From Sphaerosporella brunnea (Eukaryota; Ascomycota; Pezizomycetes; Pezizales; Pyronemataceae), in the NCBI GenBank assembly GCA_008704415.1, contig VXIS01000003.1, positions 186,001-250,000 of the forward strand: DNA of 64,000 bases, given 5' to 3'. Numbering within the stretch: position 1 is the first letter of the stretch; every line of letters starts with the position of its first letter. Both the position numbers and the translations under genes were made by a program. The notes under the pieces are model-generated. The model ran no database searches. It was given only the letters and a program-made list of their open reading frames with translations, and had not been told where the DNA came from. This document shows, piece by piece, positions 1 to 64,000 of the stretch.

Positions 1-282
1 CGACGATGACGCTAGTGATGTTGAGGCGGATAAGGAGCCAGATGCTGAGGCTGAGCTTGAGGCCAACACCGCGGACGCTGCTGAGGGCATCACCGAGGGC
101 AACGCCGGCGGAAACAACAACGATGACACTGCCCAGGCTGACCGCGATAACGACGAATACGATGGCACTGATTGTGCAGTCGCGGTTGCATTCGAGAGTG
201 ACAGTGACGACGTCGAGGCTGAGTTGGCAAAGAAGCCTGAGGCCAAGGCTGTAAATAATGATGGACACAAGCAGAGCCGGCC

Positions 283-362
283 CGAGCCAAAGGCTCGAGC
301 TGCAAGCCGTGCTGATTACGCCGGGCCGAGCTTTGTCTCGAGCTTTTGGCTCGAGCCCGGTG
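283..362. repeat. GGCTCGAG-rich palindromic dispersed repeat
   Basis: A short stretch with several near-palindromic copies of GGCTCGAG and GAGCC, ending in a run that reads as a hairpin. A second cluster of the same kind lies at 4798-4918, and weaker ones near 1262-1292, 15000-15120 and 15530-15600. No coding potential. It is probably a small non-autonomous repeat family or its hairpin core; I could not define exact ends. Confidence 0.4.
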
Positions 363-742
363 GTGGGAGAAGACCCTAGATGGCCGTGTGGGGCGGTAAA
401 TACAAAAATATGCTATCAAATTCCATGATTGCGAAAGCTCAAAGAAAAGGCCACCCATACGTCCTCTTCAGCCCGCACCACAACACGCTCACGCCGAAAA
501 ATCACCACGGCCGCACCGCTCCCTCTTCAGCGGAAGATGAAATTGAGGCGTTGAACAAGAAGATGGTAGGTAGTTGGGGTAATTGCTACTTGATATCTGT
601 TTGTCGGTGTAAACTGACCGGGCGGACTAGACACGCAATACACAGCTGCCGACGCGCGAACCCTCAGTGGGCTCAAAAATTCCAGTTTTGATGCCTTCTT
701 ATATACGAGAAGGATTACACCTTGTCGGAGGAGATCACCAAA

Positions 743-1250
743 GGACGCTCATCCTCCCGGTATATTCAAATCTATCCCCACATGGAGCGTAGTCATGTGG
801 GATGGCCGTGCGGAGGATCCTGTGGCTGTCGGGGTCAAGATGTTATACCGGCCTTTACTCTCTATGGAATGAGCTCAAACCTGCCGATATAGGGCATCCA
901 AGGACGCTCATGCTCCCACTATATTCAAATATATCCCCCATTGCGGGTTGTCACGTGCGGTGGTCCTGTGGCTCTCCGGATCAAACTGTGCTATCGGCCT
1001 TTACTCTCTATGAAATGAGCTGAAACATACAGATATAGGGCATCCATGGACGCTCATCCTCCCGCTGTATTCAAATCTATCCCCGCATTGATGGTTGTCA
1101 TGTGCGGTGGCCCTGTGGCTCTCCGGGTCAAACTGTGCTACCGGCCTTTACTCTCTATGGAATGACCTCACACCTTCAGATACAGGGCATCAAAGGACGC
1201 TCATCCTCCCGCTGTATTCAAATCTACACCCCAATTGATGGTTGTCCAGT
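743..1250 (+). repeat. Array of 159-bp-class tandem repeats, about 3.5 units
   Basis: The anchor GGACGCTC recurs at 743, 902, 1048 and 1195, giving spacings of 159, 146 and 147 bp. Each unit also carries a block reading TTTACTCTCTATGGAATGA, then a GATATAGGGCATC block, then a GGTGGCCCTGTGG block. The same unit forms arrays at 16857-17190, 24811-25375 and 26805-27350, where spacings are 158-161 bp. Short ORFs across it are accidental. It abuts a LINE relic at about 1257. In the other three places the array lies inside a unit that ends in a hAT-type terminal inverted repeat, so this one may be a truncated copy of such a unit. Confidence 0.8.
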
Positions 1251-1256
1251 CATGTA

Positions 1257-2417
1257 CATAAGCCGAGCCGACTCGAGCGTCAAGCTCGATCGGTCGGGGG
1301 CCGTCGGTGCCTTATTGAGCCTCAGCTGGTAGAAGCGCGATGCCAAGGACTTCTTTGCCCTCGCGACGATGAGGTCTGGTCTCTTTGGCCTTTTATAGTA
1401 CTGCTTGGGGGCTGTGATGCACACGAGACCGCGAGACGAGACTGAGGATGACGTCGAAAACTGTCGCGACCTCTCGAGAATGGCGAGACTGATCGAGAAT
1501 GACGGTGGCCTCGCGAGACACTATCCTCGTACAATAGCCATTTTTGTACCAGCCGCTCGACATGAAAAACATTTCCCCGGTCATCCTCCAACGAATCACT
1601 AGGCACTGGCAACGAGCGAATCAAACCCCTCAACGCCCTGCCTCCACCATGTGCGCAACGTGACTCCGGGGCCATGCGAGCTTGATGGCGTTCTTGAGCG
1701 GTCTCTGAAGCGGAGACGAGCCGTTGCGCCGGCATTGTGGAAGCTAAACCGCAGCGTCAGCATCCAAACAACAAGAGTGCCGGGAGATGACTTACGCGGG
1801 GTCGATCGAATAATAGTGCTTCGCCGTCATTGCGCGTCGAGGAAGCACTCACGAGAATAACGAGACCGAACGAGAATCGTCGAGCCTGCCACAGGACCAG
1901 CGAGACATTTTGAGACCACACGATTCTCACGAGCACCGAGACCCTCGACTCGTGTGCAACACCGCTTGGGGGTGCAGTGCGTGACCAGCCATGCGTTTCT
2001 GTCGCGAGATTTCGACTGAGTGATTTGGCGGCCCATTGACGCGAGGAATGTAATATTCAACAGGTCCGCAGCCAGAGGCTTGCTGCGGTTCGTTGCCGCT
2101 TCCTTGGCGAGCTTATCTGCTAGCTCATTGCCTAAGACGTCTTTATGCCAGCGGTACTCCACCCACCACGCTTGAGTCCTCAGCATTGTCTCAGCACGAG
2201 TGATGCATTGGAGTAGCCATTGTCCAGGTCCGGGAGTGCTGTGTTGGAGCCGCTTCAAGGCCCCCTGTGCATCCGTGAAGAGGTGGACACATCCCAGTGG
2301 GTTGTTCCGAACCGTGGCATCGGACAGTGCTAGTTCCCGACCGGCGGCGATGCCGAAGAGCTCTTCATCGTATGCCTCCTTGTTGTTTCCGATGAAGGCG
2401 GAGGCAATCCTCCGCAC
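1257..2417 (-). pseudogene. Tad1-like LINE ORF2 relic, RNase H region, interrupted by a hAT element
   Basis: On the minus strand, 2417 down to about 1975 reads as the RNase H domain of a LINE ORF2. It shows the GNNKEAYDEELFGIAAG block (catalytic Glu), FTDAQGAL (catalytic Asp) and GNELADKLAKEA (second Asp), followed by the linker ending SRDRNAWLVTH. The frame then breaks and resumes at about 1403-1257 with a block matching ASRFYQLRLNKAPTAP. That same order, without interruption, is seen in the LINE relic at 27865-28728. The missing piece is explained by the inserted hAT element at 1412-1964. Upstream reverse transcriptase and downstream CCHC are absent. A decayed, non-functional fragment. Confidence 0.8.
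1412..1964 (-). mobile_element. Internally deleted hAT element with 16-bp TIRs and 8-bp target duplication
   Basis: The left end (1412-1427) and the reverse complement of the right end (1949-1964) match at 14 of 16 positions; the family consensus is CAGTGTTGCACACGAG. The element is flanked by a perfect 8-bp direct repeat, CTTGGGGG, at 1404-1411 and 1965-1972, the duplication size of hAT elements. It sits inside the LINE RNase H relic. On the minus strand, about 1608-1860 encodes the tail of a hAT transposase: a degraded exon, an intron with GTAAGT, branch-like GCTGAC and acceptor TTTAG, then a second exon beginning MPAQRL (ERLFS-like block) and QERHQARMAPES. A homologous tail lies at 63472-63730. 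At 553 bp it is far shorter than an autonomous hAT, so it is non-autonomous. Confidence 0.75.
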
Positions 2418-2449
2418 AATTGCAAACCGCGGTACAAGGGTGCAAATAT

Positions 2450-4110
2450 CTATGAGCGACTGTTTGTCGCCATAAAAGATACCGATACATCAGGATCGAT
2501 GCGGTGTCCGGGTACAGATGTATTGTGTCGTGTTTTGTGAATTCGCTCACAGAACTGGAGAGTTTTTCGCGATTGGGCGAGGGATAGACTCAAAATGTGT
2601 CGAGGATGAACACCCTGAGCCCCCGCAGTTTAGAGCTTCACGTCTGACCGTACGCTTCACTCTAGGGAGCCCGTCGCTGGATCTGGGTCGCCGACAGAAT
2701 CACATGTGGAGACGGACTTCACAGAAGCGTATTTGCTCATCAGGAAGCTTCGGGTGAGGATATATTTATCCCAGTAGCACCTGTGTCACCTCCTCATTAC
2801 GCCTGCGATCTGGACTGCGTAGCCTATTGATGTCTTGCGACTACTTTCCCCAAAACCTTTCCCCAAATCATCTTCGCCACCAACACCAATGTGCATGCCC
2901 CGCAAAAGGGACGCGGAATGCATAAATTGGACGGTCGCAAGTGCGTTGTCGTGACTGCAAATGGGTTGCGAGTTTGGATTGGGTTTGTAATACACATGGG
3001 GATACACGTATGGCTAGCAGTTGCAGACTCCTGGAACCACGGTAGCCTGTACCAAGACCGTTCCTGCATGGTTCAAACTCGCTTTGAGCAACCCTGACTG
3101 TACCTGCACCTCGTTGAGTGGATACGGACACGACTTAGCTGGACGGCGGCTACACCGTATTTCGTTAGACTGTATCTTCAACCAACTTGCTCAAAGTTGT
3201 AAAGCGTACTGGCTTCGCGACACGCATATATTGTTTGATTGAGCCATGATTTGCTGCCCAGGTCACTTCCAGGATGCACTTAGAGACCTTTCAAGCCAGT
3301 TGAGCAACGTTTCCAGTTTGACTGCGTTGCCGACCATGGATATACCGATGACCTCCGCACTACACCCATTCAGGCGGGACCAGAGCCAGTACGATCAACT
3401 CCTGACACAACCGCCACTGGCTAAGTGGTTTACCACCGATTAAACAATCTTGCGAATTCCAGGCATTGGGTTGTATTCTTGGATACACTTTACACGACAT
3501 TACCCCGCTTGAGTTGAGACTTCAAAGTGCAATGTTCCAGTATCCCTATTCCCAGCTCTGTTGAATGCCCGCGGGCGTGTCGGCTGATAGGGCATATACG
3601 CGCATCTTGAGGCTGCTAGAATTGTGCGCTCTGTCAGTGTGCGATCACAGCAACTGGAGGCTTGGTATAAACCAGCACCTCTCCGGAGTTTCAACGCATG
3701 GTCCGACAGCCCTGACGAGTTCAGAGCAGCCTCAACGGCGGAATCTGCACCCCCTGGGGCGTCATGATCGCTATCACCCGCCGCAACCTCACCCGCCGCA
3801 CCCTCGCAAGATATACCCGCAATGTTCACACTTTCTGCAGCTGCTACCTGTCCGTCATCAGGGTCGTCATATCCCCACCCTTCCGTATGTTTGACTTCGG
3901 TTTGCTTTAAGCAGTGCTTAAGCAGCAATGAGGTGCTGCTTGGCTCCTTCAAGTGGCGGTCCCGCTTCTTTGTGATAATATCACCAGCTCCAAATTCTCG
4001 CAAACTGCGTCAGAGGGCAGAAAATATAAGCTGCGTGCTGGAGTCCAAACTTACACATAGAAGAGTTGTTCACAGGGACAACGTGAAGCGCAGATAGCGA
4101 GGTAATGCCT
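2450..4110. other. Region with no supportable gene
   Basis: I find only short, unrelated ORFs on both strands. The longest, 167 aa on the minus strand (3500-4003), has no recognised domain and ends near the hAT relic, so it may be decayed transposon sequence. No tandem repeats stand out. Confidence 0.5.
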
Positions 4111-4139
4111 TGCCATTCGTGCCACTGAAGGGGACCGGT

Positions 4140-4222
4140 GTTCAACTTCCACCAATGGAGCGGATCAGTATCACGGTTCACTGGAGGCTCGCAAAGATAG
4201 CGAGCAACCACAGTGACTTCCA
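4140..4222 (-). pseudogene. hAT transposase C-terminal relic (RDTDPLHWWK motif)
   Basis: Within a 186-aa minus-strand frame (3981-4541), residues 108-135 read RYLCEPPVNRDTDPLHWWKL. This is the start of the hAT family dimerisation domain, whose hallmark is YL.....RDTDPL.WWK. The usual continuation (proline-rich ARDYL.IPATS.P.ERVFS block) is not found after it, and the upstream catalytic region cannot be recognised. It is a broken fragment of a hAT transposase, a DNA transposase acting in the nucleus on terminal inverted repeats. The rest of the 186-aa frame has no support beyond being open. Confidence 0.7.
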
Positions 4223-4711
4223 TGGTCCCATGAACATTGGTGGTCTGTGGCCGTCGTCCAATATTGCCAACGATCGCCGCACGCCTTCCAACGCGGCTAG
4301 ATTCAATTACTGGGACGGCACCTGACGCTGCAGATCCGCTCTTTCCCGCAACATGTTCTCGGAAAATGATCATTCGCTTGTAGAGAAATGCGGTGCAAGG
4401 CGAGCTCTGCCGCCCACTAAGGGCACCCACTCCGGCAGCACCTTGGAAAGTATCTGGGTAACAGGCATCAACGCGAGGTGCATGAGGTTTTGGTATTGTT
4501 TTACCCCATCGTCCGCTCAGTTTCTTGTAGAACGCCTGCATACTTCCTCTTCTGAGTCAGGGGGAGCAGGATCAGGCTCCCGGTGCACATCTCCAGCATT
4601 GAGTCGATTCTCGCAGCCGGAGCCACTGCTAGGCACCGTCGACATGGTGAGGTTGTCGTTGTCCTGGCCGCGTGCTGGGTGGGTGCTGTGGAAGGTGCAA
4701 TAGGACGGATA

Positions 4712-4769
4712 GGGTGGGTTGAGATGGGGGTTGATGCGGCGGGTGGGTTGAGATGGGGATTGATGCGGC
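4712..4769. repeat. Two tandem copies of a 29-bp unit
   Basis: Units 4712-4740 and 4741-4769 differ at one position. They create a short repetitive peptide in overlapping ORFs on both strands, which should not be read as a gene. Confidence 0.8.
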
Positions 4770-4797
4770 GCTTGGAGCCAACAAAAGTCTAAGTTCA

Positions 4798-4918
4798 TGC
4801 TCGAGTACAGCTCGAGCCAGACTCACTGTTGCTCGAGCCAGGTGGAGCTCAAAATTTAGGCCGATGGAGCCGGCTCATCGAGGCTCGAGTTTTTGGCTCG
4901 AGTCGGCTGGGCTCGAAT
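4798..4918. repeat. GGCTCGAG-rich palindromic dispersed repeat
   Basis: Dense GCTCGAGCC and GGCTCGAG motifs in both orientations. Same kind of sequence as at 283-362. Ends are not defined. Confidence 0.4.
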
Positions 4919-5637
4919 CCCCATTTTCAAAATCATTGTAAAACACTGTCATATCAACACACGATAAGGCGCTGCTAGTACTGCCAGTAGCACCCGTGGC
5001 CTTTGCTTTGCCCAGGGCTCTCGGTGTTCCGCCCATGAGACCAGAAACCGCTGGTCAACGTAGCTTCCCCAGAGCAGTGAGATGTCCAACAGCGGAAGGT
5101 GATGCCGGTGCCGGTAGCAGAGATCAAACCGTTGCCGCCCGCCGTGTAGCGCTGGTTTATGTGCAGGCAGTGTGGGCAGTAGAAGGAGAAACCAGGTCCA
5201 AAAGAGCGCCGCCCGAGGCTGTGGGGCGGGGGGAGGTGGGGGCCAGAAAATATGCACAGCGGCGTTGATTTGACTGTGGCACCCCGCGGTGATAGACGTT
5301 TCAAGAACAGCAGATCATACAACGACAGATTGATCCCCAGTGAATCAAGAATCGCTGTCTTGCCGCTCGCACCAACACCTCAGCGCTATGTCGCGCGTCA
5401 CTGCACTGTGCTGTATCCAGCCGCCAGGTAGGATCCGGGCAACCTTCGGTCGCTGTTGGAAACGGCTCACAATGGCACAGCGCCGCCGAAGTAGGGTGCG
5501 TCGCGGAATATGCACTGCCGTCAATCCTGATCAACTCTCGCGCCAACGATGGCACAACGAATCCTCGTTGTCTCCTCGAACGGTGCGTCCGTGCACCCGC
5601 ACGGTCAGCGTGGCACTTCGCACCGACATTACCCAGG

Positions 5638-6240
5638 GACCGCACGAAGCTCTTCAACCAGTACGAGCGGGCGATGGAGAAGTACGCGGCGCATGAGAAG
5701 ATGGGAGGCGCGAACATCGACACCTACCTCCTCCAACATGCCTCCGGTAAGCCTCCGCGCGGTTCAATGAAATCAGAGCTAACGACGCCCAGTGCGCCCA
5801 AAACGGCCCGCCCGCTCAGCGCCACCTCAAGCAGGCCGCCGCTCCCCGCCACGTCAAGAAGGCCGGCGCCGTACGCACCCTCCAAGTCGCTGTCCGCGTC
5901 CAGCGACATTTATCATCTAATGCAGACCTGCAGGAAGGTGCGCGCCATCCTCGACGCGCAGCTCGACAGCACCGCAGTGCGCTGCCGCCACGGCCTCAAG
6001 CTGGTGCTGACGCGCAACCACGCAGCCGTGCGCCGCCTACTGGCCACCGCCGCGCTCGCGGTTGATCTGGACTTTTATCGGTACTTGGGCCACGGCTTCG
6101 TCGAGTCCACGCAGATGCTCAACGTGGCTATCGAGCTCAAGGACGAGCCGATGGTGCGCCTGCTTGTGGGGGCGGGCTGCAACCTCTTCTGCGTGCGCAT
6201 CAGCCCAGCTGCCGCGCAGCAGACTGCGGTTGTGCGCTAG
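5638..6240 (+). CDS. Candidate host gene, ankyrin-like C-terminus, partial model
   Basis: An open frame runs through 5638-6240; the nearest ATG is 5674, giving 188 aa. The N-terminal part (DRTKLFNQYERAMEKYAAHEK) looks coding, and the C-terminal part has an ankyrin-like stretch, LNVAIELKDEPMVRLLVGAG, about residues 145-164. A CAG immediately before 5636 could be a splice acceptor for an upstream exon. At 5748-5793 there is an intron-like segment (GTAAGC, GCTAAC, CAG; 46 nt), but removing it shifts into a frame that soon stops, so the unspliced frame is preferred. GC-rich third positions fit a real exon. No promoter or start can be fixed. Function unknown; ankyrin repeats mediate protein contacts in general. 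Confidence 0.35.
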   Translation, partial: DRTKLFNQYERAMEKYAAHEKMGGANIDTYLLQHASGKPPRGSMKSELTTPSAPKTARPLSATSSRPPLPATSRRPAPYAPSKSLSASSDIYHLMQTCRKVRAILDAQLDSTAVRCRHGLKLVLTRNHAAVRRLLATAALAVDLDFYRYLGHGFVESTQMLNVAIELKDEPMVRLLVGAGCNLFCVRISPAAAQQTAVVR

Positions 6241-6367
6241 GAGTTGCCGTTGTAGTTGGTGTGTTGCGCGATCAATCAATCGAACGAAAGTTGGGACATC
6301 CCCCTCCACACACGCACCGATCTCATCCACTTCCCCAACATACTCTCAGCCTCCTCCACCTCGCGAC

Positions 6368-6911
6368 ATGGTCAACCCTGGCAAACACGGCGCGAACCAT
6401 CTGCGTACCACGATATGTGGTGGCGCAGCCGCAAACATGACCGACGAGGTTCTCAAGGCGCATATCGCAACTCTGGCACGCGAGTTTGCGAAGACCCGGC
6501 GTGAGTGGCACCCCGCCCCCCCACGCCTCGTCATGACACTCAGCTGATGAAACCACGGACAGGCGACTTGCATTCTTCAGCAATGTCTTCGCTGCCTTCG
6601 AGGAGAAGGGAGTGGGTGTCACGATGATTGACGGCAAAGACCGCGGCGTGAGAATGCGCTCGCCCAACATCTTGCAGATGCTGCCACAAATCCGGTCGCT
6701 GTATGAGGATCTGACGAAGTGCCCGGTCCTGTCCACATTGGATTCGGAGTTGCGCGCTCGAAAGAAGGGCATGCAGGGTTTGGATGTCCTTACATTCCCA
6801 GTCAGGATGAAGATGTATATACGCACCGTGGAAGGTGTCCGCGACGATGTGTCGACACCCCCGCCCCCCCCCCCAACAACGCTGCCAACGGGGGGTGCTG
6901 CTGGCTCATGA
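6368..6911 (+). pseudogene. Candidate two-exon host gene with a frame problem
   Basis: Exon 1 would be 6368-6500 (MVNPGKHGANHLRTT..., ending ATLAREFAKTR). A convincing fungal intron follows at 6501-6562: GTGAGT donor, GCTGAT branch-like site, ACAG acceptor. Exon 2 from 6563 contains a long open frame with FFSNVFAAFEEKGVGVTM and VLTFPVRMKMYIRTVEG, stopping at 6911 after a proline run encoded by a C-rich tract. Joined as written, exon 1 enters exon 2 one base out of frame, so either the gene carries a 1-nt lesion, the splice site differs, or there is a sequencing error. No domain recognised. It lies just downstream of the ankyrin-like frame on the same strand and may be a separate gene. Confidence 0.35.
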
Positions 6912-7133
6912 ACTCCTGTTTCGCGTGCCGAACGTCGTCACGGGTCCGTCACATTTGGCAAGCAGTGGCAATGCAATGGTTGCCAGAAGATCGTCCAGGG
7001 ACTAAAGGAAAAGTCACTCCTTCCCCTGAAAACGACAAACCAATCGGTCGGCCCGATCCTGACGCAGAAATTTCCACCGCTGGCGATACGGAGTGTAGAA
7101 GCTCCCAACTGCAACGGCCTCCGAGGTGGTATC

Positions 7134-7678
7134 TTGAGCTACACATTCAAAGTGGCAGGAACAACGCTGGTGGTTGCTCCCAGCCCAGGCTACCGTATTT
7201 CCGAACATGACGTTGAATTTCATGGTCACAAAAACAGACAATGGTGTTTAGTCGGCGCGTTTGGTTGCACCAGGGCAAACGGGGCCGCACAAAGTAGGCC
7301 GGGCTGGGGCCCGTCTCGCGCGTGTGGGATAGGCTCTGGGCGACATTGTCGGTGTCTGGATGCCTGGCGGGCGGCTTTTGGTGCCGGTTGTGCCGGTATG
7401 TCGATCGAAACCCCCGCATCCCAGGCCGGTTATCGGTATTCAAGCTGGTGACTTCGTTGCAGGACCCAATCGGGGAGATGGATCATGCGCTGCTGCTGGA
7501 TCAAAGGATGTTCGAGGGGGCGTGCAAAAGCGCCTTTGCGAAGCAGAAACTGGAATTTGTTCGAGAGCTGGTGGTTAAGTTGAAGGCTTGGATGGCGGTG
7601 GAGTATGACCCGCTCGAGATCTACATAAATGTTGTGTCAAATCTGTGTGCGGATTGGCAAGGGAACCCTTCCATATGA
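7134..7678 (+). pseudogene. Coding-like remnant split by a dispersed repeat
   Basis: About 7090-7250 is open and coding-like (YTFKVAGTTLVVAPSPGYRI), and 7450-7678 is open and coding-like (LEFVRELVVKLKAWMAVEYD), ending in a stop. Between them, 7271-7442 is a copy of a GC-rich repeat found again at 8500-8790 and 11056-11345. I infer a gene, perhaps the continuation of the one at 6368-6911, interrupted by repeat insertion. No family recognised, and continuity across the insertion is not proven. Confidence 0.25.
7271..7442 (+). repeat. GC-rich dispersed repeat, copy 1
   Basis: Starts with GGGCAAACGGGG and CAAAGTAGGCCGGG, passes through a GGTGTCTGGATGCCTGGCGGGCGG block and ends with GGTTATCGGTATTC. 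Collinear with 11056-11252 (same strand) and with the reverse complement of about 8600-8776. It splits a coding-like frame. Any reading frames in it are shared between copies and are therefore repeat-derived. Confidence 0.75.
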
Positions 7679-8034
7679 CCGGCAATCCCCAGTTCTTTTG
7701 CTCCTATAATGCATACCCTCTGTGGGAGCATCTTGTTCGTGCTGCCAATAACCAGGTTGTCTCGGGAAGGATCAAGCGCATTTGTGAAGGAAATCGGATG
7801 GATTTGATTTGAATCTCTCTTTCCCAGATTTTTTTTCTTTTTGATGCGCGGCCGTATGGGCAACGGGGGGGTGTTAGAAATGAATTTCTGGTGGCGGCCG
7901 TGAAGGATTCTCAAGTGGCCGCTGTGGGTCTAGATTTCTTGTTTTCCGTTTGCCGTAGTTTGGTAGTTGTCCTTTTCCTGTTGCTTTGCCCATACTCCGC
8001 TGTATATAAATGCTCGACGCCATGGGTGCCAATA

Positions 8035-8215
8035 GACCGGCAAGGCCGGCTTTCGGCGAAGCCTGAGCCCGTTTGAATAAAACAGGCTTTTCAAATCGTG
8101 GCCCGTTTGGACCTGGTATTGTGCACCGAGATCCTGATACTCACGGGCGCCAGATGGGTGCCATGACATGCCAGCGCCTACCGGGCCCGCCAGGCACCCG
8201 AAATATCTACCATTG
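8035..8215. repeat. Related GC-rich dispersed repeat, variant copy
   Basis: Contains GTGCCAATAGACCGGC, TGGCCCGTTTGGACC and CCTACCGGGCCCGCCAGGCACC. The same motifs, in the same order but diverged, occur at about 29375-29505 and 30035-30175, and partly at 33960-34110. It appears to be a small non-autonomous family; ends not determined. Confidence 0.55.
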
Positions 8216-8499
8216 TTTGAAATAAGACAAGAACCCCGAGACAATGTTCAACTGGGTCCCCAACAACCTGCAATCATTCCACCCAAAAATCACTAGTCAT
8301 GACATCTCCACTGCATGAGTTAAGAGGAGGGAGTCTTATACCGAACAGCACAACATCCTGACCGCGCACCGCGTGCCCTTTGAACGACACTCCGAAATAT
8401 TCCGACTCCTACCTCAGCATACAAACTCACTCGGGTCAAATTCCGCACTGAAAAGGTCCGCCCTTGTCTATCAATTGCGTGACGTGGGTATTTCTTGCG

Positions 8500-8790
8500 A
8501 AAATTTCCTTGCGGAAATGAGACCGCAACATGAATACGTCCTCGTCGACCACGCAACTGGCACTGCAAATAAGCCCGCCACATGAATACGTTCTCGGCAA
8601 GCCCGGAAATGACACTGCACACAGATACAACCGGCACCCAACGGCGCCTGTCAGGCATCCGGACATTGACAACGTCGCCCGGAGCCTATCCAACAAGCGC
8701 GACATGCGCCCCAGCCTGGCCTACTTTGTGGGGCCCCGTTTGCGCCGCGATCCGGCCCGTCTATTGGCACCCCTGGCTGGTGCTAGGGAT
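8500..8790 (-). repeat. GC-rich dispersed repeat, copy 2 (inverted)
   Basis: The reverse complement matches 11056-11345 over its length, including the distal block GTATTCATGTGGCGG, so the full repeat is about 300 bp rather than the 170 bp seen at 7271. It directly abuts a GATGGC-type satellite that starts near 8790. Confidence 0.65.
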
Positions 8791-9350
8791 CTTGATAGCG
8801 ACGGTGATTCACGGTCAACACACAGTGGCACGGCGATAAACATGGAAATCGCCGTAGCCGAGGTGATTGCAATGAGGACCAGGATGGGTATGACATCGGC
8901 ACTTTGAAATGCTGCTGGCTCCAGCAACTGCGATGGCCGTGTCAATGTGCATCGAGATGGCGACTGCTGTGGGGATGGGAATGCAACTGGGTCAGGAGAT
9001 GGCGACATCGATGTCAGCGGGGGCGGTCATAGGCATTGCGAGAGTCACGGCGATGGTGACTGACATGGGAACCGCAATGGCGGCGGCAGTGGCAATTGGG
9101 ATGACGATAGCCATCTCGCTGCAGATGGCGGTGGGGATGGCAAGGAAATGCCGGCGGCGATGGGACGAGGATGGTGATAGCAGTGCGGATCACGGCGGCT
9201 GATAGCAACAGTGATGACGATGCGCGTCGCTATTGATTGAACCTGGGTTGTGGCCGGGGAGGGGGGTGGGATGGGGAGCGACAGGCCGCTCGACAGGGAC
9301 GGCGATAGCAATTGGGATGCAGCTTGCTTTCTGGATGGGGATTCCAACCC
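8790..9350. repeat. Hexanucleotide-derived GATGGN satellite
   Basis: Degenerate tandem run of GAT/GGN triplets (GATGGC, GATGGG, GATAGC) on the plus strand. The same sequence type occupies 35370-35880, 44521-47075 and 58640-62928. Because GAT-GGC-type repeats contain no stop codon in most frames of either strand, open frames here on both strands are artefacts. Confidence 0.75.
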
Positions 9351-9359
9351 GGGATGGGT

Positions 9360-11030
9360 CCCGGGATAGTGATGCCTATGAGGATGCGAAGAAGTACATC
9401 AGGGGCGTTTGCACATGAAAAGGTAAGCTAATTGCAACCGCGATGCCTTGAGACAATCCTGTCCTTAGACGGTATGTGACGATGTCACAGTGACCAACGA
9501 ACGTCGCCGCGGCGGTTGAGGCTTTCAAAACCCCTGGTGCCCGGCGCGCACCCAGCAATTCGCAACCCTACCCTTCTAGATCTATGCCTTCAACGCCAAA
9601 CCCAAAAACAGCATGTTTGGCGCAAGAGAACTGACCGGACGCTGGTATTGATATTGTCCCCAAACGTTGCGTCATGGCTATAGAGGAGACTTGGTTGTTG
9701 ATTTTTCTGCTGACGGTGTTGCTGGTCAGCCAGGTAACAGCGGTTGCATTGACTGTATGACTGCAGAGTTCCGACGCCTTCGAACACGGTGAAAGCCCAC
9801 GTTATTCAATCATTCGCTGTCGAAGGATGTAAAGCATCATGGTTTTAACAGCCCTGCAAAGAGGCTGAGATTATCCGGGAAGACCAAGATAAAGCTATCG
9901 CATCCTACTGTTTTGCTGATTCATGTAGCGCATAGACACACATCGAGCCGGCGTTGGTTGTCACCCTGAGGCTTTTCTCTTCTTCGAGGCGAGAACGGTG
10001 ATTGGCAACTTTCGGTGCATGTGGTGGACATTACGCTAGCACGGTGCTGCGTGCGGGGCTGGTAGTTTATATTGCGGGCCGTAGGAAAGAGAACCGATGT
10101 CAAGGTCAGGGCACATCAGGAAGTTGGAGCCAGTGGCCTGCCAAGCGAGGCTCGGAAATATGAGATGAAGACGTGGGTAGGGCAAGAATAGAAATTGTTT
10201 ATCGGCACCATCCACACGCTTCGATTGTATACTCCTCCAGCATCCCAGCTTTACCTGCTGCAACCCTGCTGCTATTGGCCCTTGCGCAAGCGCTCTCACT
10301 GGGACCCTGTAACCGCAAAAAAAGTAACCGCGCAATCCGCAACCCTAATCATACAGTTAGGAAGCGCTGAATGCAAACATTTTTCCATTCCCGGACAGGT
10401 TCTCGAGGTCACAGTCAGCCCACCGCCGAATGTTTCACCGTGTTTCTATTGTCCAAAGAAGGCGAACCGCGGAATTTACCAATCCGTATGATTGTTTTAT
10501 GTGCTCTCCGCGCAAGCCCGGCTAGAAGGTCAGGAGCGTGGTCGTTCGGTGACGCAATATTTTGCGTCGACGCCACCGAGCATAGATGCGATATCGACGC
10601 TCCAATCGGGGGCGGAGTCTGTAAACGCGTAGAGTTGGTCGACGGCGGTTACGAAAGAGTCCATCTATTTGGCCGTAGGTGCCTCTAGCTTGGTACGATG
10701 AAATTCAACCACGCTCAGCGAGAGACAATTTAGCTTCGCCAATCGCAGGATCAGCTTCGGTCACTCCAAAACATGAAGACCTGTGACTGCGTAGAGGTGA
10801 CTCCTGTCTCTTTGGCAACTACTCCTCCTCATTGTCGTCCCCGATGACGAGCACCGCGCGGGGCAGCTTCCCTCAAGCTGCATCTTCCTCCCCGCCAAGG
10901 TGAATCACGCGATCCAGCTGGCAGGCTGCGTTTACCGGCGACACTATGCACGAGGGATTTCCTGTCCTGCAGGAATCACTTCACAGCTATGGGCAGCGAG
11001 GAGAGTACATCCCTGGAGGTCTTCGCAGGG
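9360..11030. other. Region with no supportable gene
   Basis: Only short ORFs with no recognisable domain. Base composition and codon patterns give no sustained coding frame on either strand. No tandem repeat seen. Confidence 0.45.
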
Positions 11031-11055
11031 TTGCCAATAGACGGGCCGGCCCGCG

Positions 11056-11345
11056 GGGCAAACGGGGTCCAACAAAGTAGGCCGGGGTGGGGCGCGTGTC
11101 GTGCTTGTTGGATAGGCTCCGGGCGACGTTGTGAATGTCTGGATGCCTGACAGGCGCCTTTGGGTGCCGGTTGCGCCGGTTATGCCCGTATGTCCCCGAA
11201 CGCACTAAGTGGTTGAATCCCCGGCATCCTTGCCAGTTATCGGTATTCCAAGACACCGTCTATAGGTGTTTGTGTGCTGTGCCGTTTGCGTGGTCACCAA
11301 GCACGTATTCATGTGGCGGTCTCATTTCAGCGAGTGCAATACAGG
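11056..11345 (+). repeat. GC-rich dispersed repeat, copy 3
   Basis: Longest clear copy of the family described at 7271-7442 and 8500-8790. It ends close to a hAT transposase relic that begins near 11397. Confidence 0.65.
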
Positions 11346-11396
11346 ACTATTGGGTGAAGGCTCTGGACAGCGGTGTTGTAGGCCTGGGAAGAGATC

Positions 11397-11600
11397 TCCC
11401 ACCGATGGGAATACAATTCAACGCCATCCCTGCTATGTCAACCGAGACTGAGTTCATCTTCGCTCGGCGACGATGTCATTGGAGCAATCGAATGCCTCAA
11501 GTCCTGGGCGCGCCAGGCCCTTGTGTTTAGTCTGGGCTCGCAAATCCATGAGGTCGAACGTATGTTCAGCAATTTGGAAACTCGGGCAGGGGATATGGAA
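11397..11600 (+). pseudogene. hAT transposase C-terminal relic with one frameshift
   Basis: One frame reads MGIQFNAIPAMSTETEFIFA, the counterpart of the hAT MALDIFSIPAMSAE.ERVFS block. After a frame change near 11450 a second frame reads DDVIGAIECLKSWARQALV and continues to EVERMFSNLE and a stop at about 11597, the usual hAT tail (IEA..CLKSW.R.GL). The catalytic core upstream is not recognisable. Related C-terminal pieces lie at 4140, 15829, 34597 and 63472. Confidence 0.7.
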
Positions 11601-14600
11601 TGACTAGTGGTTTTTGGGTGGAATGATTGGACGTTGTTGGGGACACGTTTTGACGCCGTCTCCGGGTTTTCGTCCTTTTTCAACCGATGATAGATAGTTC
11701 GGCTGCCTGGCGGGCACGGTGGGCGTCTCGATGTCACGCAGCCCATGAGGCTTTAGCCATACAATCGTCAGGCCGCGCCACGAAATGAAACGGCGATTCC
11801 AGAACCGGTGCTGTTGGGTGTGATGTTCCAGGCGATGTTCATGCTGGAATAGCTGGACACATTGACGTGAACGGACCCTGTGTTTTCCTGAACTAACGAC
11901 GCCGACGCCGGCTCTAGGGTGGGTGCCAGCACTGGCTGCGGGTTGTCTGTTGCCAGCCCAGATTGAGGGAGGCCAACCCTGTCGCAATCAATGGTTTCGC
12001 CCATGAGCTGGGGGACCTTGCCATGATTGTCATTCTCCGTGGTGCTTGTCGGGGTCAATGGATAGGTTTCTGCTCATGATGTTAGAGCGGATGCTCTTGT
12101 TGGGGTCTGGTGGTTCACCTTGCTCTTGTGCTTGCGCTTGCACTTGAACAGTTTCTTGGAATGGCCTGACTGACCTGAGGCTGTAAACGAAGCGACGCAA
12201 GGCGAGAGCCAGCGGCGGTAGTTGATCCTACAGACGGATTTGCTGGGCTTTCAGAACGTATTTATAAGTGTTGATTGCTAGGTCTGGAGCCTAGCGCTTG
12301 GTTCTGCCATACCGTGCTCTACCAAACCCGCCTGTCCCACTCCCGGCCTGGAACGGCGCGACCAGTTGCAACAGATCGGACGGCGGTAAACCGCAAACTG
12401 TTTCTGCACGACCCAGAGGAGACCGTGCTCTAAGCTGCTGCGTGTCGGCCGTTTCTGACCCGTCACTCCGCTGGTACCGCAGCACGCAATATGGTTGTTA
12501 GGGCGCCGTGGGCACGATCCTCCCATGGGTATGCGCAGTATGCCTGAAGCAGAACGTTCTGCATGTAAACATATGATGGATGTGGATTCATCCGGCACGG
12601 CGGAGTATAAGTATACGATACCACCTGGTCTCGGGTACTGTACAGCACTCACGACAGGATATGCAGATATAGGTTGCTCGATCAGCTTATGAGATCCGCA
12701 CACTTTTCCTGGAAACCGTCTTCCCAGTCTGATAACCCCCCCCCCCCCCTCTACATAGCTCACGCGGCGCAAACCATCAATGGATTCCATCACCACATGA
12801 CGGACCTTGGTGGCCTGTGGCATCCACTGTGCTATTCTGGGCAGCACACAACATCTACGCAACCATACTGTCCAATCAAACAGCCATCACACATTTTCTT
12901 GCCCGTGAAGGCAGAAAACGGCGTATGCACATTGCCGGTCATGGAGCTCATTGGTAACTGCAGCATGAAACCCTTTGCGTTGAACGCTGAACAGCATGCG
13001 GCTCGGGTTGTACTCTCCGCAGACATACGGCTTTGTGCGTTGGAAAGCTTTCCAGGCAGGTCCAACAAAACAGGACCTGACAACAGCAGAGACCATAGGT
13101 TCCCTTGCATGGCACTCACCATGATTATTCACAGATTTAGCCGGAGGTGCGGTGCATGGAGTGGCCGCGAGGACAGCCATTGTATTTGTGTTCGCAGAAG
13201 TCCATCGTTTGATTTCTGTTCATAACCAATTGAGCCTCGTCACGGCGTACAAAGTCGAGTTTGGCACTCGGATTTGATGGGCAGCGTCTTGCGACTGGCA
13301 TATTGCATAATGAGGTGCAATAGCTGTGCAGAGAGTGACACTTACGGGGTGAGGACCTTGTGTGGGTGGCTGTAGAGAGAGTTCATGTTTGCAGCCTGCT
13401 CGCGTCCAGTTGCGAGTTATTGTGGGACATGTTGGTCTATTTGGTGGGCGATGATCCATTGCTGATACTCGGCAAAACTTCGCGGCAAGAGAAAGAACAG
13501 TCTCCGCAGCCAATTCTTAAGACCGGCATGCTCTGAGCCCGCTCCAAGTTAGTATTTACCCCACACCTCGCCAGAGCCGAATGCAGAGCTCAATTGCAGG
13601 TGCCGGTTTGGGCTGTCGTGATTGCGGCTTCCTCGTGTTCCGTGCAGGTCAAAAATCCACGCTGTCAGGGCAGGAATTGCAATGAATCTTCGGAAATAGC
13701 AAGAGCGGGGATGGCAGCGAAGTGCATCCAAGTGGTTGGTTTGGCAAACGCGTCTGGCCATCAACATCGGTGAAATGTAACAACCAACCACAGGACACCA
13801 TCTAGATGGCTGCGAGATGGGTCTGTTTAACCTTGTACCAAACATAAAATTGCAATGTCTCAGTACATCGCGATGTCTGTTAAATGCCCTGGCCCGCACT
13901 GCAACCGGAGATGCTGGTGGACAGACCAAAACGATAAGCCAGACCTATGCAGGGAGCAAATGCGAGTTATCCGCCCAACGAACAGGAGATTGCGGACACG
14001 AAAAGGGAAGTTGGTGAGCGACACAGCGCAACAACCGCAAGCCATATTGCCTGACAGTACCCCACTTCACGCTTCGATAGCAACGAGCATCTGCTGTGGA
14101 CCAGGATGACACACCGTATGAGTCCGCTGGGAACGGTCTCACCGTCGCGACAGTCGAGTGACGCACCGAGAAACGCGCCAAATTAAATGAAAACCACACC
14201 TGTATTCGACCCGGTTACCTATCGGGCTTCAGTCACCACGATTGGGTTCATTCAATTGTTGCAATTTCTAATCGAGACTCTGTCACCTTTTTGGAAGTTT
14301 CTAAGATCCGCTATCTCAAGGATACGAATAAATAAACACAACAGTTTGTGTACGTGCTGGACATGCAAAATACGAAGAGGATACTCGGAAATCAACCCAG
14401 TGTTGAATGATGACATTCGGTACAATCGGGGCTGCTTGAAAGGCCGTATCAAAGGAAAGGAACCGCGAAAACGATAGGAAAAGCTCGCACCTTTGATGGT
14501 CGACGAGGCCAAATTCATGATGTTATAACATGAGGTCATAGCTCATGGCAAATCCGTAAAACAAGGAAATGATAGTTACAAGACGGAAACATTCTGCCTT

Positions 14601-15828
14601 GCCGAGCCTAGGAGATTGCAAATGTCGTAGTAAAGAGAGGTAAAGAAACTCGGAACATTCTGACATCACACCATCGTTGCTGTGATGTAGTTTTGTAGCT
14701 TTTATTGAGGACATATGTAAGAGAGAAATCATACCTAGTGTGATAATCTTACACTGTGCGCTATCATACTGCTCACCTCCGCACATAGTCTTGAATCATG
14801 TCGACGGCTGCAACCAATTATCGACGAACATAACCTGTCCACGCAGCGGACAGCTTTCCTGGGTATTCTCCAGCACCATGTCAAAATAACTTAGCCACGA
14901 GTGGTCACTGCGCTCAGATGTATCCCTCTTGGCCACTTGGCTCTGCATATCTGGTTCTGCATCTCAACTACCTCCTTGGTTCCAAGCTCCCAGACGGCGA
15001 TTTGCCAGCCCAAGTATTAAGGGACATGAGCTGAGCCAGCTCGACCCCAAATCTTGAGCGGGTAAGACCAGCCGAACCGAGCCTGTCTACAGTACGGTGT
15101 AAGCTGGCTCGAGCTTGGTGGTGAGTATCGCCTCGCGGCCGCTCGGCGCTGATGAGAATGATACCGGCAATGTCAACTAACGGATAGGATTTTCGAAACC
15201 ACAGGGTTGACGCAAACCTGGTGACGCCACGCATTGAACTAGATTCTCGTTTGAGCAATACGGTTTTGACCAGTAGATTCGCTTCGAGTGGAAATGCAAG
15301 CACCACCAGTGCCGGCCCAGAGTCTGCGCTAACGAGCGTGGTGAGAACGGGTCGTGCACCTCGGGACAGGCAGCATCACCCACAACATGCTTTGAGTGTG
15401 TTCCGCAAATACAGGGGGGGATCTGGCCACCGATGAAGGACGAGGGGTGCCATTTTTGGATAGTGAACCAGAACATAAGTATACGTGAGCGCGGACGTCA
15501 AATGACAACTTCGAATTAGGCAGCAAGGAAGCAGCTCAAGCTGCTGCCAGAGCTGGCGGGGAGCGCGGACAGAGACCGAAGCCAGTTCGAGCCGACCATG
15601 GATAATCGGAAGGGTGAAATAACGATTCCACGAATGAATCCCACAGCCACTCAGTGCTCCTCACAGTGGTGCAGTCCCTCCTCCAGACTGGATGGGATCG
15701 TACGTGACGGTCCAATCATAAGACAGGACCAGAACCGTTAGTCTTGTCGGCATCACGTCTTGGCTAGCCTGCGTTTGAGTGTAGTCCCACGGTGCCAGCG
15801 GATAAACATATGCCAATGTTTTGTCGAT
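11601..15828. other. Long region with no supportable gene
   Basis: The longest ORFs here (194 aa minus at 12278-12862; 183 aa plus at 12674-13225) overlap each other on opposite strands and show no domain, so neither is credited. A homopolymer C run lies at about 12735-12749. A Cys-rich peptide at 13873-13935 (CPGPHCNRRCWW) hints at a decayed zinc-binding domain but cannot be placed in a family. Around 15000-15130 there are CTCGAG-rich motifs as at 4798. Confidence 0.45.
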
Positions 15829-15921
15829 TTGCGCTCCCCTAAAGACTCGCTCTGGATCAGCAGACATTCCTGGTATACCTAGGTACCCTAATGCCATCCG
15901 TGCCAGATTTTTCCAGCAGGG
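15829..15921 (-). pseudogene. hAT transposase C-terminal relic (IPGMSADPERVF)
   Basis: In a 116-aa minus-strand frame (15661-16011), residues 31-61 read LARMALGYLGIPGMSADPER followed by VFRGAQ, matching the hAT dimerisation block RMALDILSIPAMSAEPERVFSGA. Nothing upstream in the frame resembles the catalytic core, and the downstream tail is scrambled. Fragment only. Confidence 0.8.
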
Positions 15922-16444
15922 TTCGGTGCCCTTCGAAGCTAGGACTGTCGGGAATAAAGTTGTGCTTGTATCGCAGATGCTCGAGTAGGTTCTTGTTGGA
16001 GGAAATTGCAAAGTTAGTGGCAGTCTTCGTCCTTACGCCAGCTCACACCTGCGGTCAGCGCTTAAACAGATCGCTCTATGCCATCCGGTAGGTCCAGACT
16101 GTCTGGTAGCGCCATGCAGTACAACTTCATCGGTTGTACCTCCATCACAACCAATCGCAGATCTCCACCTCACCCCGATTATGTGGATGCTAGATGCAAC
16201 TTTTCCGTGCCTTATTCTTCCACGGAAATAGGTCAGGGATATGAGATCCATCATGCTCCGCGGGGTTGCTGCCAACGGAAGGAGTGAGGAGATCACTCGG
16301 CACTATCGAAAGGCTTTAGGAGACTGTGGTTTGACTGTCGTCCTTTCCGTTTTCAAAGAGCGCCAAAAGTTCAGTTCAGGAGGGTTGAGAACTCTGGCAA
16401 TAGGCAGAAATTGTGCTGAATATTCAGCTTCGGTGAAGGCTGAG

Positions 16445-17220
16445 CAGTGTTGCACACGAGTCGAGAATTCTCGCCGAGGGTCTTGGTCTGGTGAGAATGG
16501 TGCGGTCTTGAAATACCTCGCCGTGTCTGCAGGGCGCGGGATACTGGATCAATGAAAGCCCTATGGTACACGGTTTGTATGGAGGATGGAATTTTAATAC
16601 ATGAGCGTGTATAGATGCTGGACCCTGAGTATAACAGGACCCCACCAGCCCAGCGTCGCCACACCGAAGGGTTTACGTGCTCATTTAAACGTGTTGAGTT
16701 CTTTTTGAGGCTCCCATCAATGTCTGGATGGCCAACAGGACTACAGGTGGCCTACGTTCAGACCTTTCAAGTTGCGCCAGATGGAAGGCTTGTTTATATT
16801 ATAGTAGTGTTGTCTTGGGAGGTAGTCCCGCGGGGGTCATGTTGATCCCGCAGGTCAACAATAGCTAGAAGCTGTTACTCTCAATGGAATGGGCTCAAAC
16901 TCACAGATATAGGGTATCAAAGGATGCTCTTTCACTCTTTGTCCTCCGATTTATCTCCCCACAGATGGTTCTCTAGTTGGGTGGCCGTGTGCGGGTCCGG
17001 TAGCTCCCCAGGGTCAACAACAGCTGGAAGCTGTTACTCTCAATGGAATGGGCTCAAACTCACACATCTAGGGCATCAAAGGACGCTGTTTCACCCGCTG
17101 CGCTCAGAATTATCCCCCCATAGATAGTTGTTGTTTGGGGTGGCCCCGCGGAGGTCCTGTGGCTTGTCCGGTTCAACAATAGCTGGAAGCTGTTACTCAA
17201 GAACGCCATCAAGCTCGCAT
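16445..17220 (+). mobile_element. hAT-ended repeat unit carrying a 159-bp tandem array
   Basis: The left end 16445-16460 is a perfect match to the hAT terminal repeat CAGTGTTGCACACGAG. It is followed by a GAG/CTC-rich subterminal stretch, then about 300 bp of sequence that is repeated in inverse orientation at about 25390-25910, then the 159-bp array (16857-17190). At 17195-17220 a 26-bp block identical to part of the hAT transposase tail (complement of 1676-1701) follows. The right-hand inverted repeat was not found. The 8 bp before the left end, AGGCTGAG, is also present, complemented, beside the terminal repeat at 27518-27533, so these two loci probably descend from one insertion by later duplication. 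Confidence 0.65.
16857..17190 (+). repeat. 159-bp tandem array, two full units plus part
   Basis: The anchor AACAA(T/C)AGCT(A/G)GAAGC occurs at 16857, 17016 and 17175, an exact spacing of 159 bp twice. Units contain the CAATGGAATGGGCTCAAAC and ATATAGGG(T/C)ATCAAAGGA blocks shared with the other arrays. Confidence 0.9.
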
Positions 17221-17876
17221 GCGCGGATCTCAATGGCGCGCAACAGCGAATTACAAATACCGACGAAGCGGCACCGGATTGCCAGAGACAGCTGGGAAAG
17301 CCGGTTGCTGCGCTGCCATAATGGAGCACCAGTGTCAGGTGGGGTCGATGCGCTGTGACGGGCTCGGATCAGGAAGTATCCCCAGACGTGTACTTGGAAA
17401 TTCGACGCGTTGGGACCCAGGAAGGTACGTTCACGCAGCGCCTGAGAGGATGCGTTGTGAATCGAAGAACGATAACTGCGGGTGTTGAAGATCTGGTTGC
17501 GACCCGTGAAACACATGAAACACCTTCGACAAATAAGCTACTGCCGAGTGGACCACGTACGTGAACCTGTAAAGAGCAGGACAAACCTTTAAGACATGAC
17601 GCGACCGTTATATGGTCGTTGACGAAGGGACCTTTTGTTCTGCTAGGAGACCGGGGATACGGTGTACATGTGGGGCGGCGATACATTGCAACCTGCCAAC
17701 ATGCGGGAGCGTCTGGTTGAACGCCGCGCCTCTGTCTCCACAGGTCGGACAAGCCCACCATTTTCGCGACCGCGGTGCACAATGCAACGTTATCTACCAT
17801 AGTTTCAGACTGAGTGACTGAGCATCAAGAGCAGCGGAACAAGAACATCAAGCATTCATTGATATGTAACAGCACA

Positions 17877-17970
17877 GCGCATATCCCACACTCCCAATCC
17901 GCTGAGATGCGCACATCCCACATTCCCAATCCGCTTAGATGCGCACATCCCACATGCCCAAACAGCGGAG
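17877..17970. repeat. 32-bp tandem repeat, about 3 copies
   Basis: Units start at 17877, 17909 and 17941. Each reads GCGCA(T/C)ATCCCACA followed by TCCCAAT or a variant and CCGCTGAGAT or a variant. It lies about 50 bp beyond the stop of the minus-strand gene ending at 18020, so it would be in that gene's 3' untranslated or flanking region. Confidence 0.85.
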
Positions 17971-18019
17971 AACATCACTACAGATGCCAATTTCAACGCG
18001 CGCAGCCATCGCGCAACGC

Positions 18020-18997
18020 TCACCACTCCTGCATATAGATGAGCACCACCCGCACAGGTCCGTCGAAGTCCTCCAGCCGCCACTGGGGGTCGGGAAGCTG
18101 CACCCAGTTACCGTCGACGTACGTCAGCATCTCGACCGAGGTTATGGTGAAACGAATATTTTCCTCCAGGGCCTCAAAGTCCTCTGTGACTGTCTGCTGA
18201 ATCTGGTCGGCGAGAGTGGATCCCGGCAGCAGCATCTGTTTGATAGTGGTGGGGCACTTCTTGCGGTCGCGCTGGCTGGGGTGCCACTCTTGGGTGATGG
18301 CGATATACGTCGCGGGCTTGTGCGCATCCACCGCATGGCAGTCGTCGTTTTCGGTTTCTTCCAACTGTGGCGCGCTGGCCGGTTCGGCAATGACCCATAT
18401 CGGGTGTTTCAAGAAATCGCGGTAAGTGTACTCATCCTGCTTGATTGATTCCAGATTCATGCGTCGCAGGAGATTAACAGAGATTTTGCGCGCACCCCGC
18501 AGTAGCCTCAAGGCGCCAACAAAGCCTAAAATGATCTCTCGGAGCTCCGGGAGCGTCAAGTAGGCGATCCGTGGGAGTCGGAATTTGATGGACACGCCGA
18601 GGAGGAATCTGAAGCAGGCGGTATACCGGGTGTGCGACAATACTGGGAGGCCGGTGACCTTGAAGCATCCAAAGGCGTACGGGGAAGTGCGGGAAACGCG
18701 GTCCCAGCTCCGGGAGTCGATACGGTTGTTGAACATGTCGTACACGACGTCCAGCTCTATTTGGAACTTATCCGCGACGGTGAACGTCAGGTTCTGCCAC
18801 CCGAGGTGCCAGTGCAACCCAAGAGATGATGCGGGGTTACCCACCTCCCAGGTATCGACCAGGTCCCGGTCGAGATGGTAGACATCGCTTTCCCCCGGCA
18901 GCACAAACATCAGCATTCCTTGCGTAAGACCGAGGTTCAGAGCTGACGCTCGCCAGGCGTCGTCGCTGCGGTCGGTGGCTGCTAGGGTAGTAGTCAT
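18020..18997 (-). CDS. Intact intronless orphan gene, 325-aa protein
   Basis: An undamaged frame on the minus strand. The first codon of the longest frame (19003) is GTG; the first ATG is at 18997 in a good context (GCCATGA), so I start there. The product has no signal peptide at the N-terminus (MTTTLAATDRSDD). The middle (roughly residues 120-180) is rich in Leu, Ile, Phe and Arg (VSIKFRLPRIAYLTLPELRE), suggesting a folded alpha/beta core but no clear membrane span. The C-terminus is acidic and aromatic (GNWVQLPDPQWRLEDFDGP). I recognise no domain and propose no function. Its survival among decayed repeats, with no stop or frameshift over 975 bases, argues for a functional or recent gene. 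A telomere-like motif lies about 190 bp upstream and a 32-bp tandem repeat just downstream. Confidence 0.6.
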   Translation of the reverse strand: MTTTLAATDRSDDAWRASALNLGLTQGMLMFVLPGESDVYHLDRDLVDTWEVGNPASSLGLHWHLGWQNLTFTVADKFQIELDVVYDMFNNRIDSRSWDRVSRTSPYAFGCFKVTGLPVLSHTRYTACFRFLLGVSIKFRLPRIAYLTLPELREIILGFVGALRLLRGARKISVNLLRRMNLESIKQDEYTYRDFLKHPIWVIAEPASAPQLEETENDDCHAVDAHKPATYIAITQEWHPSQRDRKKCPTTIKQMLLPGSTLADQIQQTVTEDFEALEENIRFTITSVEMLTYVDGNWVQLPDPQWRLEDFDGPVRVVLIYMQEW

Positions 18998-19190
18998 GGC
19001 CACCGCTGATCAGTGATGTCGGTTGGAGATACGGGAGTGAGTTGAGGTGGGAAAGGTGTCGAGGTTGGTTGGTGCCGAGGTTGCTTGATTTTTTGGAAGG
19101 AAGGGTGGCGCACCGAGGGTTCAACAAATATGTGCGATGCAATTGTGTACAGCGAACGTTTTGCACGCATCTGGTCTCGACGTCTCTGTC

Positions 19191-19202
19191 AGGGTTAGGG
19201 TT
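19191..19202 (+). other. Telomere-like motif AGGGTTAGGGTT
   Basis: Two tandem GGGTTA-type units about 190 bp upstream of the start of the gene at 18020-18997. In fungi such interstitial motifs can be chance, telomere scars or binding sites for Myb-type telobox factors. Similar motifs occur at 40066-40075 and in both arms of the fold-back at 48893-49681. Confidence 0.4.
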
Positions 19203-19397
19203 CCAACCCCAGAGTGAGCAGCCCCCTCTGCGGAGCTGTCGCGCATTGCCTGCATAGTGATTCTGCGGTTGTGCTGCGGTATACACTCCACGCATTCGGG
19301 CAGGCGTGGAGATAGCGGCCGATGTCGTGGGGAAAGGTGATTGTCTTGTTACGCTCTATGAGGCTATCTAGATATATACCTTTACAAGCGTCACCAT

Positions 19398-19500
19398 GAT
19401 GTCATTCGGTCCTCCGTGATAGCATATCACCACTCCAAGCACTCGCTCTTACTCGTCCTTATCCATGCCCTAACCATGCCTAGAAAGCCAGTTTCCAACA
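19398..19500 (-). repeat. Start of copia 3' LTR
   Basis: Minus-strand sequence begins TGTTGGAAACTGGC at 19500. It is repeated at 21221-21322. The LTR probably continues towards about 19320, past a TATATATC motif near 19370, but without a second full copy the end cannot be set. Confidence 0.75.
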
Positions 19501-19517
19501 CTCCCTCCTCTTTCTTG
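19501..19517 (-). other. Polypurine tract of the copia element
   Basis: Minus-strand AAGAAAGAGGAGGGAG directly precedes the TGTTGG of the 3' LTR, the expected place and composition for the plus-strand primer site of an LTR retrotransposon. Confidence 0.8.
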
Positions 19518-19539
19518 GCAGTGCGGAAAAACGTGTCGT

Positions 19540-19933
19540 CTAACCTTCGATCTCGTCAAGGCCGAGCTTTTCGGTAAACGTCTGATGTCGAGCGATCTCC
19601 GTATAACCCCCAGGCGTTACGGCACTTCCATCTAAAAAACCCCGTTGCCTGATAGCTTCAGGGGAAAAAGGTATTCCGTAGCCGCCTATCCAAGCCTTCC
19701 AATGCTCTGCCGTAGGCCGCTTCCATGACGTCGGCAAGGTTGTCGCTGCTCATCGACATTGTGTAGTCGATTGAGCGCTCGATATCGCTTCGTAGACGTC
19801 GTAGCCGTAGCGCTTCACGAGTCGCATCTAAGCAAGCTATCCCTTATCATTCATCTGGAATACGTATCCTCCTATCGACTTTTCTGCTTCCGGTGCTTCC
19901 TGCCCAGTCGGTGTCTGTGATTCCTATCACGCT
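19540..19933 (-). pseudogene. Copia RNase H remnants
   Basis: At 19933-19847 the minus strand reads GITDTDWAGSTGSRK in one frame and SIGGYVFQMND in the next, a one-base frameshift inside the classic copia RNase H block (DSDWAG...R.S..GYVF). At 19737-19540 an open frame ends ARHQTFTEKLGLDEIEG then stop, matching the end of copia pol. The block between is degraded. The same RNase H block, less damaged, occurs at 42454-42693 on the plus strand. Confidence 0.75.
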
Positions 19934-20715
19934 CGGCTGCTGGATGAAGCTCGAAAAGTGCAGTCCGTATTTCGAACTCCGTTGCTTAGGGAGGTTACGC
20001 AGAATGCGATATCAGGCACTACTTGTAGTTGCTTCGAGCGAGATAGGGTCTGGCTCATAGAGGAGGAAATCGGATCAGTATAGTCACTCCCCCCTCGATT
20101 TGCCTTTTCGGCTATGATTGCATTCGCCGCTCGTCGTGAAGTCTGATCGTTGCTCTCATAGGCCGATTCGTCGATGTCATCGTTGACTGATTCGCCTGTG
20201 AATTCGACATCGTGGTCTTATGCTCTTTCAGAATGTATTAGTAGGCGGTGCCTCCAAACCGTCGAAGATGCTCTAGTTTGGGTTTCTCTCTGGTTTCTAT
20301 CTGGTTTAGACGTTAGACCTGGTTCGGCCGAGTCTGATCTTCTAAAAAGGATTAGCAGTGGTTTTTCGCTGTCTAAGACGTTTTTGCGGCATTCGGTGGG
20401 TCTTTTTCGACACTTAGCCTAGCTTTCATTGTACTGGAGGGTAAAAACACTCTTTTCGTACGGCTACATGCTTTCCATTCTCAGGTAGTGACAAATGGAT
20501 CTCGTCAGGTAGCGACGTCTGTAGCCCGAATCGGGTCGTAATATGCGTTTCGGCCTGAAGTTGGACCTTATAGAGGCCTTCCTCTCTTGTCGCTGCTTCC
20601 AGCGGATTCCAGCTGCGGGACGGATATCAGGAATAGTTTGAATTCAGGTATGAATAGACAGTTGAGAAGGACTCCGTTGACGGACACAAGGCCGGAATGG
20701 TGGATGTTGATTTGG

Positions 20716-21220
20716 TTATGATCTCCGAGCCGGAAGACGTAATTGACAGGCGACAGCGTTGTCGGCCTTCCTCAGCCTCTGTCGAGCAGCAATCCCTCTC
20801 TGCTTAACAGGCCGTTTCGAGACTCGATGAGCAGGGAGACCGCAGTCGTAGCAGACAGAATCGTCGGAGTCAGGCGTGTGGACGCGCTGACGTTTGCCCT
20901 TCGGCGTGGAGTTCTTGTACCAGCATTGATCGGTAGAATGAGTGGATCTCTTGCAGAATTCGCACCACTGTTTCGAGTTTCGAGCATGACTAGCATTGCT
21001 AGCGAGAGCTTCAGCAGTTGCATCGGATTGGTTGCGCATGGGTCGCAGTCGCTCGTCTTCAAGCAATGCGTCTATGATGGACTGGACGGTTGGGAGTGGG
21101 TTGTTTGGCTGGACATTGGCCGTAACCTCGAAGACAGGTCGGAGCGAAGCGAATATGTGGGTTTTGGAAGCGGTAGATATGAATCGCTGGTGGATCTGCT
21201 GACGTTCGATGGGGGTACTT
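20716..21220 (-). pseudogene. Copia Gag C-terminal half with CCHC knuckle
   Basis: The minus-strand frame includes a helical region (TVQSIIDALLEDERLRPM), an Asn/Ser/Ala-rich linker and the knuckle CEFCKRSTHSTDQCW, which fits CX2CX4HX4C. The nominal ORF starts at 21252 inside the LTR fragment, so the true N-terminus is missing. Gag binds the element's RNA through this knuckle. The frame stays open for over 150 codons but is fused to LTR sequence upstream and lost downstream. Confidence 0.75.
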
Positions 21221-21322
21221 GATGACGTCGGTCCTCCATCATAGCATATCACTACTCCAAGCAGTCGCTCTTACTCGTCGTTATCCATGCCTTAACCATG
21301 CCTAGAAAGCCAGTTTCCAACA
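21221..21322 (-). repeat. Truncated copia 5' LTR
   Basis: Aligned with 19398-19500 (TGTTGGAAACTGGC start). It ends abruptly in gag, marking a deletion of the rest of the LTR, the primer site and the gag start. Confidence 0.75.
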
Positions 21323-23028
21323 AGTTGGGTTGAACACATCTTGTTCATAGCACTTAGTCGTCTGTAAAACACGCTCCGTGTAAATCTGCCCTTGAGGACC
21401 ACTCATCGCGCGCACTGCCGCCGCACACCGCACCACCGTCCGGTGAGGCCGGCGCCACACAAACACAGGCACCAGGCACGCTCTTCTCCTGGGCAGTATA
21501 AATTCTTGCAAACAATCACGACAGGTGAGTGCATGTATCGAAGATCAAACATCTCCTCTCGCCCTAAGGGAATTGGGACGTGGCGGATGAAGGGGGCATG
21601 GTGCTTAAAGTCTGAACTCTACTTTGCGGCCTTGAGATTGCTGCAAGTGTTGACGAACCTGGCTCCCACCGGAAATCCTACAGTCTATCGAGCCCACTAT
21701 CTGAACCTCACGTACTACCGCGCTCCTACGCGCCTTGCGGCGGGCTCATGGCTGTCACTCCACCGACGTGCGCTTGGCCTACCAGCTCCAATGGTTGAAA
21801 TGCTGGCAGTTTCCTCTCTTTCCATGTTTCCACTTCACAACGCGCCATGGTACCACTCTCCCTCAATCCCACCCTTCTGCTGGCGGGTACATCTCGAGTT
21901 TGCGTGTCCGTTGCTTTCCCGTGGTCTAGGTTGTTGGTCCCGCTGCCACCGGTGCCAACAGAGATGGAGACAGCTGCCAGCATCCGTCGCAACAATCCCA
22001 ATAACTGTGGTTCAACCCCGCTCGAATACGCAGACTAAACAATCTGCAAGCCAATGGCATGCGCTTCGACACCCCGGAAGCTGCATTGAAGGCTGTTCAG
22101 CAGTTCGCTTGCTCGGCGCACTTCCCTATGGTTCAGACGCAGAAAGAACTATATTGACGTGTCAATTTTTGCGCTGCTTACCTTCGTGAAGGCTAATACT
22201 GAGGTCCCACGGCCAGCAATCCAGCCTCGATGGTTCCTAAGTGAAGACCAAAGCGGTTGCTAGTGAGGGCGAACAGACTACTACTGCAAATGCTTGAGGC
22301 GGTCTACGCGGCCGGGGGAGCTTGCGTAGAAGCAGCGTCAGGCAGTGTTCCTCACGGGCCGGGGTGGTCTGCAGGTCGGTCTGGATGGTCTCTAGAGCGG
22401 TGCGCGTCATGATGGGGTCAACATGAGCTGAAGAAAAATAAATCTCTATCTTTGCCAACGACTAGGAGTACCCGTCAAGCCGCCTCGCCCGATAATGACT
22501 GCGCGCGGATGATGCAGACTCCGGCATGGCAAATATGCTGGACCGCATCGGCCACGTTGCTGGATTTCAACGGCAAATTCTAAATGCGATGCCATAAATA
22601 TCGTCGTGTAGCGCGGTAAAGTGGCGCCCCGGATAAACGTGAAAAGGTCCCTGTGCCTCCTCCGGTTGTTGTCCGCAACCTGCAGCGCCTCCACCCTGGC
22701 AAAGTGCACCTGCAACCAGCACGGCCCCGTCTCGGGCACTGAGCTCGACGGCGAGCTGGCACCGCCTGCTGAAGGCATGCTCACACTTGGGTGCAGATAC
22801 AACGTCAACATGGAAGCGCCGGCCGGGCAGGACGATCGTTGGGACCGCAGGCATATGCAGAACGTTCTATGACCGAATAAGAACCGACTATATCAAGCAT
22901 CGCCGTGCCCGGTCAGAGACTCGAGTGTTACACAATGGTAGAGGCGAGGAAGTTCGTATGTCATTGGGGCAAGAGTCAGATGTTGGTGTGGCGAAGGCTC
23001 GCGGTTGCAAAAGATGACGAACACTATA
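21323..23028. other. Region with no supportable gene
   Basis: A 265-aa plus-strand ORF (21392-22189) is open but has low-information His/Arg/Cys-rich composition and no domain, and competing frames overlap it. A TATA-like TATAAATT at about 21499 is present. Minus-strand frames at 22446-22854 are likewise unassigned. Confidence 0.4.
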
Positions 23029-23174
23029 GGGAGATTGATAACGAGCCATGGGAAGATCGATAACGAACCATGGGGGGATAGATAACGAGCCAGAGGGAGA
23101 TTGATAACAAGTAATAAGAATAGTGATAATCAACCATGGGGAGATTGATAACGAACCATCGGAAGATTGATAAA
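23029..23174. repeat. 22-bp tandem repeat, about 6.6 copies
   Basis: Unit approximately GGGAGATTGATAACGAGCCAT, with spacing of 22 bp throughout and increasing divergence in the middle copies. ORFs across it encode Ser/Tyr-rich repeats and are not genes. Confidence 0.9.
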
Positions 23175-24800
23175 ATCATTGCCACCATCACCCAACACTC
23201 AAGGTCCATGTTTTCGCTGATGATGTAAGCCACGTTTGCGAGCTTCGGCACATACAACAACGCCACCGCCCCTGACCTCAATGTCGCTGGGTGCCTGTCG
23301 GCTGATCTGGCCACGGGTGTAAGGTCAGGGGGACACCGAGTACCCCGACGAGTCACGGTTCCAAACAGGACTGTTGTGATTGTCAAAAAGACGCGGCCAA
23401 CGTTCAACTTCATTATGAAACAATTCGTCCTTAAGCAATGAGCCCGCACGACACAAGGGAGCCTGGGATGAATTTGCTTGAAAAAAGCACCTCACTGAGG
23501 CTTTTGAGACCCGGCCCGCGCAGTGGTAGTTCGTTTCCGCCTCAATCATCAGCGTTCGAGAAGGACCGACCACAATTTAGAGGTGTTGTCGTGGGGGATG
23601 GCGTGAACGCTGGGAAACCAACGACAAGTCGTGCGTCAGTTCGTCGCCCAGATCCTGCTTTCTGCATTTGTTCCAAAAAAATCGGCCCTGTGGCTACTGC
23701 GCTCAAATTCTGAAAACAAAGGTGTACCCACAATTTCTGTGGCAGGCCCACTACGGGAAGATTGAAACTGTTGGGACTGTTGGGACAAACAATAACGTTC
23801 ATCGCCGGCGCGGCGACATCCAGCCGGCCCGTCGATCGATTCTGCGCAACTACACTCGACGGGATATGCCACCATAGCATCATGACTGTCATTGGCGCCG
23901 CAATTGACGGCATCTGCTAGCCTTACAGTCACCATCGAACACCCGCAGGAAACTCCGCCACGCGCATTGGAGAGCTTGTGGTGACCGGAGAATCGCTATG
24001 GGTGGGAATGTTGTCAGCGGAGAGGGCAACCTATCGCATCGAGGAAGGAACCAACTGATAATAATAGGATCTTTCACTGGGTTTGCGCAAGTCTGCTTTG
24101 TAGAAGGTTATAATCCTCTGGCGTCATGCTCGTCGCCTCACTGAACCAGCGTGCCTCAAAAAGTTACCATATCCGCCAGACCAGGGCTCCACCAAACACA
24201 TCATTGAGAGGGAATGTCAGTATTGCACTCGCATGGTCTGCGCACGATCCATTGAAATACTCGAAAAGCACGTCGTCAAGCTGAAGCTTCAAAGCGGACA
24301 GAGCAATCTGCATATTTATGAATATCCTGCTAAAGAACAACTCGAAAGTCAAAGCACGGCGACCCGGGAGAGCCTGATGCCTGGGATATATTGTTCGAAC
24401 GACTCCAATGAGCCGGGCGAGAATGGAGCCTCTGGAAAATGCAGTCTCACAGCTTCAGGTTTACGCGGAGATCGCTGCATGGCCGTTATCAGCCATATTT
24501 TCAGTGCTGCCTTTACACAGCCGGAAACGCAATGGCTGGCATCCTCGCTGCGCGGCGAATCCGTCAGGCGACTGAGGACCCTGCCTGAACTCTTGGGTGA
24601 GGGGAGGATTGATCCCAAACATCGACGTCACCACATTATGTACAGCTCCGATCGTGACAACAGCCAGCAAATTGCGCCGGCGATGACCCACTGAGCGGAA
24701 TCGACGATGCTTGTGCGGGAGGAACCGAGACCGCGGAGCAGGAGACCCGCGAGACTACACGACAAGACAAGCAGCTATGTAGGGATAAATCTGAGTACAG
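23175..24800. other. Region with no supportable gene
   Basis: The longest frame (24233-24694, plus, 153 aa) has no recognised domain. No tandem repeat or transposon motif was found. Confidence 0.4.
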
Positions 24801-24810
24801 AGGGAGGAAA

Positions 24811-25375
24811 AGCGTTCTCTAATGCGCTATATTTGTGAGTTAGAGCTCCTTCCATTGAGAGTAACAGCTTCCAGCCATTTTTCACCCGGTGCAGCCATAC
24901 GACCCTTCGTAGGGGCACGACGCAAGGCAACCATCTATGGGGAGATAAATCAGAGTACAGCGATCGAAAGAGCGTACTTTGATGCCCTATATCTGTGAGT
25001 CAAAGCTCATTCCATTGAGAGTAACAGCTTCCAGATCATTTTGAACCGGACAACCCATAGGACCTCCGCGCGGCCACCCCACACAACAACCATCTGTGGG
25101 GGATAAATCTGAGAACATCGGGTGAAAACGCGTTCTCCGATGCGCTATATCTGTGAGTTTGAGCCCATTCTATGGAGAGTAAGAGCTTCCAGCTATTGTT
25201 CACCCGGGGGAGCTACCGGACCCAGATACGGCCACCCCACAAGATAACCATATATGGGGGGATAAATCTGAGTACAAAGGGTGGACGAGCGTCCTTTGAT
25301 GCCATCTGTGAGTTTGAGCTCATTCCATTGAGAGTAACAGCTTCTAGCCATTGTTGACCCGGGGGCGCCATATGA
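24811..25375 (-). repeat. 159-bp tandem array, 3.5 units
   Basis: The anchor GCGT(T/A/C)CT recurs at about 24812, 24972, 25130 and 25289, spacings 158-160 bp. Orientation is opposite to the arrays at 743 and 16857, and the same relative to the hAT end. Confidence 0.9.
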
Positions 25376-25909
25376 ACCCTGTGGGAATACCCCACAGGAC
25401 AACACTCTGCATTCCACCTGCTCGAACAATATGAAGAAGGCCTCCATCTTGCGCAACATGAAAGGTCTGAACGTACGCAACCTGTAGACCTGTTGGCCAT
25501 CCAAGCATTGATGGGAGCCCCAAAAAGTACTCAACACGTTCAAATGAGGAGGTAAACCCTTCGGTGTGGCGACGCTGGCGTGGTGGGGTCCCGTTATACA
25601 CCGGGTCCCGCATCTATACACGCTAATGTATTCAAAATCTATCCTTCATACAAACCGTGTACTATAGGGCTTTCATTGCTCCAGTATCCCGCGCCCTGCA
25701 GACACTTCACGACCCGAGCTATGCCTCCCCAAACAACAGCGGCACCATAGCAGCTTGAATGTTGGCGAGACAACCGAGCACTCGCGAGAATGACGAGACC
25801 GAACCAGAACCGTCGAGACTGTAACGAGACCGAAGAGATATTTCGAGACCGCACCATTCTCACGACACCGAGACCCTCGGCGAGAATTCTCGACTCGTGG
25901 GCAACACTG
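24811..25909 (-). mobile_element. hAT-ended unit with 159-bp array, inverted copy
   Basis: The right end 25894-25909 is the complement of CAGTGTTGC(C)CACGAG, a one-base variant of the hAT terminal repeat. Going left come a GAG/CTC-rich subterminal zone, then about 500 bp matching the inverse of 16540-16850, then the 159-bp array. The left inverted repeat was not found. Together with 16445-17220 this forms a pair of inverted copies about 8 kb apart. Confidence 0.65.
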
Positions 25910-25979
25910 AATGTGCCACATACCGGCACGGGTTCGAAGAAGAAATATTCGCCGCTGCACCCTGAAGCTACCGTGCACT

Positions 25980-26790
25980 CAATTCAATTCACAAACAGGT
26001 TCTGTTCAGCGTACAGTCAACGTGGGCCGGAGGGCGAGGTGAAACCTGCACCGTCACCGCAATATGACACAATATTAGTGATGGACACGAACCAACTCAA
26101 ATCATCCTCCAATGTCAGGTCGAGCTGGCTCGTCTCGTACAGGCAGAGGCTGGGGATAGTTGTTAGGGTGGGCAACCACTGCAGCTCGAGCGGTTCCGCT
26201 TTACAACACCTTGAGCTGACGGACTCTGTTCATTGTAGATAATAGTATTCCACGAATCTAAGAATGTTAACCGTACGATGATTGGCGACGATTCCTCGGT
26301 GTTCCCATCCTTCTCACTGTCTAGGAGGTTTTCCTGATGGTTATCTGCGACCGGAATCTCATGTCCACTGTCAATCTCACCCATATCCTCTATTCTTAAC
26401 CTTTCACATTCGCACTGCTCGAAATCATCATGCCCCAACCAGCTTTTGTGCAACGAGAAAGCGCCACTTCAGGTCTCCCAGAGCCTGTTTCGCTTTTTGG
26501 AAACAAGATCTCCAGCTTGGGAGAAAAGACTTTGAGCCAGGACACTTGTGGCTGTGATAGAGAGATATTATCGAGCATTCATGGGTATACCGCAGTTCCG
26601 TGATAGCTTTTCGAGATAAGCAGCACGCTGATCCGGAGGCAATGCATCCATTGATTGGTGTTCCATAGATCTACTGGGGAAGGTGGAGCGGAGGAAGAGT
26701 ATTGGGTGTAAAGGGGGTTGTGTGAGGCAGCACGACAGCGACAACAGAATCGAAGTTTCTATGACGCGGTCAATCTTGATAATCAGTTTT
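25980..26790. other. Region with no supportable gene
   Basis: Short ORFs only (up to 96 aa). Nothing recognised. Confidence 0.4.
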
Positions 26791-26804
26791 CATTCTACAG
26801 CAGG

Positions 26805-27350
26805 CGCTACTATTTTGATGCCCTATATCTCTGAGTTTGGGCCCATTCCATGGAGTGTAACAGCTTCGAGCTATTTTTAAACCCACAAGCCACAGGACCT
26901 CCGCGCGGCCACTCCACACAACGACCATCTATGGCGGATAAATCTGAGAACAGCGGGTGAAAGAACGTTCTCCGATGCCCTATATCTGCGAGTTTCAGCC
27001 CATTCTATTGACAGTGAGAGGTTCCAGCTACTGTTCACCCGGGGGATCCACCGGACCCACATACGGCCACCCCACAAGATGACCATATATGGGGGGATAA
27101 ATGTATGTACAGAGGGTCCAAGTGCGTCCTTGGATGCACTATATCTGTGAGTTTGAGCCCATTCCATGGAGAGTAACAGCTTTCAGCTATTGTTGACCCC
27201 GGAGAGGTACCGAACCTCCAGACGGCAACCCCACAAGAGAACTATGTATGGGGGGATAAATCTGAGTACAGCGGGTGAAAGGGCGTCCGTTGATGCCCTG
27301 TATCTGTGAGTTTGAGCCCATTCCATTGAGACTAACAGCTTCCAGCGATC
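26805..27350 (-). repeat. 159-bp tandem array, 3.5 units
   Basis: Anchors at 26805, 26966, 27125 and 27284, spacings 161, 159 and 159 bp. Same orientation as the array at 24811-25375. Confidence 0.9.
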
Positions 27351-27533
27351 GGTGACCCAGAGCAGCTACCATAGCAGCCTGAATGTTGGCGAGACAACAG
27401 AGCACTCGCGAGAATCACGAGACCGAACGAGAACCGTCGAGGCTGCCACCAGACCGACGAGATATTTCGAGCCAGCACCATTCTCACGAGACCTAGACCC
27501 TCGGCGAGAATTCTCGACTCGTGTACAACACTG
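26805..27533 (-). mobile_element. hAT-ended unit with 159-bp array, third copy
   Basis: Right end 27518-27533 is the complement of CAGTGTTGTACACGAG. The GAG/CTC-rich subterminal zone is here much shorter, with the array starting only about 160 bp inside the end, so an internal deletion has removed the middle segment present at 25390-25700. The flanking CTCAGCCTTCACCGAAGCTGAA is shared, inverted, with 16415-16444. Confidence 0.65.
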
Positions 27534-27790
27534 CTCAGCCTTCACCGAAGCTGAATCTTCAGCAGAACAGAACAGAGGAGCGAGGATGCGAAGACGAGGT
27601 GCGGTGCTGGCGATCTGGGGGACCCTCGGGGAATTGACCAGACGGGCCCTTTTATAGGGGCCGGCTAAGAGCCTGACACTCGGCCTCCAAGTTGCCAGCA
27701 CTATCCCCGCCCATCTCTCACACCCACGAGGTTCGAGGCCTTCCCCGTGGTGCTGATCCGTCCTACTAGCTTGCAGTCTAACTGCCCATC

Positions 27791-27850
27791 GATGGGGATG
27801 GGAAAAGCTGCAGTGGTGGCGATAGCGCTGGGGATTGCAATGACGACGGC
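27791..27850. repeat. Small remnant of the GATGGN satellite
   Basis: GATGGGGATGGG, GTGGTGGCGATAGCG and GGGGATTGCAATGACGACGG are typical of the large satellites at 44.5 and 58.6 kb. It directly abuts the poly(A) end of the LINE relic, so the LINE 3' end joined this satellite. Confidence 0.65.
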
Positions 27851-28728
27851 TTTTTTTTTTTGTTTTAATCATAATGTATTCGGCCGCTTGCGGCCATGAC
27901 ATATGGTTGTATACAAAAAGTCTTGTGTCTGTTGGGTTGCTTTGCGGCAGTACCAGCACCGGTCGTCCGTCCTGCGCCCGTGCACATCAAGTATGGGGCC
28001 GTAGGTGGCTGGTTCAGGCGGAGCTGGTAGTACCGAGATGCCAGGGCCTTCGAGACCATTGCCGCTGTCTTGTCCCACTTTGCCTTGTGCTTGTAGTAGG
28101 ACTTGGCCCTGATCTGTTGGCTGAGCCATGCATTTCGGTCTCTCGATCTGGCGTTGGTGACCAGAAGTCCGATGTGAGCTACGTAGGTAACCTCAATCGT
28201 GTGTGATGTGTCGAGTTGGTCCCGTGCTGCGGCCTTGGCAATCTGGTCGGCCATCTCGTTGTCCGGGACGCCCTTGTCCGCTGGAATCCATCTGTATTCG
28301 GCGACCCATCCGAGTTGTCGCAGATTGGCTTCGGCCTGGTGAATGCGCGGCATTAGCCATTGGCCTGCACCTGGGTCGCCATGCCGTAAAACGTTTAGGG
28401 CCTCCTGAGCGTCCACAAAGATATACACGGTGCCAGGCGTACTCGGGGGGGTCTCCTGTCGGAGTCAGGACATGATGTGAGCGCTCCGTGAGGCCATCTC
28501 TAGGCCAGCGGCAATGCCAAACAGTTCTGCATCGTAGGCCTCCTTATTGTCGCCTATGTAGCCACTGGTGCGGCACCAATCCTTCATTGTTGCGCTGGTG
28601 CGTGCAACCGCTCTGAAACCACAGTGTCCGCCGTTAGTTTTCACTGAGGCTGATCGCAGTAGAGATGCGGCTGGGGTGGGGATTGGGGCCACATAGTTCT
28701 GCACAAATACAGCTGTAGGTATGACAGG
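27851..28728 (-). pseudogene. Tad1-like LINE 3' end: RNase H, linker and poly(A) tail
   Basis: Minus strand, 5' to 3': a frame at 28734-28465 with GYIGDNKEAYDAELFGIAAG (RNase H Glu block), a frameshift near 28440-28465 beside a G run, then a frame from 28428 with YIFVDAQEALNVL (Asp block), GVPDNEMADQIAKAA (second Asp), the linker SRDRNAWLSQQI and ASRYYQLRLNQPPTAP. A partial CCHC (CWYC) follows. The element ends in an A-rich tail (T run at 27851-27861), as expected for target-primed insertion. The 5' part is missing, and the start abuts a candidate LTR at 28729. Non-functional. Confidence 0.85.
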
Positions 28729-29262
28729 TGTCACAACGTGTATATTGATTTATACGGCGGCAAACCTCGAAGGCATAGTGGTCGAGTGACCGACCTTGCG
28801 GTTAGGGTACCGGTCTTGCCGCAAAGGAAGCGGGGTTTTTGAGGTACCGCTCTCAGGTTTCCGACATAAATATAGCGGTGGTGATAGGTTTTTGCCCCCG
28901 AAACGACGTCTGCAAACAGTCAGAAACGTCGCACACACTGATGTATGAACTACCAACCGGAATTCTCGCTGCACCAAAGACAAACAAACGGAACGCATGT
29001 TTATCTGCTGCTTGATCAGTGGCCACAACCTCCGGCGTTTCCCCGGGTTTTGCATCACGTTGGGCACCAGTGATCGCGTGGAGGATGTTTGGGAGATCAT
29101 TCTCCTCTCAGTTGACCATTAGACTGACAGAATCCGAGAATGTTTTCCCAACATTGCTAACACGCCACCTTGATATTGCTCGGGGGGGAACATCCCCTCA
29201 GTGACAGCGCGAGTATCTGAATAGCCGTATTCCCAGTTTACGTTGCAACGGGGACTGTGATA
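28729..29262 (+). repeat. Candidate LTR (repeat R), full copy
   Basis: About 534 bp, beginning TGTCACAACGTGTATATTGA and ending GGGACTGTGATA, so the ends are near-inverted as in LTRs. A full inverse copy is at 62936-63467 and a partial direct copy at about 44240-44520; the start motif alone recurs inverted at 58523-58575. The start carries a TATA-like TATATTGATTTATA. At 44 kb and 58-63 kb it borders the GATGGN satellite; here a satellite remnant lies just beyond the LINE inserted on its left. No target duplication is evident. Calling it an LTR is inference. Confidence 0.6.
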
Positions 29263-31945
29263 CCGGGCGTTTTTGACTTGGATATCCGAATTTTCAACCG
29301 GCTGTTTATCGATGTCTGTCAGGGGTCCCAATAGTGCGGCCAGTCCGGCTTTTAGACTGCCCTGAACCTGACTGTTTGAAACGGGCTTTTGAAATTCCGG
29401 CCCGTTTGGACCAGGCTTTCTCGAGCGAGACCCAGGTGCCTACAGGGCCCGATCAGGTCAAGAAAATTCCGGTGCCTACAGGGCCCGCCAGGCACCTCAC
29501 GAATCATTGCTCTCACAAACAGGAAAGGACGACATAACGAAATTATACGGCCATTTCCGCTGCCCGCTGTTCCAAATCAATCATCGTAACTGAGTATGGA
29601 ACAATCGGACACCCCAAAAGCACGCTCGTCTAACAGAGCTTGGATCGAGTGCAAACCCCATTTTCGGGCTTGAGGGGACGTTTAGATTTGTGAGCATCAC
29701 GTCAGGATTGGAAATCTTCTGAAACCGCCGCGAAATCTCCGAAAATACGCAAAAAATACGAGGTTTTCCACAGTAAAATTCGCCGTAAGGTGCAAGATGC
29801 CGTCGGCCATGCCCTTTCGGGCGCTCGAATCTTGGATCTCTCAGCATCACGTCAGAATTTGCAATCTGCTGCGAACTCCGGCTCATACCCGTGGTGCAAT
29901 GATTGGATGCTGCCGACGGCAAAAGTGCGGGGGATCAACAAGGTTTTTAATTGCGGTCGGCACCGCACATTTTCGTGAACCTATGGGAGAGCCTGACCAT
30001 GACGTCGATCTGCGCTTTTAGCGTCGACCTGGATAACCGGGCCCGGGCGGCATCTATCGGATATCCAGGCTTTGTGAACATCGGCCCGAACCTATCAGGC
30101 TGCACCAACCGTTGGCCCGACCTGACCCACTCTGTCGGGCCCCGTTTGGACTGGCGGGCGCCCGGACTATTGGGACCCCTGATGTCTGTACGCCATTTGA
30201 CGCCGAAACTGGCCTTAAATCCATAAACGTCGAAAACAACATAAGCGCCTGTCTGAGCGGCCCTAATTGGTTTGCTACAAAGTCCGCAACACACGTAATC
30301 CGCTTCCTAAAGGCTGTAGGCTGGATAGGAGACTTACTATCAGCATCTGCTTGATTCTGTTCTCGAAGGAAAAGGTACTACAATTCCCCGCGGGGCTTGG
30401 CCGTCCTCTGTCATGCTGCGACAACAGCGGACCGCTTTCGTTCACAAGGTTTCCTTGCCAAGAGGCGCATCTATCTGGTACTGCAATTACATGGAACCAG
30501 TGCGTAATATACCGCGAATTGGAAACCGCCTACGGCTATTGAATAGCCTATTTGGATTACGCTTTGGGCCACAGCGCTCGAGTCAGGGTGACAGGACATA
30601 CCACGGCCAAAGAGGTGAAGGTAAATCCAACAACTAGAATGCCGGTTGCATTTGTCATCCGATGCAGTTGACCTTCAGTCTGCCTGGGCTATTACGTCTA
30701 CCCCATGTAGCGCTCCCGGTTCTATTCAATCAGCGTGTCTCTATCTATGTACTGAAAAACATATTATATGACTGCGCGGCGTATATTTTCGACGGAGACA
30801 CACAGGAACTGACGCACGCCTCATCACCCGTGACGCCGCGCCAGAATCTATTGCACATCTGTGACCCTCTCGGAGTTCAAGGATAACGCAATCATAGCGT
30901 TGAACATGCCCAGCAGAGCGAAGTGTGTATGCAAACCACCACCGCCGGCCTTCTGACACCACGGCTAACACCACTTGCTGGCGATCATCGCTGGCAGGCT
31001 CAACAACCTCCGGCTGACCGACCGGTTCTCGGTGGACCATCGGAGTTCGTCCACGGCTGATTGTCACGGGTTGTCACTCTTGGCCCGTGTACCTCCCGCA
31101 TGGGCTCATTCCGCGACCGCTGTTGGCTTTTATCGGGCGGGCACTGGCTTCCGCCCGGCAACTATTCTGGGTGTATTTGCTCGCACGCGCCGCCAACTTC
31201 CTTTACATACCCGTGCGACTTGACAATTGCTCTACCGGCGATGGTGATACCACCACGTTGGTTTGGGATGCCGACACTCAGCATAACCTCCTGAATCCGC
31301 CACACTGTTCCCACCGGCTCACACGCCTCGTCGCCTCACCGCGGTTTGCACTGTCCACCCCTCCGGCGCAGCTACCCGCGCATCCGCGAACGCACGCTGG
31401 CCTCCTCGGATCGATCGCTACACACTATGACAACTCATTGCGCGCTTTCTACCTATCACCTGGCAGTGTAGCGATTGTAACACCCTTGGTCAGAGTGTTC
31501 GACGGAAGTGATGCACCGCTCCACACTGCTTCAAGGCGGTTTGTCTCTCTCCGGGTGCGACAGCGCTGCGGTTGAACGTCGGTCGCATTGTGGTGTATTA
31601 ACCTACTGGCCTCGCCGGTGATGCGATGCTCCACGAGCAGACCGCCCCGGAATCTGCTGCCGATGCTGTTGCGTATCGCGGCGGCGGTTTTTCCTGCCAC
31701 TTCGGGTCAACTGGATCACCGTGAAGGAAAAGCCTGGCGGCATCGCCGAATATGCCCTTACGGGCAATTTTACTCTGCTTACAACGGGTTCAACTGAGCT
31801 ATCGCGGAGCAAAAAAACAAACAAAACAAAATGTGACATTGCAGCCTTCACCACCGAAGCGGCATCCTAAACGCCGCGTCCCATGTGCGGCGTATCGCGG
31901 CGTGGTAAACGGAGACTTTGCGGTTCAGCAGCTCCAATGCGGTGA
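29263..31945. other. Dispersed repeats and no supportable gene
   Basis: At about 29375-29505 and 30035-30175 lie diverged copies of the GC-rich family with CCCGTTTGGACC and CCTACAGGGCCC. The rest has no recognised content. A 162-aa plus-strand ORF at 31087-31575 ends about 370 bp from the 3' end of the Gag-kinesin gene on the opposite strand; it has no domain and is not credited. Confidence 0.45.
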
Positions 31946-33739
31946 TCAACTGAATAGGTTTCTGACCGTGTGGTCGTTTTGACCTACATCTTCATCTGCG
32001 CCCTCCTCCCGGAGGGTTACCAGAACGACCACACCATCATCGTTCGAGACTAGCCCTTTCAATTTTCTGCCAAGGGCGCTGGTGGAACCTTTTCCATACT
32101 TTGCGGCCAGACCTTGGCCGCGGAGAAGGATGCGGACACATTGGTTGGTTCCGATACAAGCCTGCTGCAAGACTGCGCGCTGCCCGATCGCTGCCGGATC
32201 CAAAGTCGCCCTTCCCTCCATTCCGATGGTATCCACAAACAGGAATCGTGAGTTGCCGATCGTAAGCATGTATACAGTGCTTGTGCGCGATGATTGTTGG
32301 TTCATCGTTGTAGCTTCGACTGTCCCTTTGACTGCCAGCACACATTTGATGTCCTCGCGGACGACGGTTCGAATGTCGTCACTTGCCTTCAGGTGTTGTT
32401 GCGGTCTGTTCTCAAGGGTTCGCTGCCGCCGCACGCCGGACTCCATGATCTCGTCGACCTGTATGTGGTAACTCACGCCCTCGCCCGCAGCCGCGATTGC
32501 CATCACGAGAGACTCCACAGCGCAGCTCACGGTGTCGCGCGAAATCGACGTTTTGCCGGTGCCGGAGTAACCAACAGCGATGAAAATGCCGCCGCGACCC
32601 TCTTCGTGCAGCGTGAGGAAATAGTGGGAGACGGCGTCAGCCGCCGCTCTGCGCATCTGTTCAAAATCTCCATCACCCGGCAGGGGGATATACTTGGCGC
32701 CGATATCCCCAGTGCGCTGGTGCAATAGGGTGTTGGAATGAGTTGACAGTACTAGTACATCCGGACAAGGCTCACGTACTGAGTCAGGCACGGCTTCAGG
32801 GATCGGCGATGCTGCAGCGGGCGCCTCCCACCATTGATCGTCATCCTCAGGATCATCATCACGGAAGTTGTCCTCGTCATCATTATCGATGGCCCGGCCC
32901 ACCTCTGGCGAGGAAAGGGGTGAGCGCGAGGACTGCACCATGCGACGTGCGCCTTTCGGGTTCTTCTTGACCGTTTTCCGTATGCTTTTGAATAGCATGT
33001 ACATCAGCCATTCGCGGAGGTTGTCAGAAATGGTACCCCGCCGGCAGAATGCGGCTACAACTTCGTCGCTGAAGTCCCAGGATCCGATAACATCGCAAAA
33101 CCTCTGCTTTCTCTCCGCAGTAAACAACTCGGCAACTGCCAGCTCCTTGCCTTCGTTGGTGTGTTGGAAGTATCGGCGTGTCATGCTGTGCATGTCGATG
33201 TAAACCTTGCTCGTTGGTGTCAACGCGAACGGCTTCAAAAGTTCCTTCACGGGCGGATCGCTCTTGGTTAATGCCCTGGGGCAATCTTCATCGAGGGGCC
33301 GGAGGAACTGCAGTATGAACCGGCCTTGTGCGGGAGAAGGAGTGGTCGCGGGCGTTGCAGGAGCCGCGGCTGCGGGCGTTGCAGGAGGCGCAGTCGCGGG
33401 CGTTGCAGGAGACGCGGGCGGCGTGCTGAGACGCGCATGCTCACGCGCATCCTGACGCAATCGTTCCCAGAGCTCCGCTGGGTCTTCAAACCCTTCATAT
33501 ATCTGGAGGATTTCAGAGGTCATGCACACAAGGATTGTCGTCCTTGCATGCTCGCTGCGGATACAGAACCTAGGGATCTTTGAGACCGTCTTCGGTTCCG
33601 TCTCTGCCCGGGTGGCGATGGAGTAGATTCGGCGACGCCTGAGTCGGCCTTCCATGAATGGGAGCCACAAGTCGAAGTTGCGGCCATCCAGAAGGATGTC
33701 AGTGGCCGGCGCGTGTTCGCTGTCGTCGTCAGACCTCAT
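31946..33739 (-). CDS. Gag-like/kinesin-like fusion protein, 597 aa
   Basis: Intact, intronless, ATG start at 33739 with a TATA box 72 bp upstream. Residues 15-100 resemble a copia-type Gag domain (UBN2/DUF4219 class): LDGRNFDLWLPFMEGRL near the start and a helix ending FEDPAELWERLRQD. Residues 107-137 are an Ala/Pro/Thr linker coded by a 24-bp tandem repeat. Residues 140-260 are unassigned; 285-301 are very acidic. From about 325 the protein follows a kinesin motor: helix before the P-loop, P-loop GYSGTGKT (390-397), switch I NQQSSR (480-485, kinesin NxxSSR), switch II FVDTIGMEG (501-509, keeping D, G and E of DLAGSE), then a block like kinesin alpha4-alpha5 ending GRKLKGLVSNDDGVVVLVTL. The motor is compact (about 265 residues against 330-350) and lacks a neck or coiled coil. 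Microtubule binding is not shown. Alternative: a diverged P-loop NTPase, but the motif order favours kinesin. Confidence 0.8.
   Translation of the reverse strand: MRSDDDSEHAPATDILLDGRNFDLWLPFMEGRLRRRRIYSIATRAETEPKTVSKIPRFCIRSEHARTTILVCMTSEILQIYEGFEDPAELWERLRQDAREHARLSTPPASPATPATAPPATPAAAAPATPATTPSPAQGRFILQFLRPLDEDCPRALTKSDPPVKELLKPFALTPTSKVYIDMHSMTRRYFQHTNEGKELAVAELFTAERKQRFCDVIGSWDFSDEVVAAFCRRGTISDNLREWLMYMLFKSIRKTVKKNPKGARRMVQSSRSPLSSPEVGRAIDNDDEDNFRDDDPEDDDQWWEAPAAASPIPEAVPDSVREPCPDVLVLSTHSNTLLHQRTGDIGAKYIPLPGDGDFEQMRRAAADAVSHYFLTLHEEGRGGIFIAVGYSGTGKTSISRDTVSCAVESLVMAIAAAGEGVSYHIQVDEIMESGVRRQRTLENRPQQHLKASDDIRTVVREDIKCVLAVKGTVEATTMNQQSSRTSTVYMLTIGNSRFLFVDTIGMEGRATLDPAAIGQRAVLQQACIGTNQCVRILLRGQGLAAKYGKGSTSALGRKLKGLVSNDDGVVVLVTLREEGADEDVGQNDHTVRNLFS
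33348..33419 (-). repeat. 24-bp in-frame tandem repeat, three units
   Basis: Units start at 33348, 33372 and 33396, each GCGGGCGTTGCAGGAG plus 8 variable bases. In the protein this is an eight-residue Ala/Pro/Thr period, making the linker between the Gag-like and downstream regions. Because 24 is a multiple of 3, copy-number change would alter linker length without frameshift. Confidence 0.9.
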
Positions 33740-33810
33740 GCTGCGATTGTAGTGTGGAGGTTCTGAGTCTGGAGGTGTTGACTGGATGTGGAGGTCGATT
33801 GGATTGGGCG

Positions 33811-33818
33811 TATTTATA
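33811..33818 (-). promoter_or_regulatory. TATA box of the Gag-kinesin gene
   Basis: TATAAATA on the minus strand, 72 bp before the ATG. Distance and match to consensus are good for a fungal core promoter; it also suggests a short 5' leader. Confidence 0.55.
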
Positions 33819-33829
33819 CTACAGGAGCG

Positions 33830-34590
33830 GGTTCAGATAAACCCGAGGATGCATCCCAACGGCGGCCAGTTTGCGGGGGTACAATGGACTGCGTGGGTGC
33901 AATCCGGGCAGCAGCTTCAATCAACGCCGTCATTGCGCGGGTGCAATAAGAGTGGAATCCAGGGGCGTCAATAGTCCATCCGTCCCACGGGGCGAACGGG
34001 GCCCCACAAAGCAGACCAGGATGGGGCATGACGGTCCGGTTCGGGCCGAAGCCCAGAAAGACCAGGTACCTGAGGGGGAACTATGGGTGCCGGATAGGCC
34101 GCGGTGTTTCATGTACCGATTGCTGGGGCCATGTTCCGACCCTTGCTTGTCGGAACAGTCGCAACTGATCGGCATCCCGGTGATCGACCGAGCTCATTTC
34201 CGAACCTCGCCGAATAGCACCCAGCCGTGGACCACAAAGCGCATCCCGATTCTTCGGCCTGTTATATATGTAGATGCTTGATAGCCCTGGACCGCGGGTG
34301 CCCAGCGGGCCCCATAGTCACCTGTTATGTTTAGTCCTATTTGGGCGCCTGCGGGGTCCCGGTCCTGGCAGACAAATGCCTGGTAAGGACCACAATAATC
34401 AGTCCGGTATAGTCCTAACGTAAACCCGGACTGGACGCCCTATTGACAGCCCTGGTGGGATCAATGTCCGCCGTGGTCTAGGGCGTTTCTTCGATAGAAT
34501 TAGAACTATATCGTTGACGATCGACCAGTATACAAACAGGAAGCTTTAACGGATGCCCACGGTATTTGCGTCACTGGAGATCACGCACAG
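33830..34590. other. Upstream flank of the Gag-kinesin gene with GC-rich repeat
   Basis: About 33960-34110 contains GGGGCGAACGGGGCCCCACAAAG and GGTACC...GGTGCCGGATAGG, a diverged member of the GC-rich dispersed family. No gene is seen. I looked for, and did not find, a matching repeat on the other side of the gene that would make flanking LTRs. Confidence 0.45.
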
Positions 34591-34596
34591 CATTAA

Positions 34597-34704
34597 ATGA
34601 CTGCCACATGCGACGACTACATGCTGGATATGCCTCGAATGGGGGTTGAGCTCAATGTGATTCCAGCGATGCCTGCTGAAGCAGAACGTGTGTTCATTGG
34701 GTGA
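34597..34704 (+). pseudogene. hAT transposase C-terminal relic, 35 codons
   Basis: Reads MLDMPRMGVELNVIPAMPAE then AERVFIG and stop. This is the hAT block MALDIFSIPAMSAEAERVFSG. The fragment closely resembles the one at 11397-11450 (MGIQFNAIPAMSTETEFIF), so both are probably from one subfamily. Confidence 0.75.
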
Positions 34705-34709
34705 CAGTC

Positions 34710-34813
34710 TCCTTGACAAGGACACTCAATGAGTGCGCGGCGTCGAACCTACGGTCGGCCGACGGCAATGCCGTCGCCTTCGACCAGGGCAAGACAGAGG
34801 CCTTCAACTCGTG
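34710..34813 (+). pseudogene. LINE reverse transcriptase fragment
   Basis: Reads TRTLNECAASNLRSADGNAV then AFDQGKTEAFNS and stop. Tad1-type reverse transcriptases have, shortly after the FVDD active site, a conserved NAV.FD..KTEA.LFS block; the complete version is in the LINE at 55935-57690 (NAAMFETEKTEALLFT). Plus strand, unlike the other LINE pieces here. Confidence 0.65.
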
Positions 34814-35369
34814 AGTTGGCCATGATCATAATCTCCTCCGGATCGCTGGTGGGCCTGCGTCCGCCTATACGCGCTGGAAAGCGTACATGCGCGTTCAGCA
34901 ACCGAATCTCACTCCACCGTTCGACATGCCCGTGCGGTTAACGGTTTCCAAACATCACCTTCCTGAGTCAGCGTGTGAACGGCGGTTTGCCTTGGTATTG
35001 TGATGTCGTGGTCATGGTGTTGAGCATCGTCACCACGATCCCCGTTTCATCAGCGCGCAGTCCCGCACCTCCGTGTCTCCCGTCGGACCCAGGGTCTAGC
35101 TATCCGCGGATGCTCAGGGTGCACACTATTCCATCAACCGCCAGTGGGGAGATGCCCTCAGTGTACGGTCGTCGCGGCCACGCCCAGGGCGCATCTTTCA
35201 TAGTCAAGTGCCTACAGGGTGTCACCTCAGCAGTCGTCTCACGCACATCAATGTATGTGGATTTCCAAGCTATCGTGACAGCATCGTCCTCAGATATGTC
35301 CCGGTCCGTAAATCCCTACCCGCTCTCAGATTACGACCGCCGCCGGTAGCCACAGCCCCATGTTCACCA

Positions 35370-35880
35370 CTATCCCAACCCGTGTTGCGACCGCTGTCAA
35401 TCGCCACCCATATCGAAATCCCTATCCCCAACGCCAATCTTATCACCGGATTCATCATCATTACTGTGGCTATCCGAAGTCGGGGTGACCATCCCCGTCA
35501 GCATGACCATCCACATAATCTGATTTTCATCACCACCGCCGCCTCTATCCCGACACACCTACAAATCGCCATTGCCAACACAATTTCTATCCCCATGGTC
35601 AGCACTATAACCTCCGCATCATCCTTTCTATCACCATGGCTATCATTGACACCATCGCTGTCCTGACATCAACATATCCACTCCCACCCCCTATCCCCAT
35701 CAGCCTCACAATCCTTATACTATCCGGATCGCTATACCGATCACGATCGCGATCATGGTCAGCGCTCCCGTTACAATTACCAACACCATCACTCTCCACA
35801 ACCCCCGCGGCTATACCCATACCCATCGCCACCCAATCTCCATCCCGTCCCCGTTCCTATCAGCATTCGCATCGGCATGC
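35370..35880. repeat. Hexanucleotide-derived ATCNCC satellite
   Basis: Plus-strand orientation ATCGCC/ATCACC/ATCCCC. It ends abruptly at about 35880 against the 3' side of a LINE endonuclease fragment. Open frames on both strands here are artefacts of the repeat. Confidence 0.75.
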
Positions 35881-35889
35881 CGGTGCGGA

Positions 35890-36540
35890 ACCCCATCACT
35901 GGCGTGATCCAATCCTGTTTCGTGTGCTGGGGTGTCCGCAGCCAAGTTGTTGACAGGAATCCCGGGGGATGATAGCGTCACGTCTATGATAGCGGAAATC
36001 GTACCCCGATCACAGGTGGGGGTTTGTCGTTCCAGCACCCTAGGCTGTAGCGATCCATCAGCGATTCGAGCCAGGTGCAGTTGCGGTTGGTTTGGCTGGT
36101 AGGGTCCCCGCGTGGGCTGTGGGCGTTGAAGTCACCAGCCAGAATACCTTTGTTGGCGGCCATAATTGACGTCCAGTTTTCTATCTGGGCGGGGCGTTGG
36201 CTAGTGAAGGATTCGTTGGCTGCCGTGTATTTGAACTGGTCGTAGACGTTGACTATGCGGCACTTGGCTCCGGAAGAAGCGACCGCGTCAATAACTGTTA
36301 CATCGCCGGCTTTGGACACCAGGTCGGAGTGAAGGGTAAACTTGATCTTGGTGTCGATGCGCGTAGCTATTCGTGTGCTGCCGGATCCGTATATCTAAAG
36401 CCTTGGTGTGATATACGGTAGGCCGGGGGCTCCTGAAGGAGCAGTAGGTTTGTTTTATCGCGCACCGCGACGTTGAAACAGGCCTGGAGGACCGCTCCAG
36501 ACCTGTTGACGTTATGCTGGATGCAGCGCATTATCATTTC
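35890..36540 (-). pseudogene. Tad1-like LINE ORF2 endonuclease domain
   Basis: Apurinic-type (EEP) endonuclease of a non-LTR element, which nicks the target to start reverse transcription. Minus-strand landmarks in order: ACFNVAVRDKTNLLLLQEPP (with the catalytic Glu), the substrate strand CRIVNVYDQ, GILAGDFNAHSPRGDP (catalytic DxN) and PTCDRG near the C-terminus. There are frame breaks around 36000 and between the Glu block and 36319. The rest of ORF2 is missing, cut off by satellite at about 35880. ORF1 of the same element lies just upstream. Confidence 0.85.
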
Positions 36541-36599
36541 TCGTCCGCCGCCGTAGCCGGGACTGACGGTGTGGGAGTGGCCAGGTCTGCTGCGTGCTC

Positions 36600-37750
36600 T
36601 ATGTCGTTATCCGGCATCTCGTCGTCCTAGTCCGAGTCCGGGTCCGGGTCCGAAGAGTGCGAGAAGAAGTAGGGCTGGTCCGATGTCATTCTCCGTTCGC
36701 CGATCGGGGTGGCATTACCTGCTGACTGACGGTCAGTAGCCGCCGAGGCTGCAAACAGGCGGTCGGTAGTCATCAGGACCGCGGGGGTGTGGTTGATCTT
36801 GGCTGGGGTTGTAGGTCGCTGCGGCGGCACTGCCTGCTAGGTAGCTTTGGCTTTTTTAACGGCGCGTTGTTCATACGGGCAGGCATCGTTCCACGCCGAG
36901 TAGCTGCCGTTGCAGTTGGGACACTTCAGCGTCGGCTTGGAGTGTTTGCATACCTGGCCAGTACTCCGCGCAGTCTGAGATGTTACATCTGTGGGCTGTA
37001 GTCAGGTGGTCGTCCCTGCAGTGGGCGCACCTTGGTTGGTCTTGGTTGCTCTTGGTGCTGCAGTCGTGGGGGAGGTGACCCCAGCCGGAGCAGTAGTCGC
37101 GGAAGGCATCGGGGCCAGCTTTGCGGTAAGGTTCGACTTTGCGATGTTGCCCCGCGAGCAGGAGACCTTTTCTGATGGCGCGCGTCGCGGTCCTGCGGTC
37201 GTTCACCGCAAAGGTAACAGAAGACACGCGAATGCTGCTCTCCTCCATGCGACGCTTGACCGCTGGCTTGTCCGTTGGCCAGCGGACTTGCATCGGGATG
37301 TCCAAACCGTCATTGTCAGTCTGAGGTCTCGCTTGAGGGCGTCGAGCTTGCCAATGTATCGTCTCGTGTCCACGCGGTGGACCTTCATGCGGGTCCATAC
37401 CGTCCATTCTTCGTTGGGGTTGACCGCAATGACGCTAGGGTCCAGTCGTCGCGCAGCGTTCAGTATGGTGCCGCTGTAGCTGCAAACCTGGACGCAGACT
37501 ATGGAGAAACTGCTCGCAAGCAAGCTTGTTTTTCCGCCTCAGGTGTTTTCAAGCACAGGTCCTATATTCCTCAGGGTGTGGCTGCGGCGACGCGTCGCGC
37601 GGGGGTGGCGCCCGTAGGCGTCAGGCAAAAGTTTTTCTCGCGATGGAGGATCCCTTCCAATGAGGGGGGTCGCGTATCGGCCTCAATGTTGGCTGACTCG
37701 GTCGGGGTAGATGGCGGGTCGGCCACGTCGGGGGCATGTCAGATGCGGCG
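36600..37750 (-). pseudogene. Tad1-like LINE ORF1 (Gag-like) with zinc knuckles
   Basis: Minus strand. The N-terminal part (about 37745-37600) reads TPTESANIEADTRPPSLEGI. A middle frame (37523-37203) reads EEWTVWTRMKVHRVDTRRYI, and after a frameshift near 37340 comes LDIPMQVRWPTDKPAVKRRM, a SIRVSSVTFAVNDR strand (RRM-like fold in this family), then knuckles CSGWGHLPHDC and CAHCRDDHLTTAHRC. At least two frameshifts. ORF1 protein coats the element RNA. The order ORF1 then endonuclease on the same strand matches an intact 5' half of one LINE copy, now dead. Confidence 0.8.
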
Positions 37751-37759
37751 TGGGCGAAC

Positions 37760-39300
37760 CTGGGCGAGACGAGAGACGGCACTCGGCTATGTGGTGGCCG
37801 GGACTGGACAAGTGCCAGGGGCTATCCGTTATTTATATATTTATTTATCCATCCGGGATGCTCCCTTTCGGCTACAGCTGTGAGGTGAATACAAGAGGCG
37901 GTACAAAAACAAGGAAACAACGTCAAAGAAAACAGGAAAAGAAATCATTACAGGGTCGACAAACAAAATACCTTCAGTCCGGTTTGGGACCTGCCCGTCT
38001 GGGCATCGTGGTTGGGTAGTCCATCTCAAGTAAGCCCCAGCTCTCCAAACGCTTGGAGGCCACTGTATCCTCCCCGGGGCTAGTACGCAGCACGGGAGCA
38101 GTGCACGAGCCGATGTGGGTTTATTGGCGGCAGAATGAAAACACGGTCGGAGTGCATTGCGACTCCGCGCGACAGTAGACACAGGGGGACGACCTATGGT
38201 TTGAGAGCCGCAGAGGGGGATAGGGTCGTAGGTGGAGGCGGGAAAAGAGTTGTTGCAACTCGCACGAGAACCAGGGCCAGCGGGGACATGAGAGTTGGCG
38301 CTGGCATATCCGGGACCGGCGACGGGGATGACCGTGAGAGGGTGTTGTGAAACTGCGCGGTGGCAACAAGGCGGGCATGGTCCCAGAGGCGGGAGGAAAC
38401 CCAGCGGAGGATACGTCGCCGGAGGTAGTGGCGATGTTTCCGGGGCAAATCACTGCGAGACATGTGGGACCAGAGCGACGATCAACAGTTTTGGAATTAG
38501 GGGGTGCGAGACAGAGAGAGCGTAAGCTTATAGAAGGATAGTTGTTCTTTTTGTTCGACTGTGAAAAACCAGCAGTACCCCTCAACAGCATCACTGAACA
38601 TCATACACCACCCACGAACAAATGGCAATGGGCGGCCTCGAGGGTGGCGACGCGGGTGCGCATTTCCACCGCAACCATTTCCTGCTCGGCGGGACCTGGC
38701 AGCTGCCACCTCGAGGTTCGCTCCATCAGAGTGGCTTTTCACGGCCACCTTCTCATCGTATGCGGCGTCTGCGTCGGTTTTCCCAGCTCCGGCATCGAGG
38801 GTTGCCCCCTCGGTGCGGATCCCCGCCGCACCCATCTCCTGGTCTCAGGCAGCGACAAGGGTGTTGGCGGCCACCAACACCTTCTCCCCGGCCAGCTTTT
38901 TTGCCGCCGGTTTCGCCCGCTTTGCCTCGGCCCCCAGGTTCTCATCCACCTTCTTCTTGAGCAGAAGGTGGAGAGAGCGCAGAGCTGGGAGCCCAATCTC
39001 CGGCTTCACGACCAGGACGCTCATCGTCATCCGTTGCCTGGCCACCCTGAGCTTGCAGTTGCTTGGGCAAATCCAGCACTGGGCCGTATGGCAGCGGCAG
39101 AAGCTGCTGTTTGCCACGGTGCTTTCGGCTCCTGATTCCACTGGCCCAAATCTGTACTCCGAACCGGTAAAGATTGTTTCGGGCGGCCACAACGTGGAGC
39201 CCGGTGAACACATTAGGGTACCGGGTGTTGAGCGGCAGGGAGTTGAAAGCAACTGTCAGAACTCTGGCCCACCTACTGGCCGAACCGGTCTCCTGGGCGG
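37760..39300. other. Unassigned region beside the Ty3 gag relic
   Basis: Plus and minus frames overlap heavily (a 356-aa plus frame at 38561-39631 lies antisense to the gag relic). Minus-strand stretches such as LKKKVDENLGAEAKRAKPAA are lysine/alanine-rich but unassigned. Not credited as genes. Confidence 0.4.
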
Positions 39301-39308
39301 TAGAGGGA

Positions 39309-40292
39309 TCAGGGGCTTGGCAGAAGCCGTAGCGGTTGCAGGGACAACTGGTTTTCCGACTGCTGGAGGTCGGAGGGAGCGGTGGAGTTTCCCGATGGCG
39401 GGACACTGGGGACAGCCGTGGCTACCAGGGATGCTTCGGCAGCGCGGACTCGACGAGCGCCGGCGGCTATCCGGCGTGGGCAGTCGAGGCGGAAGTGTAG
39501 GTCTGATCCACAGTAGGTGCACTGCCCCTTTGCCATCCTTTCGTCCCGGATCCTCTGACGCTCGGCCTCACGCCGGGCAGCTGAAAGCTCCATCGGAACA
39601 AGGCCGTAGTTCCCACTGTTGGACTTGGTAGGGTGATGGAAATTGGGAACGTCGGGGAGATCTTCATCCTCGTTTTGTAGTCTCGCAGCCCCTCGCATTG
39701 CTTTGGGCACAATAAAGGCCACGTTCTCATCCAGCGGCACAGAGGAATCGGCAGCGTGCCAGGTCTTCAGCCACTTGGCCTTTGACTGGAGTGACGCCTT
39801 CAACAGCCCGTTCAGGAACCGGTACAGAGCCGTGTACCCGTCGTCGACGGCGTACAGGCCAGGATAGTGTCATAGACCCTGGCTTCGTTGCTGCGCGCGT
39901 GTCAGCTAGCTGCTGCTACCTTCAGGCGGTCAGGAGGGAGGGGTCGTACGCCAGCATGCGAAACATAATCTTCCGCGGAGCATATTCCGCCATCGTCCAC
40001 CTGATGCCACCCGTTTTGGTGCATCCCCTTAACTAGTAGTTTGTGCAGAGGATATTCTTCCATAACCCTAACCCAGTTCGACGAGCGCTTTGAACCACTC
40101 GTTGGTGGTAATCGCTTTGCTAGCGAACAGGCGCGCCACTAGCATTGAGCTCCACCTTGTGTGGTTGCTCCAGTTGGAAAACCACTCCTCATGATCGAGG
40201 AAGTACTGCTCCAGCGCAATGAGCAGCATGGGAACTTCGGCGGAGTCGACACCGAGCGCCTCAAAGAGGTCTTGGTAATGGGAATTTCCCAT
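39309..40292 (-). pseudogene. Ty3-type LTR retrotransposon Gag relic
   Basis: Two minus-strand frames, 40292-40068 and 39803-39309, form a Gag. The first (ALEQYFLDHEEWFSNWSNHT) resembles the capsid segment of Ty3-class Gag. The second has the hinge PMELSAARREAERQRIRDER and the knuckle CTYCGSDLHFRLDC (CX2CX4HX4C), the usual PM.L......ER.R....G.C..CG...H....CP arrangement. The frames are separated by a damaged gap with a stop at 40068. No protease or polymerase was recognised downstream. Gag would form the particle and bind RNA; this copy is dead. Confidence 0.7.
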
Positions 40293-40299
40293 CTGGCTT

Positions 40300-42300
40300 C
40301 ATGCGCAATTCGTTGTGTCTATTATACCGGTGCAATGCAGTGGCGCTTACTTTGGGTCCGTAAATTTTTCGTTTGTAGGTTTTTCGTGCGTGGAGGAAAG
40401 GTCGGCAAGGTGAGTAGTGGAAAGAAGGAAAGGGGCAAGCGGGGAAGGTCGTCCTTCAGTTGTTCGGAATATTCTTTCCAGAGATCCCACTGTTGGAGCT
40501 ATACTGTGTCTGTTGATCTGAAAACGTGTAATGTGTAGTCTGTCCAGATTGAATGTGAAGGTGAGCAGCCTCATCTAGAAGACAGGTTGCCTCACTGGCA
40601 CGCACTCGTTCATGACATCTAAACTTACGTTCTCAGGCACCGGAACCCACGCAGTTCCGACAATGTCCACGTATGCCCTACACAGCAATCACCTGCTCCC
40701 TGAACCCTGCTTGGTGGAGTATTTTCTATCGGCTACGCGCGGTCTACATTGCATACTGCCAACCACGGAGATTTTTGCGGTCGAGATTCAGGAAATCCGC
40801 CTATGTCAACACAAGTGCTTTGTTGCACATCCTATAAGCGACATTAAAACATCGTACTCAAGGGTCCTGCGCAACGTTCATGCTCCACCATTTCTGATGA
40901 TCGCAGAAGGTCGTCGCATAGTCGGGCTGTGCATATTTTACTGTTATAGTGGCTCAGTCCTTGTATGCATATAGAAATCACCGCACTGTCCAGATATTTT
41001 GACGTCGACCAGGTGACAACCTGAAAAGATTGCTTGTGAGTCCAAGTGCTCACGATCGATGAATCGTCGATGATGCAACCACCGGCTTCATACGCTGGGA
41101 CCTTCGTTACCGCACCGATAGCTGTTGGCACGAGGTAACATCTCCATTTTGAAGCCAGCTCCATGCTGGGTATCACACTGCGCCCCGCACTGCACCTGTT
41201 GACCGGTGAACAGAACACAAACCATTTGGACCAATCACACTATGTTAGATTAAGAACACATTTTCTACACCCGCTTTCTCTAATCTGTCAGTATGGCCGG
41301 TGAGCATGCTCCAAGATTTCTCATGGCCTGCAGGCATCGACTTGCCGCGGCTGCTCGGTATATTGGACTTTTTTGTGCCAACTTGAAAGCAGGAGTGACG
41401 CCAGCGTAGGTTTCGCGCTACAGTGGAGAGCATAGGATCCGGCTCAGGAGTTTGGAGACGCTCACTGGCCGATCTGATAACCCTAAGATTATCGCACAGT
41501 GTACCATCATCGCCATTGTCAACTCTTGCGAGTGTCATGATTAACCCCAGGCCCACCGGTTGATTACCGGTGCGCATTCGTACGCATCTGGTCCCCTCTA
41601 GAGGAGCCTCGATTCCGGTTCGGCGACCGAATGTTACAGCGAACTCTGACATCGCCATACCGTCAACTCCTGCCACAGCAACGGTGGAATGGTTTAACAA
41701 CCCCACCATCGTAGGAGGTGTATTCGCGCTTTTATCGGGAGATCGCGGTCGTGGAGTGCATCATGGTGGCCAGTCTGGTGGAGTTGCGCATCGCCAGACG
41801 GATTCCCGTTGCGTCATTCCGTGGTCGGCCACCCCCTTCGGTCCGGTCGTGTTACGTAGAAAATCACTCGATCATGGATAGAGTTACATAGAAAGGTTGA
41901 GTTGCGGGTCAAAACGTTTTCGTTTTGCTCTTTCTTTTTCGGATCTTTTGTGGCAGCGCCCTTTTCTCTTGATGTTAACATTGGATGGCGTAGTTAGGCT
42001 GCGGGCTAGTGACGACGGAGGGGACCGGTGGAAAGGGGTCGGGTCTGGAGCCGAGCAAGTGATGGTAGCGTCGTGGGATCCGGACGAAGGGCCCTTAAAG
42101 GCCTGGGGATCCCTCTCAGGTTCTCTCCTCAGATCTCACGTCTTCACTGTTCTCTTCCTTCACTTCAATATACCGAGAGCGAATATACAGTCAGGTTTGG
42201 CAAAACTATTACCAAGAGGACTATCCAGCAAGCGAACGATCTTCACCAGTACCTTTGGAACCCCCTAATTGCCAGGTTCGACCTCCTACACCAGAACCCA
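40300..42300. other. Region with no supportable gene
   Basis: Short unassigned ORFs, longest 154 aa on the minus strand at 41245-41709. The last 350 bp before 42303 (T-rich leader, then TATACCGAGAGCGAATATACAG) may be the leader of the copia relic that follows, but I could not delimit an LTR. Confidence 0.4.
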
Positions 42301-42302
42301 AA

Positions 42303-42693
42303 ATGGCAAACGACGAGCGTTCACGCCAGCGCCTACTAGATCGCATCGACCGTCTTACGTACGATGGCACAATCGATATATCACGCTTTCTCACTCAATT
42401 TGATCAGGCTTGATATCCCATTCTGCCTAAGCGTGCTAAGCAAGTATAATGCGAATCCTCTGCAAATGCATCTGACTGCTGCAAAACGCGCCTGACAATA
42501 CCTTAAGCGGACCTCGAAATACGAACTACACTTCTCATGCGTCATCCAGGCGTCGTGCGTAATAGGCTTCACAGACTCCAACTGCGCAGGAAGCACCGGA
42601 AGCCGGAAATTGATAGGAGGATACGTATCCCAGACGAATAAGGGATTGATATCCTGGGAAACGAAGTCGCAGAGCGTAGTTGCTCTATCAACC
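42303..42693 (+). pseudogene. Copia relic: Gag start fused by deletion to RNase H
   Basis: At 42303 a frame starts MANDERSRQRLLDRIDRLTY and runs to DISRFLTQFDQA then stop, like the start of a copia Gag. From 42454 the plus strand reads NPLQMHLTAAKRA, stop, QYLKRTSKYELHF, then GFTDSNCAGSTGSRKLIGGY and LISWETKSQSVVALSTL, the copia RNase H region in the right order with one nonsense codon. Almost all of pol between them is missing. The relic joins a minus-strand LINE endonuclease at about 42694. Confidence 0.8.
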
Positions 42694-43490
42694 TTGGATC
42701 TTCGATGTGGACCAGTGGCCTCTCGCCAGCCTTGCGGAGCCAGGCGCATTCGTCGTCCTTCTGCTGCTCCTCCGTCATGCCTGCGATATCCCAGCCGGCC
42801 ACCTCCTTGCTGGTCCCCGAGTCCGCCGGGTGGCTGTCTAGGCAGCTCCAGGCCAGGAGTGCGTCGTCGGAGCCTGTCGCATGACCTGGGGCGTCGGCGG
42901 ACCAGTTGATGATGTTGAGGCCTGCGGACGACATCGTAAGGTCGAGGATGGGTGGATTCGCGCCTCGGTCGCATGTAGGCGTATCATTCCGTATGGTAAG
43001 CTCGTGTCGGTCTATGATCCAATGGAGCCAGGCGTCGCCACGACTGGTCTGGCATTTCGGGTCGCATCGAGCGCTGTTGCCGTTCAAGTCGCCGTCTAGG
43101 ACAAAGCTACCGGTATTCAGCGGGGCCTCCCAGTTGTGACGTCAGCTGGGGCGCTGTCTCAGGAAGCCGTCGTTTGCTGAATCGTGGTTGAATTGGTCAT
43201 ATACGTTGATAATGCGGCATCTCGCGCCGGAAGGGGCCACCGCATCGATCGCCATGACGTCGCCGGTGCTGGCTAGGTCCGAGCGGATGGTGAATTTGAC
43301 CTTGGAGTCGACTCGGATCGCGGCGCGCGTCCGGCCAGAGCCGTATATCCGCAAGCCCTGGTGTGTGAATCGGTAGCTCGGGGGTTCTTGCAGCAGAACG
43401 ATGTCCGCTTTGTCGCGGATGGCGATTTCAAGGCAGGCCTGGAGGACTGATCCGGACCTGTTGACGTTGTGCGGGATGCCGCCCGTTATA
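42694..43490 (-). pseudogene. Second LINE ORF2 endonuclease domain
   Basis: Minus strand: LQACLEIAIRDKADIVLLQE (catalytic Glu) at about 43460-43390, then RIYGSGRTRAAIRV, CRIINVYDQFNHD, the DWLHWI-like stretch reading DAWLHWIIDRHELTIRNDTP, CDRGANPPILDLTMSSAG and WSADAPGHATGSDDAL. The central GDFNAH block is damaged (GNSARCDP remains). Related to the copy at 35890-36540 but distinct. It stops at about 42694 where copia sequence begins. Confidence 0.8.
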
Positions 43491-43499
43491 GCTGCTCAT

Positions 43500-44218
43500 C
43501 CTGCGTGGCCGCTGCTGACAGGGGGCGCGGGATCAGATCGACCGCATCTGATATGTCATCGTCCGAGCCGGAGTCTCAGGTGTGGGTGTCGGCGGGCGGT
43601 CGCGATATCAGGCATAGCGTGGGGCTGTCCACGACCGTGATGGTACCAGCTGGCGTCGGCTCCTGCCGGCATCCGATTGGGGTGGCGTTGGCTGCGGCTG
43701 GCCGCTCCGTCCTTCCGGGTGGTCTTAGCTGTTTTTGTTGCCTGCGCCTTGTCCGGGCAGGTGCCGTCTCTCGCCGAATGGTTACCGTGGCAGTTGGGGC
43801 ATCTCAGCGCCGACTTGATATACCTGCAGACGCGGCCTGGCAGTTTGGCGCATTCGGCGCAGGCCTGGATGTTGCATACGCACTTGCTCGTATGGTGTCG
43901 TTTCTCGCAATGGGCGCATTGCGGTGGCTCCCGTGTGTTCTTGTCGTGCAGTTGTGGGAGAGGTCTCCCAAGCCGGAGCAGCAGTCGCAAAAGGCGTCAG
44001 GACCGGCCTTCTGGTATAGCTCTGCTTTGAGGCCTTGTACGTTGAGGAAAAGGCCTTTCCTGATGGCCTGCATCGCGGTGTCGCGGTCCTTGACCGCGAA
44101 GGTGACGGAGGACACCCGGATGCTCCCGTCGTGTCGGCGGCGTCTAACTGCGGACTCGTTGGTCAGTCCGCGGACTTGCATGGGGATGTCCAATCCGTCG
44201 TTGTCGGTCACTCGTTAA
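43500..44218 (-). pseudogene. Second LINE ORF1 with zinc knuckles
   Basis: Minus strand: LDIPMQVRGLTNESAVRRRR, SIRVSSVTFAVKDRDTAMQA, KAGPDAFCDCCSGLGDLSHN, then after a frameshift near 43950 CAHCEKRHHTSKC and CPNCHGNHSARDGTC. Same order as ORF1 at 36600-37750. The N-terminal part is lost where repeat R begins at about 44240. Confidence 0.8.
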
Positions 44219-44239
44219 GGTACAAGCCTGAACTCTCGT

Positions 44240-44520
44240 TACGCTACACGAAAACGAAGGGAACGCAGGTTTATCTCCTGCTTGATCAGTGGCCTCAACC
44301 TCGGACGTTTCCCCGGCTTTTGCAACCCGTTGTGCGCGAGTGATCACGTGGAGCATGTTTGGCAGATCATTCTCCTCTCAGTTGAGCTTTTTGCAGCCAG
44401 AATGCGAGGATTGGTCCTGCATTCTTCCTTCCACGCTGCCCTGAAATGGCGCGCGCTATAATAGCCCCATTTGCCTGCTTGGGTATCTGAACACCCGCAT
44501 TCCACCTTACGGTGTGATGG
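44240..44520 (+). repeat. Repeat R, partial copy (second half)
   Basis: Matches 28975-29262 from GGAACGCATGTTTATCTGCT to the end, with more divergence towards the right, where it passes into GATGGN satellite at about 44521. Confidence 0.65.
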
Positions 44521-47075
44521 GATACGGATAGCGGCTGGAATGGCGATGGGTATAGGAACAGCTGCGGCGGTGACGGCAGGGATGGGGATGGGTATAGGAA
44601 GAGCTGCGGCGGTGACAGCAGGGATGGGGATAGCAATTAGCACGGGAACGCCCAATGGGTGGGGATTGGGATAGCGCCCGCTGTGGCGAGGTGACCAAGT
44701 TGGCAATGGGGATGGGTATAAGAGCTGGGTTTGCGCTTGCACTCGGTATGAGGATGGGGACACCGACACTGTACAACGATCGTGATGGTGATCGGCATGC
44801 GACACTGCTGGCGGCAGCGATAGGCATCCTTCTGCCGGTGGGGATACAGATGGCGCTCGAGATGCCGGTGGGGATGGCGATGGTCACGGCTATGGTGACA
44901 GCATCAGCGATGGGCGTCCGGATACTGATAGCGGTGCCGGTGTTCATAGTTATTGAGACGGTGATGACGATTGCGAGCCCGGTTGCTATAGAGTCGGCGG
45001 TGATACATGGGTGGGGACGGCAATAGCGATAGTGGTTGCGTTGGCGAGAGCGCTTGATATGGATGGCCATGCTGATAGGAATCACCATATGGATGGGGAC
45101 GGTGAAGGTGGTAGTGATCGTGATAGGCAGAGTGATGGCGATTCTGATAGGAAGTGTCATACGGATGGGGATGGTGAAGGTGATTCCGGACAGTGATAGT
45201 GATGATCATGGGCATAGTGATAGCAATGGCGGTGGGTTTGGGATAGTGCCAGCGATCATGGTGGCGCAGGGGATTGGCATGTTCCCCGCTATGAGATAGA
45301 GACCAACATTGACGATGCGGGCGGCGATGTGGACGACGCGGCGTTGATGTTACCGAAGGAAATCAGATCTGGATGGCGATAGTCATAGGGACGGCGCTGT
45401 GTATCGCAAGAGCTAAGGCGGTGATCGGGATTGGGATGGGGATAACGAGCGGTGATGGGGAGAGGAATTCGGTGGGGCATGGCCGCATGGGTTGCGAACA
45501 TCTTCAGTAGTGGCAATAGGGATGGGATCGTGATGTACAGGGCAATGGTGAACGGCCGCAGTGGTAGCCATAGGTATGAGGACGGCAATGTCGATCGTCA
45601 CCGCGATTGGGAGGGGGATGCGGTCAGCGATTGCGATGGGGATGGGGATGGCAACAGCCGCAGTGGTGGCGATAGGGATGAGGATTGCGATGAGGACGGC
45701 AATGTCGATCGTCACGGCAATGGGGATTGGGATAAGGTCAGCGATTGGGCTGTGGATGGCGACAGCCACATCGTACAGATAGGGATAGTTTTGTCGGTGG
45801 AGACACGGATGGCACTCAAGATGGCGGTGCGGATGGTGATGGTCACGGCGATGATGATGGTCACAGCTGGTGAGGTCGTCAGATGGGCATCAGACTACGG
45901 ATAGCGGTGTCTGTGGTGATAGTCATGGATACTACGATGGATATGGGGACGCGGATGGGATGGTGGCTGCCATAGGGTCAGTAACACCTAGGGCAGTTAT
46001 GTATGGCTGGGAATGGCAATGGCAACGGCAATAGCGATAGTGGGGCGTTGGGAATAGGGATGGGGATTTGAACCGCCGCAGTGGTGATGGTAGGGATGGG
46101 TATCGCGATGACGACGTCAATGTTGATCGTGACGTCGACGGGGATGGGAATTGGGTCAGCGATGGGGATGGAGAGACCGACACCGTACTGCGAGTGTGAT
46201 GGTGATTGTCATAGTATACTGCTTGCCGCTATCGCCATCGCCGTTGCCGTCCACGCCCATTATAGGCGGCCCATATATCACCGCGGTAGCTGTTGCTAGC
46301 CTATCGCAATCGCCGTCCCCATCTCCATCGCGGTCTCCATCTCTATGACCACCGCCGCCGCAATCAGTATCCCGATGCCCATCGCCGGGACCATCACCAT
46401 CCAGACCACCATCATCATCCGCACCGCCATCTCTGCATCTCCCCCGGCAAACCAATCGCTGTCGCTGCAGCCAGCGGTGTCATGCGCTGACCACCATCTC
46501 AACCGCAGTACGTTGTCGCTGTTGCTATCCCGATCGCCATCCCAATCGCAATCGCTGACCCAATCCCCATCCCCACCGCTGAGACGATCGACATTGCCGT
46601 CTTCATCGCAATCCCCAGCGCTATCGCTACCACTGCCGCTGTTCCCATCCCCATCGCTGTCCCAACCGCCATTGCTATTACTCACTATCAACATCCAAAA
46701 TCACATTCACCTCCCCATCGCTATGCCAATTCATATCAGTATCGCCATCACTTAACCTATCGCTATTGCCATCACTATCAGTATCGCTTTTGCCGTCACC
46801 GGCATTGCTATCACTATACCTATCACCAGCACTACCGGTTTCCGAAAACATCTCCACCACCCCATACCGTGGATCACCGTATCCCTCTCCCCGCCGCCGT
46901 CGTTATCGTCGTCCTCATACCCATAGCGATCGACATTGCAACCATATATCCATCGTGTTCACTATTCCTATCCCTATCTCGAACCCCATTGCTATCACTA
47001 TGCCACTATCGCTATCCGAGACCACTTTGACCATCCCAATCCCTATGACGACGCCCATCAGCATCGGCATCGCTT
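44521..47075. repeat. Large hexanucleotide-derived satellite with a strand switch
   Basis: From 44521 to about 46230 the plus strand is GATGGN-rich; from about 46245 to 47075 it is ATCNCC-rich, i.e. the same satellite in the opposite orientation. The switch lies near GTCATAGTATACTGCTTGCC. Blocks such as GGTGAAGGTGATTCCGGACAG and ATACATGGGTGGGGACGG correspond to landmarks in the larger satellite at 58640-62928. All frames of 60-217 aa on both strands here are repeat artefacts with no start or stop logic. Confidence 0.85.
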
Positions 47076-47081
47076 TCAAAA

Positions 47082-47352
47082 GCTCGTCGCTAGCTCCGAC
47101 GGCAGACCGGTAGACCAATCAAAGCGGAGGCGATTCACTCTGACTCGATGGATGAGTGAGCAACACGCAAGGGTTTCTTCTGGCTGCTTGCGCTCACCTG
47201 CGCTTGTATCCTCTTGCACCCGGAGCGGTTGGGGCTGCAGCCAGCCACCGCAACCACGACCACCACCCCAATGGACCTTACCGATCGGTGAGAGGAGTCT
47301 GTTCCGGTTGCGGTGACTAAACAGCAGAAGCTGTCACTCAAGGGCATCTACT
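47082..47352 (-). pseudogene. Copia RNase H fragment, inverted copy
   Basis: About 250 bp aligning with the complement of 57845-58112. In the minus strand the remnants of the QSTMESEMVASAWIGL block are recognisable at nucleotide level (CCAATCAAAGCGGAGGCGATTC) but degraded. It borders the satellite, as does its counterpart. Confidence 0.65.
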
Positions 47353-48892
47353 CCGCGGCGGGGGTCGAGCAGTCGGACGACCACAATTTACACGAGCTGC
47401 TCATAACGGCTGGGGCGTCGTTCCGGGGTGGAGGCGGCCAGTTTTTGCACCCCACGAACCCTCGACGCATCAGGAACAACAAAATGGCTACTGAATGAAT
47501 TTCTCAGCGGCAGCCCGGTAGAGGTTTGTGGACGGGTTGCTGCAGGACCCTCAGGTGCGGGATGTCACTGTTCATTGGGTCATGCCTCACGGCGCTCTGC
47601 TTGCTCTCCTGCTGCGAGTCCCACCACCATGATTGCTCGTCCGCCTCCTCCGACTCTCACACCCACAATTGCACGTCCTCCTGTTCCACTGCCACATCAA
47701 TCACCGCAGCTGTGGCTGCCGAGATGACCCCCCCCCCCCCCACCGACACGCTGATTTCCGCCGTCGCGATTTCAGCGGCCCCGGATCACCCCGAATGGCA
47801 ATGCTATACCGAAAAAGAACATATGCAAAACTTCAATCCGTACCCGAATTCATTTCCACCAACGGCAAACGCAACGATGAGGAGCATCCAGCCGGCCAAG
47901 CGACGTCGACTGTAAGCTGCTGCCGACAACTTGTCGTGATTACGCCGCGGGGCACAATGGGGCGGTGATATGACTCAAGGTTCGTCACCAATACTATATT
48001 CCGCATGATGATCCTACTCACAACCTAGATGGGAAGATTGCTTTTTTTTTGTGTTGGCCAGAGATAGCTATTCTTTTCTTCATCGCCTTTTTATTTTATT
48101 CCTGCAAATCGGTTCTTTCAGTCAGCCGCCGATGCGCGTAATCGCATGCTTGGGAGACGTATCCAGAAGTAAATACATCGGCTCAATGAAGTGAAGTTAA
48201 CAAAAAAGCGGATGCAAAGGCCGCTATATATACCGAAATCCTGGGGCGCAGGCGCCTAACAGAACTCATAGAACCTGAAAGAAAGTGACAGAACGCACAG
48301 CCCCAACACAGCCCTCGCGCAGTGACAGGTACGACAGGTTGTTTCTATTTCTTTGTGCTCACACTGCAACCGCGTGTTCTGCTTGCTAGCTCGGGTAGCA
48401 TTGTGAATTGGTTGGCATCTGACCGGAAACAGTTCTGCTGTGTGTTGGGGTCCCAAGTGGCAGGCTGTGCTTCTTCATGAGCACGGGGTCGGTAGGTTGA
48501 AGATGGGGGGTGAGTGGGGCGGCAATGCACCTGAGGTAGGGGTAGATTGAGTATCTGAGTTCTCACATCGAAAGATAGGGCCAGCACCTTCCAAATCCAC
48601 ATTTTCAGCGCAAACGCCATGCGAGGAATAGTTAGTCCTCTGCTTGCGGCTCCGTTCGCCGCGGGCTTTTGTACTGCCACATATATCTACAAACAACCAC
48701 ACGGTGTGGTTTGCAGGCATTATTACAGCGCCGCCTTATGAAATGTAATGTGATGTCATATGTACGTTGCAGTCAGCGCGTATGTGGCGCTGTTGCGTTC
48801 ATCTACTTTATCCTTAAACGCCGGCTGTCTCCTTCCCTATCCAACGTGTTTTTGCGGCAAAGCAAGGGGTGTGCTGCGTGGTTGCGAATCAG
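47353..48892. other. Region with no firm gene
   Basis: A 129-aa plus-strand ORF (47526-47915) has a Cys/His/Ser-rich start, a proline run coded by a C tract at about 47727-47738 and a basic end (AKRRRL). It could be a small protein but nothing supports it further. A TATATATA element lies near 48225. No other content recognised. Confidence 0.35.
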
Positions 48893-49681
48893 TACTCAGG
48901 CGGCCGGAAGCATTGCACATCACGTGTCGCGCAGGGTTAGGGTTATATTTTCTACCCGAAAGCGCCCCGCTCGATACCCCCCATTATCTCAACAACGGCG
49001 CGACCCATCTGATTCAAATTGATGTAGTAGGAAGAATACGCGAAAATAAACCCTGTGTTGGTGTCTAAAAATCAGTCGTTGTCTGTGTGATGAACGCTGG
49101 CCTGGCTTCGCCGCAATCCCCCAGATCCGCAACCCCGACCCGTAACCACAAGGTGTACTTACCACTACCCATCAAAACAGTTCTTCCCATGATACTTTAA
49201 CACCAGCCGACACTTGTTGTGGAAATCAGCGCACTGGCGGTCAATAAGGTCTTGGGAAAGCTCATTCCACGTCTGTCTGGCTGCTTCCTAGATTTTTCAT
49301 TAGAAATTAAATGAAATACAGACCACGGACCACAGTTAGACATACCTTCGCTTCCTCTACTGATTCTTTGCTTGCATCAATGAGTTGAAACGTGGAGATC
49401 TCATCCTGGCTATCTCCAGCCATGACCGGTGCTCAACATCATCCTGCGGACTGGGACGTTTAAAATCGCCATTTCCAAACCACCAAAAGGTTAGCATTGC
49501 TGCTCGCTTCACCAGAGGAATCTCAGGTCCGCGCATCACTGTAAAACAGTCGTCAAGTTGGGAGTATTTGCTGCTGGATTCAACGTCGCCACCTCGACTG
49601 ACGCCCCCGCGACCCCACGTTTAAAATATAACCCTAACCCTGCGCGACACGTGATGTGCAATGATTGCGGCCGCCTGAGTA
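48893..49681. mobile_element. Fold-back unit with 59-bp arms containing telomere-like repeats
   Basis: Left arm 48893-48951 and right arm 49623-49681 are inverted copies: a perfect 41-bp inner stretch, a 4-bp mismatched patch and a perfect 14-bp outer stretch. The perfect part contains CACGTG-like CATCACGTGTCGCGC and GGGTTAGGG. The 671 bp between holds no recognisable gene; a 60-aa ORF at 49357-49539 is not credited. There is no clear target duplication. The unit could be a fold-back or miniature transposon, or a scar of telomere-end joining. Confidence 0.75.
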
Positions 49682-52600
49682 AAGCAAACCTCGGAGGCAG
49701 TGGTGGTTTGGAGTCGAGGTGGCAATGCTGGCCGTCTCAGAGCACCGGCACGGAAAAATACAATTTCCATTCCACACAACTGTACGTTCAGCAGCGTAGT
49801 GGCTCAACTGTATCTCCGCTACAATATGCCACTAACCACTCAGCCCCTGGTAGGGTAGAGTTTCATTTGTTCCGTGTTGAGCCACCGCTGCGGCTCACTT
49901 TGCTCCATATATATGCCTGCCGGCTCGAGGAAATCGCAGCTTGTGGATAGACAACTTCATCGCTGGTCGACACCATTCACGCGGATATGCTCCAACAGGC
50001 TTATATCACTCGAAGCAAACACACGGCTCACAGCCAAACTCACGCTCACTCACGATGGCAAGTGGGTGGCCAGGCACATGCAGAGAGTAAGCCCCCCACG
50101 CACACGTGCAACTGTCCTTGAAAGCTCACTGCCGATAGACCCACCATAACTACTGGTGCCAAGGAGAAACGAGGTACGTTCCCGTGCGATACGAGAACGG
50201 CCAAGCCTTGCTTCCCTGCCCCAACGAGTGTGAAGCGAAGGTTGGCTTGTGGAAGAACAGTCTGCAGCTCAGCCTGTACGGTTTGTCAAACTGCAGTCAA
50301 GTCCGCGCACTGAATTGATCGAGCCCGAGATTGATCCACCACGGGAGAAACGCGTCCGCGAACGATCGGTGTCAACTGACACGCCTTCGGGTCCCGGGCC
50401 GGAGCCGGTGCGGCAGATGGTAGTACTGCAACCTGGACCATCAGCGGTGCAGAACGCGCCGTGTGGAATATCTGTCTGTAGGTAGCGGTGGTAGGAATGC
50501 AGTTGAACAGAGCGGCGGCGGCTGGCATCCAAGATGACATCGTCCGCTGTATCGGTCGTTTATGAGAGGCGGTGTTTTTGGCATAGTCCCATCAGCTCCC
50601 AACGCTCCCAGCGGCTCGTCTTTCACATAACACTGTCGTCCCTACCCAGCGCACGGCATCATGGGGTGGCCAACCCTAAGTGCCCACCAACCACAATCCT
50701 CAATCGCTCGGAAGGATCAACCCTCCCAAAACTCAATCTCTCCTACAACCTTGATCGATCCCCCACCGCCTTCCTCCCATACCTGCCCGCCCACGCCATC
50801 CTTACTACACCCAGACACCACACCCTCCAGAATGTCGCTGGCCAAACTTTACGCCCAGTATGGGCTCCTGGCTCCACGGACAACCGACCAGAAGCCTCAT
50901 ATCCTCATAGCCGACTTTATTTGTCGCAACCGATGGTACACTGCGTACCACCCCCGAAAGAACAAGAACCGCACTGTCCCGTAGTGGGAGGCGGTCCCCA
51001 CCGAGCCCTTCAACCACGTGAAAATTTATGATAAGTTCCCGGGCCTTTATAGACCGGGTGTGCATGCTATCAGCCAGGACAACCACCTTTACACTTTCGG
51101 CACGTCTATGGTTGGGCTGGGGATGGTGAACGTCCGGAGCCGTGGATTTCCGGACGTAGCTCCATCCCCGCTCAACCTGACGGTTGTTCTGGATCTCCCG
51201 ATAGCCCAGCAACAGTACCGAGGCGCACTAGGCCCGCGTGGGTAGGGCTAGAATGGAGACCCACGCGAACCACGCCGATTGGGTTCGAAATAGGCAGACC
51301 CCTCGCGACCCAGCTCCTGGTAATGTTCAAAATGCCCCCTCTTCGCCTTGATTGGTTGCGCCTCCCCCGGTGTTCGCAGTTCGTGGTCATGCCCATGATG
51401 ATGCTCTGCCGCCTGCCGCTACGCCGCACCGCAGACCGGCCCCGCAAATGCAAATCACCGACACACCTGCAACCAGTAAGGTTCGCCCTGTCAATGTATC
51501 TACAGAACTCCAGCTGCTTCCTCAACCTCAGTTTGACTCCCGCCTGGAGTAATTCCGGATACACCTCCACCGGTATACAGGCGAATGGAACTTGAGAAAA
51601 AAAAAAAGTGGAAAAAACATCAATGTAGCCGGCGTGTGCTGAGGGTTACGGTTACAAATGACCATGAATTTTGCGATCGGCAGCTTCTCGCGGGTGCGCG
51701 GAAGACTCGTCTCGATCCTAGCATGCGCTTTGTCAGTGACGAGGCTGTTAGTGTGGAGGAACTCCAGCTCCTGTGATGAAGGGGGTTAGGCATGCTTGCG
51801 GAGAGTGAACAGGGACTTACTGTCAGTAGACGATGCAGGGAGGCTTTGTACAGGGAGTTGGTGTTGATCGGGGATGTCGTGGTTGGTGTATTAGGGGAGT
51901 GGGCGGCGAGTGTGTGATTGTGGAGACTTGGGAATAAAGACGGTGATGCCGTGCGGAGAGGGTTGAAGGAATGGAGCAGGGGGGAGCAACAAATACAGAT
52001 GTCGGGACCCTGGTAAGGATCTTTTGGGTTAGTTTGTACCCATGACACGTTTTCAAATCACCACGAAGTTAGCTATGGGCTGCGGTTGGAGTTGGGGTGC
52101 AAAGCCCCTGTGAGGACCCAAAAAATCGCCATCAGAACTACCCTACGCATGCTTAGGGATCTGGCAAAATTATCTGTCCGGTTGCGGGGAAGTAGCACCA
52201 CTTGCACCGACACCATCTTGGCTCATCGTTCAATTGAGTTTTTTCTGACGTGGTGGATTAGAAAATCCTACCCACGGCCGACTCGAAATCCCGGTACGTT
52301 GCTGGTGATGCTAGCTGAAACACGCTGCTAGTGAGGGTCGACGGCCCCAGCAGGGAATTGACTTTCCTGTGGTGTTTACAGCAGCTGGTGGTGGTGGGGC
52401 CGGCTACCGTTGGATAGGCACGCTTTGCATGCCCCAAGGACTCACAAATGCCGCTACTAAATCTTCCGAAGTGGCTGCGGGTACTCATTGGTGGAGAGAG
52501 TTGCCGTCTACTGGTGCGGAAACATAGGCAAACGTTTGTTATCAGTAGGACTCTCAATGTAAGTGTAGTTTGTGTCAACAAAAGATGAGGACCTAACTGA

Positions 52601-52990
52601 CTGTCCCAGGGTACGGCGAAGAAGCAGCAAGCCTGTGCTTCAATCAAAAGGGAGCGAAGGACCTTCATAAAGCTGTGCATGCGGACTTAGTTGTGGCCCG
52701 AAAGTTCGGAAATCTATCCTTCACCCGATGTAAGCTTTTTGGAGTCGCTGACACCGGCTCATAGAGTCATGGTATACCAGGCCGGACATCAAGCACCTGT
52801 TTACCACCCTGAGGCTTCATGTGAGGTGCTCATAAGGTGTGGACACCGCAACCGGTACACTGAGAGCAACTTCCGGCTATGCAACCAGAGATCTTAAGGA
52901 TGTGAGAGACATAAAGCTAGTTCCTCCATTAATCCCCGCTGGGAAGTGCTATTTTCCATTCTGGGACCAGGAGTGGACCGGTTGACCAAA
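49682..52990. other. Long region with no supportable gene
   Basis: Plus-strand pieces at 50832-50984 (YGLLAPRTTDQKPHILIADF) and 51018-51245 look mildly coding and are consecutive, but no family is recognised and they overlap a 135-aa minus frame. Nothing else stands out. Confidence 0.4.
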
Positions 52991-53190
52991 TGTAGCGCCG
53001 CGGCATGGTTATGCTCTCCGTCCGCCCGCCGGTTCACGCACGCTGCCGCCAAGTCAACCTCAGGCACCGCACAGAGGTATCCCTATATATATAGCGCAAA
53101 GAGTCACGTGAGACGGAAAAACACTGTGGCTTTCACGGTGGCTTTCACGGAAAACCCGAAAATTTACCCTACCTTGCTGTGGCGCATCTC

Positions 53191-53336
53191 CGGGGAGGAG
53201 CGTCAGCGACGACACGGCGGAGCGACTGTACAGCTCTGCCATTCTGGAGTGGACCCGTGGTGGAGCTTTAGCGACGACACTGCGGAGCCACGGTACAGCT
53301 CTACTAGTGTGGAGCGAAGCCGTGGAGGAGTGTAGA
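53191..53336. repeat. 65-bp duplication, about 2.2 copies
   Basis: The motif GCGACGACAC recurs at 53206 and 53271 with the flanking TACAGCTCT and GTGGAGC blocks conserved. A related loose repeat of about 30-60 bp (TTTCGGTAACGACGTGCTGCCGAATTTT) is seen at 53725-53860. Confidence 0.6.
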
Positions 53337-53960
53337 AATAAATGGGTGAAGTAGCGCGCAGGTAGAATTCTCTATCCTCCGAGTTTTCGGGGCGTCCCTC
53401 TATTTTATGGGGACACCCAAAAACTCAGGGTGGTGTGTATGTACAATAGCCTTGTGCGACTAGGGCCTCAGCGGCACCCCTTTTCATGATGCGGCACCAC
53501 AACTCAGCGTGACCCCATAACCCAGCGCAACTCCACCACTACCACAAATACAGGAAGAGATGAACAAGCAGACTTACCTGCGGGGAACGCTGACCATAAT
53601 AAGAAGCCTGTGTGCACCCCATCAAGGAGAGATCAACACACTGGCTTACGGCAGCGGTCTCGTTGTTCTCCAGCGTGGGCTTGCCTGCCGGTCAACCATT
53701 GACTCTAGGGGGGCATGCGCGCTTTCATTTCGGTAACGAAGTGCTTCCGGATTTCTGAAAGCTACATTTCGGTAACGACGTGCTGCCGAATTTTTCTAAG
53801 GCGAGTGCTGCACCTTGTTTGCCGCTCTGCGTTCAATTTGGCAACGACGTCCTGTCGAGTTTTGTAAAACTAACAGCATAATAGTTGAATCAGCGAACGG
53901 TCAAACGAAGGCCGAGTCATTGCCGAGATACACACCCAGGGTCAAACGCCGAGACCACGG

Positions 53961-54165
53961 TCAAATGGAAGATGGCAACTGAAGCAAATACATTTCCTGA
54001 AGGTTTTTTGCAAGCTTCAATAGCGGAAGAGGCTTGGTGAGGATGTCTGCCGTCATATCGTAGGTCTGTATATATAGTACTGCAATTTCGTCACTTGCTA
54101 CTTTATCACGAACAAAGTGGTAAGCAATTTCGATATGTTTCGTTCTTTTCCGGTACTCCACGTTT
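53961..54165 (-). pseudogene. End of a copia pol gene (RNase H C-terminus)
   Basis: Minus strand reads RTKHIEIAYHFVRDKVASDE, then ADILTKPLPLLKLAKNLQEM and a stop, the very conserved end of Ty1/copia polyproteins (KRTKHID..YH..R......ADI.TKPL). Upstream is cut at about 54165. The stretch from 53961 down to about 53300 may contain the 3' LTR, but no second copy is present to prove it. Confidence 0.9.
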
Positions 54166-54180
54166 TTTGGTCAGAGCCAT

Positions 54181-55860
54181 TGTGGGACTACGGCCGGGTC
54201 ATGTGTGAGCACGGCCACGGGACGAGTCGGGTAGCACACACGTACGCCCTGACTGCAAGGTACAGATGACTCTACATTAATTAGCGCTGTACTAATGACT
54301 CCACACTGTGTGGTCACCACACGGGTGTTCACTCTTATACCAGAATAGTCCTCAATCCACTTCTCGCTCTTGAGAACTCAAATCACACCGATCAATTGGG
54401 TGTTCGGCTTGAACTAACTTGAGTCGCTTCCTGGGCTAGCCGCTGAAGGCTCCACTGAAAGCTCGCAATACTTAATGTCTTGAGTCGAGAGAGGGTGATA
54501 TCAAATTTCCGATTTTCAGTGGTTCAGGTTTCACTGGTGAAAGGTCTGCATCGCTTCGTGTTCACGTTTGAAACGTCCGCTTGTATGCATAAATCGCTTT
54601 ACCGTTACTGCAAATGTACATCCGTGCTGAGGACACTACAAGAGTAATAATTGTCACCATCTACATAATCGTACCGTCCCGCTGGACCTGCCCCGCAACA
54701 CAATCCCCAGCCACCCCCGCTGAGACAACTGACCGCTGAGACTACCTCCCAGCCCTTGACACAGGCTGAATCTTATTCGCTCATCCTCCACGCTGTTAAG
54801 CGTCCCGCAAATCCCCTTCCGCGCAGATCCATCGGTCAACCTCGGGTTGTTTTGGTACTTCCCATAGTGAACAAAAGCGTGGGTACGCCGCTGGGTCTTT
54901 GCCACTGCGCTGAATCTCGACGACAGCAAAACACTGCGCGAAAGCGTACAGTTGCACTCCCAGGATCCTAAAAAGTCTCGGCCGCTTGCGTCGCTGCCAA
55001 AACTCTCGGCGATGACGCAGAGTTGTCAATTGCCAGCCCAAAAAGCTTGAGCAACCAATCGGGAAGCTAGGCGCGCAGCCGGTTCAGCCTGGCCGCAACA
55101 ATGCAAGTGATTTTTAGTGAGCACATCGCCATTGTCCCTCAGGCCACCGGGCATCCACTCTTCCCCGAAGGCACCCAGTATACATACAGTCGAGAAATAC
55201 CGTGAACTTCAACTCACCCAATCCAAAATGTGCAACACAGCAATTATACCAGCATCTACCAAGACACACAAAGGAGAGCCACGCGGCCGAAATCACGACT
55301 CTCACTGAGGAGATGAGCACCACGAAGGAGAGCCAGGTGGCCGGGATTAAGACGATCACTGACTGTTACGACAAGCTCGCCGACAAGATCGATCTGATTC
55401 TTGCAGGTTGTCAGGTGGAAAAAGCGTTGATCTCTGGCTTCCACGGGTATCGAGTGGACAAAGCGTAGATCTCTGGCTTCCACAGGTATCGGTAGTATCG
55501 GTGGCCAATATCGGCAATGGTACTGCACTACATTCAATATTTGTTTTCCAGGGTACTACACTACGTTCAATGTTTGTGTTTCTTTTTTTTTTTTGTCCCT
55601 GTCTTATTCGTGGCGTGTCCCGATGTGTATCCCAGTGACGAAAAATCCAATTCGCACACACCTGGATCGCTTGAAGACTGGAACTTTTTGTTGCGGCCCG
55701 GAGGACCTTGTAGAGCGGAGCGTGGTGGAACGTTCCGGTTTTGTTTTTGTTTTAAATCATACTCGTATTGATGTCTCTAGAGACATATGACGGACATAGG
55801 GAATACACGCAGTCCATCTCCTCGCTCCGACTCTAAGGTCCTGGTGGGGCTTCCCGCGGC
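54181..55860. other. Region with no supportable gene; small duplications
   Basis: A 39-bp duplication (GATCTCTGGCTTCCAC...) lies at about 55421-55498 and a diverged 54-bp one at 55275-55350. A T run is at 55586-55598. An 88-aa plus-strand ORF (55202-55468) has heptad-like spacing but is built partly from these duplications. Confidence 0.45.
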
Positions 55861-55934
55861 CTAAGCCAGTACCCAGAGCAAACAACCAGTCTCAGCTCCC
55901 TGCCTCCGCCTCATATCGTCAGTTATGGGGCCTA

Positions 55935-57690
55935 TCAAGGCACCCGATAACCTATTCCCGTTTCTTTCAAAAACTTCATAACAGCCTCCGCCTCCCTTTC
56001 GTCCTTGAATAACTTCCTGACCGGCCAGTTGACATGTCCTTTTAACCGCAGCTTCTTCCACACCTCCTTCAACATGTCCCTTCGCTCCTGTCTGAACACT
56101 TTGCATTTCCCAAACAAATGTCCTCGGGTCTGCCGCATCCCCTCATTGCAGTACCAACATTGGTCTGGATCCCTTTTTCCTATCCTTTTTAGATAGGTAC
56201 CGATCAGTGCGTGTCCAGATGCATTTGCATAAACACCACTGTCTGTTTCTTTCCTGTTTTCCTGACTATCGCTCGTAACTTCCTGCGCTTGCGCAGTTCA
56301 CATACTGGTGACGTCTCTAATCGTTCGCGCAGCCACTCTGCAGCTACTCTCGATTGCGCTTCCTTCGCGGCGCAATGAACGTTTACCAGTGATCGTAGCT
56401 TGATAATTGTCCGCATTTTTCGTGTGGGCATCGCTTCCCTGGCCGTCGCCGAAGCCAATTCGTCCGCCCTTTCGTTGCCTGGGACCCCATTGTGAGAGGG
56501 AACCCATCGGTACTCAATGGCGGCTCCCTTGTCAATGAGCTCTTTCTCACAACGGTAGAGTCACCTTGTCATCGCTTGACCCGGTCCTTGGCTATCTTCC
56601 TGGATCCTCGTAAGTGTGGCTTGGGAATCGGTCCAGACTCCCACTTTGTCGTTAATGATCTGTTCGCGCTTCGCCGCAATCTTGATGGCCTGAACCACTG
56701 CATACAGCTCTGCGTCGAACACCTCTTTGTTGTTGCCAAGGTACCACCTGTCTCCCACGTAGTCTTCGGCTTCCTTGCTATACCATGTCACGGCTGCTCC
56801 CACATGTCCGCCATCCACTCTGGAGCCGTCTGTCCACAACATGGTTGCATCGCTCTCGTCGACATACGTTGCGCTATGCAGCGCCACTCCCTTCTCCTCG
56901 ACAATGATGGTGCCCCTCGTCCTTTCTCCTTTCGGGGGTACCGTGACTTCAATGTCTTCAAACGACCGTTCTCCGCGGTTAAACATATTGGCAACTTCTC
57001 GCCTATTCTCCTCTCCCGGGATGGTCGGTTTTGGTGCCAGCTTGGCCCAGAAGCGCTCGATTCTTCCCTGAATAATAGCTTCTGCTGGGTACATTTGGCT
57101 CTCAGCCAAAGCTATCACAATCGGTGCGGATTTGAACATTCCCGTTGTTGATTTTGCCTGTTTGTTGATGATCTTTTGGACATCCGCTGCTCTGGTCTTG
57201 ATGACCTGCTGCTTGCCCATGATTCCTATTAGCTCGATGCCGTAGGTTGCTATTGATTGTACTACCGCGCGTTGGAGGTTTCCAACGCTAGCTGGTGGCA
57301 GACCCTTGGTGTTGCATAGCCGTTGGATACGGGCCTGCTGTCTTTTTGCCTTTTCGATCCAGACTCGATGGTGTTCCTTCAAGCTCAATTTGTCGTCTAG
57401 CCACACTCCTAGCCATCTGACTTCCTGAGTGGAGAACTTTATAACGTCGCTGCCTACCCTTATGTCCTGGGTGCGGGCCCTCTGGCGTTGCCTCCGGCTT
57501 CGTGTGAACAGGAGGGCCTCGGTCTTTTCCGTCTCAAACATGGCAGCGTTATCTCGTGCCCACTCTGTCGTTATCTTTGCGCACTTTTGGAGCCGCCTCG
57601 TGACTTGTCCTACGTCGTCTCCTCTCACGACCCAGGTAACGTCGTCCACAAAGGATAGCCCTAGACTGTCGGAACGTTCCGGTGGAGCGC
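55935..57690 (-). pseudogene. Best-preserved LINE 3' half: reverse transcriptase end, RNase H, CCHC
   Basis: Minus strand. The copy starts just before the catalytic box SDSLGLSFVDDVTWVV (57690-57630), continues through the thumb (KTEALLFT, RWLGVWLDDKLSLKEH) and into RNase H: MLWTDGSRVDGGHVGAAVTW (Asp), NNKEVFDAELYAVVQAI (Glu), GVWTDSQATLTRI (Asp), YRWVPSHNGVPGNERADELA (His, Asp). It then ends in CWYCNEGMRQTRGHLFGKC, a CX2CX7HX4C knuckle. Only two lesions are visible: an in-frame TGA at 56561-56563 (CGA to TGA would explain it) and a frameshift near 56215. The 5' half of ORF2, with the endonuclease and the first polymerase motifs, is absent, the usual outcome of LINE 5' truncation. Confidence 0.9.
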
Positions 57691-57844
57691 CGTGGAGTGC
57701 TGAACAGTGAAGCGAGGAGGGGTTACTACCTCCCCAAACGTTCTGGTGGACAATACCATCACCATCTTACCACCTTCCTCTGATTGCCATCTATAGTAGA
57801 CTCGCGTGCCCCCTCCGATTCATACAATCGTCAACACCTTGGTT

Positions 57845-58112
57845 GGTTAGGAGTCATTTTGTCACACGCCACCGCAACGGTAACAGTCTCATCTCACCTC
57901 TTGGAGCCACCCATCTTAGACATAGCGGTGGGCGGTGGTCGCGGTGGCCAGAGCTGCAGCCCCAACTGTTCCGGGTGCAAGAGATTACCAGCGGAGGTGA
58001 GCGCAAGTGGCAAGCAAGAAGAAACGTTTGTTGCGCAGTCAACCATGGAGTCAGAGATGGTCGCCTCCGCTTGGATTGGTTTACCGGTCTGCTTTTGCAG
58101 CTTTTGAAGAGA
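57845..58112 (+). pseudogene. Copia RNase H fragment
   Basis: Plus strand, within a 107-aa frame: after a Gly/Cys-rich degraded stretch it reads SASGKQEETFVAQSTMESEM then VASAWIGL, matching copia W.SKKQ..VA.STMEAEYIA. An inverted, more decayed copy is at 47082-47352. Both lie next to the GATGGN satellite. Confidence 0.7.
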
Positions 58113-58522
58113 CGTTTCAACAAATCGAATGCTACCAACGATTGCGGGAATGCTGGCGGTGTGTAGTTTGTAACCGGGGGCAGTGCTGTGTTCGCAGCCG
58201 GCACCCCAGCGCAGCCACCACCGCGGATCAAGAGTGCCTCGCCAGCCAGCACAGGCGGCCCCCCAGCTAGGCAATTGCCATGCACGCCCTGTGCGGAGTG
58301 CTGACAAACAACCTGAGCCGCGCTGATGCGGAGCCCAGCTTCACGTCTCTCGCGCGGCACACTGGGAGAGAAAGCTTGGAGCGCGCCACTATCGTGTGTG
58401 CTGCATTGCAGTGAGCGAGTCCGCGAGATTGCTCATGGCCCCGCCCCGGATGTCATTCCGCGTTGTGAGCGTCGTCTTTCGTTCACTCGTCGTACTGGGA
58501 AGGCTGCGTACTGAGGTGTGTT

Positions 58523-58575
58523 TCCGGTGCCTTGGAATTTTGGCGCAGTACAGGTCAATATACACGTTGCCACAC
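58523..58575 (-). repeat. Start motif of repeat R, partial
   Basis: TTGGCGCAGTACAGGTCAATATACACGTTGCCACA is the counterpart of the outer end of R at 63421-63467 (same strand orientation). It lies at the left edge of the satellite, so the satellite here is bordered by R sequence on both sides. Confidence 0.55.
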
Positions 58576-58639
58576 ATTGCAAGGCTGCAGGTTTATTTGT
58601 ACCAGACTATGAGGTCCAAATCCCGAACGCCGAGAGAAT

Positions 58640-61600
58640 CCCCACCCCAGCCGCATCTCCGTTTGTATCCGATTCGGCGATCACCACCGGCATCGCTGTC
58701 CCAATACCCATCGTTGTTTCTATCGCTACCCCATCCACAGCGCCATTGCCGTCTTCATCACCATCCCATCGCTATTGCCACACCCGTAGCTCTTCCAATA
58801 CACAGCGTCACCGCAATCACCATGCCCATCAAGATGTAATACCTGTCTGGAACATCAATGATTCTTTGCCCGTCCCTGTCCCCATCTCCGCCCGCATTGT
58901 CAACGCTGGCGCCATCATACAGATAAGTCACAGTCTCCCTATTGCCACCGGTGTCGCTATCCCATAGCTATCCACATTCCAATGCCCAGCGCCACCAAGA
59001 TCAAAATATCTCCTTCGCGGTCACTACTCCAAATTCCACTGCCATTGCAATCACTATGTCTATCATCATCACTATCGCTGTCTGAAATCACCTTCACTAT
59101 CACCAGCCCTCTCACACTTCGCATCAGCCTGGCCATCACCATCACTATAGTTATTGCCGTCCCAACCAATATATCACCCCCGCAGCTGTTCCGAACCCTA
59201 TCGCAATCGCCATCCCATCGCCGCCCCCATCTCCATCGTGGTGTTCATTACTATGACGAGTGCCGCCGCAATCAGTATGCAGAGCCCAATCAGTATGCGG
59301 ATGCCCATCGCCGTGGCCATCACCATCCGCACCGCAAAGACCATCCACACCTTCACCATCCGTATCTCCACCGGCAAAAACAATGCCTATCGCTACAGCC
59401 AGCAGTTATCCTATGCCGATCAGGATCACGATCGCTGTACGGTGTCAGTGGCTCCATTCCCATCGCTGACCCAATCCGCATCCGCATCGCCAGCTTCACC
59501 ACTATCGCCACAACGGGGGCTATACCAATCACGGCGCATATCCGCGTTGCCGTCCTCATCGCAATCCCCAGCGCTATCGCCACCACCATAGCTCTTCCCA
59601 TACACAGCGCCACCGCGCTGTTAGCATCCCCATCCAGATCTAATTGCCGTCGGCAACCACAACCCCGCTTCGTCTGCATCTCTGCCCGCATCGTCATTGC
59701 CGGCGCCATCAATTTCGGTATACCGATCAGTCATAGAACCCTATCGCCACTGCGGTCGCTATCCACATTCCAATCCCCTGCGTCACCAAGAACACCATAT
59801 CCCCATCCCTATCCCCATCGCCGTTGCTATCACTATGCCTATGATCATCACTATCGCTATCTGAAATCGCCTTCACTATCCCCATCCGTAAGACAATTCC
59901 TATCAGCATCGCCATCATTATACCTAGTGCTATTGCCGTCTCCATTGCCGTCCCTACCAATGTATCACCATCGTGCTGTTTCTAACCTTATCGCAATCGC
60001 CAGCGCCATCTCCATCGCCGCCTTCATCACTATGCCCGCCGCCGCCGCTATCAGTATCCCCATACCCATCGCCGTCCCCATCCCTATCCTCACCGCGCGA
60101 TCCGTATCTCCACCCCCAGAACCGCCCCTATCGCTGCCGCCAGCAGTATCCCAGGCCGATCGTCATCACGATCGAAGAACAATATTGCTGTCGCCATCCC
60201 CATCTCCGTCCCGATCGACATTGCCGGCTTCATTCCTATCGCCACGACAACCCCAATACCGACCCCACCCATATCCGCGTTATGTTGCCGTCACCATCCG
60301 GACAGCCATCACCATCCGCACCGCAATGACCATCCACACCGCCATCATCCGTATCTCCACCGGCAAAACATTCCCTACCGCCACCGCCAGCAGTATCCTA
60401 TGCCGATCACCATCACAATCACAGAGGGCAATGCGCATCCCCATCGCCATCCCCATTTCCGGCTTCACCACTATCGCCACAGCCGGCGCTATGCCAACCC
60501 CACCCATTTGGGGTTGCAGTCCTCATCGCAATCCCTATCCCTAACGTCACCACTGCGGCTGTTCGCATCCCCAACGCCATTGCTATTACTATGCCTATGA
60601 TCAGCACTATGCCTATCGCCATTGACATCACTATCACTATTGCTGTTGCCGTCGCCATTGCTGGGCGCAGCTGTTGCTATCGCTACCGCAACCAGCGTCG
60701 CAAATCCCATCACGGTCTCCATCACTATGCCAACCGCCACCGTGATGAGTATCCCGATGCCCATCGCTGATGCCATCACCATCGCCGTGCACATCACCAT
60801 CCACCCCGCCATTTGGAGTGCCATGCGTATCACCACCAGCAAAACAATCCCCATTGCTGCAGTCAGCAGTAGCCTATGCAAATCATCATCACACTCGCTC
60901 TACGGTGTCGCTGTCTCCATCCTCATCGGACTGGCTGAACTTATCCCATCCCAATTGCGATGCCGCTCCACGTTGCAGTCCTCACGGCAATCCCCATCCC
61001 GATCGCCACCACTGCGGCTGTTCCCCTCCGGATACCTATCCCCAACGTCATCGCTATCACTATGCCTATGATCATCACTATCGATATCCAAAATCACCTT
61101 CACCATGCCCATCACTATGCCAATTCATATGAGTATCGCCATCACTAACCCTATCGCTATTGCCATACCTATCACTATCGCTATTGCAATCACTATCCCC
61201 ATCGCTGTTGCCATCGCCATTGTCATTCCCAGCCATATATCACCGCCGTAGATATTGCCCACCCTATGGCAGTGTCCTAATCTCGATGGTAGTCTCCATC
61301 ACGATGACCACCGCCATAGCTATCACTATCGCGATGCCCATCGCTGATGCCGTCACCATCGCCGCGACAATCGCCATCCACACCGCCATCTCGACCGCTA
61401 TCCGCATCTCCAACGGCAGAGGTATCCGTACCGCCAATGTCATAGGCCAATCGTCATCAATATCGCCCTAAGTCCATCCCCATCCCCATCGGTGACCCAA
61501 TCCCCATCCCTATCGCCATGACGGTCTCCATCACTATGACCACCACCGTCGCTATCAGTATCTTAATGCCCATCGTTGATGCCATCACAATCGCCGTGCC

Positions 61601-62928
61601 CATCACCGTCCGCACTGCAATCACCATCCACACCGCTACCATCCGTATCTCCACCGGCAAAACAATCCCTACCGCCACCGCCAGCAGTATCCAATGCTGA
61701 TCACAATCACAATTGCTGTATGGTGCTCCGACCCCAATCGCTCGAGGTATCCCCATCGCGGTGACGATCGAAATTGCCGTCCTCGTTGCAATCCCCAGCG
61801 CTATTGCTACCACTGCAGCTCTTCCTATCCCCATCCCGATCCCCAACGCCATTGCTATCACTATGCCTATGATCATCACTATCAATATCCAGAATCACCT
61901 TCACCATCCCCATCCCAATCGCAATTCATCTCAGTATCGCCATCACTATACCTATCGCTATCGCCATCACTATCACTATCGCTATTGCCGTCGCCATTGC
62001 CATTCCCAGCGATGTATCACCCGCGATGCTGTTGATGTACCTTAGGCAACCAGCGTCGCAATCGCCATCCCCATCTGCATCCCCATCTCCATCGCAGTCT
62101 CCATCACTATGCCGACCGCCGCTGCTATCAGTATCCCAATGCTCATCGCTGATGCCGTCACCATAGCCGTGACCATCACCACCAACACCGGCATTTCCAG
62201 CGCCATCTGTATCCCCACCGACGAAACAATCCCTATCGTCACAGCCAGCAGTATTTTATGCCATCATCATCACAATCGCTGAACGGTGTCGCTGTCGCCA
62301 TCGACATTGGCGTCCTCATCGCAACGCCTATCCCTATCGCCACCACTGCGGCTGTTTGAATCCCCATCCCTATCCCCAACACCATTGCTGTTACTATGCC
62401 TATAATCATCACTATCAACATACAAAATCACCTTCACCATCCCCAGTGATATGGCAATTCAGATCAGTATCGCCATCACTGCGCCAATCGATATTGCCGT
62501 CGCCATTGCCATTCACAGCCATATATCAGCGCCTTGGCCGGAACCGCCGTGGCAATTGCCATCCCATCACTGTTCCCATGCAGTCTCCATCAACATGACA
62601 ACCGCCACCGCTATCAATATCCCCATGCCCATCGACCATGCCGTCACCATAGCCGTGACCATCCACACCGCCCTCTCGAGCACCAGCCCTATCTCCACTC
62701 TCACAAACTCCCTATCGCTGCCGCCGGCAGTATCCTATGCCGATGACCATCACGATCGATGAAACGATGTTGCCATCGGCATCTGCAATCGCAATCACTG
62801 ACCCAATCCTCATCCCCACGGCGACCGCTGTACCAATCCCGACCCATATCAGCGTTATGTTGCCGTCCTCATCGCGATCCTCATCCCTATCGCCACGACT
62901 GGAGCTGTTCCTATCACCATCGCACTAC
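58640..62928. repeat. 4.3-kb hexanucleotide-derived satellite with higher-order units
   Basis: Plus strand is ATCNCC-rich throughout. Non-repeat landmarks recur in order: ATGATCATCACTATC(N)ATATCCAAAATCACC near 59055, 59845, 61070, 61868 and 62402; CCA(G)CCATATATCACC near 59167, 59958, 61238, 62008 and 62518; CACCGGCAAAACAATCCCT...CAGCAGTAT near 59370, 60358, 60835, 61650, 62218 and 62702. This gives higher-order units of roughly 0.5-0.8 kb. The 520-aa ORF at 58982-60544 and its neighbours consist of Pro/Ile/Ala/Thr repeats from this satellite and are not genes. Confidence 0.85.
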
Positions 62929-62935
62929 CAGGGGG

Positions 62936-63467
62936 TATCACTGTCCCCGTTGCCACGTAAGCTGGGAATACTGCTACTCGGATACTCACGCTTTCTCGTA
63001 GGGGATGTTCTAGCCCGAGCAACATCAAGGTAGCGTGGTAGCAATCTTGGGGAAACATTCTCGGATTCTGTCAGTCTGATGGTCAACTGAGATGAGAATG
63101 ATCTCCCAAACAGGCTCGACGCGATCACTCGCGCCCAACGAGATGCAAAAGCCGGGGAAACGCCCGAGGTTGTGGCCACTCATCAAGCAGAAGATAAACA
63201 TGCGTTCCGTTTGTTTGTCTTTGGTGTAGCGAGAATTCAGGTTGGTAGTTTATAGATCAGTGTATCCAACGTTTTTGACTGTTTGCAGGCGTCATTTCGT
63301 CGGCGAAAACCTATCACCACCGCTATATTTCTGTCGGAAACCTGAGAGCGATACCTCAAAAACCCCGCTTCCGTTGCCGCAATACCGGTACCCTAACGCT
63401 AACGTCCGTCAATCGACCACAATGCCTCCGAGGTTTGGCGCCGTACAAATCAATAAACACGTTGTCA
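62936..63467 (-). repeat. Repeat R (candidate LTR), full inverted copy
   Basis: Complement of 28729-29262 along its whole length, with about one difference per 6-8 bases by eye. Its outer end lies within a hAT transposase tail (stop codon region at about 63472), and its inner end joins the satellite. Confidence 0.65.
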
Positions 63468-63471
63468 CTCC

Positions 63472-63730
63472 CGATCAAACCCTGGAACGCCATACTTCCA
63501 CCATGCGCGCAACTTGATGAGGGCCTGAAGACTCTCGGGGGCCATGCGAGCTTGATGGCGTTCTTGAGCGTTCCCTGCAGCGGGGAAGAGCCGTTCCGCC
63601 GGGGGTGTGGAAGCCAAACCGCGGCGTCAGCATTCACACATCCCGAGTACCGTGAGATGACTTACACTGGGGCAAATAATAGTCCTTCGCCATCATTGCG
63701 AGTCGAGGAAACCTGATGCAGCCTGTTTCC
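63472..63730 (-). pseudogene. hAT transposase C-terminal exons with intron
   Basis: Minus strand: IRFPRLAMMAKDYYLPQ, then an intron-like segment (GTAAGTC donor, TGCTGACG branch-like site, acceptor mutated to TTTGG where the copy at 1412-1964 has TTTAG), then ASTPPAERLFPAAGNAQERH, QARMAPESLQALIKLRAWWK and YGVPGFDRE with a stop at the very edge of repeat R. This is the canonical hAT dimerisation domain and tail. It is the clearest hAT C-terminus in the window, broken only at the splice acceptor as far as visible. Confidence 0.85.
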
Positions 63731-64000
63731 GCCCAGCATACAGGTGCGCTTGAGCTATACCGCGTTTCCCACTCAGCGGTAGACATGAAAGGCATCTGCC
63801 GGTAATGTTCAGGTTCATCGGGTGGTGTCTGGAGTTGCTGTTGGTGGGCGCTCATTTCGATGTCCCGAAGGAAGGGATTTCAAGGAACGCGGGGCCCTGC
63901 GGTTGCAGAAGATCGGACGACGGGCTGCCGGCCCGGGGACTCCACTGCAATGTCTTTTCCCGGCTCCATGCCGCCTGCAGCCTGTCGTCACCTTCTCAAA
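63731..64000. other. Window edge, probable continuation of the hAT gene
   Basis: The minus-strand frame continues through EWETRYSSSAPVCWAETGCI into the exon above, so the hAT coding region may extend to the right beyond the window. No other feature seen. Confidence 0.35.

Follow-up and report, generated by a model that had tools for sequence, protein, structure and literature searches.

Hosts have repeatedly domesticated Gag proteins: Arc and the RTL genes are Gag-derived host genes, and the p22 protein of Ty1 is a truncated Gag. Kinesins for their part occur with many different tails, and Pack-MULEs and Helitrons are known to capture genes. We know of no motor-type ATPase residing in the same chain as Arc, an RTL protein or Ty1 p22. 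Full-text searches of openly licensed PMC papers returned, among the matches listed, no description of a Gag and a kinesin in one chain; in a review on Arc (PMC8486535) the word kinesin occurs four times. The locus described here, from the genome of Sphaerosporella brunnea, joins these two known ancestors in a combination that is new to us.

The gene lies within the stretch of 64,000 nucleotides analyzed here (the window), which is part of a 400-kb contig (bases 186001-250000) belonging to an assembly of 50.6 Mb. It is a single frame of 597 codons on the minus strand (31946..33739), running without interruption from an ATG at 33739 to a stop codon ending at 31946, and the plus-strand reading of the same bases contains many stops. 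A preliminary description of this DNA had recorded the uninterrupted frame, giving no strand, along with three motifs in the order of a kinesin P-loop, switch I and switch II; a pattern search recovers each of these once, in that order and at the positions then reported, namely GYSGTGKT (residues 390-397, 32549..32572), NQQSSR (residues 480-485, 32285..32302) and DTIGME (residues 503-508, 32216..32233), all likewise on the minus strand. All three are invariant in a second intact copy of the gene, on contig C238, and the switch I motif is also present in a further copy, C479. The encoded protein opens with a region resembling the N-terminal part of copia-type Gag (residues 16-98, 33446..33694, minus strand), recognized with a profile of gag regions from the same genome and with PF14223, which is followed by an alanine/proline/threonine-rich linker coded by 24-base tandem repeats (residues 107-138, 33326..33421, minus strand), a middle domain (residues 141-285, 32885..33319, minus strand), an acidic linker delimited by copy comparison (residues 286-305, 32825..32884, minus strand) and a C-terminal domain that hhalign, BLASTP and Smith-Waterman comparisons point to as a kinesin-derived ATPase (residues 322-597, 31949..32776, minus strand). 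A length-variable stretch follows the acidic linker and is longer by 23 residues in C238. The protein had been read as consisting of two parts, and both ends of that reading stand; what it overlooked is the middle domain, which has the lowest dN/dS of the whole protein and is its most conserved part, and for which a Pfam search of protein pieces gave no match. AlphaFold2 run on the single sequence, without homologues, returned pLDDT values of 35 and 39 for the full length and the C-terminal domain, which are too low to indicate a fold.

With the N-terminus taken in isolation, PF14223 (Retrotran_gag_2, to which UBN2 and DUF4219 are presumably related) matches residues 29-96 at an E-value of 0.012 and 15.5 bits, and the N-terminus of C238 at 13.9 bits, against a cut-off of 27. 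The genome contains 117 matches to this model at E<=0.1, partly below the cut-off, and from three of these regions (C128, C603 and C299) a same-genome gag profile was constructed. In hhalign this profile aligned with residues 17-98 with a score of 48.8, the best of 300 shuffles reaching 21.7. The copia locus C128, in which gag is followed by what by eye is a protease-like stretch, is matched both by the N-terminus of the window protein (E 0.00125) and by the Pfam model (E 3.2e-11), and this closes the chain of homology. Judged by these alignments, the N-terminus is Gag-derived and homologous to copia Gag. The preliminary description had marked residues 15-100 as Gag-like; homology to the N-terminal part of Gag, with its hhalign score well clear of the shuffles, stands, but a complete Gag does not, as the PF14223 alignment covers only positions 1-71 of 172, the second half of the domain is not recognizable by Pfam, and a pattern search found no CCHC zinc knuckle in either intact copy.

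The ancestry of the C-terminus is less readily apparent from curated profiles. A Pfam search with the whole protein listed only AAA_16 (E 0.055) and Retrotran_gag_2 (E 0.11). With the C-terminal 276 residues Kinesin came fourth (E 0.76, 9.1 bits), and on a sub-stretch it reached E 0.14 and 11.6 bits, against a cut-off of 29.3; the model was listed for one of seven pieces and for one of five pieces, never for pieces of C238, and AAA_16 or AAA_7 ranked above it, all below cut-off. Searches of PDB sequences with the protein gave no kinesin match. Since neither Pfam nor PDB gave a significant kinesin match, we built profiles from the same genome for kinesins (8 pieces), myosins (5), AAA (8) and Ras (5), and compared them with a two-copy profile of the motor part. 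The kinesin profile scored 45.3 in an alignment of 100 columns that begins just before switch I and reaches as far as beta8, a value attained by none of 300 column shuffles (maximum 32.7). When the motor part was divided 30 columns beyond the P-loop, its first and second portions each matched kinesin on their own, with scores of 31.9 and 35.2, respectively, again reached by none of 300 shuffles (maxima 25.3 and 26.0). The AAA, Ras and myosin profiles scored 34.4, 33.8 and 29.6 over 16, 16 and 22 aligned columns, at the P-loop only, and upon removal of the P-loop part they fell to 15.9, 14.6 and 11.8, values within the range of the 60 shuffles made for each. As regards the myosins of this genome, we observed on contig C105 a myosin head match (12673-14565) followed, after about 1.4 kb, by a Chitin_synth_2 match (15986-17605), the fungal myosin-chitin synthase layout, which marks the genome as that of a fungus.

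Pairwise comparisons single out one host kinesin, L001. In a BLASTP search of an 8-sequence database the motor part of C238 matched it at E 6.2e-6 (its residues 60-264, a 205-residue alignment from the P-loop to beyond beta8) and that of the window copy at E 6.1e-5 (residues 60-173). Smith-Waterman z-scores against L001 were 7.5 for the window copy and 9.1 for C238, with 0 of 300 shuffles as good in each case, those against L008 were 3.4 and 4.9, and the remaining kinesin pieces ranged from -0.3 to 3.9. Among the eight host kinesins L001 alone beat all 300 shuffles for both copies, and L008 did so for C238 only. By its best solved relatives L001 is a kinesin-1, 1goj (which we take to be Neurospora kinesin) scoring 538 bits against 337 for the next; its lead may reflect an origin of the domain from kinesin-1, or kinesin-1 may merely be the least derived. 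In sum, HMMER/Pfam searches alone yield no significant kinesin hit, an outcome that the preliminary description had named as speaking against its reading; the more sensitive comparisons overturn it, and the kinesin likeness first put forward on the basis of the motifs is instead carried by the same-genome profile-profile tests, which beat both shuffles and rival P-loop families. By these comparisons residues 322-597 are kinesin-derived, with homology demonstrable despite the sub-cut-off Pfam scores.

The motif inventory of this domain is uneven. The P-loop conforms to the GxxxxGK[ST] pattern and switch I to the NxxSSR pattern, albeit with the usual following SH replaced by TS, and switch II retains the D, G and E of DLAGSE in a different spelling. 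Pattern searches in both intact copies found neither SSRxH nor DLAGSE, nor the NKSL of alpha4 or the PYRxSKLT of L12/alpha5; the place of the last, as positioned by the hhalign alignment, reads KYGKGSTSALGRKL. HTVRNLF closes the stretch of the frame that the copies have in common and, judged by eye, lies where alpha6 would begin; hence the neck linker and stalk are absent. From what is established for kinesins, a domain of this kind would probably bind and hydrolyze nucleotides, whereas its binding to microtubules is doubtful and it would not walk processively. Given that the ATPase motifs are kept while the microtubule-binding signatures are missing, walking on microtubules by this domain would be doubtful. 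The term motor, as used in the preliminary description in the sense of a walker, is accordingly not supported, since the SSRSH histidine and the DLAGSE, NKSL and PYRxSKLT signatures are missing and the frame ends early.

What had been presented as one gene is a dispersed family. A same-genome protein search gave 20 matches, which merge by place with those of further searches into 11 loci on 8 contigs: the window copy, C223 at 169 kb, C238, C479, C605, C67, C14, two in C77 (one at 26-31 kb and a fragment at 72 kb) and two in C440. Of these, C440 at 5 kb is the weakest (E 0.0019, and 1.1e-8 in a 60-frame search); the count excludes the copia locus C128 as well as six further rows, weak at E-values of 0.06-0.79 (C466, C168, C123, C510, C212 and C76). 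Only two of the 11 loci, the window copy and C238 (L029:2485-4368, 628 aa, 81% identity with the window copy), have a frame that is open throughout; the remaining nine are cut or contain stops. Both C440 loci show clear motor-like pieces only. Among the decayed copies, C14 has 38% identity in the middle part and, in a search covering 60 frames taken from 10 loci, contains Gag-like (E 9.5e-5), middle and motor pieces, the last being weak (E 0.003 and 0.008). As all parts occur there in the same order, the fusion is probably old in the lineage. Beyond this genome, three protein searches, two of which scored 7997 and 7994 candidates sharing most words, returned the window's own protein only, an absence that says little, and viral contigs offered neither a relative of the gene nor a kinesin with which to deepen the profile. 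Several local features of the copies were also seen. The promoter region and first codons of C238 are tandemly duplicated (L029:1813-2154 and 2284-2633), the upstream piece containing a stop; the C77 fragment (C77:72101-72600, L066:205-276) is a piece of about 75 bases of the 3' coding end that is cut on both sides and adjoins a TTTTG repeat; and the 5' end of the C479 copy is abutted by a dispersed repeat of about 140 bp (L030:1709-1850), with 34 other rows among the 47 matches listed. Frames that by eye are ankyrin/F-box-like occur near decayed copies (L032:1265-2440 and L030:5678-6409, both on the minus strand).

Comparison of the window copy with C238 gave a dN/dS of 0.40 (bootstrap 95% 0.29-0.54). 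By part the values are 0.57 for residues 1-100, 0.43 for 101-140, 0.295 for 141-285, 0.34 for 286-325, 0.40 for 326-440 and 0.44 for 441-597, while six pairs of intact and decayed copies gave 0.20-0.50, with the middle domain at 0.20 in pairs with C479. All of these are below 1, and therefore both the Gag-like and the kinesin-like parts are constrained, the Gag-like part least. A neutral simulation in which the observed 223 substitutions were placed randomly preserved an open frame in just 11 of 5000 runs, with a mean of 6.1 stops. The second open copy, the dN/dS of 0.40 and this simulation together establish that the frame is more than a product of chance.

Sequence conservation between the copies extends upstream of the coding region. 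The proximal 5' flank (33740..33959, minus strand) is common to other copies and contains, 72 bases before the ATG, a putative TATA box, TATAAATA (33811..33818, minus strand), which is identical in three of the five other aligned copies (C238, C223b and C479) and altered in C77 and C605. A distal 5' flank (34455..34625, minus strand), also common to other copies, is parted from the proximal one by an insert at 33960-34454. Leaving this insert aside, homology between the copies begins about 240 (C605) to about 550 (C77) bases before the ATG, and the flank alignment revealed no common 5' end. The insert itself measures 495 bp and is absent at that place from the five other aligned copies; it has imperfect terminal inverted repeats, CAGGGCTGTCAATAG and CAGGGGCGTCAATAG, and an 8-bp near-duplication, GATCCCAC/GATTCCAC, and by its layout would be a hAT-like MITE. 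At the other end, the copies do share a boundary: CACACGGTCAGAAACCTAT (31954..31972, minus strand) comprises the last bases common to the window copy, C238 and C67, i.e. to three of the three copies reaching there, beyond which the sequences diverge and the two intact frames come to a stop in unrelated flanks. The C77 piece at 72 kb, which carries the last coding stretch, breaks off before this point. Allowing up to 3 mismatches, the end motif has 16 matches in the genome against 11 for a reversed control; three of the 16 belong to the family, and five others that were inspected belong to another repeat. We also considered a missing 3' exon, but an intron at the shared end is unlikely because none of the three copies has a GT directly there and their flanks differ at the DNA level. 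As the promoter region was copied too, retrotransposition of mRNA is unlikely, and the common 3' end favors a defined element end.

Direct signs of a transposon structure were sought around the gene. No direct repeats join the two 6-kb flanks of the window copy, nor do the flanks of C238 (2.5 and 4.6 kb) have one in common, which agrees with the earlier remark that no LTRs surround the gene. Two inverted matches, of 33 and 36 bases, involve the window flanks, and in both of them one arm falls within the insert. A short match between the element ends was considered as a terminal inverted repeat (TIR) and rejected, as comparison of the 3' end with five 5' flanks gave nothing better than shuffles. 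Ten of the 40 listed frames of at least 170 aa in the neighborhood were scanned; none contains a copia pol, and all that they yielded were remnants of LINE-type RNase H, endonuclease and RVT_1, the nearest about 3.5 kb away. Such broken LINE-type frames lie at 27865-28464, 42569-43141 and 56561-57766 of the window. Long frames of low complexity occur there as well, at 44300-47100 and 58300-60600; they are rich in I, P, S, H and R, have a strong GC skew and look like degenerate tandem repeats.

We consider it fairly probable that the gene is a repeat-borne, lineage-specific Gag-kinesin chimera acting as an ATP-switched Gag-like protein. In it the N-terminal half of a copia-type Gag is fused, via the alanine/proline-rich linker and the middle domain, to a degenerate kinesin ATPase. 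The protein is predicted to bind and probably hydrolyze ATP, and its Gag part may self-associate or co-assemble with Gag proteins encoded by the numerous copia elements of the genome, such that the ATPase could serve as a nucleotide-controlled switch or a weak tether on the Gag assembly, rather than as a processive walker. Copies would have spread at the DNA level along with their promoter region, via some carrier, with most of them then decaying. Transport along microtubules is possible but disfavored. A domesticated host gene family, in which a Gag-derived host protein gained a kinesin domain and then underwent ordinary duplication and loss, is somewhat unlikely; truncated Gags can act in a dominant-negative manner, and such a family might, for example, do so against copia particles. 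The two intact copies under purifying selection amid decayed ones, the lack of a detectable LTR and the 117 copia Gag matches as possible targets would fit this alternative, but 11 loci on 8 contigs, of which nine are cut or decayed, with a common 3' end in three of three copies, are more like the behavior of a repeat.

The repeat-like dispersal, the Gag part and the constrained ATPase motifs could be accommodated by a transposon with its own motor, an element, non-autonomous or formerly autonomous, whose Gag the fused motor would carry along microtubules. This is improbable, given that neither LTR nor TIR was found around the copies, that no copia pol occurs in the ten scanned frames, and that the microtubule-binding signatures are absent with no room for a neck; as for mobility in general, the absence of a TIR and of a common 5' end among the copies leaves no direct sign of it. 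That the C-terminal domain might be another P-loop NTPase (AAA, STAND, myosin or G-protein), resembling kinesin by chance at three short motifs, is suggested by AAA_16 and AAA_7 coming first in Pfam, albeit below cut-off. It is nevertheless very improbable, because the AAA, Ras and myosin profiles match the P-loop alone and sink into their shuffles without it while kinesin does not, and because switch I, switch II and the C-terminal motor part follow in order within the 100 columns of the kinesin match. The slimmest chance attaches to a pseudogene or a chance-open frame in a transposon graveyard, devoid of a protein product: the broken elements around the gene and the decay of nine of the 11 loci are of this kind, but the substitution pattern, the two open frames and the rarity of open frames in the neutral runs speak against it.

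If the ATP-switched chimera that we favor were to build particles, it might constitute a new protein machine, a Gag-derived particle or assembly with a kinesin-type ATPase in its building block, though we regard this tentatively and as rather unlikely. Were it true, capsid-like assembly, disassembly or cytoskeletal delivery would be driven by ATP within one chain, and the machine would have become dispersed over the genome of a fungus as a family of genes; a live ATPase would make it a natural link between a capsid-like assembly and a cytoskeletal-type engine. Even without walking, the family illustrates how far a kinesin may drift while its nucleotide motifs remain selected, and such a Gag-kinesin family escapes curated profiles.

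Set against the known systems, the C-terminal domain resembles the kinesin superfamily in having the P-loop, NxxSSR and DxxGxE in order and in C238 being alignable from the P-loop to beta8. It differs in its identity of ~22-24% with L001, in the Gag part at its N-terminus, in the lack of a neck linker in the frame, and in a distance of 90 residues between P-loop and switch I; among the seven host kinesin pieces showing both, this distance is 112-123 in six and 190 in L006. The copia-type Gags are approached by residues 17-98, which align with their N-terminal part, including a DPAELWERL stretch common to C128, whereas there are no LTRs and the frame is free of protease, integrase and reverse transcriptase. 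With Pack-MULE and Helitron captures the family has in common dispersed, mostly decayed copies with a piece derived from a host gene; unlike these it has no TIR, its 3' end is by eye unlike a Helitron end, and the full frame is selected. With Arc, the RTL genes and the truncated Gag p22 of Ty1, finally, it would share a piece of Gag working without a complete element.
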